A stretch of 64,000 nucleotides of DNA from Haloterrigena salifodinae. Lineage in GTDB: Archaea > Halobacteriota > Halobacteria > Halobacteriales > Natrialbaceae. Shown here in pieces: positions 1 to 64,000 of the stretch. The translations under genes and the position numbers were made by a program. Where the stretch lies: contig NZ_RQWN01000005.1 of assembly GCF_003977755.1 (NCBI RefSeq), forward strand, positions 1 through 64,000, written 5' to 3'. The notes under the pieces are model-generated. The model saw only the letters and a program-made list of their open reading frames with translations, was not told the origin of the DNA and did no database searches. Positions within the stretch are counted from its first letter, which is position 1. Each line of letters opens with the position of its first letter.

Positions 1-55
1 TACGGCGGACCGCAGGGGTGGAATCCTCATCTCCTTCGGACCTACTCGTAAGCCA

Positions 56-77
56 CGAAGGGTACTTAACCCCTTCG
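56..77. terminator. Hairpin after the possible truncated gene
   Basis: CGAAGGG at 56-62 and CCCTTCG at 71-77 form a perfect 7-bp stem with an 8-base loop. It lies five bases after the stop codon of the possible left-edge reading frame. It has no long T-run, so a terminator role is only suggested by position. Confidence 0.3.
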
Positions 78-242
78 GACTCGAGTGGCCCGGGATGACG
101 GGACGAGTTGAACGTCCCGTCGATCACGCATTTGCGTTCATATCCCAACGCCCTCATACACTTAAGGACATCGGATCAACCTGATGTCCGGAAACCACAT
201 CCGGCATCGGGTTTCGCGTACTACAGTGTACGACGCCAGCCC

Positions 243-259
243 ATATAAGGCCGTCGTCT
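243..259 (+). repeat. 17-bp TATA-containing direct repeat, copy 1
   Basis: The sequence ATATAAGGCCGTCGTCT is repeated exactly at 442-458, 199 bp downstream. Each copy begins with a TATA-like element, so the pair may be duplicated core promoters. No gene on the plus strand follows at a sensible distance, so what they would drive is unclear. Confidence 0.5.
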
Positions 260-441
260 CACGACGCCAGTCAGCGTCGGTCGCGAGGTGATCCGCGTGC
301 CCTCGAGCGAACCGATCGATCGAATCGACGGTTCGCGACGAGAGGCGGGATATTGTGCCTACCTCCGCGCCGGAATGCGGCCGGAGGGGACGTGGCGGCG
401 TGGGCCACGTCGTTCGCATTAGTGACGGAAGCCGGGGACAT

Positions 442-458
442 ATATAAGGCCGTCGTCT
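442..458 (+). repeat. 17-bp TATA-containing direct repeat, copy 2
   Basis: Exact second copy of the 243-259 repeat; here it is preceded by CAT, giving a longer CATATATAAGG box. The only gene downstream is on the opposite strand and ends at 544, so transcription from this element would run antisense into it. Confidence 0.5.
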
Positions 459-543
459 TGAAAGGTGTCTGCCGTACGTTGATCAGTACCGGGGAACTGT
501 CAGGAAGACGAAACTGTCGGGAACGAATCGAAGTCCGGGATCG

Positions 544-1167
544 CTAGCGGCGGCCGGTGGACTCGTCGAATCGGCGATTCCCGACCACGCCAAGGAGGAG
601 TCGGCGAGAGCCACGGAGGAGGTTCCGAAGCACGGGTGCGCCGTCGTAGAGCCACAGGAGGGCGGTAAAGACGGCGAGTCCGATCTGGAGCCAGCGGTAC
701 GTCGTGAGGTCCCCCGCGAGCAGTTCGTCCCGATATCGAGAGAAAAACAGCAGGAACTGCTCGACGAATCCCTGGTTCACACCGTGGTCCTGAACGATGA
801 CGACGGGCCAGAGCATCAGTTCCGGCTGAAAGATCCCCTCGCGGACGTAGGAGTCGAAGACGTCCGCGGGCAGGTGCAGGAGGTAGCCGAGCGCGAACGC
901 GATCCCGACTCGAGAGCGACCTGTCGAGCGAGCCGCGAGGCCGATACCGATCGAGATCGGAACGGCGGCGAAAACCGAGTGACCGAGCGCGTAGCCGGCG
1001 TCGAAGACGCCGAACTCCCAGGCCAGCAGTTTATCGACGAGATCCGGGAAGACCGACGCGAAGACGACGGCGATCGCCTCGAGTCCGGAGGGAGAGTCCC
1101 GATAGATTGCGTGACAAAACGTCGAGTAGGCGAGGTAGGCGACGATCGCGTGTTCCCACGGCCACAT
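544..1167 (-). CDS. Membrane-bound metal-dependent hydrolase homologue
   Basis: A 207-residue polytopic membrane protein of the LexA-binding, inner-membrane hydrolase type (YdjM/DUF457-like). Visible family features are an N-terminal helix with His (WPWEHAIVAYLAY), an acidic FPDLVDK motif after the second helix, a GHSVF motif, and a LLHLPADVFDS stretch carrying His and Asp; these could bind metal. The start at 1167 is chosen because the membrane-like sequence begins there, while upstream in-frame residues are basic and unlike the rest. Substrate and reaction are not known. A longer relative lies at 5691-6683. It stands alone, convergent with anything from the left edge. Confidence 0.7.
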   Translation of the reverse strand: MWPWEHAIVAYLAYSTFCHAIYRDSPSGLEAIAVVFASVFPDLVDKLLAWEFGVFDAGYALGHSVFAAVPISIGIGLAARSTGRSRVGIAFALGYLLHLPADVFDSYVREGIFQPELMLWPVVIVQDHGVNQGFVEQFLLFFSRYRDELLAGDLTTYRWLQIGLAVFTALLWLYDGAPVLRNLLRGSRRLLLGVVGNRRFDESTGRR

Positions 1168-1441
1168 ACGAGGGCGGTGCGGTGGGGAGTGGATAGTTAT
1201 GCAGCGCCTGTTGACCGCGCGGGTGACGGTCCGCGCGGCGCCGGCCGGAAGACACGTATCGCTGATTGGGGGCCACGGTACCGAACTGCCGTTCGAAACG
1301 GTCGATTTACCGCGCCCAGTGGAACGATTCGAACTGTACGGAACGGCTGAAAGTATCACGGATGAGAGGTGAAACGCGGAGCAGTCGGGTCGGACTCCGG
1401 CTAATCGATACGATTTACCGATCGGCATCGTATGCTCGCGT

Positions 1442-1663
1442 ATGGATCGATCGGGATTCGTCAAGCTCGCGGTCGTCGGGATCGGGCTGGTCGTGCTGAG
1501 TTTCTTCGTCCGCGGGTTCGGTCAGCTGGCCCTCGGCCACGACGTCGCGGAGATGCTCCAGGCACCGTTCGCGGTCGTCGGCTTTCTCATCGTCGTCTAC
1601 CTGTTCGTCCGGGCGACGCTGGACGCGGTCGGCGTCTGGACGGTCGAGAACGACGAGGCCTGA
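1442..1663 (+). CDS. Small two-helix membrane protein
   Basis: Encodes 73 residues with two clear hydrophobic segments: roughly residues 8-27 (VKLAVVGIGLVVLSFFVRG) and 42-60 (FAVVGFLIVVYLFVRATL), linked by a short polar loop. The tail is acidic. It sits 48 bp upstream of hisD on the same strand and may be cotranscribed with it, though nothing in the protein suggests a role in histidine synthesis. I do not recognise a named family. Reading of the frame is supported by its hydrophobic pattern and by the ATG just after a low-coding stretch. Confidence 0.65.
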   Translation: MDRSGFVKLAVVGIGLVVLSFFVRGFGQLALGHDVAEMLQAPFAVVGFLIVVYLFVRATLDAVGVWTVENDEA

Positions 1664-1711
1664 GGCGGGACTAAGGAAACCGTTTTTCCGCCACCCCACG
1701 AATCGGATGGT

Positions 1712-3007
1712 ATGACTGTGGACGTACGGGAACTCGCCGACCTCGGACCGGCCGATCGGACCGCGTTCTTCGACCGCGACGCCGGTATCGACGCGATCAG
1801 CGACGACGTTCGAGAGATCGTCGACCGCGTACACGAGGAGGGCGACGTCGCCGTTCGCGAGTTTACGAGCGAGTTCGACGACGTCGAGCTGGGAAACATC
1901 GAAATTACCGACGCGTGCGAGCGCGCGTACGATGATCTCGAGGACGACGTCCGGGAGGCGATCGAGACGGCCGCGGACAACGTCAGGGAGTTCCACGAGG
2001 CCCAACTCCCCGAGGACTGGCGCCGCGAGTTCGGCCCCGGACGGGAACTCGGCCGGCGGTTTCGCCCGATAGAACGGGTCGGCGTCTACGTGCCCGGCGG
2101 CTCTGCGGCCTATCCCTCGAGTGCGATTATGGGCGTCGTTCCGGCGGTCGTCGCGGGCGTCGACCACGTCGCGGTCGTCACGCCGCCGGCCGACGAGCTG
2201 AATCCCGTGACGCTGGCGGCGATCCACGTCGCGGGCGCGGACGCGGTCTACAGCGTCGGCGGCGCGCAGGCGATCGCCGGGCTGGCCTACGGCACCGAGT
2301 CGATCACGCGGGTCCAGAAGATCGTCGGGCCGGGCAACAAGTGGGTGACGGCCGCGAAAGCGGCCGTTCGAGGCGACGTCGAGATCGACTTCCTCGCGGG
2401 ACCCAGCGAAGTGGTCGTCGTCGCCGACGAGACCGCCGATTCGGGCCTCGTCGCGGCGGAGCTGGTCGCGCAGGCCGAGCACGACCCGAACGCGTCCGTG
2501 GTCGCCGTTACGGACGACGCGGACACCGCTGACGCCGTCGCCGCGGCCGTCGACGAACAGACCGAGGCGCGCGAGCGCGAGGACGTGATACGCGGTGCGC
2601 TCGATAACGACGCGAGCGGCGTCTTGCTCGCCCGGTCGATGAGCGAGGCGATCCTGTTCACCGAGGAGTACGCCCCCGAACACCTCTCGATCATCGCCGA
2701 CGACGAGGAGTCGGTCCTCGAGCGGATCGACAGCGCGGGCAGCGTCTTCCTCGGGCCGAACACGCCGGTGGCTGCGGGCGATTACGCCAGTGGAACGAAC
2801 CACGTGCTGCCGACAAACGGCGGCGCGCGCGTGACCGGAGGGCTCTCGATCGAGACGTTCCTCCGGTCGACGACGGTTCAGCGTCTGTCCGCCACGGGAC
2901 TGGCCGACATCGGGGACACGATCACGACGCTGGCCGACGCCGAAGGGCTCGAGGCCCACGCCGAAAGCGTTCGGCGCCGGATCGAGGACCGCGAGAACGA
3001 CGTGTAA
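1712..3007 (+). CDS. hisD: Histidinol dehydrogenase
   Basis: Catalyses the last two oxidations of histidine synthesis, L-histidinol to L-histidine with two NAD+, in the cytoplasm. The 431-residue length is normal for the family. Motifs run in order: YVPGG near residue 125, GGAQAIAGLAYGT near 190, IVGPGN, DFLAGPSE, then AQAEHDP carrying zinc ligands, the PEHL pair (catalytic Glu-His) near 325, and GDYASGTNHVLPT with the distal zinc Asp. All key residues are present, so the enzyme should be active. It is not next to other his genes, as is common in haloarchaea where his genes are scattered. Confidence 0.97.
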   Translation: MTVDVRELADLGPADRTAFFDRDAGIDAISDDVREIVDRVHEEGDVAVREFTSEFDDVELGNIEITDACERAYDDLEDDVREAIETAADNVREFHEAQLPEDWRREFGPGRELGRRFRPIERVGVYVPGGSAAYPSSAIMGVVPAVVAGVDHVAVVTPPADELNPVTLAAIHVAGADAVYSVGGAQAIAGLAYGTESITRVQKIVGPGNKWVTAAKAAVRGDVEIDFLAGPSEVVVVADETADSGLVAAELVAQAEHDPNASVVAVTDDADTADAVAAAVDEQTEAREREDVIRGALDNDASGVLLARSMSEAILFTEEYAPEHLSIIADDEESVLERIDSAGSVFLGPNTPVAAGDYASGTNHVLPTNGGARVTGGLSIETFLRSTTVQRLSATGLADIGDTITTLADAEGLEAHAESVRRRIEDRENDV

Positions 3008-3088
3008 GCAGTAGTTACGGCGGCCGACCGAGTTCCGGACACGGCCAACCGAGTTTTTACGGTGCTGGATCCGCAAGTACGAATTAAG

Positions 3089-3334
3089 ATGTCACGGCGT
3101 GAATGCGACCGTGAGCCCGATCGCGAGTCGGTGGTCGATCCGACCGACGGACGCGTACTCGAGCGAAACTATGACTACGCTCAGAAGAACGTTCGGCTCC
3201 TGTCGATGTGGTACGACTGCGAGCCCAAGCGAATGCTCGAGCTACTGGCGGAACACGACATTGAACTGTCGCGCAACGACGAACGGCAGTTCGGGACGTA
3301 CTATCGGACAGTGAAACGACACGCGAACGGCTAA
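3089..3334 (+). CDS. Small conserved-looking haloarchaeal protein
   Basis: Encodes 81 residues, mostly polar and charged, starting MSRRECDRE. The second half (YDYAQKNVRLLSMWYDCEPKR) looks helical, followed by a LLAEHDIELSRNDERQFGTY stretch that could be a small helical bundle. No membrane segment, signal or metal motif is complete; there are only two Cys. An in-frame start 27 bp upstream at 3062 is possible, but the ATG at 3089 follows an AT-richer stretch fitting a promoter. I do not recognise the family. It lies 81 bp after hisD on the same strand. Confidence 0.6.
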   Translation: MSRRECDREPDRESVVDPTDGRVLERNYDYAQKNVRLLSMWYDCEPKRMLELLAEHDIELSRNDERQFGTYYRTVKRHANG

Positions 3335-3347
3335 GGCGAGTAGCCCC

Positions 3348-3458
3348 GTGGCGCCCGTCACCGACCCCGACCCGACGACCACACTCGAGGCGGGCTGTAT
3401 CGAATGTCTCTCCGGACGATCACAGGTCAAGGAGCGGTGCCGGTGGCGTCACAGTTAA
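3348..3458 (+). CDS. Possible 36-residue Cys-containing small protein
   Basis: From a GTG at 3348 the frame reads 36 residues, acidic and Thr-rich at first and basic at the end, with a CIEC knuckle in LEAGCIECLSGR and a third Cys in KERCRWRHS. Haloarchaea encode many tiny zinc-knuckle proteins, and this fits that style. It lies 13 bp after the preceding stop and 26 bp before the next gene, so it may be part of a short operon. The single CxxC and non-ATG start keep confidence low; it could be chance. Confidence 0.35.
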   Translation: MAPVTDPDPTTTLEAGCIECLSGRSQVKERCRWRHS

Positions 3459-3484
3459 CATCGTAGCGCCGGTACGGAATACAC

Positions 3485-3859
3485 ATGAGCACGGACAGCA
3501 TGGATGGCGGGGAAGCGGAGACGCGTCCCGAGATCGAAGTAACCGAAGACGCGGCCGAGCAGGCACTGTCGCTGCTCGAGGGAGAAGGGCTCGACGACGG
3601 CGAAGCCGGGCTGCGCCTGTTCGTCCAGCAGGGCGGGTGTGCGGGACTGTCCTACGGGATGCGCTTCGACGACGCGCCCGACGAGGACGACACGATCTAC
3701 GAACACCACGACCTGCGGGTGTTCGTTGATCCGGCCAGCCTGAAGTACATCGAGGGCAGCGTCCTCGACTACGAGAACGGCCTGCAGGCCGAGGGGTTCC
3801 ACGTCGAGAATCCGAACGTCGTCAGCGAGTGCGGCTGCGGCGAATCGTTCCGAACGTAA
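3485..3859 (+). CDS. A-type iron-sulfur carrier protein (HesB/IscA family)
   Basis: A 124-residue A-type carrier that holds Fe-S clusters or iron and passes them to apo-enzymes in the cytoplasm. The three ligand cysteines are all present: Cys52 in QQGGCAGLSYGM, and Cys116 and Cys118 in the C-terminal SECGCGESF. The N-terminal 15 or so residues are an acidic extension before the domain starts at EIEVTEDAA. Family length is about 105-125. No other suf/isc gene is adjacent. Whether it corresponds to ErpA, IscA or SufA cannot be told from sequence alone. Confidence 0.93.
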   Translation: MSTDSMDGGEAETRPEIEVTEDAAEQALSLLEGEGLDDGEAGLRLFVQQGGCAGLSYGMRFDDAPDEDDTIYEHHDLRVFVDPASLKYIEGSVLDYENGLQAEGFHVENPNVVSECGCGESFRT

Positions 3860-4054
3860 CGCCGGTCGACGTTTCTCGCCGTCCGTTCACTGCGGTCTCG
3901 CATGCTCGACCAGCGGCGGGACCGCCGCGGGAGGCGTCGGTCGAAAGCGGCCGTCCGTCGATACCGGCTGTCGCTCGGACGGGCTACGCTGGCCGGTGTG
4001 CCGGTGCGTTACCGACCGGACGCGACATCTGCGTAGGCACCGGCAGGTCGACGA

Positions 4055-4255
4055 CTACTCCTCGAGTTCGAAGGCGACGGTCACTTCCGCCTGGTACTGT
4101 CGCTCCTCGACGCTGGCGAGTTCGACGCCGAGTTCGTCGACTTCGATCCAGTAGAGGTTCTGCAGGGTGTCCTCCGCACGGTCGATCGCGTCGTCGGCGG
4201 CGTCGTCGAAGCTCTCCGTGCTCGTACCGATCAGGGTGATCTTTTTGAAGACCAT
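4055..4255 (-). CDS. Dodecin, flavin-binding
   Basis: A 66-residue dodecin, which assembles as a hollow dodecamer that stores and protects flavins (riboflavin or lumichrome in Halobacterium). It starts [20 protein letters not shown] and keeps the flavin-stacking Trp36 and the ring-contacting Gln55 known from the Halobacterium salinarum protein. The start at 4255 matches that protein; in-frame ATG further upstream would add an unrelated 18-residue extension. It stands alone, convergent with the A-type carrier gene and followed upstream by a run of minus-strand membrane-protein genes. Confidence 0.95.
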
Positions 4256-4339
4256 GGCCCGGATCGCTACACCGTACGCGGACGTAAAGCTGGTCGTCAG
4301 TTTCGGCACGTGAATCGGGCCCGAGATATCGGCCCGCCA

Positions 4340-4999
4340 TCAATCGGCCCGGGCCTCGAGTCGCTCGCGGATCGCCCCGGAGACGTCCGCGAGGTAGGCG
4401 CCGCCCCACAGCGCGACGATAATCGCGCCCATCGAGTTGAAAACGAAGTCGAGCATCGTGTCCTCGAGGCCGTACTGCGTGAGCACGGCCTTAGTCCCCA
4501 GTGCCTGCGCTGCCAGTGCGATGGTGAACTCGAGGATCTCCCAGAGGACGCCGAACGCGAGGACGAACAGCAGGATAAAGACGGCGACGAATCGCCGGGG
4601 GAAGTGGATCCCGTCGGCGTGCTCGTGGAGCGCGCGGACGGTGGCGTAGCCCGCGCCGGCGACCAGCGAGGCCGACAGCGCGTGGGTCATGTGGTCCCAC
4701 CACCAGATCTGGCTGTAGAGGGTGACGGTAGCACCCGGCAGCCCGACGGTTCCGAAGGCGTGGAGGAAGACGGCGGCGGTGATCCACAGCGTGAGTCGCG
4801 GATCCATCGGAATCTCGTAGTCGCGCTCGAGCAGCGGGGGAAGTTGGGTAACGAGCAGTGCCACGCCAGTGTTGATCACGATGCCGCCGTTACCGCGCTC
4901 GATACCGACGAACAGCATGCCGATCAGCCCGATCTCCATGAGGTAGGTGAGCTGTCGCTGCCGGCGCTGCGATCGCAGCCCGCGAACGAGACTACGCAT
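4340..4999 (-). CDS. Polytopic membrane protein, YjdF/DUF2238-like
   Basis: A 219-residue protein with about six membrane helices after a basic N-terminus (RGLRSQRRQRQ). Family-like motifs are WWWDHMTHALSASLVAG in the middle and FGVLWEILEF followed by DTMLDFVFNSMGAIIVALWG near the end; the conserved His, Glu and Asp inside or beside helices suggest a functional polar site rather than a structural role. Function is not established. Its start overlaps the end of the next upstream gene (4992-5609) by eight bases, so the two are translated together. Confidence 0.75.
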   Translation of the reverse strand: MRSLVRGLRSQRRQRQLTYLMEIGLIGMLFVGIERGNGGIVINTGVALLVTQLPPLLERDYEIPMDPRLTLWITAAVFLHAFGTVGLPGATVTLYSQIWWWDHMTHALSASLVAGAGYATVRALHEHADGIHFPRRFVAVFILLFVLAFGVLWEILEFTIALAAQALGTKAVLTQYGLEDTMLDFVFNSMGAIIVALWGGAYLADVSGAIRERLEARAD

Positions 5000-5609
5000 C
5001 GTCGACCTCCGCGGCCGGCTGGACCGTCACCGGAACGCGCCGTTCCGGACGGGCGTACCGCCTGAAGTACAGCTCGAAGACGACGCCGGCGCCGAGTCCG
5101 GCGAGGGCGGAGTAGACGAACTCCCACATGACCGCGTCGTGGTCAGCCGTAAACGGGATGCCGAGCGTCTGGGCGGCGCTCCATCGGAGCAGCGCCCACA
5201 GCCCCGCCGCGGCCATCGTCGTCACAACGACGAAGACGACGGCGAAGCCGGAGGTCATCCGGACGGTCGTAAATGACTGCAGTTCGACGGCGAGAACGAG
5301 CGCGATAGCCGCGACCGAGAGGTAGGATGCGAAGTGCCCCGTTAACCGCTCCGCGCCGACGGCCATTCCGAGTACCGGCAGCGCCGCCATGAGCAACACC
5401 TCCCAGGGAACCATCACGACCGCCGATCGGTAGGCGATCGAAGGGAGTACCGCAAGCGCGACGAGCACCGCAGCGAACGTCGCCCACAGGAACCCGCCGG
5501 TCACCAGTTCGCTGATGCCGACGACCGCGATCGCGACGACCAACGCCCACGCGATCGCCGCGTTGGTGCGGCCGTCAGCGAGCAGTTCCTCGAGTGAAGT
5601 TTGAGACAC
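4992..5609 (-). CDS. Polytopic membrane protein, partner of the 4340 gene
   Basis: A 205-residue membrane protein with around six hydrophobic helices and a polar N-terminus (MSQTSLEELLADGRT). Near the C-terminus DHDAVMWEFVYSALAGLGAG resembles the DTMLDFVFNSMGAI region of the downstream neighbour, so the pair may be distant paralogues. The stop overlaps the start of the downstream gene by eight bases, which supports a shared transcript and perhaps a heteromeric complex; that last point is inference. No substrate can be suggested. The AT-richer stretch at 5620-5660 upstream may hold the promoter. Confidence 0.7.
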   Translation of the reverse strand: MSQTSLEELLADGRTNAAIAWALVVAIAVVGISELVTGGFLWATFAAVLVALAVLPSIAYRSAVVMVPWEVLLMAALPVLGMAVGAERLTGHFASYLSVAAIALVLAVELQSFTTVRMTSGFAVVFVVVTTMAAAGLWALLRWSAAQTLGIPFTADHDAVMWEFVYSALAGLGAGVVFELYFRRYARPERRVPVTVQPAAEVDDA

Positions 5610-5690
5610 AGTGACTGGTACTGACCGTTCTCACAAAAGCGTATTTCGTCTTGTATTGAAAGGAGCGGACGGCACGGGGGACGTCCGTCG

Positions 5691-6683
5691 CTACCCGGCC
5701 GGAGCGATGAAGAGGTACACTGCGGCGTACGCCGCGAGCGCGACAGTCACGGCGGCCAGAGCCGTGAGCGAGACCTCGAGGGTCGACTCCGTCCGGGGGA
5801 GTTGACGGCCCCGTAGCCGGCGGACGGGCATCGAGTTCCCCCCTCGAACGACGCCGCAGCAGAGGCCGACGCCGAGAATCGAGAAGACGAAGTGGTACGA
5901 AACGTCGAGGGTCGGCGGCGCGACCGCGAGCGCGGCGAGCCCGTAGGCGACGCCGACGCCGGCGCGGCGGTCGACGGACGCGAGGATCGATCGGTCGGTG
6001 AGCCGGCAGACGACCGCGACGGCGAGCCAGATCGCCGCGAGTTCGATCGCGAACGCGCCGAGCAGGTGCAGCGTCGGGTCCGGGTGCAGGACGACCCGCG
6101 ACTCGAGCACGGGGGAGTCGAAGGGGAAGAACCAGTCGGGCGGCGAGCCGGTGACGAGGTCTCCCCACGGGTGCGACCAGAGGCCCCAGAGCGCGGCGAC
6201 GGTGACCGTCGACGGCGAGAGCGTCGTCCGTCGAGCGACGCTGCGGGCGACGAGCACGCCGCTCGCCGCGAACAGGACCACGACGACCGCAGTCAGGGGC
6301 CCGTCGGCGAGAAACGCGACCGCGACGAGCGCCGCGAGGATTGCGAGCGCGCCAGTACGAGCGGCTCGAGCGCGATCGGAACGGCCGCGAACGGCGAGCA
6401 GTCCGAACGCCGGCGCGGCGATGGCGCCGAAGACCAGCGAGTGGGTAGCCGAGCGGTGGACGGCCCGGCTCGCGTCCCAGAAGGCCGTCGACGCGCCGAG
6501 GACGCCGTCGGCGACCTGCCACCGGAGGAGCCCGACGAGGGCGTAGGCGACGTCGATGTCGGGAATCGCGGCGAACGCCCCGGCGACGGCCCCGACGATC
6601 AGCGCCGGGCGGCGCTCCCAGCCTCGCCAGTCGGCGACCAGCGCCGCGACGGCGAACGCGAGGAGGGCGTGACCGACGAACAC
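5691..6683 (-). CDS. Membrane-bound metal-dependent hydrolase (DUF457/YdjM type)
   Basis: A 330-residue polytopic membrane protein. The N-terminus MFVGHALLAFAVAALVAD is typical of haloarchaeal members. Predicted metal-site motifs follow: IPDIDVAYA near residue 63, HRSATHSLVFG near 95, and SHPWGDLVTGSPPDWFFPFD near 175. The last part holds several more helices. The family is thought to be hydrolytic, but the true reaction is unknown. It is on the same strand as the two membrane-protein genes downstream but separated by about 80 bp. A shorter relative lies at 544-1167. Confidence 0.8.
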   Translation of the reverse strand: MFVGHALLAFAVAALVADWRGWERRPALIVGAVAGAFAAIPDIDVAYALVGLLRWQVADGVLGASTAFWDASRAVHRSATHSLVFGAIAAPAFGLLAVRGRSDRARAARTGALAILAALVAVAFLADGPLTAVVVVLFAASGVLVARSVARRTTLSPSTVTVAALWGLWSHPWGDLVTGSPPDWFFPFDSPVLESRVVLHPDPTLHLLGAFAIELAAIWLAVAVVCRLTDRSILASVDRRAGVGVAYGLAALAVAPPTLDVSYHFVFSILGVGLCCGVVRGGNSMPVRRLRGRQLPRTESTLEVSLTALAAVTVALAAYAAVYLFIAPAG

Positions 6684-6876
6684 AATGGCTCGATTATGTG
6701 TCGGGGAGGCTTAAACGGCTCGCAGCCGTGAGGAATGCTAGCGATCCGCAGAACTCGAGTCGCTCGGCGCTCGCTCGATCAGGGGTACAGCCGAGAGCGG
6801 ATGAGACCTGCCGTCCGGCGTCCAGTACTTCCGATGCCGGTAGGCCTTTGCAAGTGGCACTCGATCACACGTTCAT

Positions 6877-8082
6877 ATGGCTCAGACTCCGTTGAACGAG
6901 TCGGCTCGCGCGCCGTCGGTCGGCGAACTCACCCCACCGGATCGCACGCTGATGGGTCCCGGACCGAGCGACGTGAACCCGCGCGTGCTCCGGGCGATGA
7001 GCACGCCGCTGGTGGGCCACCTCGATCCGTCGTTCGTCGAGATCATGGACGAGGTTCAGGAACTGTTGCGCTACACGTTCCGAACCGACAACCAGTGGAC
7101 GATCCCGATCTCGGGGACCGGGTCGGCGGCCATGGAGGCCGCGATTGGCAACGTCGTCGAGCCGGGGGACACCATGCTGGTGCCCACGAACGGCTACTTC
7201 GGCGGCCGCATGGCGTCGATGGCCCGCCGAGCCGGCGGCGAGGTCGTCGAGGTCGACGCGCCGTGGGGAAAGCCCCTCGATCCCGACGACGTCGCGGACG
7301 CGCTGGCCGAACACGATCCCGACGTCTTCGGGTTCGTCCACGCGGAGACGAGCACTGGCGTCGTTCAGCCCGACGTTCCCGAACTGACGGCGGCAGCCCA
7401 CGATCACGACGCGCTCGTCATCGCTGACACCGTCACCTCCCTTGGCGGCGTAGAGCTACGGGTCGATGAGTGGGATATCGACGTCGCCTACTCGGGCCCC
7501 CAGAAGTGTCTCTCCTGTCCGCCCGGCGCCAGCCCCCTCACGCTCTCGGACGAGGCCATGGACAAGGTCCTCGCGCGCGACGAAGAGCCCCGCTCGTGGT
7601 ACCTCGATCTCTCCCTGCTCGAGGGCTACTGGGGCGACGAGCGATCCTATCACCACACGGCGCCGGTCACGAACGTCTACGCGCTCCGGGAGGCGCTCCG
7701 GCTGGTCGCCGAGGAGGGAATCGAAGAGCGCTGGGCGCGCCACGAGCGACTGGCCGGCGCGCTGAAAGCCGGCGTCGAGGGAATGGGTCTGGAGATGAAC
7801 GCCCCAGACGAGTACTGGCTTCCCAGCTTGAACGCCGTCCGCGTCCCCGACGGCATCGATGACGGCGCGGTCTGTGACGCCTTGCTCGAGCAGTACGATC
7901 TCGAGATCGCCAGCGGGCTGGGCGATCTGGACGGCGAGATCTTCCGGATCGGCTGTATGGGACACTCCGCGCGTCCGGAGAACGTCATCTACGTCGTGAC
8001 GGCGCTGGGCGATGTTCTCGAGTCGATGGGTGCGGACGTCGATCCCGGCGCCGGCGTGTCGGCGACTCGAGACGCACTGTAG
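6877..8082 (+). CDS. Class V aminotransferase (alanine-glyoxylate / serine-pyruvate type)
   Basis: A 401-residue PLP enzyme of fold type I. The substrate-loop sequence LMGPGPSDVNPRVL opens the domain at about residue 25, SGTGSAAMEAA near 80 contacts the cofactor phosphate, and AYSGPQKCLSCPPG carries the Schiff-base Lys at residue 210, preceded by the VIADTVTSLGG aspartate region. The C-terminal FRIGCMGHSA matches alanine-glyoxylate aminotransferases. It likely moves amino groups between alanine or serine and glyoxylate or pyruvate. Some homologues use phosphoserine or aspartate, so substrate remains open. It is monocistronic; a minus-strand gene converges on it. Confidence 0.9.
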   Translation: MAQTPLNESARAPSVGELTPPDRTLMGPGPSDVNPRVLRAMSTPLVGHLDPSFVEIMDEVQELLRYTFRTDNQWTIPISGTGSAAMEAAIGNVVEPGDTMLVPTNGYFGGRMASMARRAGGEVVEVDAPWGKPLDPDDVADALAEHDPDVFGFVHAETSTGVVQPDVPELTAAAHDHDALVIADTVTSLGGVELRVDEWDIDVAYSGPQKCLSCPPGASPLTLSDEAMDKVLARDEEPRSWYLDLSLLEGYWGDERSYHHTAPVTNVYALREALRLVAEEGIEERWARHERLAGALKAGVEGMGLEMNAPDEYWLPSLNAVRVPDGIDDGAVCDALLEQYDLEIASGLGDLDGEIFRIGCMGHSARPENVIYVVTALGDVLESMGADVDPGAGVSATRDAL

Positions 8083-8118
8083 CGGCGAAAAAAGCGGTTC
8101 GGATTCTCGTCTGCGTCG

Positions 8119-8439
8119 TTACGCGGAGACGCGCGGTCCTGGCGGGGCTCGTTCGACCTGATAGTCTTCCCCGTCGACGACGATGATGGCCCACTCGTAG
8201 TCCGGATTCTGGCTCCGGAGCTTGTTCTCGAGGTCGTCCGCGTCCTCGGGTTCGGCGACGAAACAGTGGAACTGCCCCGACTCAGAGGGCAACTCTCCTG
8301 TCTCGAGGACGGCGTTGACGTGGACGACTTTCCACTCGCGTTCGGCGCGGAACGTCGGGCCGTTTCCTTCGACGGTGTAACCGAGCTCTGCGAAGATCGA
8401 CCTGGCCTGCTCGACGAGTCGCATGTTAACAGGACCCAT
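8119..8439 (-). CDS. Conserved haloarchaeal protein, function unknown
   Basis: Encodes 106 soluble residues beginning MGPVNMRLVEQARSIFAELG. The fold prediction by eye is alternating helix and strand (AREWKVVHVNAVLE-like strands, then EDADDLENKLRSQ helix and EWAIIVVDGEDYQVER strands). I recall haloarchaea carrying such a protein widely, but cannot assign a role. The start at 8439 is favoured over an in-frame one at 8487 because the upstream extension is Arg/Gly-rich and low-coding. It converges on the aminotransferase gene with a 36-bp gap. Confidence 0.7.
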   Translation of the reverse strand: MGPVNMRLVEQARSIFAELGYTVEGNGPTFRAEREWKVVHVNAVLETGELPSESGQFHCFVAEPEDADDLENKLRSQNPDYEWAIIVVDGEDYQVERAPPGPRVSA

Positions 8440-8705
8440 TCGATACTCCCTACGACGGCCCCCACCATAAATGTTAGTCCGTGACAAGGGCTGCGGGATT
8501 CTCCGACGAACGGCACTCCGTGCGCCTGTTTAGAGACGGTTAGGAACTTATTGACTCGATTAGTGGCAGGAAATCGACCGTCTCTCCAGAAATGTGACGT
8601 ATCGACGGTTCGCGGGGTACCAGGTTCGGTACCCGTCGCTCGCCATCGTCCGCACCGTTCACGTTCAAGTGGTGCTCCCGCACGGCTGCGGGCGCGCGAC
8701 AACGG

Positions 8706-8945
8706 TTACTCGTGTGCGGCGTCCCACTCAGTCGGCTTTCGGAAGTTGCCACACTGGTTGCACTTGATGCGGCCCATCGAATCCATCGCGTTGTCGAAAC
8801 TCTCGCAGTTGGTACAGAACCAGCCGTACCGCCGGTCGGCGTCGGAAGACTCGTAGGCGACGAGGAACGGTCCCTTCGAGCCGCGGTCGCCCTCGGTCTC
8901 CGTCACGTAGACGGTCGTCCCGTCCGCAGTGGACCGTGATTGCAT
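8706..8945 (-). CDS. Small zinc-ribbon protein (DUF5816-like)
   Basis: A 79-residue cytoplasmic protein with a four-Cys zinc ribbon: CTNC at about residues 44-47 and CNQC at about 62-65. The N-terminal half (VYVTETEGDRGSKGPFLVAY) forms probable strands. Haloarchaea keep many such one-domain zinc proteins, often involved in regulation or RNA binding, but this one's partner is unknown. It is flanked by 260 bp and 150 bp of non-coding DNA, so it has its own promoter. Confidence 0.75.
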   Translation of the reverse strand: MQSRSTADGTTVYVTETEGDRGSKGPFLVAYESSDADRRYGWFCTNCESFDNAMDSMGRIKCNQCGNFRKPTEWDAAHE

Positions 8946-9099
8946 ACCACCTGCTATCGTCGCTCGAGATAAATGACTGTCCTTCCGTCTTCCCCGCTCG
9001 GAGCACCGGGAACGGCCGCGATCCGACTGTGATACACGTTCACAATCGTGATTGTCCTAACTGAAAGGTTTACCCGGACGGGAGTCGTTCGCTTGGGTA

Positions 9100-9510
9100 A
9101 TGTCGCTGGTCGTCGTCCCCGTTCGGTATCCCCTGTCGAAACGCTCCAAACGCACGCTCGAGCGAGCTATCGAGATCGCTCGCGAGCGGGAGGCGGCGCT
9201 GACGGTCCTCCACGTCGATCTCTATCAGAACGGGCGGAAAGTGACGCGGGTCGACCTGAAAACCGCCGTCGAGCGGACGTTCGGCCACCTCGAGAACGCC
9301 CGCTACGTCGTGCGGACGGGCTTTCTCGTCGAGGAGAGCATCCTCGACGAGGTGGCGGCGGAGGAAGCCGACGCGGTCGTCATCGGCAGCCAGCAGGCGA
9401 GCCGACTGCGCCGGCTCTTCCGGCGCTTTACCGACAACCCGAATATCGACCAGTATCTGCGGAGCCACCTCGACTGCGAGGTCATTACGGTCGAAGGCGC
9501 CCGCGCGTAG
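9100..9510 (+). CDS. Universal stress protein, degenerate ATP site
   Basis: A 136-residue single Usp domain: VVVPVRYPLSKRSKRTLERA at the first strand and helix, LTVLHVDL in strand two, and DAVVIGSQQASRLRRLF where ATP-binding members have a Gly-rich GxxG loop. That loop is replaced by SQQAS and Arg residues, so ATP binding as in MJ0577 is unlikely and it may belong to the non-ATP class. It faces a second Usp gene (9581-10024) end to end. An AT-rich stretch around 9040-9075 upstream probably holds its promoter. Confidence 0.85.
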   Translation: MSLVVVPVRYPLSKRSKRTLERAIEIAREREAALTVLHVDLYQNGRKVTRVDLKTAVERTFGHLENARYVVRTGFLVEESILDEVAAEEADAVVIGSQQASRLRRLFRRFTDNPNIDQYLRSHLDCEVITVEGARA

Positions 9511-9580
9511 AACTGCGACTCGACCGCATCCGATTCTTCGCCGGCGGCGCTCGCGTTACTGCCGTCGTCCGAACGCGCCG

Positions 9581-10024
9581 CTAGTCGGCGCCGCCCACAT
9601 CGCGGACGACGAACACTGGGATCTCGGCATTGTCGACGACCCGCTCCGAGACGCTGCCCAGCGAGGCGATCTTTTCCCGCGGACTTTTCCCCCGCGTCCC
9701 GATGACAATGAGGTCGATGCCGTGCTCGTCGGCGTACTCGAGGATCGCCTTCGACGGCGTCCCCTTCCGGACGTCGGTGACGGCCTCGAGACCCCGTCGG
9801 TCGGCCCGGTCGGCGACGTCGGCGACGGCTTCGCGACCCTCGTCCTCGAGGGAGGCTTCGAGTTCGGGACCCGTCTCGTCGGTCGCTGCGGCGGTGACGC
9901 GGCTGTCGACCACGTACAGCGAGTGGACCGTCGCGTCGTTGTGCTCGGCGATCGGCAGGCCGTGGGCTAGCGTCTCGGAGATCGTCTCGCTCCCGTCGGT
10001 CGGAATGAGGATGTCGTCGTACAT
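9581..10024 (-). CDS. Universal stress protein, ATP-binding type
   Basis: A 147-residue Usp domain: MYDDILIPTDGSETISETLA (first strand with the conserved Asp), a VHSLYVVD strand, and DLIVIGTRGKSPREKI followed by LGSVSERVV, the glycine loop that holds ATP phosphates in the MJ0577 class. Usp proteins help survival under stress by mechanisms that differ between proteins. This gene converges on the Usp gene at 9100; the two are only distantly similar, so they are not a recent duplication. Confidence 0.93.
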   Translation of the reverse strand: MYDDILIPTDGSETISETLAHGLPIAEHNDATVHSLYVVDSRVTAAATDETGPELEASLEDEGREAVADVADRADRRGLEAVTDVRKGTPSKAILEYADEHGIDLIVIGTRGKSPREKIASLGSVSERVVDNAEIPVFVVRDVGGAD

Positions 10025-10134
10025 CGTCGGCTACCGCAGACTTGGACGGGAACCCGGATAAAAGACGGTCACAGTTCTCCCGCGGCGGTAGCGTGTCCGA
10101 TGGAGCGGCGACGACGCGCCCGGTCGACCCGGGG

Positions 10135-11172
10135 TCACTGATCGGCCGGTTCGCCGATGTCGGTCCCGTCGCCCTCTTCGCCCTCGCCCTCGGACCGCGG
10201 GTCCCGCTCGACCGACGACTCGGGTGCCGGCCGCTCGGCGCCCCGCTCCTCGATGGACATGCGGGCGACGCCGCTCGTCTCGTCGAAGACGTGATGGCGT
10301 CGCGGGTAGGCGAACTCGACGTCTATCTCGGCAAACCGGTCGCGCAACTCCGTTTGCACCTCCGAGCGAGCGACGTTCAGCTTGTAGGGGTTTTTCACCC
10401 AGAAGAAGAGTTCGAGGACGACGCCGTGGTCGGCGAACTCGGCGATGTTACAGAGGGGCGCCGCGCCGTACCGCGCGCTGCCGATCCGGATGTCCGGACC
10501 GCCGGAGATGACCGTTCCGACAGCTCTGGCGGCCCGTTCGGCCTGCCGACGCGCGGCCTCGACGTCGCTCCCGTAGGTGACCTCGAACGAGAGCGAAATC
10601 CGCGTGCGCTCGTCTTCGGCAGAGTAGTTGATCACGTCCCGTTCCTGAATCGCGGAGTTCGGGATCACGATGAACGTATTCTGGAGGGTGAAGATCTTGG
10701 TGTACCGAATGGTGATATCCTCGACGAACCCGCGGTGGCCCTGATCGGGGACCTCGATCATGTCGCCGATTTCGTAGGGCCGGTCGGCGAGCACGAAGAA
10801 GCCGTTGATCAGGCTGCCGACCAGGGGCGCGAGGACGACGGCAATGACCGCCGAGATGACGGTCACCGAGAGGAGGATCTGCGTGTCGCCGACGCCGAGG
10901 ATGCCCGCGGCGACGAACAGGGACAACAACAACACGGAGAGTCTGACGCCGCGAAGGACGGTCCGGGTGACGCTGGGGCGTTCGATCCGGCGAGCGACCG
11001 TCCGTCCGGCGATCCGAACGACGTACTTCGAGAGGTACCAGCCGGCGACGACTACGAGAATCGAGAGGGTGATGTCGACCGTGGTCTGCGAAACGTCGAA
11101 CGGCAACACGCTTCGAACGCCCTTGGCCGCTTCGCTGGCCTCGCTCTCGTTTCCCTGTAACACCCCGCGCAT
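10135..11172 (-). CDS. Small-conductance mechanosensitive channel (MscS family)
   Basis: A 345-residue MscS-type channel that opens on membrane tension to release solutes after osmotic down-shock. Three N-terminal helices precede the pore region: residues about 25-45, 70-90 and 93-118, the third with APLVGSLINGFFVLADRP, where Ala/Gly packing lines the pore. The beta domain follows (IGDMIEVPDQGHRGFVEDI, then the NTFIVIPNS motif) and then the cytoplasmic vestibule domain. The tail is strongly acidic. An in-frame start at 11217 is possible, but MRGVLQGN at 11172 is closer to the first helix. Confidence 0.92.
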   Translation of the reverse strand: MRGVLQGNESEASEAAKGVRSVLPFDVSQTTVDITLSILVVVAGWYLSKYVVRIAGRTVARRIERPSVTRTVLRGVRLSVLLLSLFVAAGILGVGDTQILLSVTVISAVIAVVLAPLVGSLINGFFVLADRPYEIGDMIEVPDQGHRGFVEDITIRYTKIFTLQNTFIVIPNSAIQERDVINYSAEDERTRISLSFEVTYGSDVEAARRQAERAARAVGTVISGGPDIRIGSARYGAAPLCNIAEFADHGVVLELFFWVKNPYKLNVARSEVQTELRDRFAEIDVEFAYPRRHHVFDETSGVARMSIEERGAERPAPESSVERDPRSEGEGEEGDGTDIGEPADQ

Positions 11173-11290
11173 AGCAGCACACTCTGGACCGCTGTGGTTA
11201 AGAGTTCTGACTGTCACGTCTGTCGTGCTAACTGGGAACCACTCCCACTGACCGGAACTACCCGATTTCGAAAACAGGTGCTACTCGGGT

Positions 11291-11305
11291 TATAATAAAT
11301 CATAT
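11291..11305 (+). promoter_or_regulatory. AT-rich core promoter of the TrmB-family gene
   Basis: TATAATAAATCATAT lies 26-40 bases before the ATG at 11331 in otherwise GC-rich DNA. This is a suitable archaeal TATA position for a leaderless or very short leader transcript. It also marks the boundary with the divergent MscS gene. Confidence 0.5.
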
Positions 11306-11330
11306 ATCCGTCGGGATCGTAGGGGCTCGT

Positions 11331-12395
11331 ATGGCACCAGACGAGCTCCGCACGACCGTCGAAGGGGTCGGCGAGCGATTCAATCTCGGCGAGTACGAGA
11401 TCGACGCCTATCTCACCGTTCTCGAGCAAGGACAGCTCACCGCGAGCGAAATCGCGGATCGGACCGACATCCCGCAGCCGCGGGTCTACGACACCGTCCG
11501 CAGCCTCAGCGACCGCGGGCTCGTCGAACTCCGGGAATCTCGCCCGATGAAAGTCGTCGCGATCGATCCCGAGGAGGCCTTCGAGAACGTCCAGCAGTCC
11601 TTGGAGGAGATGATCAACGAACTCGAGGCCCGATACACCGCGCCCGCCCGCGATACGGAGGCCGTCTCGCTGGTCAAATCGCGCTCGACGATCCTGCGCT
11701 ACCTCGAGGAGGTCATCGACGCCGCCGACTACGAGCTCTCCCTGTCGCTGACGCCGGACCTGCTGACTCGCTTCGAGGACGAGCTGAAGGCCGCCGTCGA
11801 CGCCGGCGTCAGCGTCGACCTGATCGTGACGCCGGCCGGCGAGGCGCCCGATCCGTCCGAGTTTGACTACCGCGAGATCGCGACGACCGCCCGCGCGCGA
11901 CGCGGGATCACGACGCCGGTGATCGCCGTCGCCGACGGCAACTACTCGATCTACGCGACCCAGGACGCCCTGCGCGACGATCAGGACCGCTACGGCGTCA
12001 TCTTCAACCGCTCGGCGCTCGGCTTTCTCGTCTCCGGCTTCTTCGGGACCGTCCTCTGGACGACCGCCGAACGGACGCTGGGCGAGGACGGCAGCACGCG
12101 GACGTATCCGCGCAAGTACGCCACGATCCGCCGCTGCGTGAAGGACATCATGGAGGCTGGCGGCGAGTTCTACGCGACGATCGAGGGTCGAGACGTCGAC
12201 GTCGGCGGACCGCGCGTCGTCCGCGGGCGCATCCTCGACGTCTCCTTCGAGGTCAGCGAGGAAGTCGCCAGCCTCACCATGGAGACCGAGGAGGGCGAGG
12301 AAATCACCGTCGGCGGCCGCGTCGCAGCCCTCGAGGACGTCGAAGCCCACGAGATCCACATCGGCCGCAACGAGCCGCCGACGCTCGAGGACTGA
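11331..12395 (+). CDS. TrmB-family sugar-responsive transcriptional regulator
   Basis: A 354-residue regulator. Residues about 15-75 form a winged helix ([20 protein letters not shown], then [20 protein letters not shown] as the recognition region), followed by a coiled linker near residues 80-100 and a C-terminal effector domain from about 110 with phospholipase-D-like repeats typical of TrmB. TrmB proteins bind sugars and control sugar uptake and central carbon genes. It is 255 bp upstream of a sugar ABC importer on the same strand, so it likely controls that locus; the effector sugar is not readable. Confidence 0.92.
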
Positions 12396-12461
12396 GCGGT
12401 CGACGGTCGGTCTCTCCCGACCTAGGACGGGGCCGGCCCACATCGGTCGTCGGCCGGCAGG

Positions 12462-12480
12462 TGCCGACCAATTGTCGGCA
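12462..12480. promoter_or_regulatory. Inverted repeat between regulator and ABC operon
   Basis: TGCCGAC and GTCGGCA form a perfect 7-bp inverted repeat around a CAATT spacer. It lies about 70 bp after the TrmB-family gene and 170 bp before the binding-protein gene. It could be an operator for the regulator or a transcript 3' hairpin. Confidence 0.4.
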
Positions 12481-12592
12481 ATGATCGATTGAAACCGCGA
12501 CATGACGAGTGACTCGGGAATCTCTCTATCTCCACCCTCACCCGTAATACTGCAAAGGCGTCGTAATAGCACCGGATTCCGTACGTTCACGC

Positions 12593-12610
12593 CTTATTAT
12601 ACCATTTATT
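12593..12610 (+). promoter_or_regulatory. TATA region of the first sugar ABC operon
   Basis: CTTATTATACCATTTATT is an AT-rich island in GC-rich DNA, 41-58 bases before the ATG at 12651. Just upstream CGTAATA occurs twice 18 bp apart (about 12544 and 12562), which could be a regulator-binding pair. No known TrmB consensus was recognised. Confidence 0.45.
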
Positions 12611-12650
12611 GCCAACAGCTAAGTCCCAGAACGTGGACGGCCCACAGGTC

Positions 12651-14120
12651 ATGGGACGTGATACCGCCGGTCGTGACGACCGGGGTCGCCTCGGACGGCG
12701 ATTGTTCCTGAAGGCCGCATCAGCCTCGTCCGCGGCCGGAACGATCGCTGTTGCCGGCTGTCTCGGGAGGGGTCCCGGATCGAACACAGTGGTGATGACC
12801 GCAGATTCGGGTGTCGAGGGGATCATACACAGCGACGGAGACCAACCCTCTGTCCAGCAGGCGCTCTGGGACGCCGGTCTCGACGAGGACATCCGTATCG
12901 AGATTCAGACCGTCGTCAGCGACTCCGCATCGCGGATGCAGACGGCGCAATCAGCGCTCGAGGCGGGTCGCGCCCCGCCGGACATTCACATGATGGACAG
13001 CGGGTGGACGGTCCCGTTCGTCCTGCGCAATCAGACGGTCAACCTGACCGAAGAGCTTCCCGGGGAGACGCTCTCGTACGTCAACGAGAACTACCTCGAC
13101 GCGATCCTCGAGACGGCTCGCCATCCCGAGTCCGGAGACCTCCACGGGCTGCCGCTGTTCCCGGACCTCGGGTTTACCCTCTACAGACAGGACCTGATCG
13201 AAGACGCCGGCTACGACACCAGTGGCTGGGGGACGGAGCCGCCGCGGTGGGAAGAGTTCGCGAACGCGGTCAGCGACGCGAGGGACCAGGCCGGACTCAA
13301 CTACGGGTACACGACGCAGGCGGCCGCCTACGAGGGGCTGTCCTGCTGTACGTTCAACGAGGTGATGACGAGCTGGGGCGGGGCGTACTTCGGCGGCGTG
13401 GACAACCTCTTCACCGCCGGCGACCGGCCGATCACCGTCGATGAACAGTCGGTCGTCGACGCGATTCGGATGATGCGCTCGTTCATCGAGGGAGAGAATC
13501 AGAACACCCTCGACGGGTACTCCCAGATCTGTCCGTCGCCGATCGTCCAGTGGACCGAACAGGAATCGCTCAGCCCGTTCGATGCCGGCAACGCCGTCTC
13601 GAACCGGAACTGGTCGTTCGCGATCGCCCAGACCGGCGCGGAGGAGGCCTTCGGCGAGGACCTCGGGGTCACGACGAGTCCGATTGGGGTCCCCGAGGAC
13701 GAGGCCGAGTTCGAAGGTACCGGCGGCACCGCCGCGGCGCTTGGCGGCTGGAACCTGGTCGTGAGCCCGTTCTCGGAGCGCAAGGAGGAAGCGCTGCAGG
13801 TCCTCGAGGCGTTCGCCAACGAGGAGGTCATGCTCACGGTCTTCCAACTCGGCGGATACCTCCCGCCGAATCTCGATCTGGTCGCGGAGGCCAACCCGGA
13901 CGACGTCGGCCCGGTCGCCCGCTATGGCGAGGTCGTGCAGGCGGCCAGCGACAACGCGATTCCGCGGCCCGCGACCGATCTCTGGCCAGAGCAGTCGGCG
14001 CTAATCTATCAGTCGGTCAATTCGGCCTACCGCGGCGCGAATGCGCCCCAGGCGGCGATGAACGACCTCGCGCAAGAACTCGAACAGAGCGAATCGGAGG
14101 TGCAAACGAATGGCAACTGA
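12651..14120 (+). CDS. Sugar ABC transporter substrate-binding lipoprotein
   Basis: A 489-residue family-1 type extracellular solute-binding protein that captures a sugar or polyol outside the cell. It starts with a twin-arginine signal (GRRLFLKAASASSAAG) and a lipobox ending AGCLG near residue 42, so it is exported folded and lipid-anchored. The mature part has the expected two-lobe pattern with DIHMMDSGW and LNYGYTTQAAAYEGL regions and aromatic residues for sugar stacking. A TTG 42 bp upstream is possible, but ATG 12651 puts the Tat motif at the correct place. Its stop overlaps the next gene by 11 bases. Confidence 0.93.
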   Translation: MGRDTAGRDDRGRLGRRLFLKAASASSAAGTIAVAGCLGRGPGSNTVVMTADSGVEGIIHSDGDQPSVQQALWDAGLDEDIRIEIQTVVSDSASRMQTAQSALEAGRAPPDIHMMDSGWTVPFVLRNQTVNLTEELPGETLSYVNENYLDAILETARHPESGDLHGLPLFPDLGFTLYRQDLIEDAGYDTSGWGTEPPRWEEFANAVSDARDQAGLNYGYTTQAAAYEGLSCCTFNEVMTSWGGAYFGGVDNLFTAGDRPITVDEQSVVDAIRMMRSFIEGENQNTLDGYSQICPSPIVQWTEQESLSPFDAGNAVSNRNWSFAIAQTGAEEAFGEDLGVTTSPIGVPEDEAEFEGTGGTAAALGGWNLVVSPFSERKEEALQVLEAFANEEVMLTVFQLGGYLPPNLDLVAEANPDDVGPVARYGEVVQAASDNAIPRPATDLWPEQSALIYQSVNSAYRGANAPQAAMNDLAQELEQSESEVQTNGN

Positions 14121-15153
14121 TACCGATACGGATGGATTGACCGGCGGTGAGACCGGACGGACCAAGGACCGAGAACGGACCGGTAATGCGGTCATCAATT
14201 GGATGGAGGGCCTGAGCGAGGCGGCCTACGCGTATCTGTTGTTGCTGCCGGCGTTCGCGTTGTTGACGCTCGTCGCGTTCTATCCGATGATTCGGACGTT
14301 CGTGATGTCACTCCGGGCCGACCAGACGCGGGGCATGGACCCGCTCGGCGGATTCGTCGGCATCGAGAACTACGTCGACATCCTCACCGGGAACGCGCGG
14401 CTGGCCCGGCAGTTCCTCGACGTGGGGCTGACGTCGTCGTTCCCCTTTATCGAACTCGGTACGCCGTTCTTCCAGCAGGCGCTGTTCGTCACGCTCGCGT
14501 TCGCGATCATCAGCGTCATCATGGAGACGCTGATCGGGTTCGGACAGGCCTACGTGCTCGATCAGGACTTCACGGGGCGCCGCTGGGTCCGCGTCGCGAT
14601 CATCCTCCCGTGGGCGGTGCCGATCGTCATCCAGGGGATGATCTTCTTCCTGATGTTCCAGCCGACGGTCGGGTTCGGCTCCGATCTCATGCAGAGCATC
14701 GGGCTCTTCAGCTCGACGCCGCTGGCCAACAGCCGGGACGCGTTCATCATCATCCTCGTGGCGGACATCTGGAAGTCGTCGGCGTTCATGGCCCTGCTGA
14801 TCCTCGCGGGACTCCAGAGCGTCGACCGGAGTCTGTACGATGTCGCGCGCGTGGCCGGGGCCTCGCCGTGGCAGCGGTTCAAACTGATCACGCTTCCGCT
14901 GGTGATGCCGGCGCTGCTGGTCGCGATGCTGTTCCGAACCATGGACGCGATGCGCGTCTTCGGACTGATCGAGTCGACGGCCGGCTGTACGACCGTGCCG
15001 TCGCTGACCTGCCTCGTCGTCGAGGCGATGTTCGGCGGCACGCGAATCTACGCGACGGCCGCCGCCGTCGCCTTCTCGACGGCGCTGGTCATCGGCCTGA
15101 TAATCGGCGGCTACATCGTGCTCTTCCGCGACACCGAAGGAGGGATGTACTGA
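14110..15153 (+). CDS. Sugar ABC transporter permease, MalF/UgpA type
   Basis: A 347-residue inner membrane permease of a carbohydrate importer. After a polar N-terminus of about 35 residues come six or more helices; the ATPase-contact loop (EAA motif) reads DVARVAGASPWQRFKLITLP at about residues 243-262. It forms a heterodimer with the next gene product. It overlaps the binding-protein gene by 11 bases and its stop TGA overlaps the next ATG (TGATG), so the three are translationally coupled. Confidence 0.93.
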   Translation: MATDTDTDGLTGGETGRTKDRERTGNAVINWMEGLSEAAYAYLLLLPAFALLTLVAFYPMIRTFVMSLRADQTRGMDPLGGFVGIENYVDILTGNARLARQFLDVGLTSSFPFIELGTPFFQQALFVTLAFAIISVIMETLIGFGQAYVLDQDFTGRRWVRVAIILPWAVPIVIQGMIFFLMFQPTVGFGSDLMQSIGLFSSTPLANSRDAFIIILVADIWKSSAFMALLILAGLQSVDRSLYDVARVAGASPWQRFKLITLPLVMPALLVAMLFRTMDAMRVFGLIESTAGCTTVPSLTCLVVEAMFGGTRIYATAAAVAFSTALVIGLIIGGYIVLFRDTEGGMY

Positions 15154-16190
15154 TGTCCGATCCGAACGCACCCACCGACCCGAACGATACTAGAGGTACC
15201 GACGACGGTGACCGACCGAGAGACCCGACGCTCCGCCGACCCGACGGGGGCACGAACGTCCTCAAGGAGGGCCGCGACGCGGAACTCGACCGCGGCCCGC
15301 TCCAGCAGTGGGCCGCCGACTCGATCCAGAACCCCGAACGGGTCTACCGGGCGCTGTTCTACGTCGCGGCGATCTTCTTCCTCTTTACGACGCTGTTCCC
15401 GTTCTACTGGCTGCTCATGGTCGCGCTGACGCCCGAAGGACAGCTCCAGGACATCGTCTTCACGCCGAACGGGTTCAACCCCGGCGCCTTCGTCGAGGTC
15501 TTCGAGGTCATCCCATTCCATGTCTACATGTTCAACAGCTTCGTGATCGCGCTGGCCTCGACGGCCGTCGTCCTCGTCATCGCCAGCCTCGCGGGGTACG
15601 CCTTCGGTCGCCTCGAGTTCCCCGGCCGGACGCCGCTCATGCTGCTGGTGTTGATCATTTCGTTCTTCCCGCCGGCGGCGTTCTTCATCCCGCTGAACGA
15701 CCTCTTTAACACCTCGTTCTTCTTCCTCGAGCCGATCACCGGCGACGGGACCCTCTACAACACGCCCTACGCGCTGGTGACGCCGCTGTCGGCGATCTTC
15801 ATGCCGCTGGCGATCTTCATTCTGACGACGTTCTACTCACAGATTCCGGACGGGCTCGAGGACGCGGCCCGCGTGGAGGGGACGACCCGACTCGGCGCGC
15901 TGTTCCGGGTCATCATCCCGCTGTCGGCTCCCGGCGTCGCGACCGCCGGTGTGCTGACGTTCATCGCCGTCTACAACGAGTTCTTCTTCTCGTTCCTGAT
16001 GACCGACGGGCAGCCCCAGAACTGGGCGCCGATCCTCGACGGGATCCTCGCCTATCAGGGCCAGTACGAGGTGCTTTACCATCTGATGGCCGCCGCGAGT
16101 ATCATCGGGGTGATCCCCGTCGCGATTCTCGTGGTTATCGCACAGGAAAAGATCGTCAGCGGGCTCACCGCAGGAGCACTCAAGGAGTAA
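15153..16190 (+). CDS. Sugar ABC transporter permease, MalG/UgpE type
   Basis: A 345-residue second permease. The N-terminal 60 residues are unusually long, polar and low complexity (SDPNAPTDPNDTRGTDDGD), then six helices follow. The EAA loop reads LEDAARVEGTTRLGALFRVI near residues 232-251. It is shorter in relatives, where the N-tail is often under 30 residues. The start is fixed by the TGATG overlap with the upstream stop. The ATPase gene starts four bases after its stop. Confidence 0.93.
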   Translation: MSDPNAPTDPNDTRGTDDGDRPRDPTLRRPDGGTNVLKEGRDAELDRGPLQQWAADSIQNPERVYRALFYVAAIFFLFTTLFPFYWLLMVALTPEGQLQDIVFTPNGFNPGAFVEVFEVIPFHVYMFNSFVIALASTAVVLVIASLAGYAFGRLEFPGRTPLMLLVLIISFFPPAAFFIPLNDLFNTSFFFLEPITGDGTLYNTPYALVTPLSAIFMPLAIFILTTFYSQIPDGLEDAARVEGTTRLGALFRVIIPLSAPGVATAGVLTFIAVYNEFFFSFLMTDGQPQNWAPILDGILAYQGQYEVLYHLMAAASIIGVIPVAILVVIAQEKIVSGLTAGALKE

Positions 16191-16194
16191 GACA

Positions 16195-17382
16195 ATGGCA
16201 CGAGTACGACTCGAGAACATCACGAAACGGTACGGAGACGAAACGGCAGTCGACGACATCAGCCTCGAGGTCGAGGACGGCGAGTTCGTTACCTTCGTCG
16301 GCCCCTCGGGCTGTGGGAAATCGACGACGATGGAGACGGTTGCGGGACTGACGGAGCCCACCGAGGGACGGGTCTACATCGGGGACGACGACGTCACCGG
16401 CCTCGCCCCCAAGGATCGCGGGGTCGCGATGGTCTTCCAGAACATCGCGCTGTTCCCGCACATGGACGTCTACGAGAACATCTCGTTCGGGTTGCGCCTC
16501 CGGAAGTACGACGACGAGGAGGTCCGGCGCCGCGTCGAAGAGGCAGCCGATATCGTCCAGCTCGAGGGGATGTTAGACCGGATGCCGGCGGAGATGTCCG
16601 GCGGCCAGCAACAGCGGGTCGGCATCGCCCGCGCGATCGTTCGCAACCCGGACGTGTTCCTGATGGACGAGCCGCTGGCGAACTTAGACGCGAAGCTCCG
16701 AGTGCACATGCGGACGGAACTCCAGCGGCTCCACCGGGAGCTGGACGCGACGGTCATCTACGTCACCCACGACCAGGCCGAGGCGATGACGATGTCCAAC
16801 CGGATCGCCGTCTTGAACGACGGGAAACTCCAGCAGATCGCCCCGCCGCTGGTCTGTTACAACGAACCCACGAACCTCTTCGTCGCGGGCTTCATCGGCT
16901 CGCCGTCGATGAACTTCGTCGAGGGGACCCTCGTCGAGGGCGGCCTCGAGACGAACAACTTCACCATCGATCTCGATCCGGGCCGGCTCTCTGGCGTCTC
17001 GATCGGCGACGACGTCACACTCGGGGTCAGGCCGGAGGACGTCCACCTAACCCAGTACGCGGACTCGCTGGCCGCGCCGACGGATCCGATCGACGCCCGA
17101 ACCGACGTCTTGGAGCCGATGGGCGACGAGGTCTTCGTCTACCTCCTGCTCTCCGAAGCGGCAGGGGGCTCGATGGATCAGGACCCCGCCACGTCGCCGA
17201 ACCAGTTGCTGATGAGCGTCACCCCCGACACGGAGATCGAGGCGAACGAGAACGTCGATGTCGTGCTCGATCGATCGAAAATCCACCTCTTCGACACGAC
17301 GACCGGCGACGCCTTGCTCCACGGCCTGACCGACCGTTCGGAGCGAGAACCCGGAACGACGCCGACGGAAGCCGATAGCTGA
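16195..17382 (+). CDS. Sugar ABC transporter ATP-binding protein (MalK/UgpC type)
   Basis: A 395-residue ATPase that powers the importer from the cytoplasmic face. Walker A GPSGCGKST at 36-44, signature MSGGQQQRVGIARA near 133, Walker B VFLMDEPLANLDA and switch His in YVTHDQAEAM are all intact. The C-terminal part from about residue 240 is the regulatory TOBE/OB domain (FIGSPSMNFVEG, LGVRPEDVHL). It closes the transporter operon. A paralogue serving the second importer is at 50325-51497. Confidence 0.95.
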   Translation: MARVRLENITKRYGDETAVDDISLEVEDGEFVTFVGPSGCGKSTTMETVAGLTEPTEGRVYIGDDDVTGLAPKDRGVAMVFQNIALFPHMDVYENISFGLRLRKYDDEEVRRRVEEAADIVQLEGMLDRMPAEMSGGQQQRVGIARAIVRNPDVFLMDEPLANLDAKLRVHMRTELQRLHRELDATVIYVTHDQAEAMTMSNRIAVLNDGKLQQIAPPLVCYNEPTNLFVAGFIGSPSMNFVEGTLVEGGLETNNFTIDLDPGRLSGVSIGDDVTLGVRPEDVHLTQYADSLAAPTDPIDARTDVLEPMGDEVFVYLLLSEAAGGSMDQDPATSPNQLLMSVTPDTEIEANENVDVVLDRSKIHLFDTTTGDALLHGLTDRSEREPGTTPTEADS

Positions 17383-17397
17383 CACGTCTCGACCACC

Positions 17398-17444
17398 GGC
17401 AGCGGGCGGCCGCCGACCCGCTGATCGGCTTATCAGCCGCTGCC
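17398..17444. terminator. Nested stem-loop after the ATPase gene
   Basis: GGCAGCG (17398-17404) pairs with CGCTGCC (17438-17444), and inside it GCTGAT (17420-17425) pairs with ATCAGC (17432-17437). The structure starts 16 bases after the ATPase stop and precedes the oxidoreductase gene by about 100 bp. It could end or process the transporter transcript. Confidence 0.4.
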
Positions 17445-17540
17445 GTTTGGCAACGGACAAAAGACGTTCGAGTACGAAGATTCGATATCGCGGCACCGGG
17501 TGTATCAGTACGAGAACAGACTGCAGCTATCGACACTCCG

Positions 17541-18608
17541 ATGACAACAGATCGAAGCGACATCAGAACGGGAATCGTCGGCTTGGGGAACATCGGTCAG
17601 TACCACGCGGAACGCCTCATCGAACTGGGCGTGCCGCTCGTGGGTGGGATGGACGTCGCCGCCGAGGCGCGATCGCGGTTCGCCCGCCGCTACGACGTCG
17701 ACGTCTACGAGGACCACCACGAACTGTACGACACCGTCGACGCCGTCGTCATCACGACGCCGAACAAGTACCACGAGGAGTACGCCGTCGACGCCTTCGA
17801 GCGCGATCTGCACGTCCTGCTCGAGAAACCCCTCGCACACTCCCTCGAGAGCGCCCAACGGATCGCCGACGCCGCCGCGGACTCGGACGGCCACGCGATG
17901 GTCGGATTCAACAACCGGTTTTCGAACACGGTCCAGATCGTCCGCAACCGGATCGAACGCGGCGATCTGGGCGAGGTAACCCACGTCGAAGCCAACTACG
18001 TTCGCCGCCGAGGCATACCGGGGCGGGGCTCGTGGTTCACCCGCCGACAGATCGCCGGCGGCGGGTCGCTCATCGATCTCGGCGTCCACGCTATCGATCT
18101 GGCTCTCTACCTGCTGGGGTATCCCCCCGTCTCGGAGGTAAACGGCGTCGCTCGCGGCGAGTTCGGGTCCGAAGAGGAGTACGCTTACCTCGACATGTGG
18201 GGCGAGGACGCCGGCCCGGCCGGCTTCGACGTCGACGACTCCGCGAGCGCGTTCATCCGGTGTGAGGGCGACCGGACCATCTCGCTGGAAGTCGCGTGGG
18301 CGACCAACCGGCCGGCGAACCACGAGTTCGTCGTTCGAGGTACCGAGGCGGCCGCGCGGTTCGACCTGCTCGAGGGGGATCTGACCATCCACTCGGCGAG
18401 CGCCGCCGGACCCGACCACCTCGAGAACACGTCCATTGAGACGCGACAGAACGACACGCACTCGGCGGAACAGGAGGAGTTCTTTGACCAAATCCTTCGG
18501 GACGATCCCGACGACAAGAGCGTCGATCACGGACTCTCTGTCCAGCGGATCATCGACGCGATCTACCGCTCCAGCGACGACGGCCACACGATCACGATCG
18601 AGGAGTGA
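17541..18608 (+). CDS. Gfo/Idh/MocA-family oxidoreductase
   Basis: A 355-residue NAD(P)-dependent sugar or polyol dehydrogenase homologue. The Rossmann motif GIVGLGNIGQYHAERL is near residue 12, and the family EKPLAHS motif, carrying the Lys that helps catalysis, is near residue 95. The C-terminal alpha/beta domain includes GGGSLIDLGVHAIDLALYLL, with the conserved Asp and His of the active site. Members oxidise inositols, glucose derivatives or similar. Position next to the sugar importer and a TIM-barrel isomerase suggests it acts on the imported compound; the substrate is unknown. Confidence 0.92.
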   Translation: MTTDRSDIRTGIVGLGNIGQYHAERLIELGVPLVGGMDVAAEARSRFARRYDVDVYEDHHELYDTVDAVVITTPNKYHEEYAVDAFERDLHVLLEKPLAHSLESAQRIADAAADSDGHAMVGFNNRFSNTVQIVRNRIERGDLGEVTHVEANYVRRRGIPGRGSWFTRRQIAGGGSLIDLGVHAIDLALYLLGYPPVSEVNGVARGEFGSEEEYAYLDMWGEDAGPAGFDVDDSASAFIRCEGDRTISLEVAWATNRPANHEFVVRGTEAAARFDLLEGDLTIHSASAAGPDHLENTSIETRQNDTHSAEQEEFFDQILRDDPDDKSVDHGLSVQRIIDAIYRSSDDGHTITIEE

Positions 18609-18679
18609 GCCGCACCTCCGCCGACGGTGCCTGCGATTGCAGATACGCCGTTTTCTCCGCAGTCGGGGTAGTACCTCGC

Positions 18680-18997
18680 ATGCAGATCGAACGATCCCTC
18701 GTGCTCGAGATCAGCCGTCACGAGGTGCCCGTCGGACGGCCGATCACCGTCCGGGTCCGCGACAAGGGGAACAACCCGATCGAGGGGGCGCTCGTCGAGG
18801 CCGGCTCGAAGCGAAAGCGAACCGACGGCCGCGGCCGGTGTGAGATCGCGTTTCGCTCGCCCGGCTTCTGGAAACTCGTCGCGACCAAGTCATCGACCGA
18901 ACGGGTCCGCTACCGGTCGACGTCGACGCTCGTCCGAGCGATCCCGCGATCAACGACGGACCGGCGGTCGCGACGGGTCGGTCCGCCGACGAGATAG
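18680..18997 (+). CDS. Small CarboxypepD-reg-like beta-sandwich protein
   Basis: A 105-residue protein. Residues about 15-70 (VPVGRPITVRVRDKGNNPIE, then GALVEAGSKRKRTDGRGRCE) match the carboxypeptidase-regulatory/invasin style of beta-sandwich in which a linear polypeptide value is wrapped by strands. The C-terminal 30 residues are Arg/Ser rich and probably disordered. It has no signal peptide, so it may be cytoplasmic. It lies 71 bp after the oxidoreductase gene in the same direction. I do not know its function; it could be an accessory of this locus or a bystander. Confidence 0.65.
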   Translation: MQIERSLVLEISRHEVPVGRPITVRVRDKGNNPIEGALVEAGSKRKRTDGRGRCEIAFRSPGFWKLVATKSSTERVRYRSTSTLVRAIPRSTTDRRSRRVGPPTR

Positions 18998-19152
18998 CGC
19001 GCAACCCGGTAGCGCCGCTGAACGGCGAGCGGAACCGAGCCGCGAGTCTCGCTCCGCCGGAGAAGGATCGAACCCCCGCCGGAGATTGCGGGAATCGGGA
19101 CCCCGCGTTGCCGGCCCGCGTTTTATTTCTCCCGCCGTGGTTGGTGGTCGAT

Positions 19153-20121
19153 ATGGACATCGGCGTACACACCCCGCCGCTGGCGGACGAATCGCTCGAG
19201 GGGGCACTCTCGTACCTCGACGAACTCGGCGTGAGCGCGATCGAACCGGGCGTCGGCGGCCATCCGGGACAGGACCACCTCCCGCGGGCCGAATACCTCG
19301 CCAACGACGTCGAACAACAGGAGGTTCGAAACCTCCTCGACGAGCACGACATGCGGATCAGCGCGCTCGCGACGCACAACAACCCGCTGCACCCGGACGA
19401 CGAGCGGGCCGAGCGGGCGGACACGGAACTGCGCGAGGCGATCGAGTTGGCCGATCAGCTCGACGTCGACGCCGTCACCTGTTTCTCCGGCCTCCCCGCC
19501 GGGGGGCCGAACGACGAGGTCCCCAACTGGATCACGGCCCCCTGGCCGCCGGAACACGACGAGGCGCTCGAGTACCAGTGGGAGCAAGCGGTGGCCTACT
19601 GGAGCGATCTCAACGAGTACGCCGACGAGCACGGCGTCGACGTCGCGATCGAGATGCACCCGAACATGCTGGTCTACGAACCCCACGGGATGGCCCGACT
19701 GCGCGAGAAGACGGGGGAGCGTATCGGGGCGAACTTCGATCCGTCCCACCTCTACTGGCAAGGGATCACGATCACCGACGCGATCCGCTACCTCGGCGAG
19801 CGCGACGCGATCCACCACGTCCACGCTAAGGACACCAAGATCTACGACGCCCAGGCCCGCGAGAAGGGCGTCCTCGATACGACCGCCTACGACGACGAGC
19901 CGAACCGCTCGTGGCTCTTCCGCTCGGTCGGCTACGGCCACGGCGAGGGCCACTGGAAGGACATCGTCTCGACGCTACGGATGGTCGGCTACGACGGCGC
20001 GCTGAGCATCGAACACGAGGATTCGCTGACCAGCTCTCGGGAGGGCCTCGAGAAGGCCGTCGACCTGCTCGAGCGAGCGGTTTTCGAGACGGAACCGGGC
20101 GAAGCCTACTGGGCCGAATAG
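19153..20121 (+). CDS. Sugar phosphate isomerase/epimerase-family TIM barrel
   Basis: A 322-residue AP-endonuclease-2 type TIM barrel. Metal-site motifs visible are VAIEMHPNMLVYEP (Glu and His) near 170, NFDPSHLYWQG (Asp and His) near 195, HHVHAKDTKIYD near 220 and LSIEHEDSL (Glu) near 287. Such enzymes interconvert keto and aldo sugars or dehydrate inosose. It ends the sugar locus and likely works after the oxidoreductase at 17541. Start is taken at ATG 19153 following a TTTTATTT AT-rich stretch at about 19121-19128. Confidence 0.9.
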   Translation: MDIGVHTPPLADESLEGALSYLDELGVSAIEPGVGGHPGQDHLPRAEYLANDVEQQEVRNLLDEHDMRISALATHNNPLHPDDERAERADTELREAIELADQLDVDAVTCFSGLPAGGPNDEVPNWITAPWPPEHDEALEYQWEQAVAYWSDLNEYADEHGVDVAIEMHPNMLVYEPHGMARLREKTGERIGANFDPSHLYWQGITITDAIRYLGERDAIHHVHAKDTKIYDAQAREKGVLDTTAYDDEPNRSWLFRSVGYGHGEGHWKDIVSTLRMVGYDGALSIEHEDSLTSSREGLEKAVDLLERAVFETEPGEAYWAE

Positions 20122-20151
20122 GAGGGCGGTTCTCGCGCCTCGAGTGCGGGC

Positions 20152-20454
20152 CTAGTCCTCAAGCGAGAACTCGATGGAGCCGTCGGCGACCGATCGGTCG
20201 TTGATGTCGACGCGACCGTCGCTGCAGACCGTGATCTCGTACCCCTCGTACTCGAGGACGACCCGTGCGGTCGTCGAACCGGCTGCGGGCTGGAACAGTC
20301 GGTCTAGCGCCTCGGGGTTGACCACGGCGTACAGCGGCTCGTATGCCGGCGGTTCGACGTCGGTGACGTCGATGCCCTCGTGGGCGGCGATCGCCTCGAT
20401 GACGGCCTGGCTGGGTGCCACCGCATCGGACGACGGGTCGGACGAAGCGGACAT
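20152..20454 (-). CDS. HalOD1 output-domain protein
   Basis: A 100-residue stand-alone HalOD1 domain, a haloarchaea-specific module often attached to signal proteins. The pattern AVIEAIAAHEGIDVTDVEPP, then PLYAVVNPEALDRLF and a C-terminal strand pair (VVLEYEGYEITVCSDGRVDI) is typical. The presumed role is signal output or protein contact, not enzymatic. It converges on the isomerase gene (30-bp gap). The first 20 residues (SASSDPSSDA) look disordered. Confidence 0.85.
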   Translation of the reverse strand: MSASSDPSSDAVAPSQAVIEAIAAHEGIDVTDVEPPAYEPLYAVVNPEALDRLFQPAAGSTTARVVLEYEGYEITVCSDGRVDINDRSVADGSIEFSLED

Positions 20455-20624
20455 AGCCGTCGCTACATCGAACGGCCCGATAAGCGTAGCGGCTCTCAAA
20501 CCCTCGTGACAAAGCGCCCGTACAATCCGTTAGCCGACGGTATTTCGCCGTTCTGAAATCCGTCGTCGGATATTGTCTGACGAAATCGGCGGTCCGAACA
20601 GACGTCGCCGGAGACGCCGGGCGA

Positions 20625-21062
20625 CTACTCGGCGGCCTCCGGACGAATGAATCGATCGACCGCGGTCCGGAACTGCGGGCTCACCTGATACCAGAGCCAG
20701 CAGCTGACGCCAGCGGAGATCAGCGACGTGGCGACGATCCCGAACGTCGCCACCAGATAGGCCGTCGAGCCCTCGCCGCCGACCGCGAACACGTTCGCCG
20801 GGTTGTCGTGGACGAAGAAGAAGTAGCAGACGAACCACGCGGTCGGCAACAACGCGCCCACGAGCAACGGCGCTCCGTAGATGTAGTTTCGCAGCCAGAC
20901 CAATCCGAGCGCAATTAGGGGGCCGATGACGCCGACGACCAGCAGAAAGGCGGGCTGGCCCTGCGTAAACGTCGCGCCCACCGTCGACTGGGCGAGGGCG
21001 AACAACCCCATGATGACGTAGTACGTCAGTACCGGGACCGTGACGATGAGTCGGGGATCCAC
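20625..21062 (-). CDS. Four-helix membrane protein, unknown
   Basis: A 145-residue protein with four hydrophobic segments at about 5-25, 38-56, 65-87 and 101-125, and a charged C-terminal tail (VDRFIRPEAAE). The segments include a Phe-rich AWFVCYFFFVHD. No motif for transport or catalysis was seen. Haloarchaeal small four-helix proteins of this kind are common and mostly uncharacterised. It has its own upstream region with AT-rich sequence near 21075-21110. Confidence 0.7.
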   Translation of the reverse strand: MDPRLIVTVPVLTYYVIMGLFALAQSTVGATFTQGQPAFLLVVGVIGPLIALGLVWLRNYIYGAPLLVGALLPTAWFVCYFFFVHDNPANVFAVGGEGSTAYLVATFGIVATSLISAGVSCWLWYQVSPQFRTAVDRFIRPEAAE

Positions 21063-21350
21063 GTACTACGATGGCGACCTATTCGTCTTAACCGTTATTA
21101 CCATCGTTCCGATAGGTTCGTCGTCGCCCGGCGACGGAACACAGTTGGGAATTTCGTCTCCTTCCGAGCGCTCCGTCGATCGAACGGTGCGGCTTGAGAC
21201 AGATCGACGTCGTTCGGCGGTGTTCGACGGCGGTAAGCGCCTCATTATGCTGTGGCCGGCCGTGAGTATTGTGAGTACATTTCTATCATATCTCGTGTCA
21301 TTCATAGTAACAAGACCATAACGAAACCGAATACGGTGGGACCGCTGCGT

Positions 21351-21545
21351 ATGCGAGGTCAGGGGAGACCGAACCGGGAGTCGGCATCGGTGGGACTACG
21401 GATCGTCCTCGAGATTGTCTTCGGCCGCGACGACGGTGGGACGATCGTCGAGGAGTGCCGGCGCTGCGGGACGAGCCGCGAGCCAGATGGCGTGTCCTGC
21501 CCGACCTGTGGCTGCGACGGCGTCGCGCGGTACCGTATCGAGTGA
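21351..21545 (+). CDS. Small zinc-ribbon protein
   Basis: A 64-residue protein whose C-terminal half has a zinc knuckle pair: CRRCGTS near residue 36 and CPTCGCDG near 49. The N-terminal half is a probable amphipathic helix (LRIVLEIVFGRDDGG). The start ATG 21351 follows an AT-rich, promoter-like stretch at 21275-21340. An earlier in-frame start would add a 33-residue extension that lacks coding character. Function unknown; it may bind nucleic acid or protein. Confidence 0.6.
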   Translation: MRGQGRPNRESASVGLRIVLEIVFGRDDGGTIVEECRRCGTSREPDGVSCPTCGCDGVARYRIE

Positions 21546-21650
21546 CGGACGTACCCGACTGTACTCACTAGTTCTCGGCCGTTGACGACTGAACGACCGC
21601 CGTCGGCGCTTCCCAGACGGTCCGCTATCCGCCGTCGTTCGAACGGGCCG

Positions 21651-22349
21651 TCACTCGAGGGGTAAGGCACTCGTGTCGATCGCGTTCCGCCGGCCGTCCA
21701 GCACCGGGAAACGCTCGGCGCGCCGCGACTCGAGCCAGTAGAGCAGTCGCTCGGCCCATTCGAGTTTGCGCGCTTTGGGCGGGTCGACAGCGGGGTCCTC
21801 GAGGTCCCATCCGACAAAGGTGAGTTCCGCGGCGCCGAGGTGGTCGGTGAGGAAAGCCGCTCGGTCGCCGTCGGTGAACCCCCCGAAGTTCCGGACCGGC
21901 CCGCGCGGCGCGGCCTGCGTCGTCGGGAGGACGAACTCGCTCGCGCAGTCGGGGACGACGTCGCGAACGAGGGGGACGTTGTCGCCGTGGGCGTGGACCG
22001 CGACCGGCGTCCCCTCGAGGGTCAACCGACGGACGGTCTCGGGGTTCTTGTCTAAATCCGTCACCATGCAGTCGGCGTCGATCCCGTTCGCTGTCAGCGT
22101 ATCGACCGCCGTCGAGGCCGCGACGACGGCGTCGGCCGCCCGCGCCCGCTCGAGGGAAGACTCCGACTCGAGGGACGGGCCGGCACCGGCGACCGCCACC
22201 GTGGCGTCCCGAAGGTTCGAGAGTTGGTCGAGATCGAAGTCGTCGGTCAGCGAGGCCAGGACGTCGCGGGCTCGTTCGTCGCCGGTTCGATCGTAGCCGA
22301 AATCGCGACAGATCGCCTCGTAGACGGGCACCCACTCGTCGAACTCCAT
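21651..22349 (-). CDS. mptE: 6-hydroxymethyl-7,8-dihydropterin pyrophosphokinase
   Basis: A 232-residue archaeal MptE (DUF115 type) that transfers pyrophosphate from ATP to 6-hydroxymethyldihydropterin, a step toward folate or methanopterin. The family pattern includes VAVAGAGPSLESE near residue 70, ASTAVDTLTANGID, CMVTDLDKNPETVRR (acidic metal site) near 105 and VHAHGDN near 133. An alternative start at 22391 would add 14 residues. It lies 207 bp downstream of the folP-like gene on the same strand, which makes the pterin pathway assignment consistent. Confidence 0.88.
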   Translation of the reverse strand: MEFDEWVPVYEAICRDFGYDRTGDERARDVLASLTDDFDLDQLSNLRDATVAVAGAGPSLESESSLERARAADAVVAASTAVDTLTANGIDADCMVTDLDKNPETVRRLTLEGTPVAVHAHGDNVPLVRDVVPDCASEFVLPTTQAAPRGPVRNFGGFTDGDRAAFLTDHLGAAELTFVGWDLEDPAVDPPKARKLEWAERLLYWLESRRAERFPVLDGRRNAIDTSALPLE

Positions 22350-22556
22350 GGTCGTACTGGCGGCCGGAGTCCTATCGGTGTTCGGACTCATCGCTAGCCG
22401 AGACGAGAACCGTCGACCCGGTCGAGCCGTCACTGGTCGACGTAAGGCCACAATAATTCCGTGTTGTGGGCCGGGAGTCGCCTCCAAAGTACCCCTACCC
22501 GGGAGGCCGCCCGGCGTCCACTCCCTCTTTTTGAAGCCTCCGGTATAAGCTTTCTC

Positions 22557-23750
22557 TTACTCAAGCATTTGCGCGAGCGACTCCCCGACCGAAGAAAGAT
22601 CTCCGTCTTCGTCACGAAGACACGTTTTGACGGCGGAAATTCCAGTTACCGAGCCGACGATCAATACCTGGTTATTGGTACCGCGATACGCGGATGCGTC
22701 GGCATCGTCGACGATCGACCGAATGCGGTCTCGATCCTCGCTCTGGAGTCCGTCGACCTCGATCGCGAGCGCGTACCAGTCGTCGGCGACGGCGGGATCG
22801 ACACCGCGTTCGTCGAGATACGCGCGCAGTTCCCGACTCGAGTGCACGTCGAGTCGGGTCACCGAAAGGTCGTCGTCGACGCTCCGCGAGCGCTCGGTGA
22901 ACGCGTCGCCGATCAGGGCCGCGTCGCGCGTCTCGGCGACGTCGTGGGTCCGGATCACGTGCGCGCCGCGCTCGACGGCCATCGACGTGGCCGCGAGGCT
23001 GACCGGGAGTCGCTCGTCGGTCTCGCGGCCGGCGATCTCGCCGAGGAAGTTCTTCCGGTTGATCGAGACCAGCATCGGCCGGTCGAGCGCGCGGAACTCG
23101 CGCAGTCGGCGGAAGGTCTCGCGGTCGTCCTCGAGGGTCTGGGCCTCGCTCCAGCCGCCGAAGGCGGGGTCGACGATCGTCTTGTCGGTCAGGCCGTTCT
23201 GCTTGAGGGCCTCGTAGATCTGGTCGACGTAGTCGGCCCGCTCGGCCCAGTCCGCTGACTTGCGCGCAGCCCAGTCCGTTTCCTCTACGGCCCCCGGCCG
23301 TTCGAGGTTCGGCGGACTCGCCATCTTCGCGACGGCGACGTCGTACTCCTCGCAGACGGTCGGCATCTCCGGATCCGCGAAGCCGGCGATGTCGTTGACC
23401 ATGTCGAACCCCTTCGAGAGGGCTGTGTCGGCCACCTCGGCGTAGCGGGTCTCGATGGAGAAGACGGCGTCTCCGGAGACGCTCTCGATCGTCTCGAGGG
23501 CGACGTGGAGACGCTCGAGTTCCTCGTCGGCGGAGAGCACGTCGAACCGTTTGTTCGCCGACTCGAGGCCGATGTCGACGATATCGGCGCCGTCGCCGAT
23601 GAGTTCCTCGTCGACGTACTGGGCTGCCTCGCCGGGGTCGTCGTAGACGCTGGGATCGTAGGGAGACTCCTCGCTGACGTTCAACACGCCCATAATGCGG
23701 GGCGGATGGTCGTCACCGATCCCCAGCCCCGCAGCGTCGACGTTGTGCAT
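22557..23750 (-). CDS. folP: Divergent dihydropteroate synthase-like protein with C-terminal extension
   Basis: A 397-residue protein. The first 270 or so residues follow the dihydropteroate synthase TIM barrel: IMGVLNVSEESPYDP, DIVDIGLESANK, VFSIETRYAEVA, MVNDIAGFADPE, PMLVSINRKNFLGEI and GAHVIRTHDVAET. Compared with bacterial FolP, the STRPG substrate loop and the NVTPDSF motif are altered, so the aryl-amine partner may differ from simple pABA. The last 125 residues (from HSSRELRAYLDERGVD) are an extra domain not found in bacterial FolP. Neighbour mptE supports pterin synthesis. Confidence 0.85.
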   Translation of the reverse strand: MHNVDAAGLGIGDDHPPRIMGVLNVSEESPYDPSVYDDPGEAAQYVDEELIGDGADIVDIGLESANKRFDVLSADEELERLHVALETIESVSGDAVFSIETRYAEVADTALSKGFDMVNDIAGFADPEMPTVCEEYDVAVAKMASPPNLERPGAVEETDWAARKSADWAERADYVDQIYEALKQNGLTDKTIVDPAFGGWSEAQTLEDDRETFRRLREFRALDRPMLVSINRKNFLGEIAGRETDERLPVSLAATSMAVERGAHVIRTHDVAETRDAALIGDAFTERSRSVDDDLSVTRLDVHSSRELRAYLDERGVDPAVADDWYALAIEVDGLQSEDRDRIRSIVDDADASAYRGTNNQVLIVGSVTGISAVKTCLRDEDGDLSSVGESLAQMLE

Positions 23751-23838
23751 ACCCGATCTGAGGAGAGGAAACGGAAATGACCCCCGGTTCCGGCGTATTC
23801 GGCGACCGGGCGATACGGAAATCGTTCTCGGCGTGCAA

Positions 23839-25080
23839 CTACGCAGCGTCGTCGCCGTCGTCCTCGAGGACGGCAAGCCGCGAGTCCCGCAAGAGCACCT
23901 TCTTGACGATCGAGGGGTTCTCGAGCAGTCGGTGTTTGGCGTGGGCGCCGCGGCCGCGCCCGCGACCCTCGCGTTCGGACTGGATCACGTTGAGGAAGTT
24001 CTGTTCCTGGAGGATCTCCTGGACGCGCCGTTCGGAGAGCACGTCGAAGTCGAGTTGTCGGGCGACCTCCTTGTACTGGTTGTAGATAATCTTCGTCGGA
24101 AACTCCTTCTCCGTGCTGTTCTCGGTCAGCAGCGTCAGCGAGTAGAGAATGGCCTTGGCCTGCTGGGGCGAGCCCTCGATGAGTTCGTTGAAGCGGTCGG
24201 CCTCGGTCTTCTCCTTGGCGTCGCGGACGTGATCGGCGGTTACCCGAGTCGCGTTCTGTTTCTTCGCGATGCGACCGGCGTTGCGGAGGATGTCAATCGC
24301 CTTGCGCGCGTCGCCGTGTTCCTGTGCCGCCAGCGCCGCCGTGAGGGGAATGACGTCGTCCGAGAGCACGCCGTCGTGGAAGGCGTCGCGCCGCTTCTCC
24401 AAGATTTCGACCAGCTGGTTGGCGTCATACGGCGAGAAGACGAGTTCGTCGCGAGAGAGACTGGATTTGACGCGTTCCGAGAGGTGATCGGGAAAGTCGA
24501 TCTTGTTAGAGATGCCGATGATGCCGATACTCGAGTCCGATATCCGCCGGTTTTCTCCCGCACGGGAGAGTTTCCGGAGGACTTCGTCGTCCTCGAGCAT
24601 ATCAATCTCGTCTAAGATGACGATGGTGACGTCGGTGCAGTGATCGATCGCCTGCCAGAGTCGCTTGTAGTAGTCGCCGGTGCCGAGGCCGCGATCGGGG
24701 ATGGAGACGCCGCTCCGATCGGGTTCGTTGACGATCTGGGCGATCGTCTTCACGATCGACGCCTCAGTGTTTTGCTCGCCGCAGTCGATGAAGGCGTACT
24801 TGACGGTGATGTCGTCGCGCTGTGCTTCGGAAATTACCCGCTGGGTGATCGAACGGGAGATGAGTGACTTGCCGGTTCCGGTCTTGCCGAAGATGAACAG
24901 GTGGTTGGGTTCGCTCCCGAAAATAGCCGGGTTCAGGGCGTCCGCAACCCGTTGCATCTGCTCGTCGCGCCCGACGATCCGATCCGGACCGGGCAGGTGC
25001 GTAATCTCGAGCAGGCGCTCGTCGGCGAAGACCGGATCGTCGTACCGAAAGAGCGGGTCTCGATCGTCGTTTGCGGACAT
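23839..25080 (-). CDS. orc1: Orc1/Cdc6 replication initiator
   Basis: A 413-residue AAA+ initiator that binds origin boxes and loads replicative helicase. Walker A GKTGTGKS is at 65-72, Walker B VIVILDEIDML near 152, sensor 1 IIGISNK near 190, and the sensor 2 Arg is in HGDARKAIDIL near 265. The C-terminal winged helix (about 320-400) includes ALRRVQEIL-like helix SERRVQEILQEQNFLNVIQS. Haloarchaea have many Orc paralogues; the adjacent repeat-filled region implies this one serves a real origin. Transcription runs away from the origin. Confidence 0.96.
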   Translation of the reverse strand: MSANDDRDPLFRYDDPVFADERLLEITHLPGPDRIVGRDEQMQRVADALNPAIFGSEPNHLFIFGKTGTGKSLISRSITQRVISEAQRDDITVKYAFIDCGEQNTEASIVKTIAQIVNEPDRSGVSIPDRGLGTGDYYKRLWQAIDHCTDVTIVILDEIDMLEDDEVLRKLSRAGENRRISDSSIGIIGISNKIDFPDHLSERVKSSLSRDELVFSPYDANQLVEILEKRRDAFHDGVLSDDVIPLTAALAAQEHGDARKAIDILRNAGRIAKKQNATRVTADHVRDAKEKTEADRFNELIEGSPQQAKAILYSLTLLTENSTEKEFPTKIIYNQYKEVARQLDFDVLSERRVQEILQEQNFLNVIQSEREGRGRGRGAHAKHRLLENPSIVKKVLLRDSRLAVLEDDGDDAA

Positions 25081-25248
25081 TGCGGTACCCCGTGGCTTCC
25101 CGCTGGATTGAAATAAAGGTATGGAGATCGCTCGCGGATGTAAATGTCGACTGTAAGGCCGTAAGACGGTCGCAACTGTCCGCGTCAGTTATTCTGATAG
25201 GAGACGGCGGCCTCGCGCTTCTAACCGCGGCGGCGACTCAGGCGTGTC

Positions 25249-25278
25249 AAACACAGACACCCCCGTCGCGGATGTAAC
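25249..25278 (-). repeat. Origin recognition box-like repeat 1
   Basis: Read on the minus strand it starts GTTACATCCGCGACGGGGGT and continues into GTCTGTGTTT. It shares the GTTACA, CGCGA and GGGGGTGT parts with the two best boxes but differs at the AAA/TCC step and lacks the final CCCC. It lies 169 bp from the orc1 start codon. Confidence 0.7.
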
Positions 25279-25421
25279 GCTGACATCGGTCAACCGCCGA
25301 ACTTCGATTCGCCGTCGAAGCCGGGAGAATCGAGCGGAGACATCACGGAAGTGAGAAGAACCCGTTCGAGAGCCGGGATAGCGGGTGATTTTGCCCCCTG
25401 TGCGACGCGCGTCTGACACGG

Positions 25422-25452
25422 AGGGGACACACACCCCCGTCGCGTTTGTAAC
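25422..25452 (-). repeat. Origin recognition box, inverted copy
   Basis: Minus-strand sequence begins GTTACAAACGCGAC and ends GGGGGTGTGTGTCCCCT, differing from the copy at 25577 by one base over 31. The G-string and flanking core match the design of archaeal ORBs bound by Orc1/Cdc6. The G-rich end points toward orc1. Confidence 0.8.
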
Positions 25453-25522
25453 GGGAACAGTGGGGAGGGGGTTGCAGAATTATCCCGGATTTCGACGAGA
25501 TTCGGGGCATCGACCCGCCGAA

Positions 25523-25550
25523 TTTACATCCGCGACACTGGTGTGTTCCA
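25523..25550 (+). repeat. Diverged origin box-like repeat
   Basis: TTTACATCCGCGACACTGGT followed by GTGTTCCA keeps the TTACATCCGCGAC core of box 1 but has a broken G-string. It lies between the two best boxes. It could be a weaker Orc site. Confidence 0.5.
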
Positions 25551-25576
25551 CGAAGAGACCCCCACACCTAGATGGC

Positions 25577-25607
25577 GTTACAAACGCGATGGGGGTGTGT
25601 GTCCCCT
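25577..25607 (+). repeat. Origin recognition box, direct copy
   Basis: Begins GTTACAAACGCGAT and ends GGGGGTGTGTGTCCCCT. It is the inverted partner of 25422-25452, 124 bp apart, with the G-rich ends facing outward. Near identity over 31 bp in non-coding DNA argues for strong selection. Confidence 0.8.
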
Positions 25608-25764
25608 CAACAACTCCGACGGACACCATCGTTCGAGGACGGATCAGCCCAAAACTGCTCAGATAGTCCACAGCGTCGGGAAACACGAATCCAGGAACGC
25701 CAGTGAGCCAACTCATTCCAGAAAACGTGGATCCGACGACTCCACCGATCGTCTTCGAACCCGC

Positions 25765-25800
25765 CTAGACTAGTTCTAGATCTAGTTCTAGCTAGTCTAG
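25765..25800. other. CTAG cluster next to the origin boxes
   Basis: Seven CTAG tetranucleotides occur within 36 bp, at 25765, 25770, 25776, 25782, 25788, 25792 and 25797. CTAG is normally rare in haloarchaeal genomes. The centre holds the 10-bp palindrome CTAGATCTAG. The following 35 bp (to about 25835) are also AT-rich, so the whole may be an unwinding element or protein-binding site. Confidence 0.6.
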
Positions 25801-26070
25801 AACGAAGTTAGTTAGATAAAGTAGGTTAACAGTCGCTGCCAACGTGATCCTCCTAAGGGGGAGTAGACGCTGTTCAAACGAAACCATCTGACCTCCCGAA
25901 CGCGTCCCTTTTGCCACCGCAGCAGATAGTCGAGGTATGATCGACGCGTCTCTCGAGTCGCCGCCCTCTCAGTCCGTCGACTCGAGTTGTGGACTCCCGT
26001 GGCGACGTGTGCGGACGGACGGAACCGAAACGGATACACGGCTCCTCGAGCCGATATCCTCCATCGAACG

Positions 26071-26850
26071 ATGACTCCCGAGCCGTCCGCGACCGAGCCG
26101 CCGTCCGATCGGACCCCGCCAGCGGTCGCCGTCGTCGACGCCCAGTTCCCGGGAAACGTCGGCACCATCGCTCGAGCGATGAAGAACTTCGGATTCGAGG
26201 ACCTCCTGCTGGTCGATCCGCCGGAACTCGATCCCGACGGAGAGGCCTACGGATTCGCGGGCCACGCCCGCGAGGACGTGCTTCCGAACGCGACGGAGAT
26301 CTCGTTCGACCGGCTCGTCGCGGAGTATCACACGATCGGCTGTACGGCGGTCACCAACGAGGACGACCGGAGTCACGTCCGGTTCCCGTTTTCGACGCCC
26401 GCAGACCTCGCGGAGCGACTGCCGACCGTCGAGGCGCCGACGGCGCTGGTCTTCGGTCGCGAACGCGTCGGGCTGACGAACGAGGAACTCGCCCGCATCG
26501 ACGAGATCTGTTCGATCCCGGCCAGCGCCGAGTACCCCGTCCTCAACCTCGGCCAGGCCGCGACGATCACGCTGTACGAACTGCGCTCGCTGGCCCTCGA
26601 CGACGACGAGACCCAGCTGCCGGACGTCGAACGCGTCCGCGCCCCAGAACCGACGGTCGATCGTCTCTACGATCAGTGGGCAGACCTCCTCGGCGAGATT
26701 AACCATCCCGAAGAGAAACGCGACAAGACGATGCGGATGCTCCGGCGCGTGTTCGGCCGCGCGGATCTGACCGAACGCGAGGCGAACACGCTGCTCGGCA
26801 TCCTTCGGCGGGCGACCGAACGACCCGCCGAGAACCGAGGACGCGAGTAA
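26071..26850 (+). CDS. SPOUT-class RNA 2'-O-methyltransferase, TrmJ-like
   Basis: A 259-residue S-adenosylmethionine-dependent methyltransferase with the deep-knot SPOUT fold. The three motifs are NVGTIARAMKNFGFED near residue 30 (motif 1 Asn and Arg), LVFGRERVGLTNEEL near 130 (motif 2) and YPVLNLGQAATITLYEL near 157 (motif 3, AdoMet loop). The C-terminal 90 residues form a helical tail as in TrmJ, which methylates tRNA position 32. The target is inferred from that similarity. Start ATG 26071 begins with an MTPEPSATE acidic leader. Confidence 0.88.
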   Translation: MTPEPSATEPPSDRTPPAVAVVDAQFPGNVGTIARAMKNFGFEDLLLVDPPELDPDGEAYGFAGHAREDVLPNATEISFDRLVAEYHTIGCTAVTNEDDRSHVRFPFSTPADLAERLPTVEAPTALVFGRERVGLTNEELARIDEICSIPASAEYPVLNLGQAATITLYELRSLALDDDETQLPDVERVRAPEPTVDRLYDQWADLLGEINHPEEKRDKTMRMLRRVFGRADLTEREANTLLGILRRATERPAENRGRE

Positions 26851-26918
26851 CGGCCTCGAGACGAGCTTCGAGAAGAGAAATTCGGACTCGAATCCGGCTG
26901 ATCGCCGAGTCGAACGTC

Positions 26919-27578
26919 TTACTGGGATTTGGCCGCCGCGGTCTCGTGTTCAGTCGTTCGAGATGCTTCTTCCCTGGCAACCAACTGCCCCGTCTCGGTG
27001 ACGGTCCCGAGCCAGCCGCACTCGGGGCAGGCGAACAGCCCCTGGCCGTCGATCAGCGAGGCGCCGCAGTCCGGACAGCCGTCGGTCCCCGAATCCGCGG
27101 CCGCCGTCTCTTCGGGTTCGCCGCCGAGTGGCGTGGGAAGCTCTCCGGTTCGGAGCGCGGCGATAGCCTCGTCAGTCGTGTACGTCTCGTCGGCGTTCTC
27201 GTCGGTATGCGGGAACACGCCGACCAGTTCGTCGTCCGCGTAGAGCTCGAGACAGAGCATCGGCATGATCAGCACGTCGGTCGTCTCGCCGCTGATCTGG
27301 TTGGTCGCGGTGCGCTCCCGAAACGGCGGTCGGATGCTCACGCCTTGGCGGTCCGCCCACCCATCGAAGCGCTCGACGCTCTCGAGGGCCTCCTGATAGG
27401 GCGTGTCGTCGGTCAGCGTGACCTCCTTGGGCCAACTGCGCAGCAACAGGTCGTCGACAGCGCCCTCGGACTCGCAGGCGCGGAGGGTCTCGACCTGCCT
27501 GTCGACCGGCTCGAGCAGCAGCGGTGCGCGAACGTGGCAGACGGCCGTGATCTCGGTTGATTGTGTGTCTGGCGTCAT
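26919..27578 (-). CDS. Haloarchaeal protein with C-terminal zinc ribbon
   Basis: A 219-residue cytoplasmic protein. Residues about 8-140 form a compact alpha/beta domain (ITAVCHVRAPLLLEPVDRQV at the start, LIMPMLCLELYADDELVGVF near 105), then an acidic linker, then a ribbon with CPDC near residue 168 and CPEC near 183. Haloarchaea often carry this arrangement, but I do not know a tested function. The tail (TTEHETAAAKSQ) is disordered. It converges on the SPOUT gene with a 68-bp gap. Confidence 0.65.
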   Translation of the reverse strand: MTPDTQSTEITAVCHVRAPLLLEPVDRQVETLRACESEGAVDDLLLRSWPKEVTLTDDTPYQEALESVERFDGWADRQGVSIRPPFRERTATNQISGETTDVLIMPMLCLELYADDELVGVFPHTDENADETYTTDEAIAALRTGELPTPLGGEPEETAAADSGTDGCPDCGASLIDGQGLFACPECGWLGTVTETGQLVAREEASRTTEHETAAAKSQ

Positions 27579-27736
27579 TGGTTCAGTGTTTGTTCGACCA
27601 ACGTGTGTCCTGATAAAGATTTTCGACGCCGCAGATATCCGACACTAGCCATCCAGCGGGACTGTTCGTCTCGATCGAAATTCGGCAGTTGTCGGAATCT
27701 GACGGTCTCTCTCTTCCTCACGTCGACGAGACATTC

Positions 27737-28690
27737 CTACTTCGAGGTCGTAGTCGAGCGCGTTTCGAGTGCCGACCGCAGCAGCGTCCGGAGCGCGCCG
27801 CGCTTGACGATGGCGAAGCCCGCGAGGATCGTCACCAACCCGAGGAGCATCACCGAGTCGACGACGTAGCCGAGCGCGATCCAGCTAACGCCCATCGCGA
27901 CGACCGGTTCCGCGTAGCTGACCAGGCTGACCTGCGTCGCCCCGCTTCGGTCGAGCAGTTCGAAATAGAGGAGGAATGCGAACACGCCGGAGACGAGCGT
28001 CAGATAGCCGTAGGAGACCAGCGCCGATAGGGTCGGATCGATCGCCGCGACCGATTCACCCCGGAGGGCCGCCCAGCACAACAGCACCGCGCCGCCGACG
28101 AGCATCGCCCACGCCTGGAGCGTCTCGAGCGGAAGCTCCGAGTCGATCGGTCGCACGAACACGCTGCCGAGGGCGAACGCGACGGCCGAGGCGAACACCA
28201 GCGCGGCCCCGACGGTGACGTCGTCGCCGAGCGACCCGGGGGACGGCTGGACCACGGCGATGACGCCGACCAGCCCGAGCACGAAGCCGACGACGCCGCC
28301 GAGAGAGAGCCGTTCCTCCGGAAGGACGAGGCCGGCGAACGCCGCCGTGAGGATCGGGGCCGTACTGACGAGCGTCGCCGCGACCGCGCCCGAGACGTAC
28401 AGTTCGCCGAGGTATAACAGCCCGTGATAGAGCGCGATGACGAAGACGCCGGCGACGCTTACCGCTAGCCACTCCGCCCGCCCTCGCGGCCGCGTGCGAT
28501 CGGTCACGACGGTCGCGTACCCGAAGACGACCGCGCCGGCGACCGTGTAGCGGAGCCCGGCGAACAGCAGCGGCGGCACGTGCTCGAGTCCGATCTCGAT
28601 CGCCACGAACGACGTTCCCCAGCAGAGCGCGAGCATCGAAAAGAGCACCGCTTCGCGGTACCTGCTCGGCACTGAATCGAACAGTTTCAT
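27737..28690 (-). CDS. EamA-family (DMT) transporter
   Basis: A 317-residue drug/metabolite exporter with ten predicted helices formed by two repeats of five. Typical features are the early ALCWGTSFVAIEIGLEHVPP and GLRYTVAGAVVFGYATV, and in the second half AYAEPVVAMGVSWIALGYV, with the YAEPV motif of the tenth-helix region. Many homologues export amino acids or metabolites. It is divergent from an Lrp-type regulator gene at 28871 over a 180-bp shared region, so regulation by amino acids is likely but inferred. Confidence 0.88.
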   Translation of the reverse strand: MKLFDSVPSRYREAVLFSMLALCWGTSFVAIEIGLEHVPPLLFAGLRYTVAGAVVFGYATVVTDRTRPRGRAEWLAVSVAGVFVIALYHGLLYLGELYVSGAVAATLVSTAPILTAAFAGLVLPEERLSLGGVVGFVLGLVGVIAVVQPSPGSLGDDVTVGAALVFASAVAFALGSVFVRPIDSELPLETLQAWAMLVGGAVLLCWAALRGESVAAIDPTLSALVSYGYLTLVSGVFAFLLYFELLDRSGATQVSLVSYAEPVVAMGVSWIALGYVVDSVMLLGLVTILAGFAIVKRGALRTLLRSALETRSTTTSK

Positions 28691-28870
28691 ATCCGCTTCG
28701 GAAATCGTCGCTATATTTAGGCTCTTCTACAAGCGAGCGGATTTCCCTGGATTGAAAACCACACATATGGATGTCTTCCGAGTAGCCATCCACAGCTGGC
28801 ACCGATGTTGTAGATAACTCCAATTACTTCGGTCGGAAGACACATCCCGCTACCCGGCCAACCCCCGTTC

Positions 28871-29359
28871 ATGGCCATCGACGAACGCGACGTGCGCCTG
28901 CTGAAGGCGATCGCCGAACTCGAGACGGGGAGCCCGGAACGGCTCCACGAGGCGACCGGCATTCCGGTCTCGACGATCCACTACCGGCTCAACAACCTCC
29001 GGGAGGAGGGGATCATCGCGAACGATCGCTACGAAATCGACCTCGAGGAACTCGGGCTCGGCGTCACCGTCTTAGTCGAGGTTCACGCCGACTATCAGGG
29101 CTCCTACGAGGAGTTCGCAGACCGATTGCTGACCGTCGAGGGGGTCACGAACGTCTACTTCACGATGGGCGAGACGGATTTCATCGTGATCGCGCGACTG
29201 AGCGGCAGCGAGATGGTCGAGCGATTGATCGCCGAGTTCGAGCAGCTCGAGGGCGTCGAGCGGACTGACTCGACGTTCGTCATCTCGGCGATCGAGGAAC
29301 GGGACGCGCTCCAGAGCTACGAGTTGGAGACGCTGCTCGAGGAACTGACTGACGAGTGA
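28871..29359 (+). CDS. Lrp/AsnC-family transcriptional regulator
   Basis: A 162-residue regulator. The N-terminal winged helix (about 3-60) includes DVRLLKAIAELETGSPERLH and the recognition helix VSTIHYRLNNLREEGI; the RAM ligand-binding domain follows from about 66 (VTVLVEVHADYQGSYEEFAD, VYFTMGETDFIVIARL). Members bind amino acids and act as octamers. Its neighbour across the divergent intergenic region is an EamA exporter, the likely target. Downstream gatE is convergent. Confidence 0.9.
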   Translation: MAIDERDVRLLKAIAELETGSPERLHEATGIPVSTIHYRLNNLREEGIIANDRYEIDLEELGLGVTVLVEVHADYQGSYEEFADRLLTVEGVTNVYFTMGETDFIVIARLSGSEMVERLIAEFEQLEGVERTDSTFVISAIEERDALQSYELETLLEELTDE

Positions 29360-29424
29360 GAATCGACTGACTCGATCGAAGTACTGAACCGAATTGAGAC
29401 GGACTCGAGGCGGGGTCGGGGTTC

Positions 29425-31293
29425 CTACGCGCGCTTCTGGATCTCCTCGCGGAGGAGTTCGCTCACAAGGTCGCCGTCCGCCTTGCCGCGCAGGGCGCCC
29501 ATGCACTCGCCCATGAGGCCCGAGAACGCCTGCATCCCCTCTTCTTCGACCTGCTCCTCGTTGCGCTCGACAACCTCGGCGACGGCATCGCGGACCTCCT
29601 CTTCGTCGGCGCCCCCGAGGCCGGCTTCGTCGGCCGCCTCCTCGGCGGTCCGATCCGGCTCCTCGGCCAGCGCGGTCAACAGGTCCGGCACGCCCTCGTT
29701 GGGGAGGTCCCCGCTCTCGGCCATCTCGAACACGCCCTCGAGGTGCTCCCGCTCGAGGTTCTCGACGGGGACGTCGTCCCGGCGGAGTTCGGTCAGCGTC
29801 GACTCGAGGGTCGACGCCGCGAGCGTCGGATCGATGCCGTCGGCGACGACATCCTCGAACAGTGGCATGTACTCGCCGTAGGCGACCTGCTCGGCCAGCC
29901 CCTCGCCGAGGCCGTACTCGTCCTGGTAGCGCTCGACCTTCTCGGTTAGCAGTTCGGGTTCCGGAACCTCGCTCGGATCGGGCTCGACCGGCGGGACGTC
30001 GGTCTCGGGGTACATCCGCGCCGCGCCCGGGAGCGGGCGCAGGTAGCGGGTCGTCCCGTCGTCGTTCGCGTCGCGGGTCTCCTCGGGGACGCCCTCGAGG
30101 GCGGTCGCGGCGCGCTCGGCGGCGGCGTCGATCGCCGACTCGGCGACGTCGGTGTCAGCGGCGACGATGGCGACGGCGTCCTCGGGCCCGGCGCCGACGG
30201 CCTCGCGCAGGTCGTCGACCTCGTCTTCTGTCACGCCGTAGGCCGGCAGTTCGTCCGTATGGAAGATCCCGCCGGCGCCGTGGCGCTTGGCGTGATCGGA
30301 GAGTTCGGTCCCCAGACGGCGGTCGGGGGCAATCTCGCGGCCGACGATGCCGTCGAAGCCGTAGAGCGGCACTGCGGTGACGGAGCCGCCCGAGTTCAGC
30401 GCCCCCGAAATAACGCCGCTCTCGGTGTCCTCGAAGACGTCCGTCACGTCCTGGACCTCACCCACGGAGGCCTCGCGCTCGGTGAGTTCCTCGGCGATGT
30501 CGACGAGTTCGGCCTGCCGGCCGACCTCGTTGCGGACGATGTCGTCGATGTCGTCGAGACTCTGGACGCCCTTGATCTCGACGCGGGCGCCCTCTTCGAT
30601 GGAGACGTTGACGTCCTGGCGGATCGTCCCGAGCCCGCGCTTGACCTTCCCCGTTGAGCGCAGAAGCATCCCGATCCGCTCGGCGGCCTCGAGGGCCTGC
30701 TCGGGCGTCGAGATGTCCGGACTCGTGCCGATCTCGACCAGCGGAATCCCCAGTCGATCGAGACTGTAGCGCACCCCGTCGTCGGTCTCCTCGACGCGCT
30801 GGGCGCTCTCCTCTTCGAGCAGCATATCCTCGATTCCCACGGCACCTTCGCTGGTCTCGATCTCGCCCTCGGTGGCGATCAGCGTCGAGCGCTGGAACCC
30901 CGTCGTGTTCGAGCCGTCGACGACGATCTTGCGCATCACGTGGGCCTGATCGACCGGTTTCATGTCCATCAGCTGGGCAATCTCGAGGGCCGTCTCGAGG
31001 GCCTCCGCGTCCAACTCGTGGGGCGGTTCGTCGTCCTCCTCGACGAGACAGGTCGTATCGTACGCGAGATACTCGAACTCGCGGTCGACCTTGCTTTCCT
31101 CTAAGGCGGCCTGGTCGATCTCGCCCAGTTCGCTCCGCGTCGGGTGGAGATAGCGCGTGAAGCTGCGCGTCGACTCCTCCGGTTCGCGGAGCTCGGTCGG
31201 ACACTGGCAGAACAGCTTCGTCGCCGTGTCGAGTTGCTGGTGGATCTCCAGCCCGGCGACGAGTCCGAGCTCGTCGTAATCGTACTCGCTCAT
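29425..31293 (-). CDS. gatE: Glu-tRNA(Gln) amidotransferase subunit E
   Basis: A 622-residue GatE, the tRNA-binding, kinase-bearing subunit of the archaeal GatDE amidotransferase that converts Glu-tRNA(Gln) to Gln-tRNA(Gln). Signature stretches are GLVAGLEIHQQLDTATKLFC at the start, LHPTRSELGEID, TTGFQRSTLIATEGEIETS and LDRLGIPLVEIGTSPDIS, followed by the AspRS-like insert and a helical plus YqeY-like tail near the C-terminus. The length is normal for GatE. GatD is not adjacent here. The gene is alone in its transcript. Confidence 0.97.
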   Translation of the reverse strand: MSEYDYDELGLVAGLEIHQQLDTATKLFCQCPTELREPEESTRSFTRYLHPTRSELGEIDQAALEESKVDREFEYLAYDTTCLVEEDDEPPHELDAEALETALEIAQLMDMKPVDQAHVMRKIVVDGSNTTGFQRSTLIATEGEIETSEGAVGIEDMLLEEESAQRVEETDDGVRYSLDRLGIPLVEIGTSPDISTPEQALEAAERIGMLLRSTGKVKRGLGTIRQDVNVSIEEGARVEIKGVQSLDDIDDIVRNEVGRQAELVDIAEELTEREASVGEVQDVTDVFEDTESGVISGALNSGGSVTAVPLYGFDGIVGREIAPDRRLGTELSDHAKRHGAGGIFHTDELPAYGVTEDEVDDLREAVGAGPEDAVAIVAADTDVAESAIDAAAERAATALEGVPEETRDANDDGTTRYLRPLPGAARMYPETDVPPVEPDPSEVPEPELLTEKVERYQDEYGLGEGLAEQVAYGEYMPLFEDVVADGIDPTLAASTLESTLTELRRDDVPVENLEREHLEGVFEMAESGDLPNEGVPDLLTALAEEPDRTAEEAADEAGLGGADEEEVRDAVAEVVERNEEQVEEEGMQAFSGLMGECMGALRGKADGDLVSELLREEIQKRA

Positions 31294-31536
31294 TGACGGC
31301 CACTCGGAGGCGGAACGGTAAAAAACCGTCCAGTTACGGTCGGACCGACGGTGGTCCCGTTTCGTCCCTCGTCGGAGACTCCCGTGTGCCGATAGACTCG
31401 AGGCCGAGGCCTCTGCACGGGTTCGTGTGTTTCTTCGAGTTGACGCAACACCCCTCCTTCAACGAGCGGATCTGCGGAACGAGCGAAGTAGGGAGCGGTA
31501 CATTCATTAGCGCGTTCCGACGTACGCTTGCCTATC

Positions 31537-32349
31537 ATGGGGCAACGGGACCAATTCAACGGGGACGCGAAGGTGCTGCATCACCGCGCGGTGAGAACGC
31601 CGCTGCCGAATCTCGAGGCCGAGCGGGTGTTCCACGAGAACATGATGACCGTCGCGGCGGCCCGCGAGCGGAAGGCGGACCTGCTCGCCGACCCCGATGT
31701 CCCGCTACTGGACGCCTACGAGGCGGAACTCGAGCGCGTCGCCGAGAGCTTCGAGCGGCGGCTCCGCCGGATCGTCGGCGACGACTACCGCGAGGTCGCC
31801 ATGGCCCACCACCGCGGCGAGCGCGACGATCGACTCGGGGAACTCGCCGCGTACTACGTCGAGGGGCTCTGGCGCATCCAGCAGCGAACGACCGTGACGG
31901 ACATGCTGTTCTCGCCGCTCATCCTCCGCTACCCCGACAGCTTTACGACGAACATCCGATTCGCCGGCAGCTACACCACGCCGAAATCGATCCGCTACGA
32001 GTCGCCGGAGCACTCGTCGGAAGTGTTGACCGACGATCACGCGGAGATCTACTACAGCGAGAGCGTCTACACGCAACAGTACGCAGCGGAGTACCTTAGG
32101 GAAACGGCGGCGCTCATCCGCGAAGCGTTTCCTGACCCCGACGAAACGAGCGTCGGGGAACGCGAGTATGGCGGTATCGTCTCCGCGGGCGGTCGGCGCG
32201 GATCGGAATTCTCTGCGATGCTCGAACGCGTCGAACCCGATCCGAATCGCTTCTCGGAACCGATCGACGAGCCGACGCTCGTCGAAGCGGGGCCGGAAGC
32301 GAGACGGACGGAACGAGCGCTCCGTCTCAAGGGGGAGATCGTCGGCTGA
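31537..32349 (+). CDS. Conserved-looking haloarchaeal protein, function unknown
   Basis: A 270-residue soluble protein starting MGQRDQFNGD. It is highly charged and mainly helical (LEAERVFHENMMTVAAARER, then YEAELERVAESFERRLRRIV), with a central tyrosine-rich part (FSPLILRYPDSFTTNIRFAG, EIYYSESVYTQQYAAEYLRE). No catalytic motif, signal or membrane helix was found. A TTG nine bases upstream is the only alternative start. I do not recognise the family. Non-coding 240 bp upstream separate it from gatE. Confidence 0.65.
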   Translation: MGQRDQFNGDAKVLHHRAVRTPLPNLEAERVFHENMMTVAAARERKADLLADPDVPLLDAYEAELERVAESFERRLRRIVGDDYREVAMAHHRGERDDRLGELAAYYVEGLWRIQQRTTVTDMLFSPLILRYPDSFTTNIRFAGSYTTPKSIRYESPEHSSEVLTDDHAEIYYSESVYTQQYAAEYLRETAALIREAFPDPDETSVGEREYGGIVSAGGRRGSEFSAMLERVEPDPNRFSEPIDEPTLVEAGPEARRTERALRLKGEIVG

Positions 32350-32412
32350 TCGCCGCGTTGCAGTCGCACGAGCAAGCCCAACGGCTACGCCCCGCTGTCC
32401 GCTCACTCGAGT

Positions 32413-32559
32413 ATGGTCAGGCTCTCCACGATCGTACTCTTGCTCGCGATCGTCCTCGGTATCGGTCTCATCCCGATCCCCGTCATCCCCGGCGTCGGCA
32501 TCGTCGTCGGAATTTCGGGAATCGTGATCGGAATCATCCTCCGCGTCCTCGGGCACTGA
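32413..32559 (+). CDS. 48-residue hydrophobic peptide gene
   Basis: From ATG 32413 the frame reads MVRLSTIVLLLAIVLGIGLI and then two Pro-Ile-Pro turns followed by IVVGISGIVIGIILRVLGH. It is a hairpin of two short membrane helices. The start is 63 bp after the previous stop and an AT-free region, so expression is uncertain, but the strong hydrophobic pattern and proper start and stop make it a credible small membrane protein. Function unknown. Confidence 0.5.
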   Translation: MVRLSTIVLLLAIVLGIGLIPIPVIPGVGIVVGISGIVIGIILRVLGH

Positions 32560-32650
32560 GCGCAGTCGTTCGAGTCCCCACTGGAACGCCCACACTCGAC
32601 ACTCGAGGAAGATCACGCTAAACGAGCGGAACCCAGTCTTCACCGTTTGA

Positions 32651-33205
32651 TCACTCGCTCGAGTTCTCGTCCGCCGACTCGTTGTTTTCCATTCCGTGAT
32701 CGTGCTCCTCGTGGCTGCTGTGGGACTCGAGGTCGAACCCCTCGCCCAGTTCGACGTCGCCGCGCATCGCCTCGGGGTGGTACTCGCAGTAGTACTCCGC
32801 GGCGTCCTCGCTGGCCTCGAACGTCATCGATACCGCCTCGCCCGCTTCCTCCGAGGAGTCGGACTCCTCGAGTTCCTCGCCGTCCGCGGTCTCGATGATC
32901 AGTTCGTGTTCGGCGCCGTCGACGTTGATCCAAACCAATTCGTACTCCGTCCCCGCAGCGAGGTCCAGCGTCGGGTTCTCCTCGCCTTCGATCTCCTCGG
33001 GCGCGATGCCGTACCAGTACTCGCTCCGGCCGGCGAGGATGATTGGTGTCTGGTCGGCGTCGTCACCCATACCCTCGTGAGCGTCCCCGCTGCTCTCGTT
33101 ACTCTCGTTCTCTTGGGCGGTCGCCGCAGTTGCCAGTCCGCTCGCGGCGGCCGTCGCGCCGATGAGCCGCAGTGCCGTCCGTCGGGTCGGATCGTAATCA
33201 CTCAT
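32651..33205 (-). CDS. Tat-exported cupredoxin (blue copper) protein
   Basis: A 184-residue halocyanin-like protein. It has a twin-arginine signal (DPTRRTALRLIGATAAAS), an acidic spacer, and a cupredoxin domain with copper ligands His in GAEHELIIE and Cys/His/Met in YYCEYHPEAM, the usual type-1 C-x2-H-x3-M spacing with a fourth ligand. It would carry electrons on the outer face. The C-terminal 24 residues are an acidic His-rich tail (ESHSSHEEHDHGMENNES) that could bind extra metal. No lipobox Cys follows the signal, so it may be released or held by its Tat helix. Confidence 0.9.
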   Translation of the reverse strand: MSDYDPTRRTALRLIGATAAASGLATAATAQENESNESSGDAHEGMGDDADQTPIILAGRSEYWYGIAPEEIEGEENPTLDLAAGTEYELVWINVDGAEHELIIETADGEELEESDSSEEAGEAVSMTFEASEDAAEYYCEYHPEAMRGDVELGEGFDLESHSSHEEHDHGMENNESADENSSE

Positions 33206-33667
33206 GTGTTGCGAGATCCGGCGACTGGAGAAAAAGCCACGCACCCGTCTCTCGAGAAACGACGTTCTATGTCCGGTTAGAGCGCGATTTGCGCGCAAAA
33301 CTGCGTTAAACTAGCTCTAGCTCGGAGAAACGGCCGCGATTTTCGCCCGAGTGCGTGCGCGTTGCAAGTGGTCTCGACGACAGCCCTCGGTCCGGTCGAC
33401 TGCAGGATCGATCGGCGTCTCCCCGCGAACGCCTTCGGGCCGACTGCGAGTCGACGATCGCTCGGTCTTCCGCCCGAAACGTATGTCACTAACAAATCAA
33501 ATAATGGACGATATTGGCGATTGTATTGAACGGTGCGGCTTTACACCGATTTCCAGTCAAGTAAATTAGGTAATAGAACGAGCCGTCTCATGAAATCTGT
33601 TCTCGAGTCTGGATATCTTCTAATTGAGGCCCAAAAGCAATATATAAGGGTGGAATTTGCCCGGACA
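33206..33667. other. Intergenic region with AT-rich acyltransferase leader
   Basis: No gene is supported over these 462 bases. The first half is GC-rich and has two close CTAG sites in CTAGCTCTAG (about 33311-33320) and a GCGCG/CGCGC hairpin near 33270-33290. The second half from about 33480 is AT-rich, unlike the surrounding genes, and ends in the promoter of the acyltransferase gene. Confidence 0.5.
33640..33648 (+). promoter_or_regulatory. TATA box of the acyltransferase gene
   Basis: ATATATAAG lies 20-28 bases before the ATG at 33668, the right spacing for leaderless transcription that starts at or near the start codon. It supports ATG 33668 over a longer in-frame opening from 33533. Confidence 0.55.
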
Positions 33668-34783
33668 ATGTCCGATCGCATCTACAGCATAGATGCAATG
33701 CGCATCATTGCGATGGCGTTTATTATCACAATACACACAGACCCGTTCAGAGGGGTCGGTGCACGCGGCGATATCCTCAACTTCGTTATAGATTCGTCGG
33801 CGCGGTTCGCGGTGCCGTTCTTTTTCGTGACGTCCGGATACTTTTTCGCCCGCAAGATCGCTCACTGCGATCCGGTTGAGTATTTCGCCGAGCGAGTGGC
33901 GACAATCTCGTCGATCTACGTGTTCGGACTGTTACTCTCTGCGCCGGTGTTCCTCGCGGGGTGGGTCGTCCGCGCCGGTATCGAGAACCGAGACATCGCG
34001 AGCACCGTCGTGCTCAAACTGACCGAGTTCGTCTCGCCGCTCGCACTCCTGTACTACGGCAATTCGGTGAGCGAGATCCTCTGGTTCCTGCCGGCGCTGC
34101 TCTTCTCGCTCGCGATCATCTGTTTGTTCGTCGTCTTCGACGCCACGAAATACCTGGTTCCGATTTCGCTCGGCCTCCACGTCGTCGGCCTCCTCGGGTC
34201 GAGCTACACGATGTTCATGGATGTTCCGTTCGAAGTCAGAGACGCGCTGTTCTTCGGATTCTTTTACACCAGCCTCGGGTACGCGCTCCACTCGAGCGAG
34301 TGGCGACCGAGTGCCGATCGAAGCGCGCTCTTTCTCGGCGCAACCGTCCTCTTCGGCGCACTCCACCTGGGCGAACGATACGTTCTGGGATACGTCGTGA
34401 CGGACGAGACGTTGGGTCACGGCGTCTATACGTCGAGTTACACGATCGCGACGGCGCTGGTCACGCTCTCGCTGTTCCTGTTTCTCCTGTCGCGCCCGAC
34501 GCTCGGCGCACGGACGCCGCTCCCCGACTGGGGGAAGTACGCCGTCGGCGTTTACGTCGCGCATCCTGCCGTTCTGTTCGCGCTCGAGACGACGGCCGAC
34601 GTGCTCGAAGGGATGGGATACGAGATTCAAACCACGCTCCTGTGGCACTTCGCGTTGACTCCGGCGACTTTCTTCGGGGCCTTGGTCGTCTATATCGGGG
34701 CACATCGCGTCGGTGCGATCGAGATCGGCGGCTCCCACCTCCCGAGCGTTCGATCGATCGGGAAATACGTGCAGCGTCAGTAG
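33668..34783 (+). CDS. Membrane acyltransferase (acyltransferase 3 family)
   Basis: A 371-residue polytopic membrane protein of the OafA/acyltransferase-3 type that adds acetyl or other acyl groups to surface sugars or lipids. The active-site segment SIDAMRIIAMAFIITIHTDP includes the R and H pair of the family, and FDATKYLVPISLGLHVVGLL and GKYAVGVYVAHPAVLFALE are later helices. The upstream leader and TATA box fit ATG 33668. Low GC before the gene and its isolation suggest possible transfer, though the gene itself is not strongly atypical. Confidence 0.87.
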   Translation: MSDRIYSIDAMRIIAMAFIITIHTDPFRGVGARGDILNFVIDSSARFAVPFFFVTSGYFFARKIAHCDPVEYFAERVATISSIYVFGLLLSAPVFLAGWVVRAGIENRDIASTVVLKLTEFVSPLALLYYGNSVSEILWFLPALLFSLAIICLFVVFDATKYLVPISLGLHVVGLLGSSYTMFMDVPFEVRDALFFGFFYTSLGYALHSSEWRPSADRSALFLGATVLFGALHLGERYVLGYVVTDETLGHGVYTSSYTIATALVTLSLFLFLLSRPTLGARTPLPDWGKYAVGVYVAHPAVLFALETTADVLEGMGYEIQTTLLWHFALTPATFFGALVVYIGAHRVGAIEIGGSHLPSVRSIGKYVQRQ

Positions 34784-34819
34784 GCGTCGGCGTCGTCGCG
34801 GTCGGCGTCACCGACCGGT

Positions 34820-36277
34820 TCAGTCGTTCGAGGACTCGGCCGACACGCCCGAACCCGAGTCGCCGTCCGACGAACTCGAGCTGGTCTCCGACGAGTCGAA
34901 ATCGACGACCGAGCGCGCCGAATCCCGGTCGCTTTCGAGCGCGTTCCGGATCGCCTCGAGGACCGTCTCCGGGGTCGCCATGACCCCTCGCTCCCGTTCC
35001 GGAGACGCGATCGGTCCCTCTCGAGACGTGTCGTCTTCCGCCCGCGTCGCGATGACGACCGCGTCGGCCATCGTCTCGAGCGACTCGAGGAGCCGCCGCG
35101 TCCCCGTGCCATCGGAGTCGACCACGCTCTCGGTCACGACCGTCGCGTCGGCGTTCCGAACGCGGTCCTCGAACGCCGTCAGGTCGGCCGGCGAGAGCGA
35201 CTCGAACGGCGCCACCTCGAGCCGGTCGATCTCGAGCGAGCGAGCGGTTTCGGCCGCCGTATCGCCGCTCGTGACGGGCCCGACGGAAACGTCGATCCAC
35301 TCTCCCGCCGTCACGAGTCGAGCGACGACGCCCGCGGCGGTCCGTCCGGTTCCGAGGACGTGGACGGAAACGCGACGGTCGCTTTCGTCCTCACTGTGAT
35401 TCCCGATTCCGGCGTCGTTCGGGAACGCCGTCACCGTCTCCGTCCCCGTGATCGGATTCCGCGTAACCGTCGCGGTCGCGTCGAAGACGTCCGAAAGCGA
35501 CTCTCCGGTCAGGACGTCCGCCGGCCGCCCGTTCCGGTAGACTTCGCCGTCGGCGAGCATCACCAGCCGGTCGCAGTAGCGCGCGGCCAGCTCGAGGTCG
35601 TGGATCGCCGCGCAGACGGTCCGGCCCTCCGCGACCAGCTCGCGGACCAACTCGAGGGTCTCGAGCTGGTGGTTGACGTCGAGGCTCGCCGTCGGTTCGT
35701 CGAGCAGCATGACGGGGGTCGCCTGCGCGATCGCCCGCGCGAGGACGACGCGCTGGCGCTGGCCGCCGCTGACCTCGTCGATCGGCCGGTCCGCCAACTC
35801 GGCGGTGCGGGTACGCTCGAGGGCCCGTTCGACTACCGCGCGGTCCTCCGGCCTCGGTCCCGAGAACCGCGAGCGGTGGGGGTGGCGCCCCATCTCGACG
35901 ACGTCGCGAACGGGGAAGGAAAACGACAGCGTCGTGTCCTGCGGAACGACCGAGACCAACTGGCTCGAGCGCTTCGAGGGGACATCGTGGACGTCGATGC
36001 CGTCGACGGTGACTGTTCCCGAATCGGGCTCGAGCGCGCCGCTGATCAGCCGCAGGAGGGTCGTCTTCCCGGCGCCGTTGGGGCCGACGAAGCCGACGAA
36101 CTCGCCGGGGTCGACGGTCAGCGAGACGTTCTCGAGTACCGGGAGGTCGCCGAAGGAACGCGAGATGCCGTCGACGGCGATCGACGCCGGTTCGACGGAC
36201 GATTCGGGTTCGGGATCGACGGGTGGGTCCCGGTTGGTGCCATCGTCGCCGCGTTCGTCGTTTTCGAAGCTCCTCAC
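34820..36277 (-). CDS. btuD: Cobalamin-type ABC transporter ATPase with C-terminal extra domain
   Basis: A 485-residue protein. Residues about 30-280 are an ABC ATPase of the BtuD/FecE/HmuV class: GPNGAGKTT at 65-73, [14 protein letters not shown] signature near 165 and the Walker [14 protein letters not shown]. From about residue 300 a non-ABC domain begins ([40 protein letters not shown]), reminiscent of the haloarchaeal BtuD family and possibly a regulatory or Rossmann-like fold. The tail is acidic Ser-rich. It overlaps the permease gene by four bases. The substrate could be B12 or an iron complex. Confidence 0.9.
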
Positions 36278-37404
36278 ACCGAATGCACCTCCCGGCGGGT
36301 CAGCAGGAACAGGAAGAACGGCGCGCCGAGCGCGGCCGTGATGATGCCCACGGGAACGATCGGGGTGTCGATCGCGGGGCCGAAGGGCAGCGGAAGCCTC
36401 CCGAGTCGCGCGATCGTGTCGGTCGCGACCAGAAACGACGCGCCGGCGAGGGCGCTAGTGGGCAACAGAATCCGGTGGTCGGGACCGACGAGCAGCCGCA
36501 TGATGTGTGGGACGACGAGGCCGACGAAGCCGATGACGCCGGCGACGGCGACGCCGGCCGCCGTGACGAGACTCGCGAGCGCGAGCAGGAGGAGTTTGGT
36601 CCGCTCGACGTCGACCCCGAGGTGGTGGGCGTCCTCCTCGCCGAGCAGGAGGACGTTCAAGTCCCGGGCGTAGGCTAACAGGATCGTCACGCCGACGACC
36701 GTCACCGGGAGCGCGAACTTCACGTCGCCCCACGTGCTGTTGCTGAGGTGGCCCATCATCCAGACGACGGCCTGTCGGAGGTCGTCGCCGCTCTGGACGA
36801 GCATGTACGAGATCATCGCGCCGAGAAACGCCTGGACGGCGACGCCGGCCAACAGGAGCGTCGCGACCGGCGTCCGTCCGCCCTCGGTCGCGATCGCGTA
36901 GACGAGAAACGCCGTTCCCAGCGCGCCGACGAACGCCGAGAAGTGGAGGCTTCCGAACGGGACCAGCGCCGGGAACGCGATCGCCGCGACCGCGCCCGCT
37001 GCGGCCCCCGACGAGACGCCGATGATCGACGGATCGGCTAGCGGATTTCTGAAAAAGCCCTGCATCACCGTTCCCGCGGCCGCCAGGGAAAACCCGACCG
37101 TCGCTGCGAGGGCGATTCGGGGCAGTCGAATATCCTCGACGATGATCTGGTGGGTCGACTTGACCTCGAACGAGAAGATCGGCGTATACTCGAGGCCGGG
37201 GGCCGGCAGTCCGATTCCGATACCCGGAACGATCACCTCTCTAACCACTACGCCCGAAGGAACGACGACGGCGTTCAGTATCGCTGCCGCGACCGTTACC
37301 GGATCGATACTGACCGCGCCGAGAGCGGCGCTCCCGACGACGACAGCGGCGAGCAGCGCCACGAGGCCCCCCGACCACGCGACGGTCCGGATCGGGCGCG
37401 TCAT
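36274..37404 (-). CDS. btuC: FecCD-type permease, cobalamin/iron-complex ABC transporter
   Basis: A 376-residue integral membrane permease with about ten helices (FecCD family). The ATPase-contact loop is around the [20 protein letters not shown] region, and [20 protein letters not shown] near the C-terminus is typical. It shares a four-base overlap with the ATPase gene downstream. Start is taken at ATG 37404 ([13 protein letters not shown]) rather than a TTG three codons earlier, because the ATG lies exactly opposite btuF about a palindrome. It works with btuF and btuD to import a corrinoid or iron chelate. Confidence 0.92.
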
Positions 37405-37428
37405 ACATCGCAACCTCGGTTGGGTTAG

Positions 37429-37440
37429 ACAAATATTTGT
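37429..37440. promoter_or_regulatory. Symmetric palindrome between btuC and btuF
   Basis: ACAAATATTTGT is a perfect 12-bp palindrome (extended to TT..ACAAATATTTGT..AA, 20 bp). Its centre at 37434.5 is 30.5 bases from the first base of each start codon (37404 and 37465). It contains an AT-rich core that could serve as TATA box in both directions and as operator for a repressor. Confidence 0.6.
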
Positions 37441-37464
37441 TGAAGAGCCGCTATTTATCAGCTA

Positions 37465-38562
37465 ATGCGACAAAAAATCGCCGTTCTCGCTGCAGCCGTC
37501 CTCGTTCTCTCTCTGCTCGCTCCCGCCGCGGCTGGGAGCAGTGGAAGTGGAACCGCAACAACGACCGCCGCGGAGGCGACCCAGGCGGAGTGCGAGTACC
37601 CGCTCGAAGTAACTGACGCGACGGGCGAAACGATCACGCTCGAGGAACCGCCCGAATCCGTCGTCGCGTTACAGCCGAGCGACGCGCGGACCGTCTTCGA
37701 GATCGGCGCCGAGGATCGCCTCGTCGGCGTTCCGGACAACCCGGGGGTCTCTGACCTCGAGACGGACGGCATCGAGTCGGTCACCGACGGGTACGAAATC
37801 CAACACGAGACGGTGATCGATCTCGATCCGGACATCGTTCTGGCCGCGAACACCACGTTCGATTCGGATATCCAGACGCTCCGCGACGCGGGCCTCACCG
37901 TCTATCAGTTCGACGAGGCCCGGTCGATCGACGACGTCCGCGAAAATACGAACCGGACCGGCGCACTCACCGGTGAGTGCGCCGGCGCCGCGGAGTCCGT
38001 CCAGTGGATGGACGACCGCCTCGAGATCGTTACCGAGACGCTCGAGGGGACGGACCGGCCGCTCGCATACTACCCGATGGGAGCCGACGGGACGACGCCC
38101 GGAACCGACTCCTTCATTCACGACGTGCTGACGACGGCCGGCGTCGAGGACCTCTCCGAGGAAGCCTCGGGAACGTTCTACCCGAAACTCAGCGAGGAGA
38201 CGATCGTCGAGGAGGATCCGGAGTGGATCATCTACCCCGACGACTCGGACGAACCGCGGATGCCCGACGTCGCCGAGGCGACGACCGCGTATCAGTCCGG
38301 CAACCTCGTCGCCGTCGACGCGAATCAGATCAGCCAACCTACGCCGCAGGTGATCTATCCCCTCCTCGAGATCGTGGGCGAAGTTCACCCGGAGGCGTAC
38401 GCGGAGGCGAGTGCTGATATGGACGGCGCGAACGAAACCGACGCCGAGAACGAGACGAACGACGGCGAGAGCGAAAACGAGGACACGATCCCCGGCTTTG
38501 GGGCCCCTGTCGCGGTCGCCGCAGCGCTCGCCGCCGTCGGCATCCTCGCGCGCCGTCGGTAA
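37465..38562 (+). CDS. btuF: PGF-CTERM-anchored cobalamin/iron-complex binding protein
   Basis: A 365-residue periplasmic-binding-protein type lipoprotein substitute. A Sec signal ([17 protein letters not shown]) is followed by a Thr/Ala-rich linker, the two-lobe TroA-like domain ([58 protein letters not shown]), then an acidic Asn/Glu spacer and a PGF-CTERM sequence (PGF at 343-345, helix, RRR end) recognised by archaeosortase. Without an N-terminal lipid Cys it is anchored by that C-terminal route. It is divergent from btuCD. Confidence 0.93.
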
Positions 38563-38624
38563 GCGTCGTCTCACCCCGCCCCGTTTTGAAAAGCATTTAC
38601 CCGTCGGACTGTCGAGATGAGTGT

Positions 38625-38906
38625 ATGGTCGAAAACGTCATCTGGCCCGCCTATCTCGACGCGAACCGCACCCGCTCGGAGGGGCGGCGCGTCTCGCAGG
38701 ATCTCGCGGTCGAAGAGCCGACGGTCGACGAAATCGCGAAAGCCGTCCAGCAGATCGGCTACGACGCCACGATCGAGCGGGACAAGGCCTACTCTCGGGA
38801 GCACTGGGCCGATCGCGGTCGCGTCGTCGTCCGCGGCGCCGACGACTCGACGAAAAACGACCTCGTTCAGGCCGTCGCGGCGTACGTCGTCGCGATGCGG
38901 GACTGA
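38625..38906 (+). CDS. srp19: Signal recognition particle protein SRP19
   Basis: A 93-residue SRP19, which binds the 7S RNA and lets SRP54 join it for protein targeting. The sequence [20 protein letters not shown], then [20 protein letters not shown], with RNA-binding Arg and Lys residues, matches archaeal SRP19. A GTG start four bases upstream is possible; ATG 38625 gives the family-typical MVENVIWP beginning. It is immediately followed by gar1 with no gap, a conserved archaeal gene pair. Confidence 0.95.
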
Positions 38907-38907
38907 C

Positions 38908-39168
38908 GTGCGTCGGATCGGCTCCGTCGTCCGCACCGCGCAGGGACTGGCCGTCCTGCGGGCGGAGGACACCGACGACGGATCGAACGACGACTCCGGC
39001 GACCGGTTCCGCGACGAGATCGGGACGTCCGTTCTCGACGACTCCCTCGAGTCGGTCGGTCGAATCGTCGACGTCTTCGGCCCGGTCGACCGCCCGTATC
39101 TCGCGGTGACGCCGGACGACGACGTCCACCTGCCATCGCTGGTCGGATCGACGCTGTACGCGCGGTAA
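38908..39168 (+). CDS. gar1: H/ACA ribonucleoprotein subunit Gar1
   Basis: An 86-residue Gar1-like core domain (RRIGSVVRTAQGLAVLRAED, then VLDDSLESVGRIVDVFGPVD, PYLAVTPDDDVHLPSLVGST). It works with Cbf5, Nop10 and L7Ae in guide-directed pseudouridylation. The start is a GTG at 38908, one base after the srp19 stop, so translation is coupled; no ATG fits. Between 958 and 1005 of the local frame the acidic loop DDGSNDDSGDRFRD is a typical haloarchaeal insertion. Confidence 0.88.
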   Translation: MRRIGSVVRTAQGLAVLRAEDTDDGSNDDSGDRFRDEIGTSVLDDSLESVGRIVDVFGPVDRPYLAVTPDDDVHLPSLVGSTLYAR

Positions 39169-39262
39169 CGCTACCGCCGTCTCGGCCCCGAGTGGGCGAT
39201 TCTTCGAGCCGCCTCGAGGGGAGAGGAAAACACCCATACGAGGCGGGTGCGAACCGCGGGCT

Positions 39263-40330
39263 ATGAACGATCGGACGCGAGTCCTTCTCGCCGTCGGATT
39301 CACGGTCGCGCTCTTTCTGAGCGTCCAACTCGGCGCGCTGGCGCTGGTCGAACCCTTCTACGAGGGCGGCCACCAGTCCGTCGAGAACCCCGACGATCCG
39401 ACCAACAGTCTCGTCTACTTCGGTATCATTCTCGTCGCGACCGCGCTCATGCTCGTCACCATCAAGTACGACGTCGAGTGGCTCATCAAGGCCATGATCA
39501 TCGGCGTCAGCGTGATGATCTCGTGGTACGTCTTCGACGAACTCATCCCGTCCGTGGTCACGGTGAGCTCGGTCAACGTCGCCGCTGCGGCCGCCGCCGT
39601 AGCCGTCGGTGGCGCCCTCCTGCTGTATCCCGAGTGGTACGTCATCGACCTCACTGGCGTCGTGATGGGTGCTGGCGCGGCCGCCCTGTTCGGCATCAGC
39701 TTCGGGCTCCTCCCCGCGCTGCTGTTGCTGACCGTCCTCGCGGTCTACGACGCGATCAGTGTCTACGGCACCGAGCACATGCTTGAGCTCGCCGAGGGCG
39801 TGATGGCGCTCAAGATTCCCGTCGTCCTCGTCGTCCCGACGACGCTCTCCTTTTCCTACCTCGACCCCGAAAGCACCGAGGGCGTCGTCGACGGCCACGA
39901 AGCGGCCGACGCCGAGAGCGTCGACGACTCGAGTCCGAACGCAGCCTCGAGCACCAACGGCGGGCCGCGTCCCGACGACGCGCCGACGGCGGGCGAGACC
40001 GACGCCGACCCGGCGGCCGACGGGGACGACGCCCTCGAGCGCGACGCCCTCTTCATCGGGCTCGGCGACGCCGTCATTCCGACGGTCCTCGTCGCGAGCG
40101 CGGCGTACTTCCTCGAGGTCGGGATGATCGACGTCCCCGTGATCACGTTGAACGTCCCGGCGCTAGGCGCGCTGCTCGGAACGATCGCCGGCCTGCTCGT
40201 GCTCATGTACATGGTCCTCAAGGGTCGACCCCACGCGGGACTGCCGCTGCTCAATGGCGGTGCGATCGCCGGCTACCTCGTCGGCGCGCTCGCGAGCGGG
40301 CTCTCGCTGGCGACGGCGCTCGGCCTCTGA
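39263..40330 (+). CDS. Presenilin-like intramembrane aspartyl protease
   Basis: A 355-residue A22-family protease of the archaeal presenilin/SPP homologue type (PSH). It has nine or so helices with the paired catalytic aspartates: Asp163 in VLAVYDAISVYGTEHM (the YD motif) and Asp269 in FIGLGDAVIPTVLV (the GxGD motif). A hydrophilic Ser/Asp/Glu loop (about 205-260) lies between, as in presenilin. Such proteases cut substrates inside the membrane. It is separated by 95 bp from gar1 and could be cotranscribed; its substrates are unknown. Confidence 0.92.
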   Translation: MNDRTRVLLAVGFTVALFLSVQLGALALVEPFYEGGHQSVENPDDPTNSLVYFGIILVATALMLVTIKYDVEWLIKAMIIGVSVMISWYVFDELIPSVVTVSSVNVAAAAAAVAVGGALLLYPEWYVIDLTGVVMGAGAAALFGISFGLLPALLLLTVLAVYDAISVYGTEHMLELAEGVMALKIPVVLVVPTTLSFSYLDPESTEGVVDGHEAADAESVDDSSPNAASSTNGGPRPDDAPTAGETDADPAADGDDALERDALFIGLGDAVIPTVLVASAAYFLEVGMIDVPVITLNVPALGALLGTIAGLLVLMYMVLKGRPHAGLPLLNGGAIAGYLVGALASGLSLATALGL

Positions 40331-40434
40331 TCGCGGCTGGCGACCGCTCCGGCCTCGAGAATGCTAGTCTGCGGGAAAACGAATCGCGCTGAATTACACC
40401 GGCTCGGACCGAGTACGATCGGGGCCCGCTCGAG

Positions 40435-41130
40435 TTACTCGTCGCCGTTCTTGAGTTCGACATCCACGTCGTCGCCGTGCTGGATCCCGGCGGTCATGGT
40501 ATCGGCGCGGTCCTGCTCGGACTCCATCGGAACGTTCTCGTCGTCGGGATAGACGGCGACGACGACGAGGTGGTCGCCGCCGTCTTCGGCCCGGGCGACG
40601 TCGACGTAGACGTCGACTTCGGTTTCACCCTGCAGCGTCGCCGATCCCTCCCACGTGTCGAACCGCACCGCCGCGTTGAGTCCGTCGATCTCGTCTTTGG
40701 TGATGGCCCGGCCGCCGATGTTATCGCCGACCTCGAGGCCCTCGTACTGTCCCTGCAGGTATTCGACGAGTTCGGCCTTGGACATCTCCCCGACAGGGTT
40801 GAACTCCTCGCCGGCGACGGAGACCTGCGGCGTCGAGACGAGCGCGAAGACGCCCGCTTCCTGCTCGGAGCCGAGGCCCGGCAGTTCGATCATCCGCGTG
40901 TAGTCGGTGAGGTAGTTCGTGACTTCGACCGACTCGCCGGCGAACTCCCGCTCTTCGACGAGCTCTTCGGTTCCCTGGTACTCGTAGCCGGCCTCCCCGG
41001 CCGCGTCCTCGCTGACGCGGATCGGCGACGCCTCGAACGTCGTGGCGTCGTCGATGAGATCGCTGAGACAGCCCGCCGATGCGCCGACGGCACCGGCTGC
41101 AGCCGCGGCAACGAAACGTCGTCGATTCAT
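40435..41130 (-). CDS. Haloarchaeal lipoprotein, DUF6517-like
   Basis: A 231-residue secreted protein. The N-terminus MNRRRFVAAAAAGAVGASAG then Cys is a Tat signal with lipobox, so it is folded before export and lipid anchored. The mature chain is acidic and beta-rich, with VTNYLTDYTRMIELPGLGSE, PVGEMSKAELVEYLQGQYEG and DHLVVVAVYPDDENVPM. It resembles a haloarchaeal DUF family of unknown role. It is alone on the minus strand, between the protease and cysS. Confidence 0.75.
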   Translation of the reverse strand: MNRRRFVAAAAAGAVGASAGCLSDLIDDATTFEASPIRVSEDAAGEAGYEYQGTEELVEEREFAGESVEVTNYLTDYTRMIELPGLGSEQEAGVFALVSTPQVSVAGEEFNPVGEMSKAELVEYLQGQYEGLEVGDNIGGRAITKDEIDGLNAAVRFDTWEGSATLQGETEVDVYVDVARAEDGGDHLVVVAVYPDDENVPMESEQDRADTMTAGIQHGDDVDVELKNGDE

Positions 41131-41245
41131 ACTATTCTGGTCGACCGTATTCTGCAGTATAAATTTCGTGGTCTTCGTCACGTCGTGGAACGGAGAGACG
41201 GACGCCGGCGTCGGAATCGACGGTTCGCGGACCGTCGGCCGACCG

Positions 41246-42742
41246 CTACTCGCCGGAGGGCAGCCGATAGGTCGCGCCGTCGTCGGTGTCCTGGACCTCG
41301 ATCCCCAGCGCCTGCAGTTCGTCGCGCAGGTCGTCGGCGCGCTCGTAGTTGCCCGCCTCGCGTTCGCGCTCGCGGACCTCAAGGACGAGGTCGACGACGT
41401 CGCCCGCGAGGTCGGCCGTCCCGGTCGTCTCGCCGGCGAAGGAGAGCCCGAGCACGTCGCCGAGTTCCTCGAGGGCCTCGACGGCCTCGCGGAGACCACG
41501 GTAGTCGTACTCCGCGCGGTCCTCGAGGTGAGCGTTGATCGCCGTCGCGACCGACAACAGCGCGGACTGGGCCTCGCGCGTGTTGAAGTCGTCGTTCATC
41601 GCCGCGACGAACGACTCCCGGGTGGTCTCGATCTCCTCGCGGAACGACGCGTCCTCGACTTTCGTCCGCGCGTCGGGGGAGTCGACCGCCTCGACAGCGG
41701 CCTCGTAGGCGCGCTCGAGGCGATCCCATCGTTCTTCGGCCTCGGCGATCGTCTCGTCGGAGTAGAGCTGTTTGCTGTTGTACGACCCCGCGGTCAGGAA
41801 CGTCCGCAGGACGTTCGCTCCCCACTGGTCGACCGCGTCGTCGACGGTCACGAAGTTGCCCATACTCGAGGACATCTTCTCGTCGTCCATCTGGAACAGT
41901 TCGCAGTGGAGCCAGTAGTTCGCGAACGCCTGGCCCGTGGCGGCCTCGGACTGGGCGACCTCGTTCTCGTGGTGGGGGAAGACGAGGTCCCGTCCCCCGA
42001 TGTGGATGTCCAGCGTCTCGTCTAGGTGGGTCATGCTCATCGCCGAGCACTCGATGTGCCAGCCGGGCCGGCCCTCGCCCCACGGCGATTCCCACGTCTG
42101 GGACGTCTCGCAGGCCTCCTCGGCCGGCGCCGCGCCCTCGTGGCGGTGTTCCTCGATCGCGCTCTCGTCGACGGCGCCGGCCTTCCAGAGCGCGAAGTCC
42201 GCGGGGTGGCGCTTTTCCGAGCGCTCGTCCGGATCGCCCTGAGACTCGATCTCGTCGAGTTCCTGGTTCGAGAGCTTGCCGTACTCCTCGAAGCTCGTCA
42301 CGTCGAAGTAGACCGAGCCGTTGGACTCGTAGGCGTAGCCCTCTTCGACCAAGGTCTCGACGAGGTCGATGATCTCGGGGACGTGCTCGGAGACGCGGGG
42401 GTAGACCTCGGCCCGAAGGAGGTTCAGCGAGCGCATGTCCGCGAGGGTGCGTTCGATGTAGGTCTCGGCGACGTCGAGTTCGTCCTCGCCCAGGTCGTCC
42501 TCGCCGACGCGGGCGACGATCTTCTCGTTGATGTCGGTGAAGTTCTCGACGTGACGCACGTCGTAGCCTATGTACTCGAGCCAGCGGTGCATGACGTCGA
42601 CGTGGACCCACGACCGCGCGTGGCCCAGGTGGGGCGGGTCGGAGACCGTCAGGCCACAGTAGTACAGCAGGACACTCTCGGGATCCCGTGGCTCGAACGG
42701 CTCCTTCTCGCCCGTCAACGTGTTCGTCACGTGCAGGGTCAT
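41246..42742 (-). CDS. cysS: Cysteinyl-tRNA synthetase
   Basis: A 498-residue class I aminoacyl-tRNA synthetase charging tRNA(Cys). The HIGH motif is HLGH at 38-41, the zinc-binding Cys29 sits in [16 protein letters not shown], and the KMSKS-equivalent loop is [17 protein letters not shown]. Other zinc ligands are seen in the HIECSAMSM and [10 protein letters not shown] stretch. The C-terminal helical tRNA-binding part is intact and acidic. Start at 42742 ([17 protein letters not shown]) is the family start; a longer upstream in-frame extension is not coding-like. This organism therefore charges Cys directly. Confidence 0.97.
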
Positions 42743-42844
42743 TAGCGATACTTCCCGTGGATGGTAGTTAAAGCGTTTGACCTCCTTCGCGAGCGTGACG
42801 GCCGAAACGCCGGGATGCACGCGACATCCATCGCGGCGGCGAGC

Positions 42845-43876
42845 TTAGTTCCGATCGGCGAGGAACGCCGCGGCCCGCTGCTCCCCCAGCGCCATCAGTT
42901 CCTCGAGGAAATCGGGATCACGGTCGAGTTTGGTCGCGTGGTGATACCCCGTGAGTTCGATTCGATGGGTCGTCGTCACCGTGTAGTCGGGATGGTCGAA
43001 GTGGCCCGCCTCGATCCACTCGTTGATCCGTTCGATGAACCGAAGCTCCTGATTCAGCGAGATGTTCCCGCCGAGTTCGTTGCGCCGGTCGGCGATCTCC
43101 GCAAGCGTCGTCGGCGTCTCCGACCGTCGCTGGGGGTTGATCTGAACGACCCAGAGTTCGTCGGGCGTCCGCTCGCCGGGGACCGACATCAGGTCGTGCA
43201 CCGGCGGATTCTGCGAGAAGAGGCCGTCCCAGTAGCGCTGCCCGTCGATTTCGACGGCTTCGAACAACGTCGGCAGCGCCGCGGAGGCGAGCACCGCGTC
43301 CTCGGTGACGTCCTCGGCGGTGAACGTCTCGAAGTCGCCCCGCTCGAGGTTGACGGCGCCGACGACCAGTTCCGGTCGCTCGGCGCCGCCGAGTTCGGGA
43401 ATCGCGTCGAAGTCGATGTATCGCTCGAGGATCTCGGCCAGTCGCCGCTGTGCCGCGTCGTCGTAGGGGACGCAGTACGGACTCACGCTCGGCAGCCCGA
43501 CGCCCATACTGTCGAGACGGGTATAGGTCCGGACCCAATCGTTGAGGAGTCGATCGAACGCGTCGGTCGCCGCGAGATCGCTCCAGATTCCGTCGAGGAT
43601 CTCGACCGCCGTCGACGGGCCGCCGGTGAGCAGTCCGTACCAGACGCCCAGCGCATTGACGGCGCCGCCGGAGGTGCCGCTGATGCCGACCAGTTCGAAC
43701 CGTTCCTCGTCCGCTGTCCAGTTCGCGAGGAGTTCGCGGAGCACGCCCGCCGCGAATGCAGTGTGGCTCCCACCGCCCTGACAGGCGATCGCGATTTGTC
43801 GCGGCCCGTTCGAGTCAGCCATCGTCGATTCGGGCGTCGCGTCCGACTGACTCGCATCGCCGTTTCCGTCGCTCAT
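42845..43876 (-). CDS. Patatin-like phospholipase
   Basis: A 343-residue alpha/beta serine lipid hydrolase. The oxyanion-hole motif is CQGGGSHTAFAAGVLREL, the nucleophile elbow is GISGTSGGAVNALG (Ser in GTSGG), and the catalytic Asp lies in YWDGLFSQNPPVHDL. The N-terminus of about 25 residues is polar and Ser-rich without a signal peptide, so it probably acts in the cytoplasm or at the inner membrane face on acyl esters. It stands in its own transcript, with a 100-bp gap to cysS. Specific lipid substrate unknown. Confidence 0.92.
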   Translation of the reverse strand: MSDGNGDASQSDATPESTMADSNGPRQIAIACQGGGSHTAFAAGVLRELLANWTADEERFELVGISGTSGGAVNALGVWYGLLTGGPSTAVEILDGIWSDLAATDAFDRLLNDWVRTYTRLDSMGVGLPSVSPYCVPYDDAAQRRLAEILERYIDFDAIPELGGAERPELVVGAVNLERGDFETFTAEDVTEDAVLASAALPTLFEAVEIDGQRYWDGLFSQNPPVHDLMSVPGERTPDELWVVQINPQRRSETPTTLAEIADRRNELGGNISLNQELRFIERINEWIEAGHFDHPDYTVTTTHRIELTGYHHATKLDRDPDFLEELMALGEQRAAAFLADRN

Positions 43877-44055
43877 CCGCCATCACGCCCGCTCGGTCGT
43901 CGAGTGAGGGCCCCCATATCGCCGTTTCGCTCGGCCCGTCGACCCAGTGATCGGATCAGTACTCGGTTCGTGCGCGTCGCCGTGGTTCGAGAAGTCATCC
44001 GACAACCACGATAGCCAACGGCCACCTGTAAATATATTAACGGTAACGCGAGCGG

Positions 44056-44550
44056 CTATTCGGTCGGCACGGCTGCGAGCGCGTCCTCGACGGCCCGTAA
44101 CGCGTTCGCACCCGCCAGCCGATCGACGACGACCAGCAGCGACCCCTCGCCGACGCCGGCCGCGATCGGTGTGATCTCCTCGAGTGACAACCGCCGGAGG
44201 ACTGCGGCGAGCGCAGACGCGTCGACGGCCCCGGCCGCGACGATCGCCGTGTGGTCGCCGTCGCCGCCGTCGGGAGCGAAGGCCGCTTCGCCGACGGTGA
44301 GCAGCGCCTCCGCGTCGCCGTCGACAGACCCGATTCCGCTTTCCATGCGCACGCGAACGTCGCGCGAGTCCGTTTCGTAGGCCGACAACTCCTCGGCGTA
44401 GCGGCGCAGTGCCGTCGCGATCGCGTCGGTCTCGCCGTCCACCTCGAGGAACCGGGCGGCGGCGGTGTAGTTGACGATTCCCGCGCGCAGTGCCGTCACG
44501 AGAAACGGATGCTCCTCGGCCGTGCGCCGGGTCTCGGCGGCCAGTGACAT
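44056..44550 (-). CDS. Haloarchaeal protein of unknown function
   Basis: A 164-residue protein starting MSLAAETRRTAEEHPFLVTA. The sequence RAGIVNYTAAARFLEVDGET suggests an N-terminal helical domain, and the later part (DHTAIVAAGAVDASALAAVL, ITPIAAGVGEGSLLVVVDRL) shows strand-helix alternation like an ACT-type ligand fold. No catalytic site is obvious. An alternative start at 44559 adds three residues. A regulatory role would fit such a fold, but this is inference. It is divergent from the BolA-like gene at 44683. Confidence 0.6.
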   Translation of the reverse strand: MSLAAETRRTAEEHPFLVTALRAGIVNYTAAARFLEVDGETDAIATALRRYAEELSAYETDSRDVRVRMESGIGSVDGDAEALLTVGEAAFAPDGGDGDHTAIVAAGAVDASALAAVLRRLSLEEITPIAAGVGEGSLLVVVDRLAGANALRAVEDALAAVPTE

Positions 44551-44682
44551 ACCGCCCATCGGGGCGGCCGACACCATAAATACGACGCCGCTCGCCGATC
44601 GCGGGTCGGTCGATCGTCGGCTCCCTCGCTCGGACGCACCGGGACCGCCGTGTTTTTGCCTCGAGCGCCCGTCGTTTCGACT

Positions 44683-44937
44683 ATGCAACTGGCAGACGTC
44701 GAGGAACTCATCGAATCGAACCTCGAGGACGCGACGGCGACGGTCACGCACGCGCGAGACGAACACGACGACGATCACCTCGCGGCGACGGTCGTTTCGC
44801 CCGCGTTCGAGGGCCAGCCGCTGGTCCAGCAACACCAGCAGGTCTACGACGCCCTCGACGACCACATGACGACCGACATCCACGCCCTCGAGCTGTCGAC
44901 CTACACGCCCGAGGAATACGAGGAGTACGAGGGCTAA
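44683..44937 (+). CDS. BolA-family protein
   Basis: An 84-residue BolA-like protein. The VEELIESNLEDATATVTHAR stretch, the core HLAATVVSPAFEGQPLVQQH (the F-x-G-x-x-L-V-x-x-H-x-x-V family signature) and the helix YDALDDHMTTDIHALELSTY match the class I domain. BolA proteins partner monothiol glutaredoxins in iron sensing and Fe-S delivery in bacteria and eukaryotes; the archaeal role is less clear. It is separated by 96 bp from the PH-domain cassette downstream. Confidence 0.88.
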   Translation: MQLADVEELIESNLEDATATVTHARDEHDDDHLAATVVSPAFEGQPLVQQHQQVYDALDDHMTTDIHALELSTYTPEEYEEYEG

Positions 44938-45033
44938 CCGACGGATGATCATGGCTGGCGCTCCCCCGACCGTCGGCCGCGCCGTCGAACCGCCGAACCC
45001 CAGTTTTATCCGCCGTTCCTGAAAGGTACGCGT

Positions 45034-54751: not shown

Positions 54752-54961
54752 AGTGAATCACACATAATTAATAGTCCATACCCCCCTTAATAGTTTCCAT
54801 AATTAATTACATTCTGAGTGAATCTGCTAAACCGGCTGATGAATACCCTGCGGGCTGGCGATACCACGCACAGAGAGGGGCGATCCGATTCCCCGGTATT
54901 CAACACTGTGTCTCGGACGCATACCGGTGGATTTTACGCACCCGCCGGTCAATCTCCGCAC
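54752..54961. promoter_or_regulatory. Divergent promoter region, ABC operon 2 and fumC
   Basis: The 210 bases between two start codons hold two exact CATAATTAAT copies at 54763-54772 and 54798-54807, 35 bp apart, and AGTGAATC at 54752 and about 54817. The AT-rich pair is close to the importer start and likely includes its TATA box; the duplication hints at a bound regulator. The part nearer fumC is GC-rich. Confidence 0.5.
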
Positions 54962-56371
54962 ATGAGTGACGACTACAGAGTCGAACGCGACAGCCTCGGC
55001 GAGATGCAGGTACCCGCGGACGCCTACTGGGGCGCCCAGACCCAACGCGCCATCCAGAACTTCCCGATCTCGGGGATCTCGTTCAGCCGTCGGTTCATCC
55101 GAGGGCTCGGCGTCGTCAAGAAGGCCGCTGCGCAGGCCAACCGCGATCTGGATCTGATCGACGACGACATCGCCGAGGCGATCGTCGAAGCGGCCGACGA
55201 GGTCATCGCCGGCGAGCACGACGACCAGTTCCCGGTCGACATCTTCCAGACCGGCTCCGGCACCTCCTCGAACATGAACGCCAACGAGGTCATCGCCAAC
55301 CGCGCCGCCGAGATCATGGGCTCGGAGATCGGCGACCGCGTCGTCCACCCCAACGACCACGTCAACTACGGTCAGTCCTCCAACGACGTCATCCCGACCG
55401 CGATGCACGTCGCCTCCCTCGAGGCCGTCGAGAAGGACGTCATTCCCGCCCTCGATACCCTTCGAGAGGCGCTCGAGGCGAAAGAGGAAGAGTTCGACGA
55501 CGTCGTGAAAACGGGTCGGACCCACCTGCAGGACGCGACGCCGGTCACGCTCGGCCAGGAGTTCTCCGGCTACCGAACGCAGGTCGAGAAGGGCCTCTCG
55601 CGGGTCGACAAGGTTCGCGAACATCTCGCGGAACTCGCGCTGGGCGGCACCGCGACCGGAACCGGGCTGAACACCCACGAGGAGTTCCCCGGCCGCGCCG
55701 CCGAGTACATCACCAAGGAGACCGGCGTCCAGTTCCGCGAGGCCGACAACCACTTCGAGGCCCAGGCCGCCCACGACGCGATGTCCGAGGCCCACGGCGC
55801 GCTCCGCGTCGTCGCCGGTTCGCTGAACAAGATCGCCAACGACCTGCGGCTGCTCGCCTCCGGCCCCCGTAACGGTCTCGGCGAGATCGAACAGCCCGAG
55901 AACCAGCCCGGCTCCTCGATCATGCCCGGCAAGATCAACCCGGTCGTCGCCGAGGCGGTCAACCAGGTCCACAAGCAGGTCGTCGGCAACGACGCCGCCG
56001 TCTCCGCCGGCGCCGCCGAGGGCCAGATCGACCTCAACCTCTACAAGCCCGTGCTGGCCCACAACTTCCTCGAGTCGGCCGAACTCATCTCGAACGCCAG
56101 CCAGGTCTTCGCCGAGCGCTTCGTCGCGGAGCTCGAGGCCAACGAGGAGTACTGCGAGGACCGCGTCGAGCAGTCGATGGCGATGGCCACCTCGCTGAAC
56201 GTCCACATTGGCTACGACAAGGCCAGCGAGGTCGCCAAGACCGCGCTCAAGGAGGACAAGACCGTCCGCGAGGTCGTCCTCGAGAAGGGCTACCTCGACG
56301 AGGAGGAGGCCGACGAGGTGCTCGACCCCCGTAAGATGGCCGAGCGCGGCATCCTCGGTCAGGACGACTGA
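54962..56371 (+). CDS. fumC: Class II fumarate hydratase
   Basis: A 469-residue fumarase that interconverts fumarate and malate in the citric acid cycle. Signature GSSIMPGKINPVVAEAVNQV near residue 320 contains the catalytic Ser loop, and GQSSNDVIPTAMHVASLEAV near 138 and TGRTHLQDATPVTLGQEFSG near 185 are the other active-site regions. A typical FumC is 460-470 residues. The start at 54962 (MSDDYRVERDSLGEMQVPAD) matches FumC, although upstream in-frame sequence is open to 54818. The gene is in opposite direction to the sugar importer. Confidence 0.96.
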   Translation: MSDDYRVERDSLGEMQVPADAYWGAQTQRAIQNFPISGISFSRRFIRGLGVVKKAAAQANRDLDLIDDDIAEAIVEAADEVIAGEHDDQFPVDIFQTGSGTSSNMNANEVIANRAAEIMGSEIGDRVVHPNDHVNYGQSSNDVIPTAMHVASLEAVEKDVIPALDTLREALEAKEEEFDDVVKTGRTHLQDATPVTLGQEFSGYRTQVEKGLSRVDKVREHLAELALGGTATGTGLNTHEEFPGRAAEYITKETGVQFREADNHFEAQAAHDAMSEAHGALRVVAGSLNKIANDLRLLASGPRNGLGEIEQPENQPGSSIMPGKINPVVAEAVNQVHKQVVGNDAAVSAGAAEGQIDLNLYKPVLAHNFLESAELISNASQVFAERFVAELEANEEYCEDRVEQSMAMATSLNVHIGYDKASEVAKTALKEDKTVREVVLEKGYLDEEEADEVLDPRKMAERGILGQDD

Positions 56372-56439
56372 GCCGACCCACTACGAGTACTTCTCGCGGC
56401 TCTTCTCTCTCCGGCTCCGTCTCCGTCGCTTTCCGGGTC

Positions 56440-56836
56440 CGCTTCGGCGGCTACGCGCTGGCTTCACCGCTCGAGTCGATCGTCCCCCGATCGAGCGGCT
56501 CCTCGATATCGCCCAGCACCACCTCGAGCAGATCCGTTACGGTCACCGGATCCACGACGCCGCCATCGGCGGTTCGCCTCGGGATCGACGGCCGTCGACA
56601 GGACGACGATCTCGCCCGGTGAGTCCATCACGTCGCCACCAACCGCTCGCCGATCCGGAGGGGCTTCATCACGTTCTCTCGGCGTTCCGTCGGGAGTTCT
56701 TTTTCCTCGAGTACCGAGCCGAGTCGGGATACTGGCGCGGCCGCGTCAGCCCGAATCTGATTGCGACGAAAAAGGCGGTGAGCAGGACGAGGACCCCGCC
56801 GCCGAGCAGTCGACTGACGATCTCGAGGGCGTCCAT
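56440..56836 (-). pseudogene. Decayed CNNM/CorC-family (hemolysin-type) transporter gene
   Basis: The start codon region at 56836 reads MDALEIVSRLLGGGVLVLLT then AFFVAIRFGLTRPRQYPDSA, the first helix of haloarchaeal CNNM/CorC membrane proteins (usually AFFVAIEF). The frame ends soon at about 56672. Further left in other frames are scraps of the cytoplasmic CBS region: GEIVVLSTAVDPEANRR and DGGVVDPVTVTDLLEVVLGD, the latter matching the CBS VTxTDxxE helix. More than half of the roughly 440-residue protein is missing and frames are broken, so this is a relic. Confidence 0.7.
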
Positions 56837-57154
56837 TATCGACCTCGTCTCGAGGACGGAGTAAGTCATCGAGTCGATACCGGCGCCGGCGTTGCTGGAC
56901 TCCGACTACTGTCCGGTCGCCGATCCGTTACGTACCCGGGACCTGATAGATGCCTCCGTTCGGTGCTCACACGACCCAATACCCTCGTCACCTACCAGCA
57001 TTCGGAGTACTCGGTCTCGAGTAATCACGTTTCCGAATAGGTCTTTCTTCACGAATCGTTTCGACTAAATCGGCGTAGTGGAGCCGAATCAGCGCCGGTT
57101 AGCGTGGAATAAAAAACCCAAGCAGTTTTGGCGAATGCTCGCGTCTGACGAAAT
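56837..57154. other. Intergenic stretch after the pseudogene
   Basis: About 320 bases with no gene-like reading frame. An AT-rich GGAATAAAAAACCCAAGCAG element near 57105-57124 lies 35-45 bases before the zinc-finger gene and could be its TATA box. Otherwise nothing is recognised. Confidence 0.4.
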
Positions 57155-57391
57155 ATGCACACTTGTCGCAACTGCAACCAGTCGTTCCAAACCGAGCTCG
57201 CCCTCGAACTCCACCGCGATACGTGTCGAAAGGGACAACTCCTCTGTCAGGTATGCGGCGAACGATTCCGGGAGGGCAACGCCACGCAGGACGGATGGCA
57301 CTACGAGTGCCCGAACCAGGACTGTGACGGCGAGGGGCTCACGGCCGACCTGTATCGCGTCGAAGACGTTCGAACGACGACGACGCACTGA
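57155..57391 (+). CDS. Small zinc-finger protein
   Basis: A 78-residue protein with Cys2-His/Cys motifs: CRNC with HRDTC in MHTCRNCNQSFQTELALELH near the start (a C2HC/C2H2-type finger) and CQVC with YECPNQDCDG in the second half (a ribbon). The first finger has the FxxxLxLHxxxC spacing known for DNA-binding C2H2 fingers. Haloarchaea carry several short proteins like this, some with effects on stress or biofilm traits. It has its own promoter-like AT element. Confidence 0.7.
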   Translation: MHTCRNCNQSFQTELALELHRDTCRKGQLLCQVCGERFREGNATQDGWHYECPNQDCDGEGLTADLYRVEDVRTTTTH

Positions 57392-57880
57392 GACCGAGCA
57401 GCGAGCTCAGTTCACTCTCGTTTTCCGACTGGATACCGGCTGCGACTCGTGTTCCGTGTGTGCGATCGGGGTGTCACGTGTGTCCGTGCGACGGTCAGCT
57501 CGCTGCCCCTCGATTTTGCACATCGATTTCGTCAGTACCGGTGGTACGGTCTGGGGATCAGGGTCGCTCCTCGACAGGATCTGGTAATCGACTGAGCTAC
57601 CCTCGAGTTACTTCGTCGACTGGAATGACGAGCGTATTCCGGAGTTCGATGTTCGACTCGAGCAGAGAGGAACTCCCGTATTCGGTTGGTGCGATCTCAC
57701 CGGTTACGCCCAGACAACGAGAGCGAACGAAACGAGATGTGGCCTTTCTACCCTCGAGACCGGTGGTGTCGCCGGTCTTCCGTATTGGACCACAACTTCG
57801 GAGATTGGGTTGTTCAGCGTCTGCTTCACGTCGATTCTAACCCGAATGATCTGATTTGGGTAAACTATCCAATCGCTAAG
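57392..57880. other. Non-coding region before the low-GC patch
   Basis: About 490 bases without a convincing gene. Several open frames exist, but they are Ser/Arg/Pro-rich and unlike haloarchaeal proteins. A short GAGCTACCC-type sequence near 57592 resembles a tRNA D-arm, but no cloverleaf forms. GC falls toward the right end. Confidence 0.45.
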
Positions 57881-57912
57881 ATAGAACGAATACCTCTCCT
57901 TAGGTGTTCTAT
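57881..57912 (-). terminator. Hairpin at the end of the HTH_10 gene
   Basis: ATAGAAC and GTTCTAT pair at the ends, and inside them ACCT and AGGT pair across a six-base loop with a four-base bulge, making about 11 base pairs. It overlaps the stop codon of the minus-strand regulator gene, so it is a probable transcription terminator. Confidence 0.45.
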
Positions 57913-58544
57913 TAGACAGTTTTGGTAGCGAAGTGGGTAACCAAACGGCTTTCTGCACGGTGTCGGAGTCTACTAGCAGCAGACTTGTGGATATCCAGAG
58001 CTTCTGCAAGTTCGGTGAGCGTACACGTTCTGGGATCGTTGTAAAATCCCCTCTCAATGCCAGTGTCGATGAATTGCTGCTGTCGGTTCGTTAGTACCGT
58101 ATCAGTTTCGTGGGAATGAGACAAAGAGATCACCTGATACGGAATCTCCGATGCCGCAAGTTCCTCTAAATAGTCCGACAGGCTGTCATGACCAGCGACG
58201 ACATGTACTGAGAACCGTCCGTTTTGGAGAATCGTTGGATATATCGAGATACAGCCGGACTCGTAGAGAGGATCGTATGCCTTTGAATCTCTGGTGAGAA
58301 ACTGGAGAAGTACTATCTTTGAGTCCGCGTGAAGGAGTTCAACATTTGCGGCATCAGGTGTAGTTTTGAACTCCCGAATAACGTCGGACCTATCGGTTGT
58401 CCTGACTTCGAGTGTGACGAGCGCACCTTCATCACGAAGTTGCGTCGCGAGAAGTCGGAATTCGGCGGTCGGAAACCCCGTTGAAAGTTCTGCGAGCCAT
58501 CCCCCGATCGCCGCCCCATTCAATTCGACTTTCAAGTGTGGCAT
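57912..58544 (-). CDS. HTH_10 (bacterio-opsin activator-like) regulator
   Basis: A 210-residue protein. The C-terminal 55 residues are an HTH_10 domain (LTNRQQQFIDTGIERGFYND, then LTELAEALDIHKSAASRLRH), and the first 140 form the mixed alpha/beta sensory domain common in Bat-like haloarchaeal regulators. Codons and GC content are lower than in neighbours, so it may have arrived by transfer. It is divergent from the SnoaL-like gene at 58685 over 140 bp, which it may control. Start at 58544 (MPHLKVELNG) is favoured over 58700. Confidence 0.85.
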   Translation of the reverse strand: MPHLKVELNGAAIGGWLAELSTGFPTAEFRLLATQLRDEGALVTLEVRTTDRSDVIREFKTTPDAANVELLHADSKIVLLQFLTRDSKAYDPLYESGCISIYPTILQNGRFSVHVVAGHDSLSDYLEELAASEIPYQVISLSHSHETDTVLTNRQQQFIDTGIERGFYNDPRTCTLTELAEALDIHKSAASRLRHRAESRLVTHFATKTV

Positions 58545-58684
58545 TGCTAGAATCGATTCCTGGGAAGTACTTAAAGACAGCAACCTGTTTCTACTAAAAC
58601 CTACGCTAGTCGAGGCCCTCTCTCCCCTGTGGTCGAAATGAAATACTCCACGACCTATCCAAGCACTCGCAGAGGGAAAGACCA

Positions 58685-59128
58685 ATGACAGCCGATTCAC
58701 TCACACCGCAGGAACGAGAGAACGAGCGTATTGCACGTCGTATTCCTGAAGATGTTTTCGGTAACAGTGATCTCGACTTGCTTGACGACCTGTACGCACC
58801 CAATGCCGTCGATTACAACCCATTCGGTGCCCAAGAGGGATTAGAGGCGATTCGAGAATCCTATGAATCGTTCCTTTCGGCATTCCCTGACATCAAGCAA
58901 ACAGTCGAGCACAGCGTTACTAGTGGTGATACGGTCGCACTCCATATCACGAGTCGCGGAACGCACAGGGGAGTCTTCTGGGGGATTGAGCCAACTGGGA
59001 AGGAGATTGAGGTACAACAGATGGCGTTCTTCCGCATCGAGGATGGGTTAATCGCTGAGCGATGGTTCCTCTCAGATAACCTGACGCTACTCCGACAACT
59101 CGGCGTTATCGATTTCCCACCAGAGTGA
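58685..59128 (+). CDS. SnoaL-like ester cyclase-family protein
   Basis: A 147-residue NTF2-fold polyketide-cyclase-like protein. Visible features are LDLLDDLYAPNAVDYNPFGA (helix and substrate Asp), IRESYESFLSAFPDIKQTVE, then VALHITSRGTHRGVFWGIEP and MAFFRIEDGLIAERWFLSDN, the sequence usual for SnoaL/ester cyclase domains. The reaction is unknown; many are small-molecule isomerases or just ligand binders. Its GC is low for this genome. The pair with the divergent HTH_10 gene looks like a transferred unit. Confidence 0.85.
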   Translation: MTADSLTPQERENERIARRIPEDVFGNSDLDLLDDLYAPNAVDYNPFGAQEGLEAIRESYESFLSAFPDIKQTVEHSVTSGDTVALHITSRGTHRGVFWGIEPTGKEIEVQQMAFFRIEDGLIAERWFLSDNLTLLRQLGVIDFPPE

Positions 59129-59199
59129 GGAAGAGCCCGTCCAAACACCCTCATACATAGGCCTTAGCCGGATGGCTATTTGAGCAGGCCGCCTGACTG

Positions 59200-59890
59200 A
59201 TGAATACTTTGACGGACGCGTTCACGGACACCGAGATCTATCGGACGACGAGACTCGCCAGAGAATACGGCTTCGAATCCTTCGACTCTGGACGCGCAGA
59301 CAACGTGACGTACGAAGATACATGCTTTTTTGAGTTACAGACGTTCATGGGAATGGTTGATTGTGGGACCGCCCAAGGCGCGGCTCGCTTCAAGTATCGA
59401 AGAGGCAAAAACTACGGGCCACACAGTGATACCCACCTTCGCACCGCCAAACAATTCTCTCGGGATACGCTTGTCGACGGCTTTGACGACGCCAACAAGT
59501 GCATCCTCTCTGTAATCGCATCCCAAACCTCGTTTCCGCGGCCGGTGACCGTCGCTATCGATATAACTACGTTCCATACTACGGTGAAGTGGAGGCCATG
59601 CCGATGGTCAGCGGCACAAAAACCCTGATCAGTACGCATACAAATACGCCACCATATCGCTAGTCGTCCGGAACATCCCGTTGGTCCTCGGCGTCGAGCC
59701 CGTCCAGCAGAACTCGAAGTGGGACGAGAATCCGCTGATCGGATGCATCGCGTCGTCCGCACCCTGGTTCGACGAGCTCAACGCCACGTCCAGATCGACA
59801 CCGTGCTCTGTGACCGCGAATTCGACTGAGTAGAGAAAACCTTTCTCTCCAAGACTCATCGAGCCGATCGAGCCTAACGAGAACCAATCC
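59200..59890 (+). pseudogene. Frameshifted transposase relic
   Basis: From ATG 59200 the frame reads about 125 residues up to FPRPVTVAIDITTFH, then a frameshift near 59575; the continuation YYGEVEAMPMVSGTK is in another frame, then YAYKYATISLVVRNIPLVLG and EPVQQNSKWDENPLIG in a third, then L-C-D-R-E-F-D just before 59830. These are conserved parts of a haloarchaeal transposase: the AIDIT and CDREFD aspartates belong to a DDE-type catalytic core. At least three frame changes and missing C-terminal part make it inactive. I could not find clean terminal inverted repeats. Confidence 0.75.
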
Positions 59891-61716
59891 TCCGAACTAC
59901 TGTATTGGACGCCACTCGGATATTCGGTATAGCGCTATGGTATTTATCTGTCCGTCTTCGACCGTGCTCGTAGCTAGATAACATACAACATTATTGTCGG
60001 TCGCTGAATCGAACAGCTGCTTCAGCGACACCAATCCGACTGTGATTGCTCGACCGACTCGAGACTGACTGCGAACTGTCGCCCGTGCATTCGTTACGGG
60101 TTCGGAGTCTGTGACTGACCGCCGGAGCGATTTAGCCCGGCAAGTGCAGTTGTTCCTCGGTTTTCCCGAGCACGGTTCCCCGCTCGAGGGGCCAGCTGAT
60201 ATTCACGAACGCAATGGTACGTCACAGGGTACAAGCGGGTCTCGACTACCGTTATCGAGGCCTCGAGTACAGAGACGACGCGGTATCGCAGTCGAGCAGA
60301 TTCCTCTCGAGAACGCATTACATCGGTTCGTACGGGGGATTACGCCGTGCGATAGCCGCGATAGTGCGGGATTCGAGTGCGTAAACCGGGCCACGAAAAT
60401 CAGGCTGGCTAGGACGCTAGGAGCAAAGGTCTCTGGCTCCCCGCCGGACGTCCTGGCAGCCGTGAAGAACACGGTTTGCAGATGCGTCTCGTCAGCAGCG
60501 TTCTTCGAGTTCCGTTTCGCTCGAAAGCCGCGCCACGATTTTCCGACGCAACCGGCACCGAGGTGACGGTCGCGTACTCCCGGGGTGTTCGAATAGCCTA
60601 GCAACGCCGACCTCGAGGCCCACAGGGACGAATACTGTGTCAATAAGCGGACAGCGGGATAGTAGCGTGAACGAAGGACTATTCTCCGGCCACGGGAGTC
60701 TCGAACGGAAACCCGCACTGAACCCTACTGAATTAGTCTGACCGGTCAGATCGGACAACCCGTTGGGGACGGGACTACCACCGAACCTCGTTCGTCGATC
60801 GACTAACCGAGTCGGCCCGTCCGTGAGCGGGCGAGGTTCGATCGGAGTACGAATGCGATACGAGAAGGCCCCGCTCCACCTCGCTCACTCCGTGACGGGT
60901 CACGGTTTCACCAAGCCTTGTATTCGCCCAGAGCTGCCGCTGAGGCCGTTTTCTCAACACACTAGCCAATCCCCAAATTCAATTATCGAGTCGAATGCGA
61001 CAGCGTCGACGACCGAATTTCGACTTCTGGGAGCCGACCAACGAGCTCGCATTCATCGGGAGACGAGGACGAGACTATCCGGTACTCGGACATCGCACAG
61101 TCGGAGAATCCACTAGCCGAACCGTTCGATGCGAGCCCCTCTCGAATCACGGGGACCGATCACGATCGAGAACGGCCCGCGACCATGCCCGACGGTTCCG
61201 GAACCGGTGGGCTCGAGTAGCCCTGCACCGCCACGAGTTTCTGTTCGTTTCCTCTCGGCCCTCGTTAACGGGGGCACGGAACGACGTGCCAATGCGAGCC
61301 GATCGAGTCGCCTTACTCGGTCCGACCGACACCTCGAGTCGAGACCGAGCAGACGCCGAAGGCGATTGCGTGATCATCACTGATTGGTGGCCGTCCGTCT
61401 GATGACGGCCCAACTGAGTCACTCGTTCACAACCCCTTCCAATTAAAAAACTGATGTATAGGGAAGGAAAACAATTTGTTCTGCAAGCCTGTTTTCGAGC
61501 CGTAACCCCAAGGGTCTGACCCGGGAAGATGCCGTTCAAATTTTGCCGATTCTAGTCCAGTTTCGGAATCGAACGAGGCTCGGTTTGGACTAGTTCGTCG
61601 ATCCTCCTCCACTAATCAAATAATTTATGTTATTGTCCTATCTTGTTTTTCTCTCTGACTCCTGGCTCCCATTCGTGGCTCTCCTTTATTCTCTGAGATG
61701 GTACTACAGTGGGCTA
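59891..61716. other. 1.8-kb region with no convincing gene
   Basis: Several open frames of 60-150 codons occur, but their composition (Arg, Ser, Thr, Pro rich) and lack of motifs argue against coding. GC is variable and lower near 61430-61700, where an 8-bp inverted repeat CTAGTCCA / TGGACTAG lies at 61552-61593. There is a stem-loop at 60000-60029. It may be debris from old insertions. Confidence 0.5.
60000..60029. other. Perfect 9-bp stem-loop
   Basis: GTCGCTGAA (60000-60008) and TTCAGCGAC (60021-60029) are exact inverted repeats with a 12-base loop. Outside it GTCGG and CCGAC can pair further with a bulge. It is in the gene-free stretch about 110 bp past the transposase relic and may be a former terminus or an RNA structure. 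Confidence 0.5.
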
Positions 61717-61740
61717 ATTTGTGGACTCATACTCACAAAT
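61717..61740. promoter_or_regulatory. Operator-like inverted repeat 1
   Basis: ATTTGTG and CACAAAT are perfect 7-bp inverted repeats with a 10-base spacer. The half-site CACAAATAA also occurs in the next repeat 50 bp downstream. It lies 104 bp before the DNA-binding-protein gene. Confidence 0.6.
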
Positions 61741-61777
61741 AAATCTGCTCCACGGCCGGTATCGGAGTCCCTCGAGT

Positions 61778-61799
61778 ACAAATAAATGCCCTTATTTGT
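61778..61799. promoter_or_regulatory. Operator-like inverted repeat 2
   Basis: ACAAATAA and TTATTTGT are perfect 8-bp inverted repeats with a six-base spacer. They share the ACAAAT half-site with repeat 1 and overlap the likely TATA position, 45 bases before ATG 61844. Repression by the downstream-encoded small DNA-binding protein is plausible. Confidence 0.6.
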
Positions 61800-61843
61800 G
61801 AATGTGGGATAGATTGATGTGGTTCCGCTGAGAGCCACCCCGT

Positions 61844-62230
61844 ATGGCCGACGACGAACGAGTCGCCGTCAAGACCTACGTGCCGCGGTACCAGAAAGAG
61901 CTCTGGGAAGCCCAGGCCGAGGAACTCGAGATGAGTCAAAGCGAGTTCGTCCGAACGATGGTACAGGCGGGGCGCACGTCTTACGAGATACCGACGGACG
62001 GGACGACCGAGCAGGGTGGCGACGACGGCGCCGCCGGTGGCGACGACTTCGCGGATCGAATTCTCGAGGTACTCCAGCGTCGCGGCGTCCTCGACTGGGA
62101 CGAACTCGTCGACGCCTTAGTCGACGACATCGAGGCCGACCTCGACGCAGAACTCCAGCGGTTGCAGGACGAAAACCAGATCCGCTACAGCGGCCGCGAC
62201 GGCGGCTACGTGGTGACCGACGATGAGTGA
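61844..62230 (+). CDS. DUF5805-like ribbon-helix-helix plus winged-helix protein
   Basis: A 128-residue protein. The first 45 residues (ERVAVKTYVPRYQKELWEAQ, EMSQSEFVRTMVQAG) look like a ribbon-helix-helix DNA-binding fold; a Gly/Asp linker follows, then a winged-helix-like part (FADRILEVLQRRGVLDWDEL, LQRLQDENQIRYSGRDGGYV). This arrangement is often next to a tyrosine recombinase in haloarchaea. Its stop overlaps the recombinase start by eight bases. It likely binds the recombination site or its own promoter, where inverted repeats lie. Confidence 0.8.
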   Translation: MADDERVAVKTYVPRYQKELWEAQAEELEMSQSEFVRTMVQAGRTSYEIPTDGTTEQGGDDGAAGGDDFADRILEVLQRRGVLDWDELVDALVDDIEADLDAELQRLQDENQIRYSGRDGGYVVTDDE

Positions 62231-63260
62231 GGGCCGTCAGGAACCGAACACGGTCGAATACTTCCTGCAGGACATCGAGCACCACGGTCGAAACGAACGG
62301 ACCGCAGCGGCCTACGAACGGGTCCTCTCGGACTACGAAGCGTTCCTTACCGAGCGGTTCGAGAAGACGCCGCCGGAGGCGAGCTACCGGGACTGCATGG
62401 CCTGGGTTCACGAACTCCGAGCCACGCACTCCGAAAGCACCGTCGCGACGTACGCTTCGTATCTCAACCGGTTCTACAGCTACCTCGAGCGGGTCGGACA
62501 CACCGACGAGAACCCGATGACGGTCGTCTTAGAGGAGATGAACGAGTCGATCGAGTCGAACCCGACCCGACGGGACGTAACGCTGCCCGAGATGCGATCG
62601 TTCGTCGGAGAGATTCGCCACCCGCTACATCGGGCTATCGTAACGACGCTGCTGAAGACCGGGATCAGGGCTGGAGAGCTCTGTAACCTGGACCTGATCG
62701 ACCTCCACCTTGACCACGAGGCCCAGACTTGGCAGCCGCGGGCCCACATCGCCGGCCGCCCGGATTCGCTGTTTATCGCGACCGAACACACCTACGGACG
62801 CGAATCCGGCGGCGAACGCCGGACGGCATCGAACAAACGGAAACGCGAGACCGTCGTCCCGATCGACGAAGAATTGAAGGAGGTGTTGATCCGGTGGCTC
62901 GCCGTGCGTCCGGATACGCCCTCGAGTGCACCGTCAGCCCCCGCTACGGGGCCGCTGTTCGTCGGCACCGCCGACAGCTGGGGCGAGCGACTCACGCCGG
63001 ATATCGTCCACCACGTGGTCGAAGGCTATGCGAGGGACCGCGGCTGGTACCGCACCGGCGGCGGCGCCGCGGAGAACGTGACGCCCCACTACTTCCGGCA
63101 CTTCTTCACGACCCACCTCCGTGATCGGACGGGCGACCGCGGGATCGTCCAGTACCTCCGGGGCGATGTCGCCAGCGACGTGATCGATACCTACACCCAT
63201 AACTGGGGCGACCGGGTCCGGGAAACCTACCTCGAGCATATCTACTCCGTGACGCCCTGA
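62223..63260 (+). CDS. Tyrosine recombinase (XerC/D-like)
   Basis: A 345-residue site-specific recombinase. The N-terminal core-binding (SAM-like) domain is about 5-100 (VEYFLQDIEHHGRNERTAAA). The catalytic residues are Arg in LLKTGIRAGELCNLDLI, the HxxR box in HYFRHFFTTHLRD, and the nucleophile Tyr in VIDTYTHNWGDRV. All catalytic parts are intact. Such enzymes may resolve chromosome dimers or other DNA circles; pairing with the DUF5805-like protein rather than viral genes argues for a housekeeping role. Confidence 0.92.
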   Translation: MSEGRQEPNTVEYFLQDIEHHGRNERTAAAYERVLSDYEAFLTERFEKTPPEASYRDCMAWVHELRATHSESTVATYASYLNRFYSYLERVGHTDENPMTVVLEEMNESIESNPTRRDVTLPEMRSFVGEIRHPLHRAIVTTLLKTGIRAGELCNLDLIDLHLDHEAQTWQPRAHIAGRPDSLFIATEHTYGRESGGERRTASNKRKRETVVPIDEELKEVLIRWLAVRPDTPSSAPSAPATGPLFVGTADSWGERLTPDIVHHVVEGYARDRGWYRTGGGAAENVTPHYFRHFFTTHLRDRTGDRGIVQYLRGDVASDVIDTYTHNWGDRVRETYLEHIYSVTP

Positions 63261-63362
63261 AATCGCTCGTCTCGCAGCGGTGACTAGTTATCGTGCCGAT
63301 GACCCGCTGACGGTTGCTACCGGCGAATCTCGTCATACTGCTCGAGATATTGATTGAGATTT

Positions 63363-63376
63363 ACTACTATAGTAGT
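63363..63376. promoter_or_regulatory. 14-bp perfect palindrome
   Basis: ACTACTATAGTAGT is fully self-complementary and lies in an AT-rich stretch (63340-63450) between the recombinase stop and the convergent gene ending at 63526. It could be a transcription end signal or a recombination or protein-binding site. Confidence 0.4.
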
Positions 63377-63525
63377 TGTCTATACTGTCTGGAATCGGTC
63401 TGATGAACTGTATGTAGCTATATCTAATCAGAGCTAATCGAAACCGAACCTTCGACCCCAATATTCGGAAAATCGGACGCTAGAGAGCAATACGCGGCCG
63501 TCCGTCTCGAGAAGCAGCCGTCGAG

Positions 63526-64000
63526 TCAGGTCTCGACCGCAAGTTCCGTCTTCAGGTCGGCTCCGTTCAACAGCGCTCGAACGGCCGCCGCGGTGTCGGT
63601 TACTTCTGGTTTCGTCTCGAGCAGGACGGTCTCACTGGGGAACAGCTGTTCGCCCAGTAGGAGTCCGTGCTCCCGAGCCGTCGACCCCGTCACGGTCAGG
63701 TAGACCCCGAGTCCGGTGTCGGCGATCGCGGCTTCCTCCTCGTGGCCCTCCGCGGGATACTCGAAACCGACATCGTCGAGGGTACGGGTGCCGAGGACGG
63801 CCTGGACGAGTCGCTCGTACCGCGGTTCGATACACAGCGGTCCCTCGTAGGACTCGAGGAACGACCGGTCGAGCGACTCGCCCGACGGGGCGACATCGGG
63901 TGTGGCCATCAGCGTGTGGTAGACGGTATCGCCGAGGCCGGTGACCACGCGGACGTCCGTGTCCGCGGGGTCGATCCGGGCGTTGATATCGGCGATCCGA
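63526..64000 (-). CDS. Unrecognised haloarchaeal protein, 5' end outside window
   Basis: The frame is open from the stop at 63526 to the window edge, so the N-terminus is missing. The visible 158 residues are acidic and read IADINARIDPADTDVRVVTG, then GLGDTVYHTLMATPDVAPSG, LSEEGP-like ESYEGPLCIEPRYERLVQAV and ADTGLGVYLTVTGSTAREHG. Alternating strands and helices suggest a soluble alpha/beta protein with a single Cys. An internal in-frame ATG (63948) exists, but coding character continues upstream. I do not recognise the family. Confidence 0.7.
   Translation of the reverse strand, partial: RIADINARIDPADTDVRVVTGLGDTVYHTLMATPDVAPSGESLDRSFLESYEGPLCIEPRYERLVQAVLGTRTLDDVGFEYPAEGHEEEAAIADTGLGVYLTVTGSTAREHGLLLGEQLFPSETVLLETKPEVTDTAAAVRALLNGADLKTELAVET

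Follow-up and report, generated by a model that had tools for sequence, protein, structure and literature searches.

Does the stretch of non-coding DNA that lies upstream of an orc1/cdc6 gene in Haloterrigena salifodinae act as a replication origin and, if so, to which kind of haloarchaeal origin does it belong? The window in which it was found (64,000 nucleotides) covers the first 64 kb of contig C5 (250,993 bp), within a genome of 4.96 Mb distributed over 11 contigs. As judged from its sequence, the region 25081-25830 together with the orc gene is very probably a self-contained, Orc1/Cdc6-dependent secondary chromosomal origin of this member of the Natrialbaceae, which stands near Haloterrigena salina. 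Secondary origins of this kind are known (the ortholog of Natrinema sp. J7 has already been predicted and cloned), and what the present analysis adds is the complete site map, the perfect pairing of Orc and box, the history of a moving module and the CTAG patch.

Architecture of the initiator gene and its boxes

The initial annotation had placed an orc1/cdc6 gene pointing away from about 1 kb of non-coding DNA with four related boxes, and the gene, the intergenic region and the boxes were all recovered in our analysis (Table 1). The 413 aa product scored 412.6 bits against TIGR02928 (cut-off 181.3), passed the cut-offs of PF22703 and PF09079, and found its closest solved structure in the archaeal ORC1-type protein 2v1u (PDB match 9e-65); a 100% identical protein is held by Haloterrigena salina, and the Orc1/Cdc6 protein is intact. 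The sequence from 25081 to 26070 is non-coding as far as the start of trmJ, directly adjoins the orc1/cdc6 gene and carries two or more inverted ORBs with a terminal G-string, both of which are features by which such origins are recognized.

Table 1. Features of the orc1/cdc6 locus and its flanks, in window coordinates
Feature	Position	Strand	Basis
folP, dihydropteroate synthase-type; opposite flank, context only	22557..23744	-	TIGR01496 above cut-off
orc1/cdc6 initiator gene (AAA+ ATPase, Cdc6 lid, C-terminal winged helix)	23839..25080	-	TIGR02928, PF22703, PF09079, PDB 2v1u
TATA-like CTTTATTT, putative orc promoter element	25111..25118	-	conserved in footprint
Half-box TTTACATCCGCGA, directly upstream of orc promoter; putatively autoregulatory	25132..25144	-	footprint
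Conserved half-box GTTAGAAGCGCGAGG, without G-string, ~145 bp before orc start codon	25211..25225	-	footprint, 49 sequences
Box B4, full ORB, orc-proximal, spacing variable	25257..25278	-	pattern and ortholog comparison
Box B3, full ORB, inverted relative to B1	25422..25452	-	repeat/pattern analysis
G-rich arm of inverted repeat, just inside B3	25460..25473	+	footprint
Box B2, ORB with degenerate G-string, 54 bp from B1	25523..25546	+	ortholog comparison
G-rich arm of inverted repeat, just inside B1	25558..25568	-	footprint
Box B1, full ORB with G-string	25577..25607	+	repeat/pattern analysis; kept in orthologs
Seven CTAG sites in 36 bp, inside AT-rich stretch; candidate methylation-sensitive unwinding or regulatory element	25765..25800	.	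CTAG counts
trmJ-type RNA methyltransferase; flanking gene, context only	26071..26850	+	TIGR00050 above cut-off

The two inverted 31-bp boxes (B1 and B3), previously described as one base apart, do differ at exactly one position, and their inverted repeat extends to 33 nt. The pattern GTTACANNCGCGAYGGGGGTGT has 3 exact sites in the window (as compared to 0 in 100 dinucleotide shuffles), and within the whole 4.96-Mb genome fewer than three mismatches to it were encountered at these 3 sites alone, while five three-mismatch matches are scattered. Boxes recurring elsewhere without an orc gene, which had been named beforehand as an argument against an origin, were thus not seen in the whole-genome scan, in which the boxes are unique to this locus.

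In a footprint built by aligning the upstream regions of 48 orthologs with the window (49 sequences), strong conservation is concentrated on B1-B4, both half-boxes, the TATA-like element and the orc promoter, and conservation is moderate in the G-rich inverted repeat inside B1 and B3. The promoter-adjoining half-box, the element at ~145 bp from the start codon, the G-rich inverted repeat and the CTAG cluster were all absent from the initial annotation. Neither of the half-boxes includes a G-string. In all 48 orthologs the distances B1-B2 (52-56 bp) and B2-B3 (83-93 bp) are nearly fixed, whereas B3-B4 varies from 77 to 602 bp, and we therefore regard B1-B2-B3 as a rigid core. AT content between the inverted boxes is 41-42% (35.5% in the window), with no strongly AT-rich tract there; an AT-rich stretch (25761-25830, 61% AT) sits outside B1.

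Orc-box pairing, mobility and genomic setting

Within a class-wide sample of 143 haloarchaeal genomes, Orc orthologs, called at 60% identity or more, and boxes, with one mismatch allowed at most, occurred together in the same 42 genomes and were both missing from the remaining 101, which ties this Orc type to an ORB of its own. Outside Natrialbaceae the best matches in this sample reach 64-73% identity and the next ones ~52% or less, and owing to this jump (from 64% to ~52%) the orthologs stand cleanly apart from the paralogs. The genome encodes about 17 Orc1/Cdc6 paralogs. Nine of its paralogs (this Orc included) have their own G-string repeats beside the gene, different in sequence and similar in frame, which bears out the earlier suggestion that each paralogue has its own version of the box. 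As five sampled genomes of its own family are devoid of it, the module is dispensable.

The order trmJ, origin, orc, folP is shared by most Natrialbaceae, and the locus defines a secondary origin common to most species of the family. The orc gene and its boxes also occur among other genes (loci L071-L074, Halorussus, Halomarina and Halogranum) with the box arrangement unchanged, and in several lineages trmJ and folP are divergent neighbours that lack the module between them; in genomes of other families such module-free neighbours are separated by gaps of 620-770 bp. Initiator and boxes move through genomes together, and this supports capture as a way in which archaeal chromosomes acquire origins. 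Seven module-free junctions of Natrialbaceae were read, none of which disclosed a clean insertion scar at folP/trmJ, and five of them contain a small conserved gene between the two neighbours. In module-free lineages this gene (e.g. L272 1493-2086) encodes about 190-197 aa. It was not found in the present genome (by a genome search that had no positive control of its own), and given its presence in the module-free junctions, the module seems to have replaced it. Furthermore, in three genomes of one genus (g26), in which the most distant relatives occur, contigs of 48-49 kb carry a 64-65%-identical relative of the Orc and no other orc (this refers to orc genes, as other Rep types on those replicons are possible); one of these contigs is probably circular, as indicated by a 78-bp terminal overlap.

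In the complete chromosome of Natrinema gelatinilyticum an rRNA operon that begins 30.5 kb downstream of the orc gene is transcribed away from it. An outward rRNA operon lies 23-35 kb off in eight further genomes (nine syntenic relatives in all) and at larger distances (53 and 106 kb) in two more, a shared synteny that counts as one inherited arrangement and not as many independent observations. No rRNA operon was found near the module in the relatives that carry it elsewhere (G003, G004 and G142). Window base 1 corresponds to a point 155 bp ahead of the 16S gene in Natrinema gelatinilyticum, so the contig very probably ends at an rRNA operon; the assembly yielded no 16S gene, and the break is probably an unassembled rRNA operon. 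According to published work, rRNA operons lie close to conserved active haloarchaeal origins and are directed away from them. On secondary replicons of three relatives (G001:C5:18528-29224, G003:C2:731201-747384 and G004:C4:291101-307426) an orc gene is situated about 8-14 kb from an rRNA operon.

The CTAG patch and the proposed mode of action

The CTAG cluster is the densest patch of this tetranucleotide on the contig (mean 0.50 per kb). Upstream regions of the orthologs carry 5.31 sites per kb as compared to 0.31 per kb in their flanks, so that a CTAG cluster upstream of orc, as in CTAG-clustered (m4CTAG) origins, is present at orthologous positions, in most cases 100-300 bp beyond B1. L071, L073 and L074 share it in spite of their different gene neighbourhoods; it is missing from a few orthologs (e.g. 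L051, L070 and L072), and outside Natrialbaceae it is sparse. The Natrinema sample has its densest patch at oriC1; at the ortholog of the present locus, five sites fall within 55 bp. An interpretation of the patch as mere AT-rich DNA was rejected (at most 3 CTAG in AT-rich 70-mers elsewhere vs 7 here). A second CTAG-rich stretch of lower GC (58-61% around 55-65 kb), possibly acquired DNA, was observed at window positions 58000-63500.

The occurrence of CTAG at origins is already known, and this locus is a strong instance of it: Blow et al. 2016 (PMC4752239) reported that CTAG sites cluster ahead of orc1/cdc6 genes, described an orphan m4CTAG methylase alongside and proposed a function in replication. 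The present patch, made up of probable methylation sites, resembles theirs in being dense, upstream of orc and in a CTAG-poor genome. According to a published survey, a cognate orphan CTAG methylase is present in 163 of 181 Halobacteria genomes; in Haloferax volcanii the cluster occurs at one origin only, and its role there has been doubted in print. The patch agrees with the published proposal that haloarchaeal origins are marked by methylation, and its conservation and density make the role of CTAG methylation at such origins testable at one short site.

The sequences themselves show the anatomy, the conservation, the Orc-box pairing and the mobility of the module as a unit; for Orc binding, unwinding, firing and CTAG methylation at this locus we infer the following course. 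The Orc from the adjacent gene would bind the four boxes, with its winged helix on the TTACA..CGCGA core and its AAA+ domain contacting the G-string; the initiator complex would be assembled by the rigid B1-B2-B3 unit; nearby AT-rich DNA would open, MCM would be loaded and two forks would leave. Through the half-boxes at the orc promoter the Orc probably limits its own synthesis, and at the CTAG patch a methylase probably marks newly fired origins or sets their timing. A further-reaching scenario, which we offer as a speculation and consider rather unlikely in its entirety, is that orc, the rigid three-box core, the half-boxes at the promoter and the CTAG patch make up a portable origin cassette that was inserted between trmJ and folP in the core Natrialbaceae ancestor, replaced the small gene, left no transposase behind and came under CTAG methylation control similar to that of GATC/Dam/SeqA, its firing state being read from the methylation of the patch.

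Activity, alternatives and relation to known origins

The PARS-5 primers of Natrinema J7 match Natrinema gari (L035) with zero mismatches at both ends and delimit a product of 2323 bp (reported: 2.3 kb), which spans all four boxes and the complete orc gene. By primer matches and product size, Natrinema sp. J7 oriC9/ARS-5 (pFJ5, PMC5350488) is the orthologous locus. The pFJ5 clone yielded <10 transformants (cfu) per ug, a near failure that nonetheless included a few intact plasmids (PMC5350488), in a host that keeps its own resident copy, and this low yield may reflect weakness or dormancy of the J7 ortholog, or else its incompatibility with the copy already there. GC skew was followed along the whole own contig and in 80 samples of 20 kb from a complete Natrinema chromosome; it did not switch at the ortholog in the latter, had no clear switch on the former, and was not accounted for by gene strand. 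In a multi-origin archaeon a missing switch is weak evidence either way. Of the earlier prediction of a probable Orc-associated chromosomal origin, the origin itself is upheld by anatomy, Orc-box pairing, geometry, sole-orc replicons and the J7 clone, and the predicted skew switch did not appear.

That the origin is dormant or degenerate (bound by Orc and able to replicate a plasmid, silent in wild-type cells and kept as a reserve) is a substantial possibility, if somewhat less likely than not; as to the identity of the locus it is a sub-case of our preferred explanation, and a rival to it as to the role in the cell. The very low ARS efficiency of the J7 ortholog, the lack of a GC-skew signature and the dormant Orc-ORB origins established in Haloferax mediterranei (published) all speak for silence. 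Yet low ARS efficiency can also stem from incompatibility with a resident copy, as has been shown for Haloarcula oriC2, and dormancy sits uneasily with strong purifying conservation over tens of species (in published work the dormant oriC4 shows little conservation, and it is the active origins that are conserved) and with the nearby outward rRNA operon. We consider it very unlikely that the boxes are mere operators for Orc autoregulation, or an Orc titration site, with no origin function. The half-boxes do abut the orc promoter, and a Haloarcula ORB-rich region restrains its origin, probably by titrating Cdc6E; however, four full boxes lying 180-520 bp upstream in a fixed inverted geometry exceed the needs of autoregulation, relatives of this Orc are the only orc on small replicons, and the ortholog clone gave those few intact plasmids in J7.

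To the remaining alternative, that the locus is oriC1 (the ancestral haloarchaeal origin), we attach next to no credence, in spite of its chromosomal location and of a CTAG cluster like that of oriC1. A separate oriC1 resides on C3 (C3:522479-522813; L258 7480-7814), with inverted canonical ORBs CCACTCGAAACGAAGGGG at 522479 and 522796, CTAG sites between and around them, and an adjacent Orc with a long acidic insert of roughly 170 aa; little was recovered from its neighbour genes with NCBIfam. Moreover, oriC1 is defined by an Orc found in all haloarchaea and by the canonical ORB core, while the present Orc is not universal (it is absent from most genomes searched outside Natrialbaceae), and the identity was rejected by sequence.

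The preferred reading, a secondary origin, is best placed by comparison with three known systems. With haloarchaeal oriC1 (H. hispanica cdc6A and the C3 locus) it shares inverted G-string ORBs, a G-rich inverted repeat inside them, which acts as an enhancer in Haloarcula oriC1, and a CTAG cluster. It differs from oriC1 in its Orc and box core, in the position of the CTAG patch (outside the boxes here, mostly between the inverted boxes in oriC1) and, as regards Haloarcula oriC1, in having no strongly AT-rich tract between the inverted boxes. For J7 oriC9 one ORB was counted and no boxes or family were given (PMC5350488), whereas four boxes and half-boxes are defined here. Haloarcula hispanica oriC2-cdc6E (PMC3936714, PMC4441112) has a downstream ORB array, which was not found here, and no match of this Orc exceeds 73% outside Natrialbaceae in the class-wide sample (origin families being defined at 80%); its rRNA operon lies about 20 kb off and is transcribed away, and, like the present locus, it is a secondary chromosomal origin with an Orc of its own.
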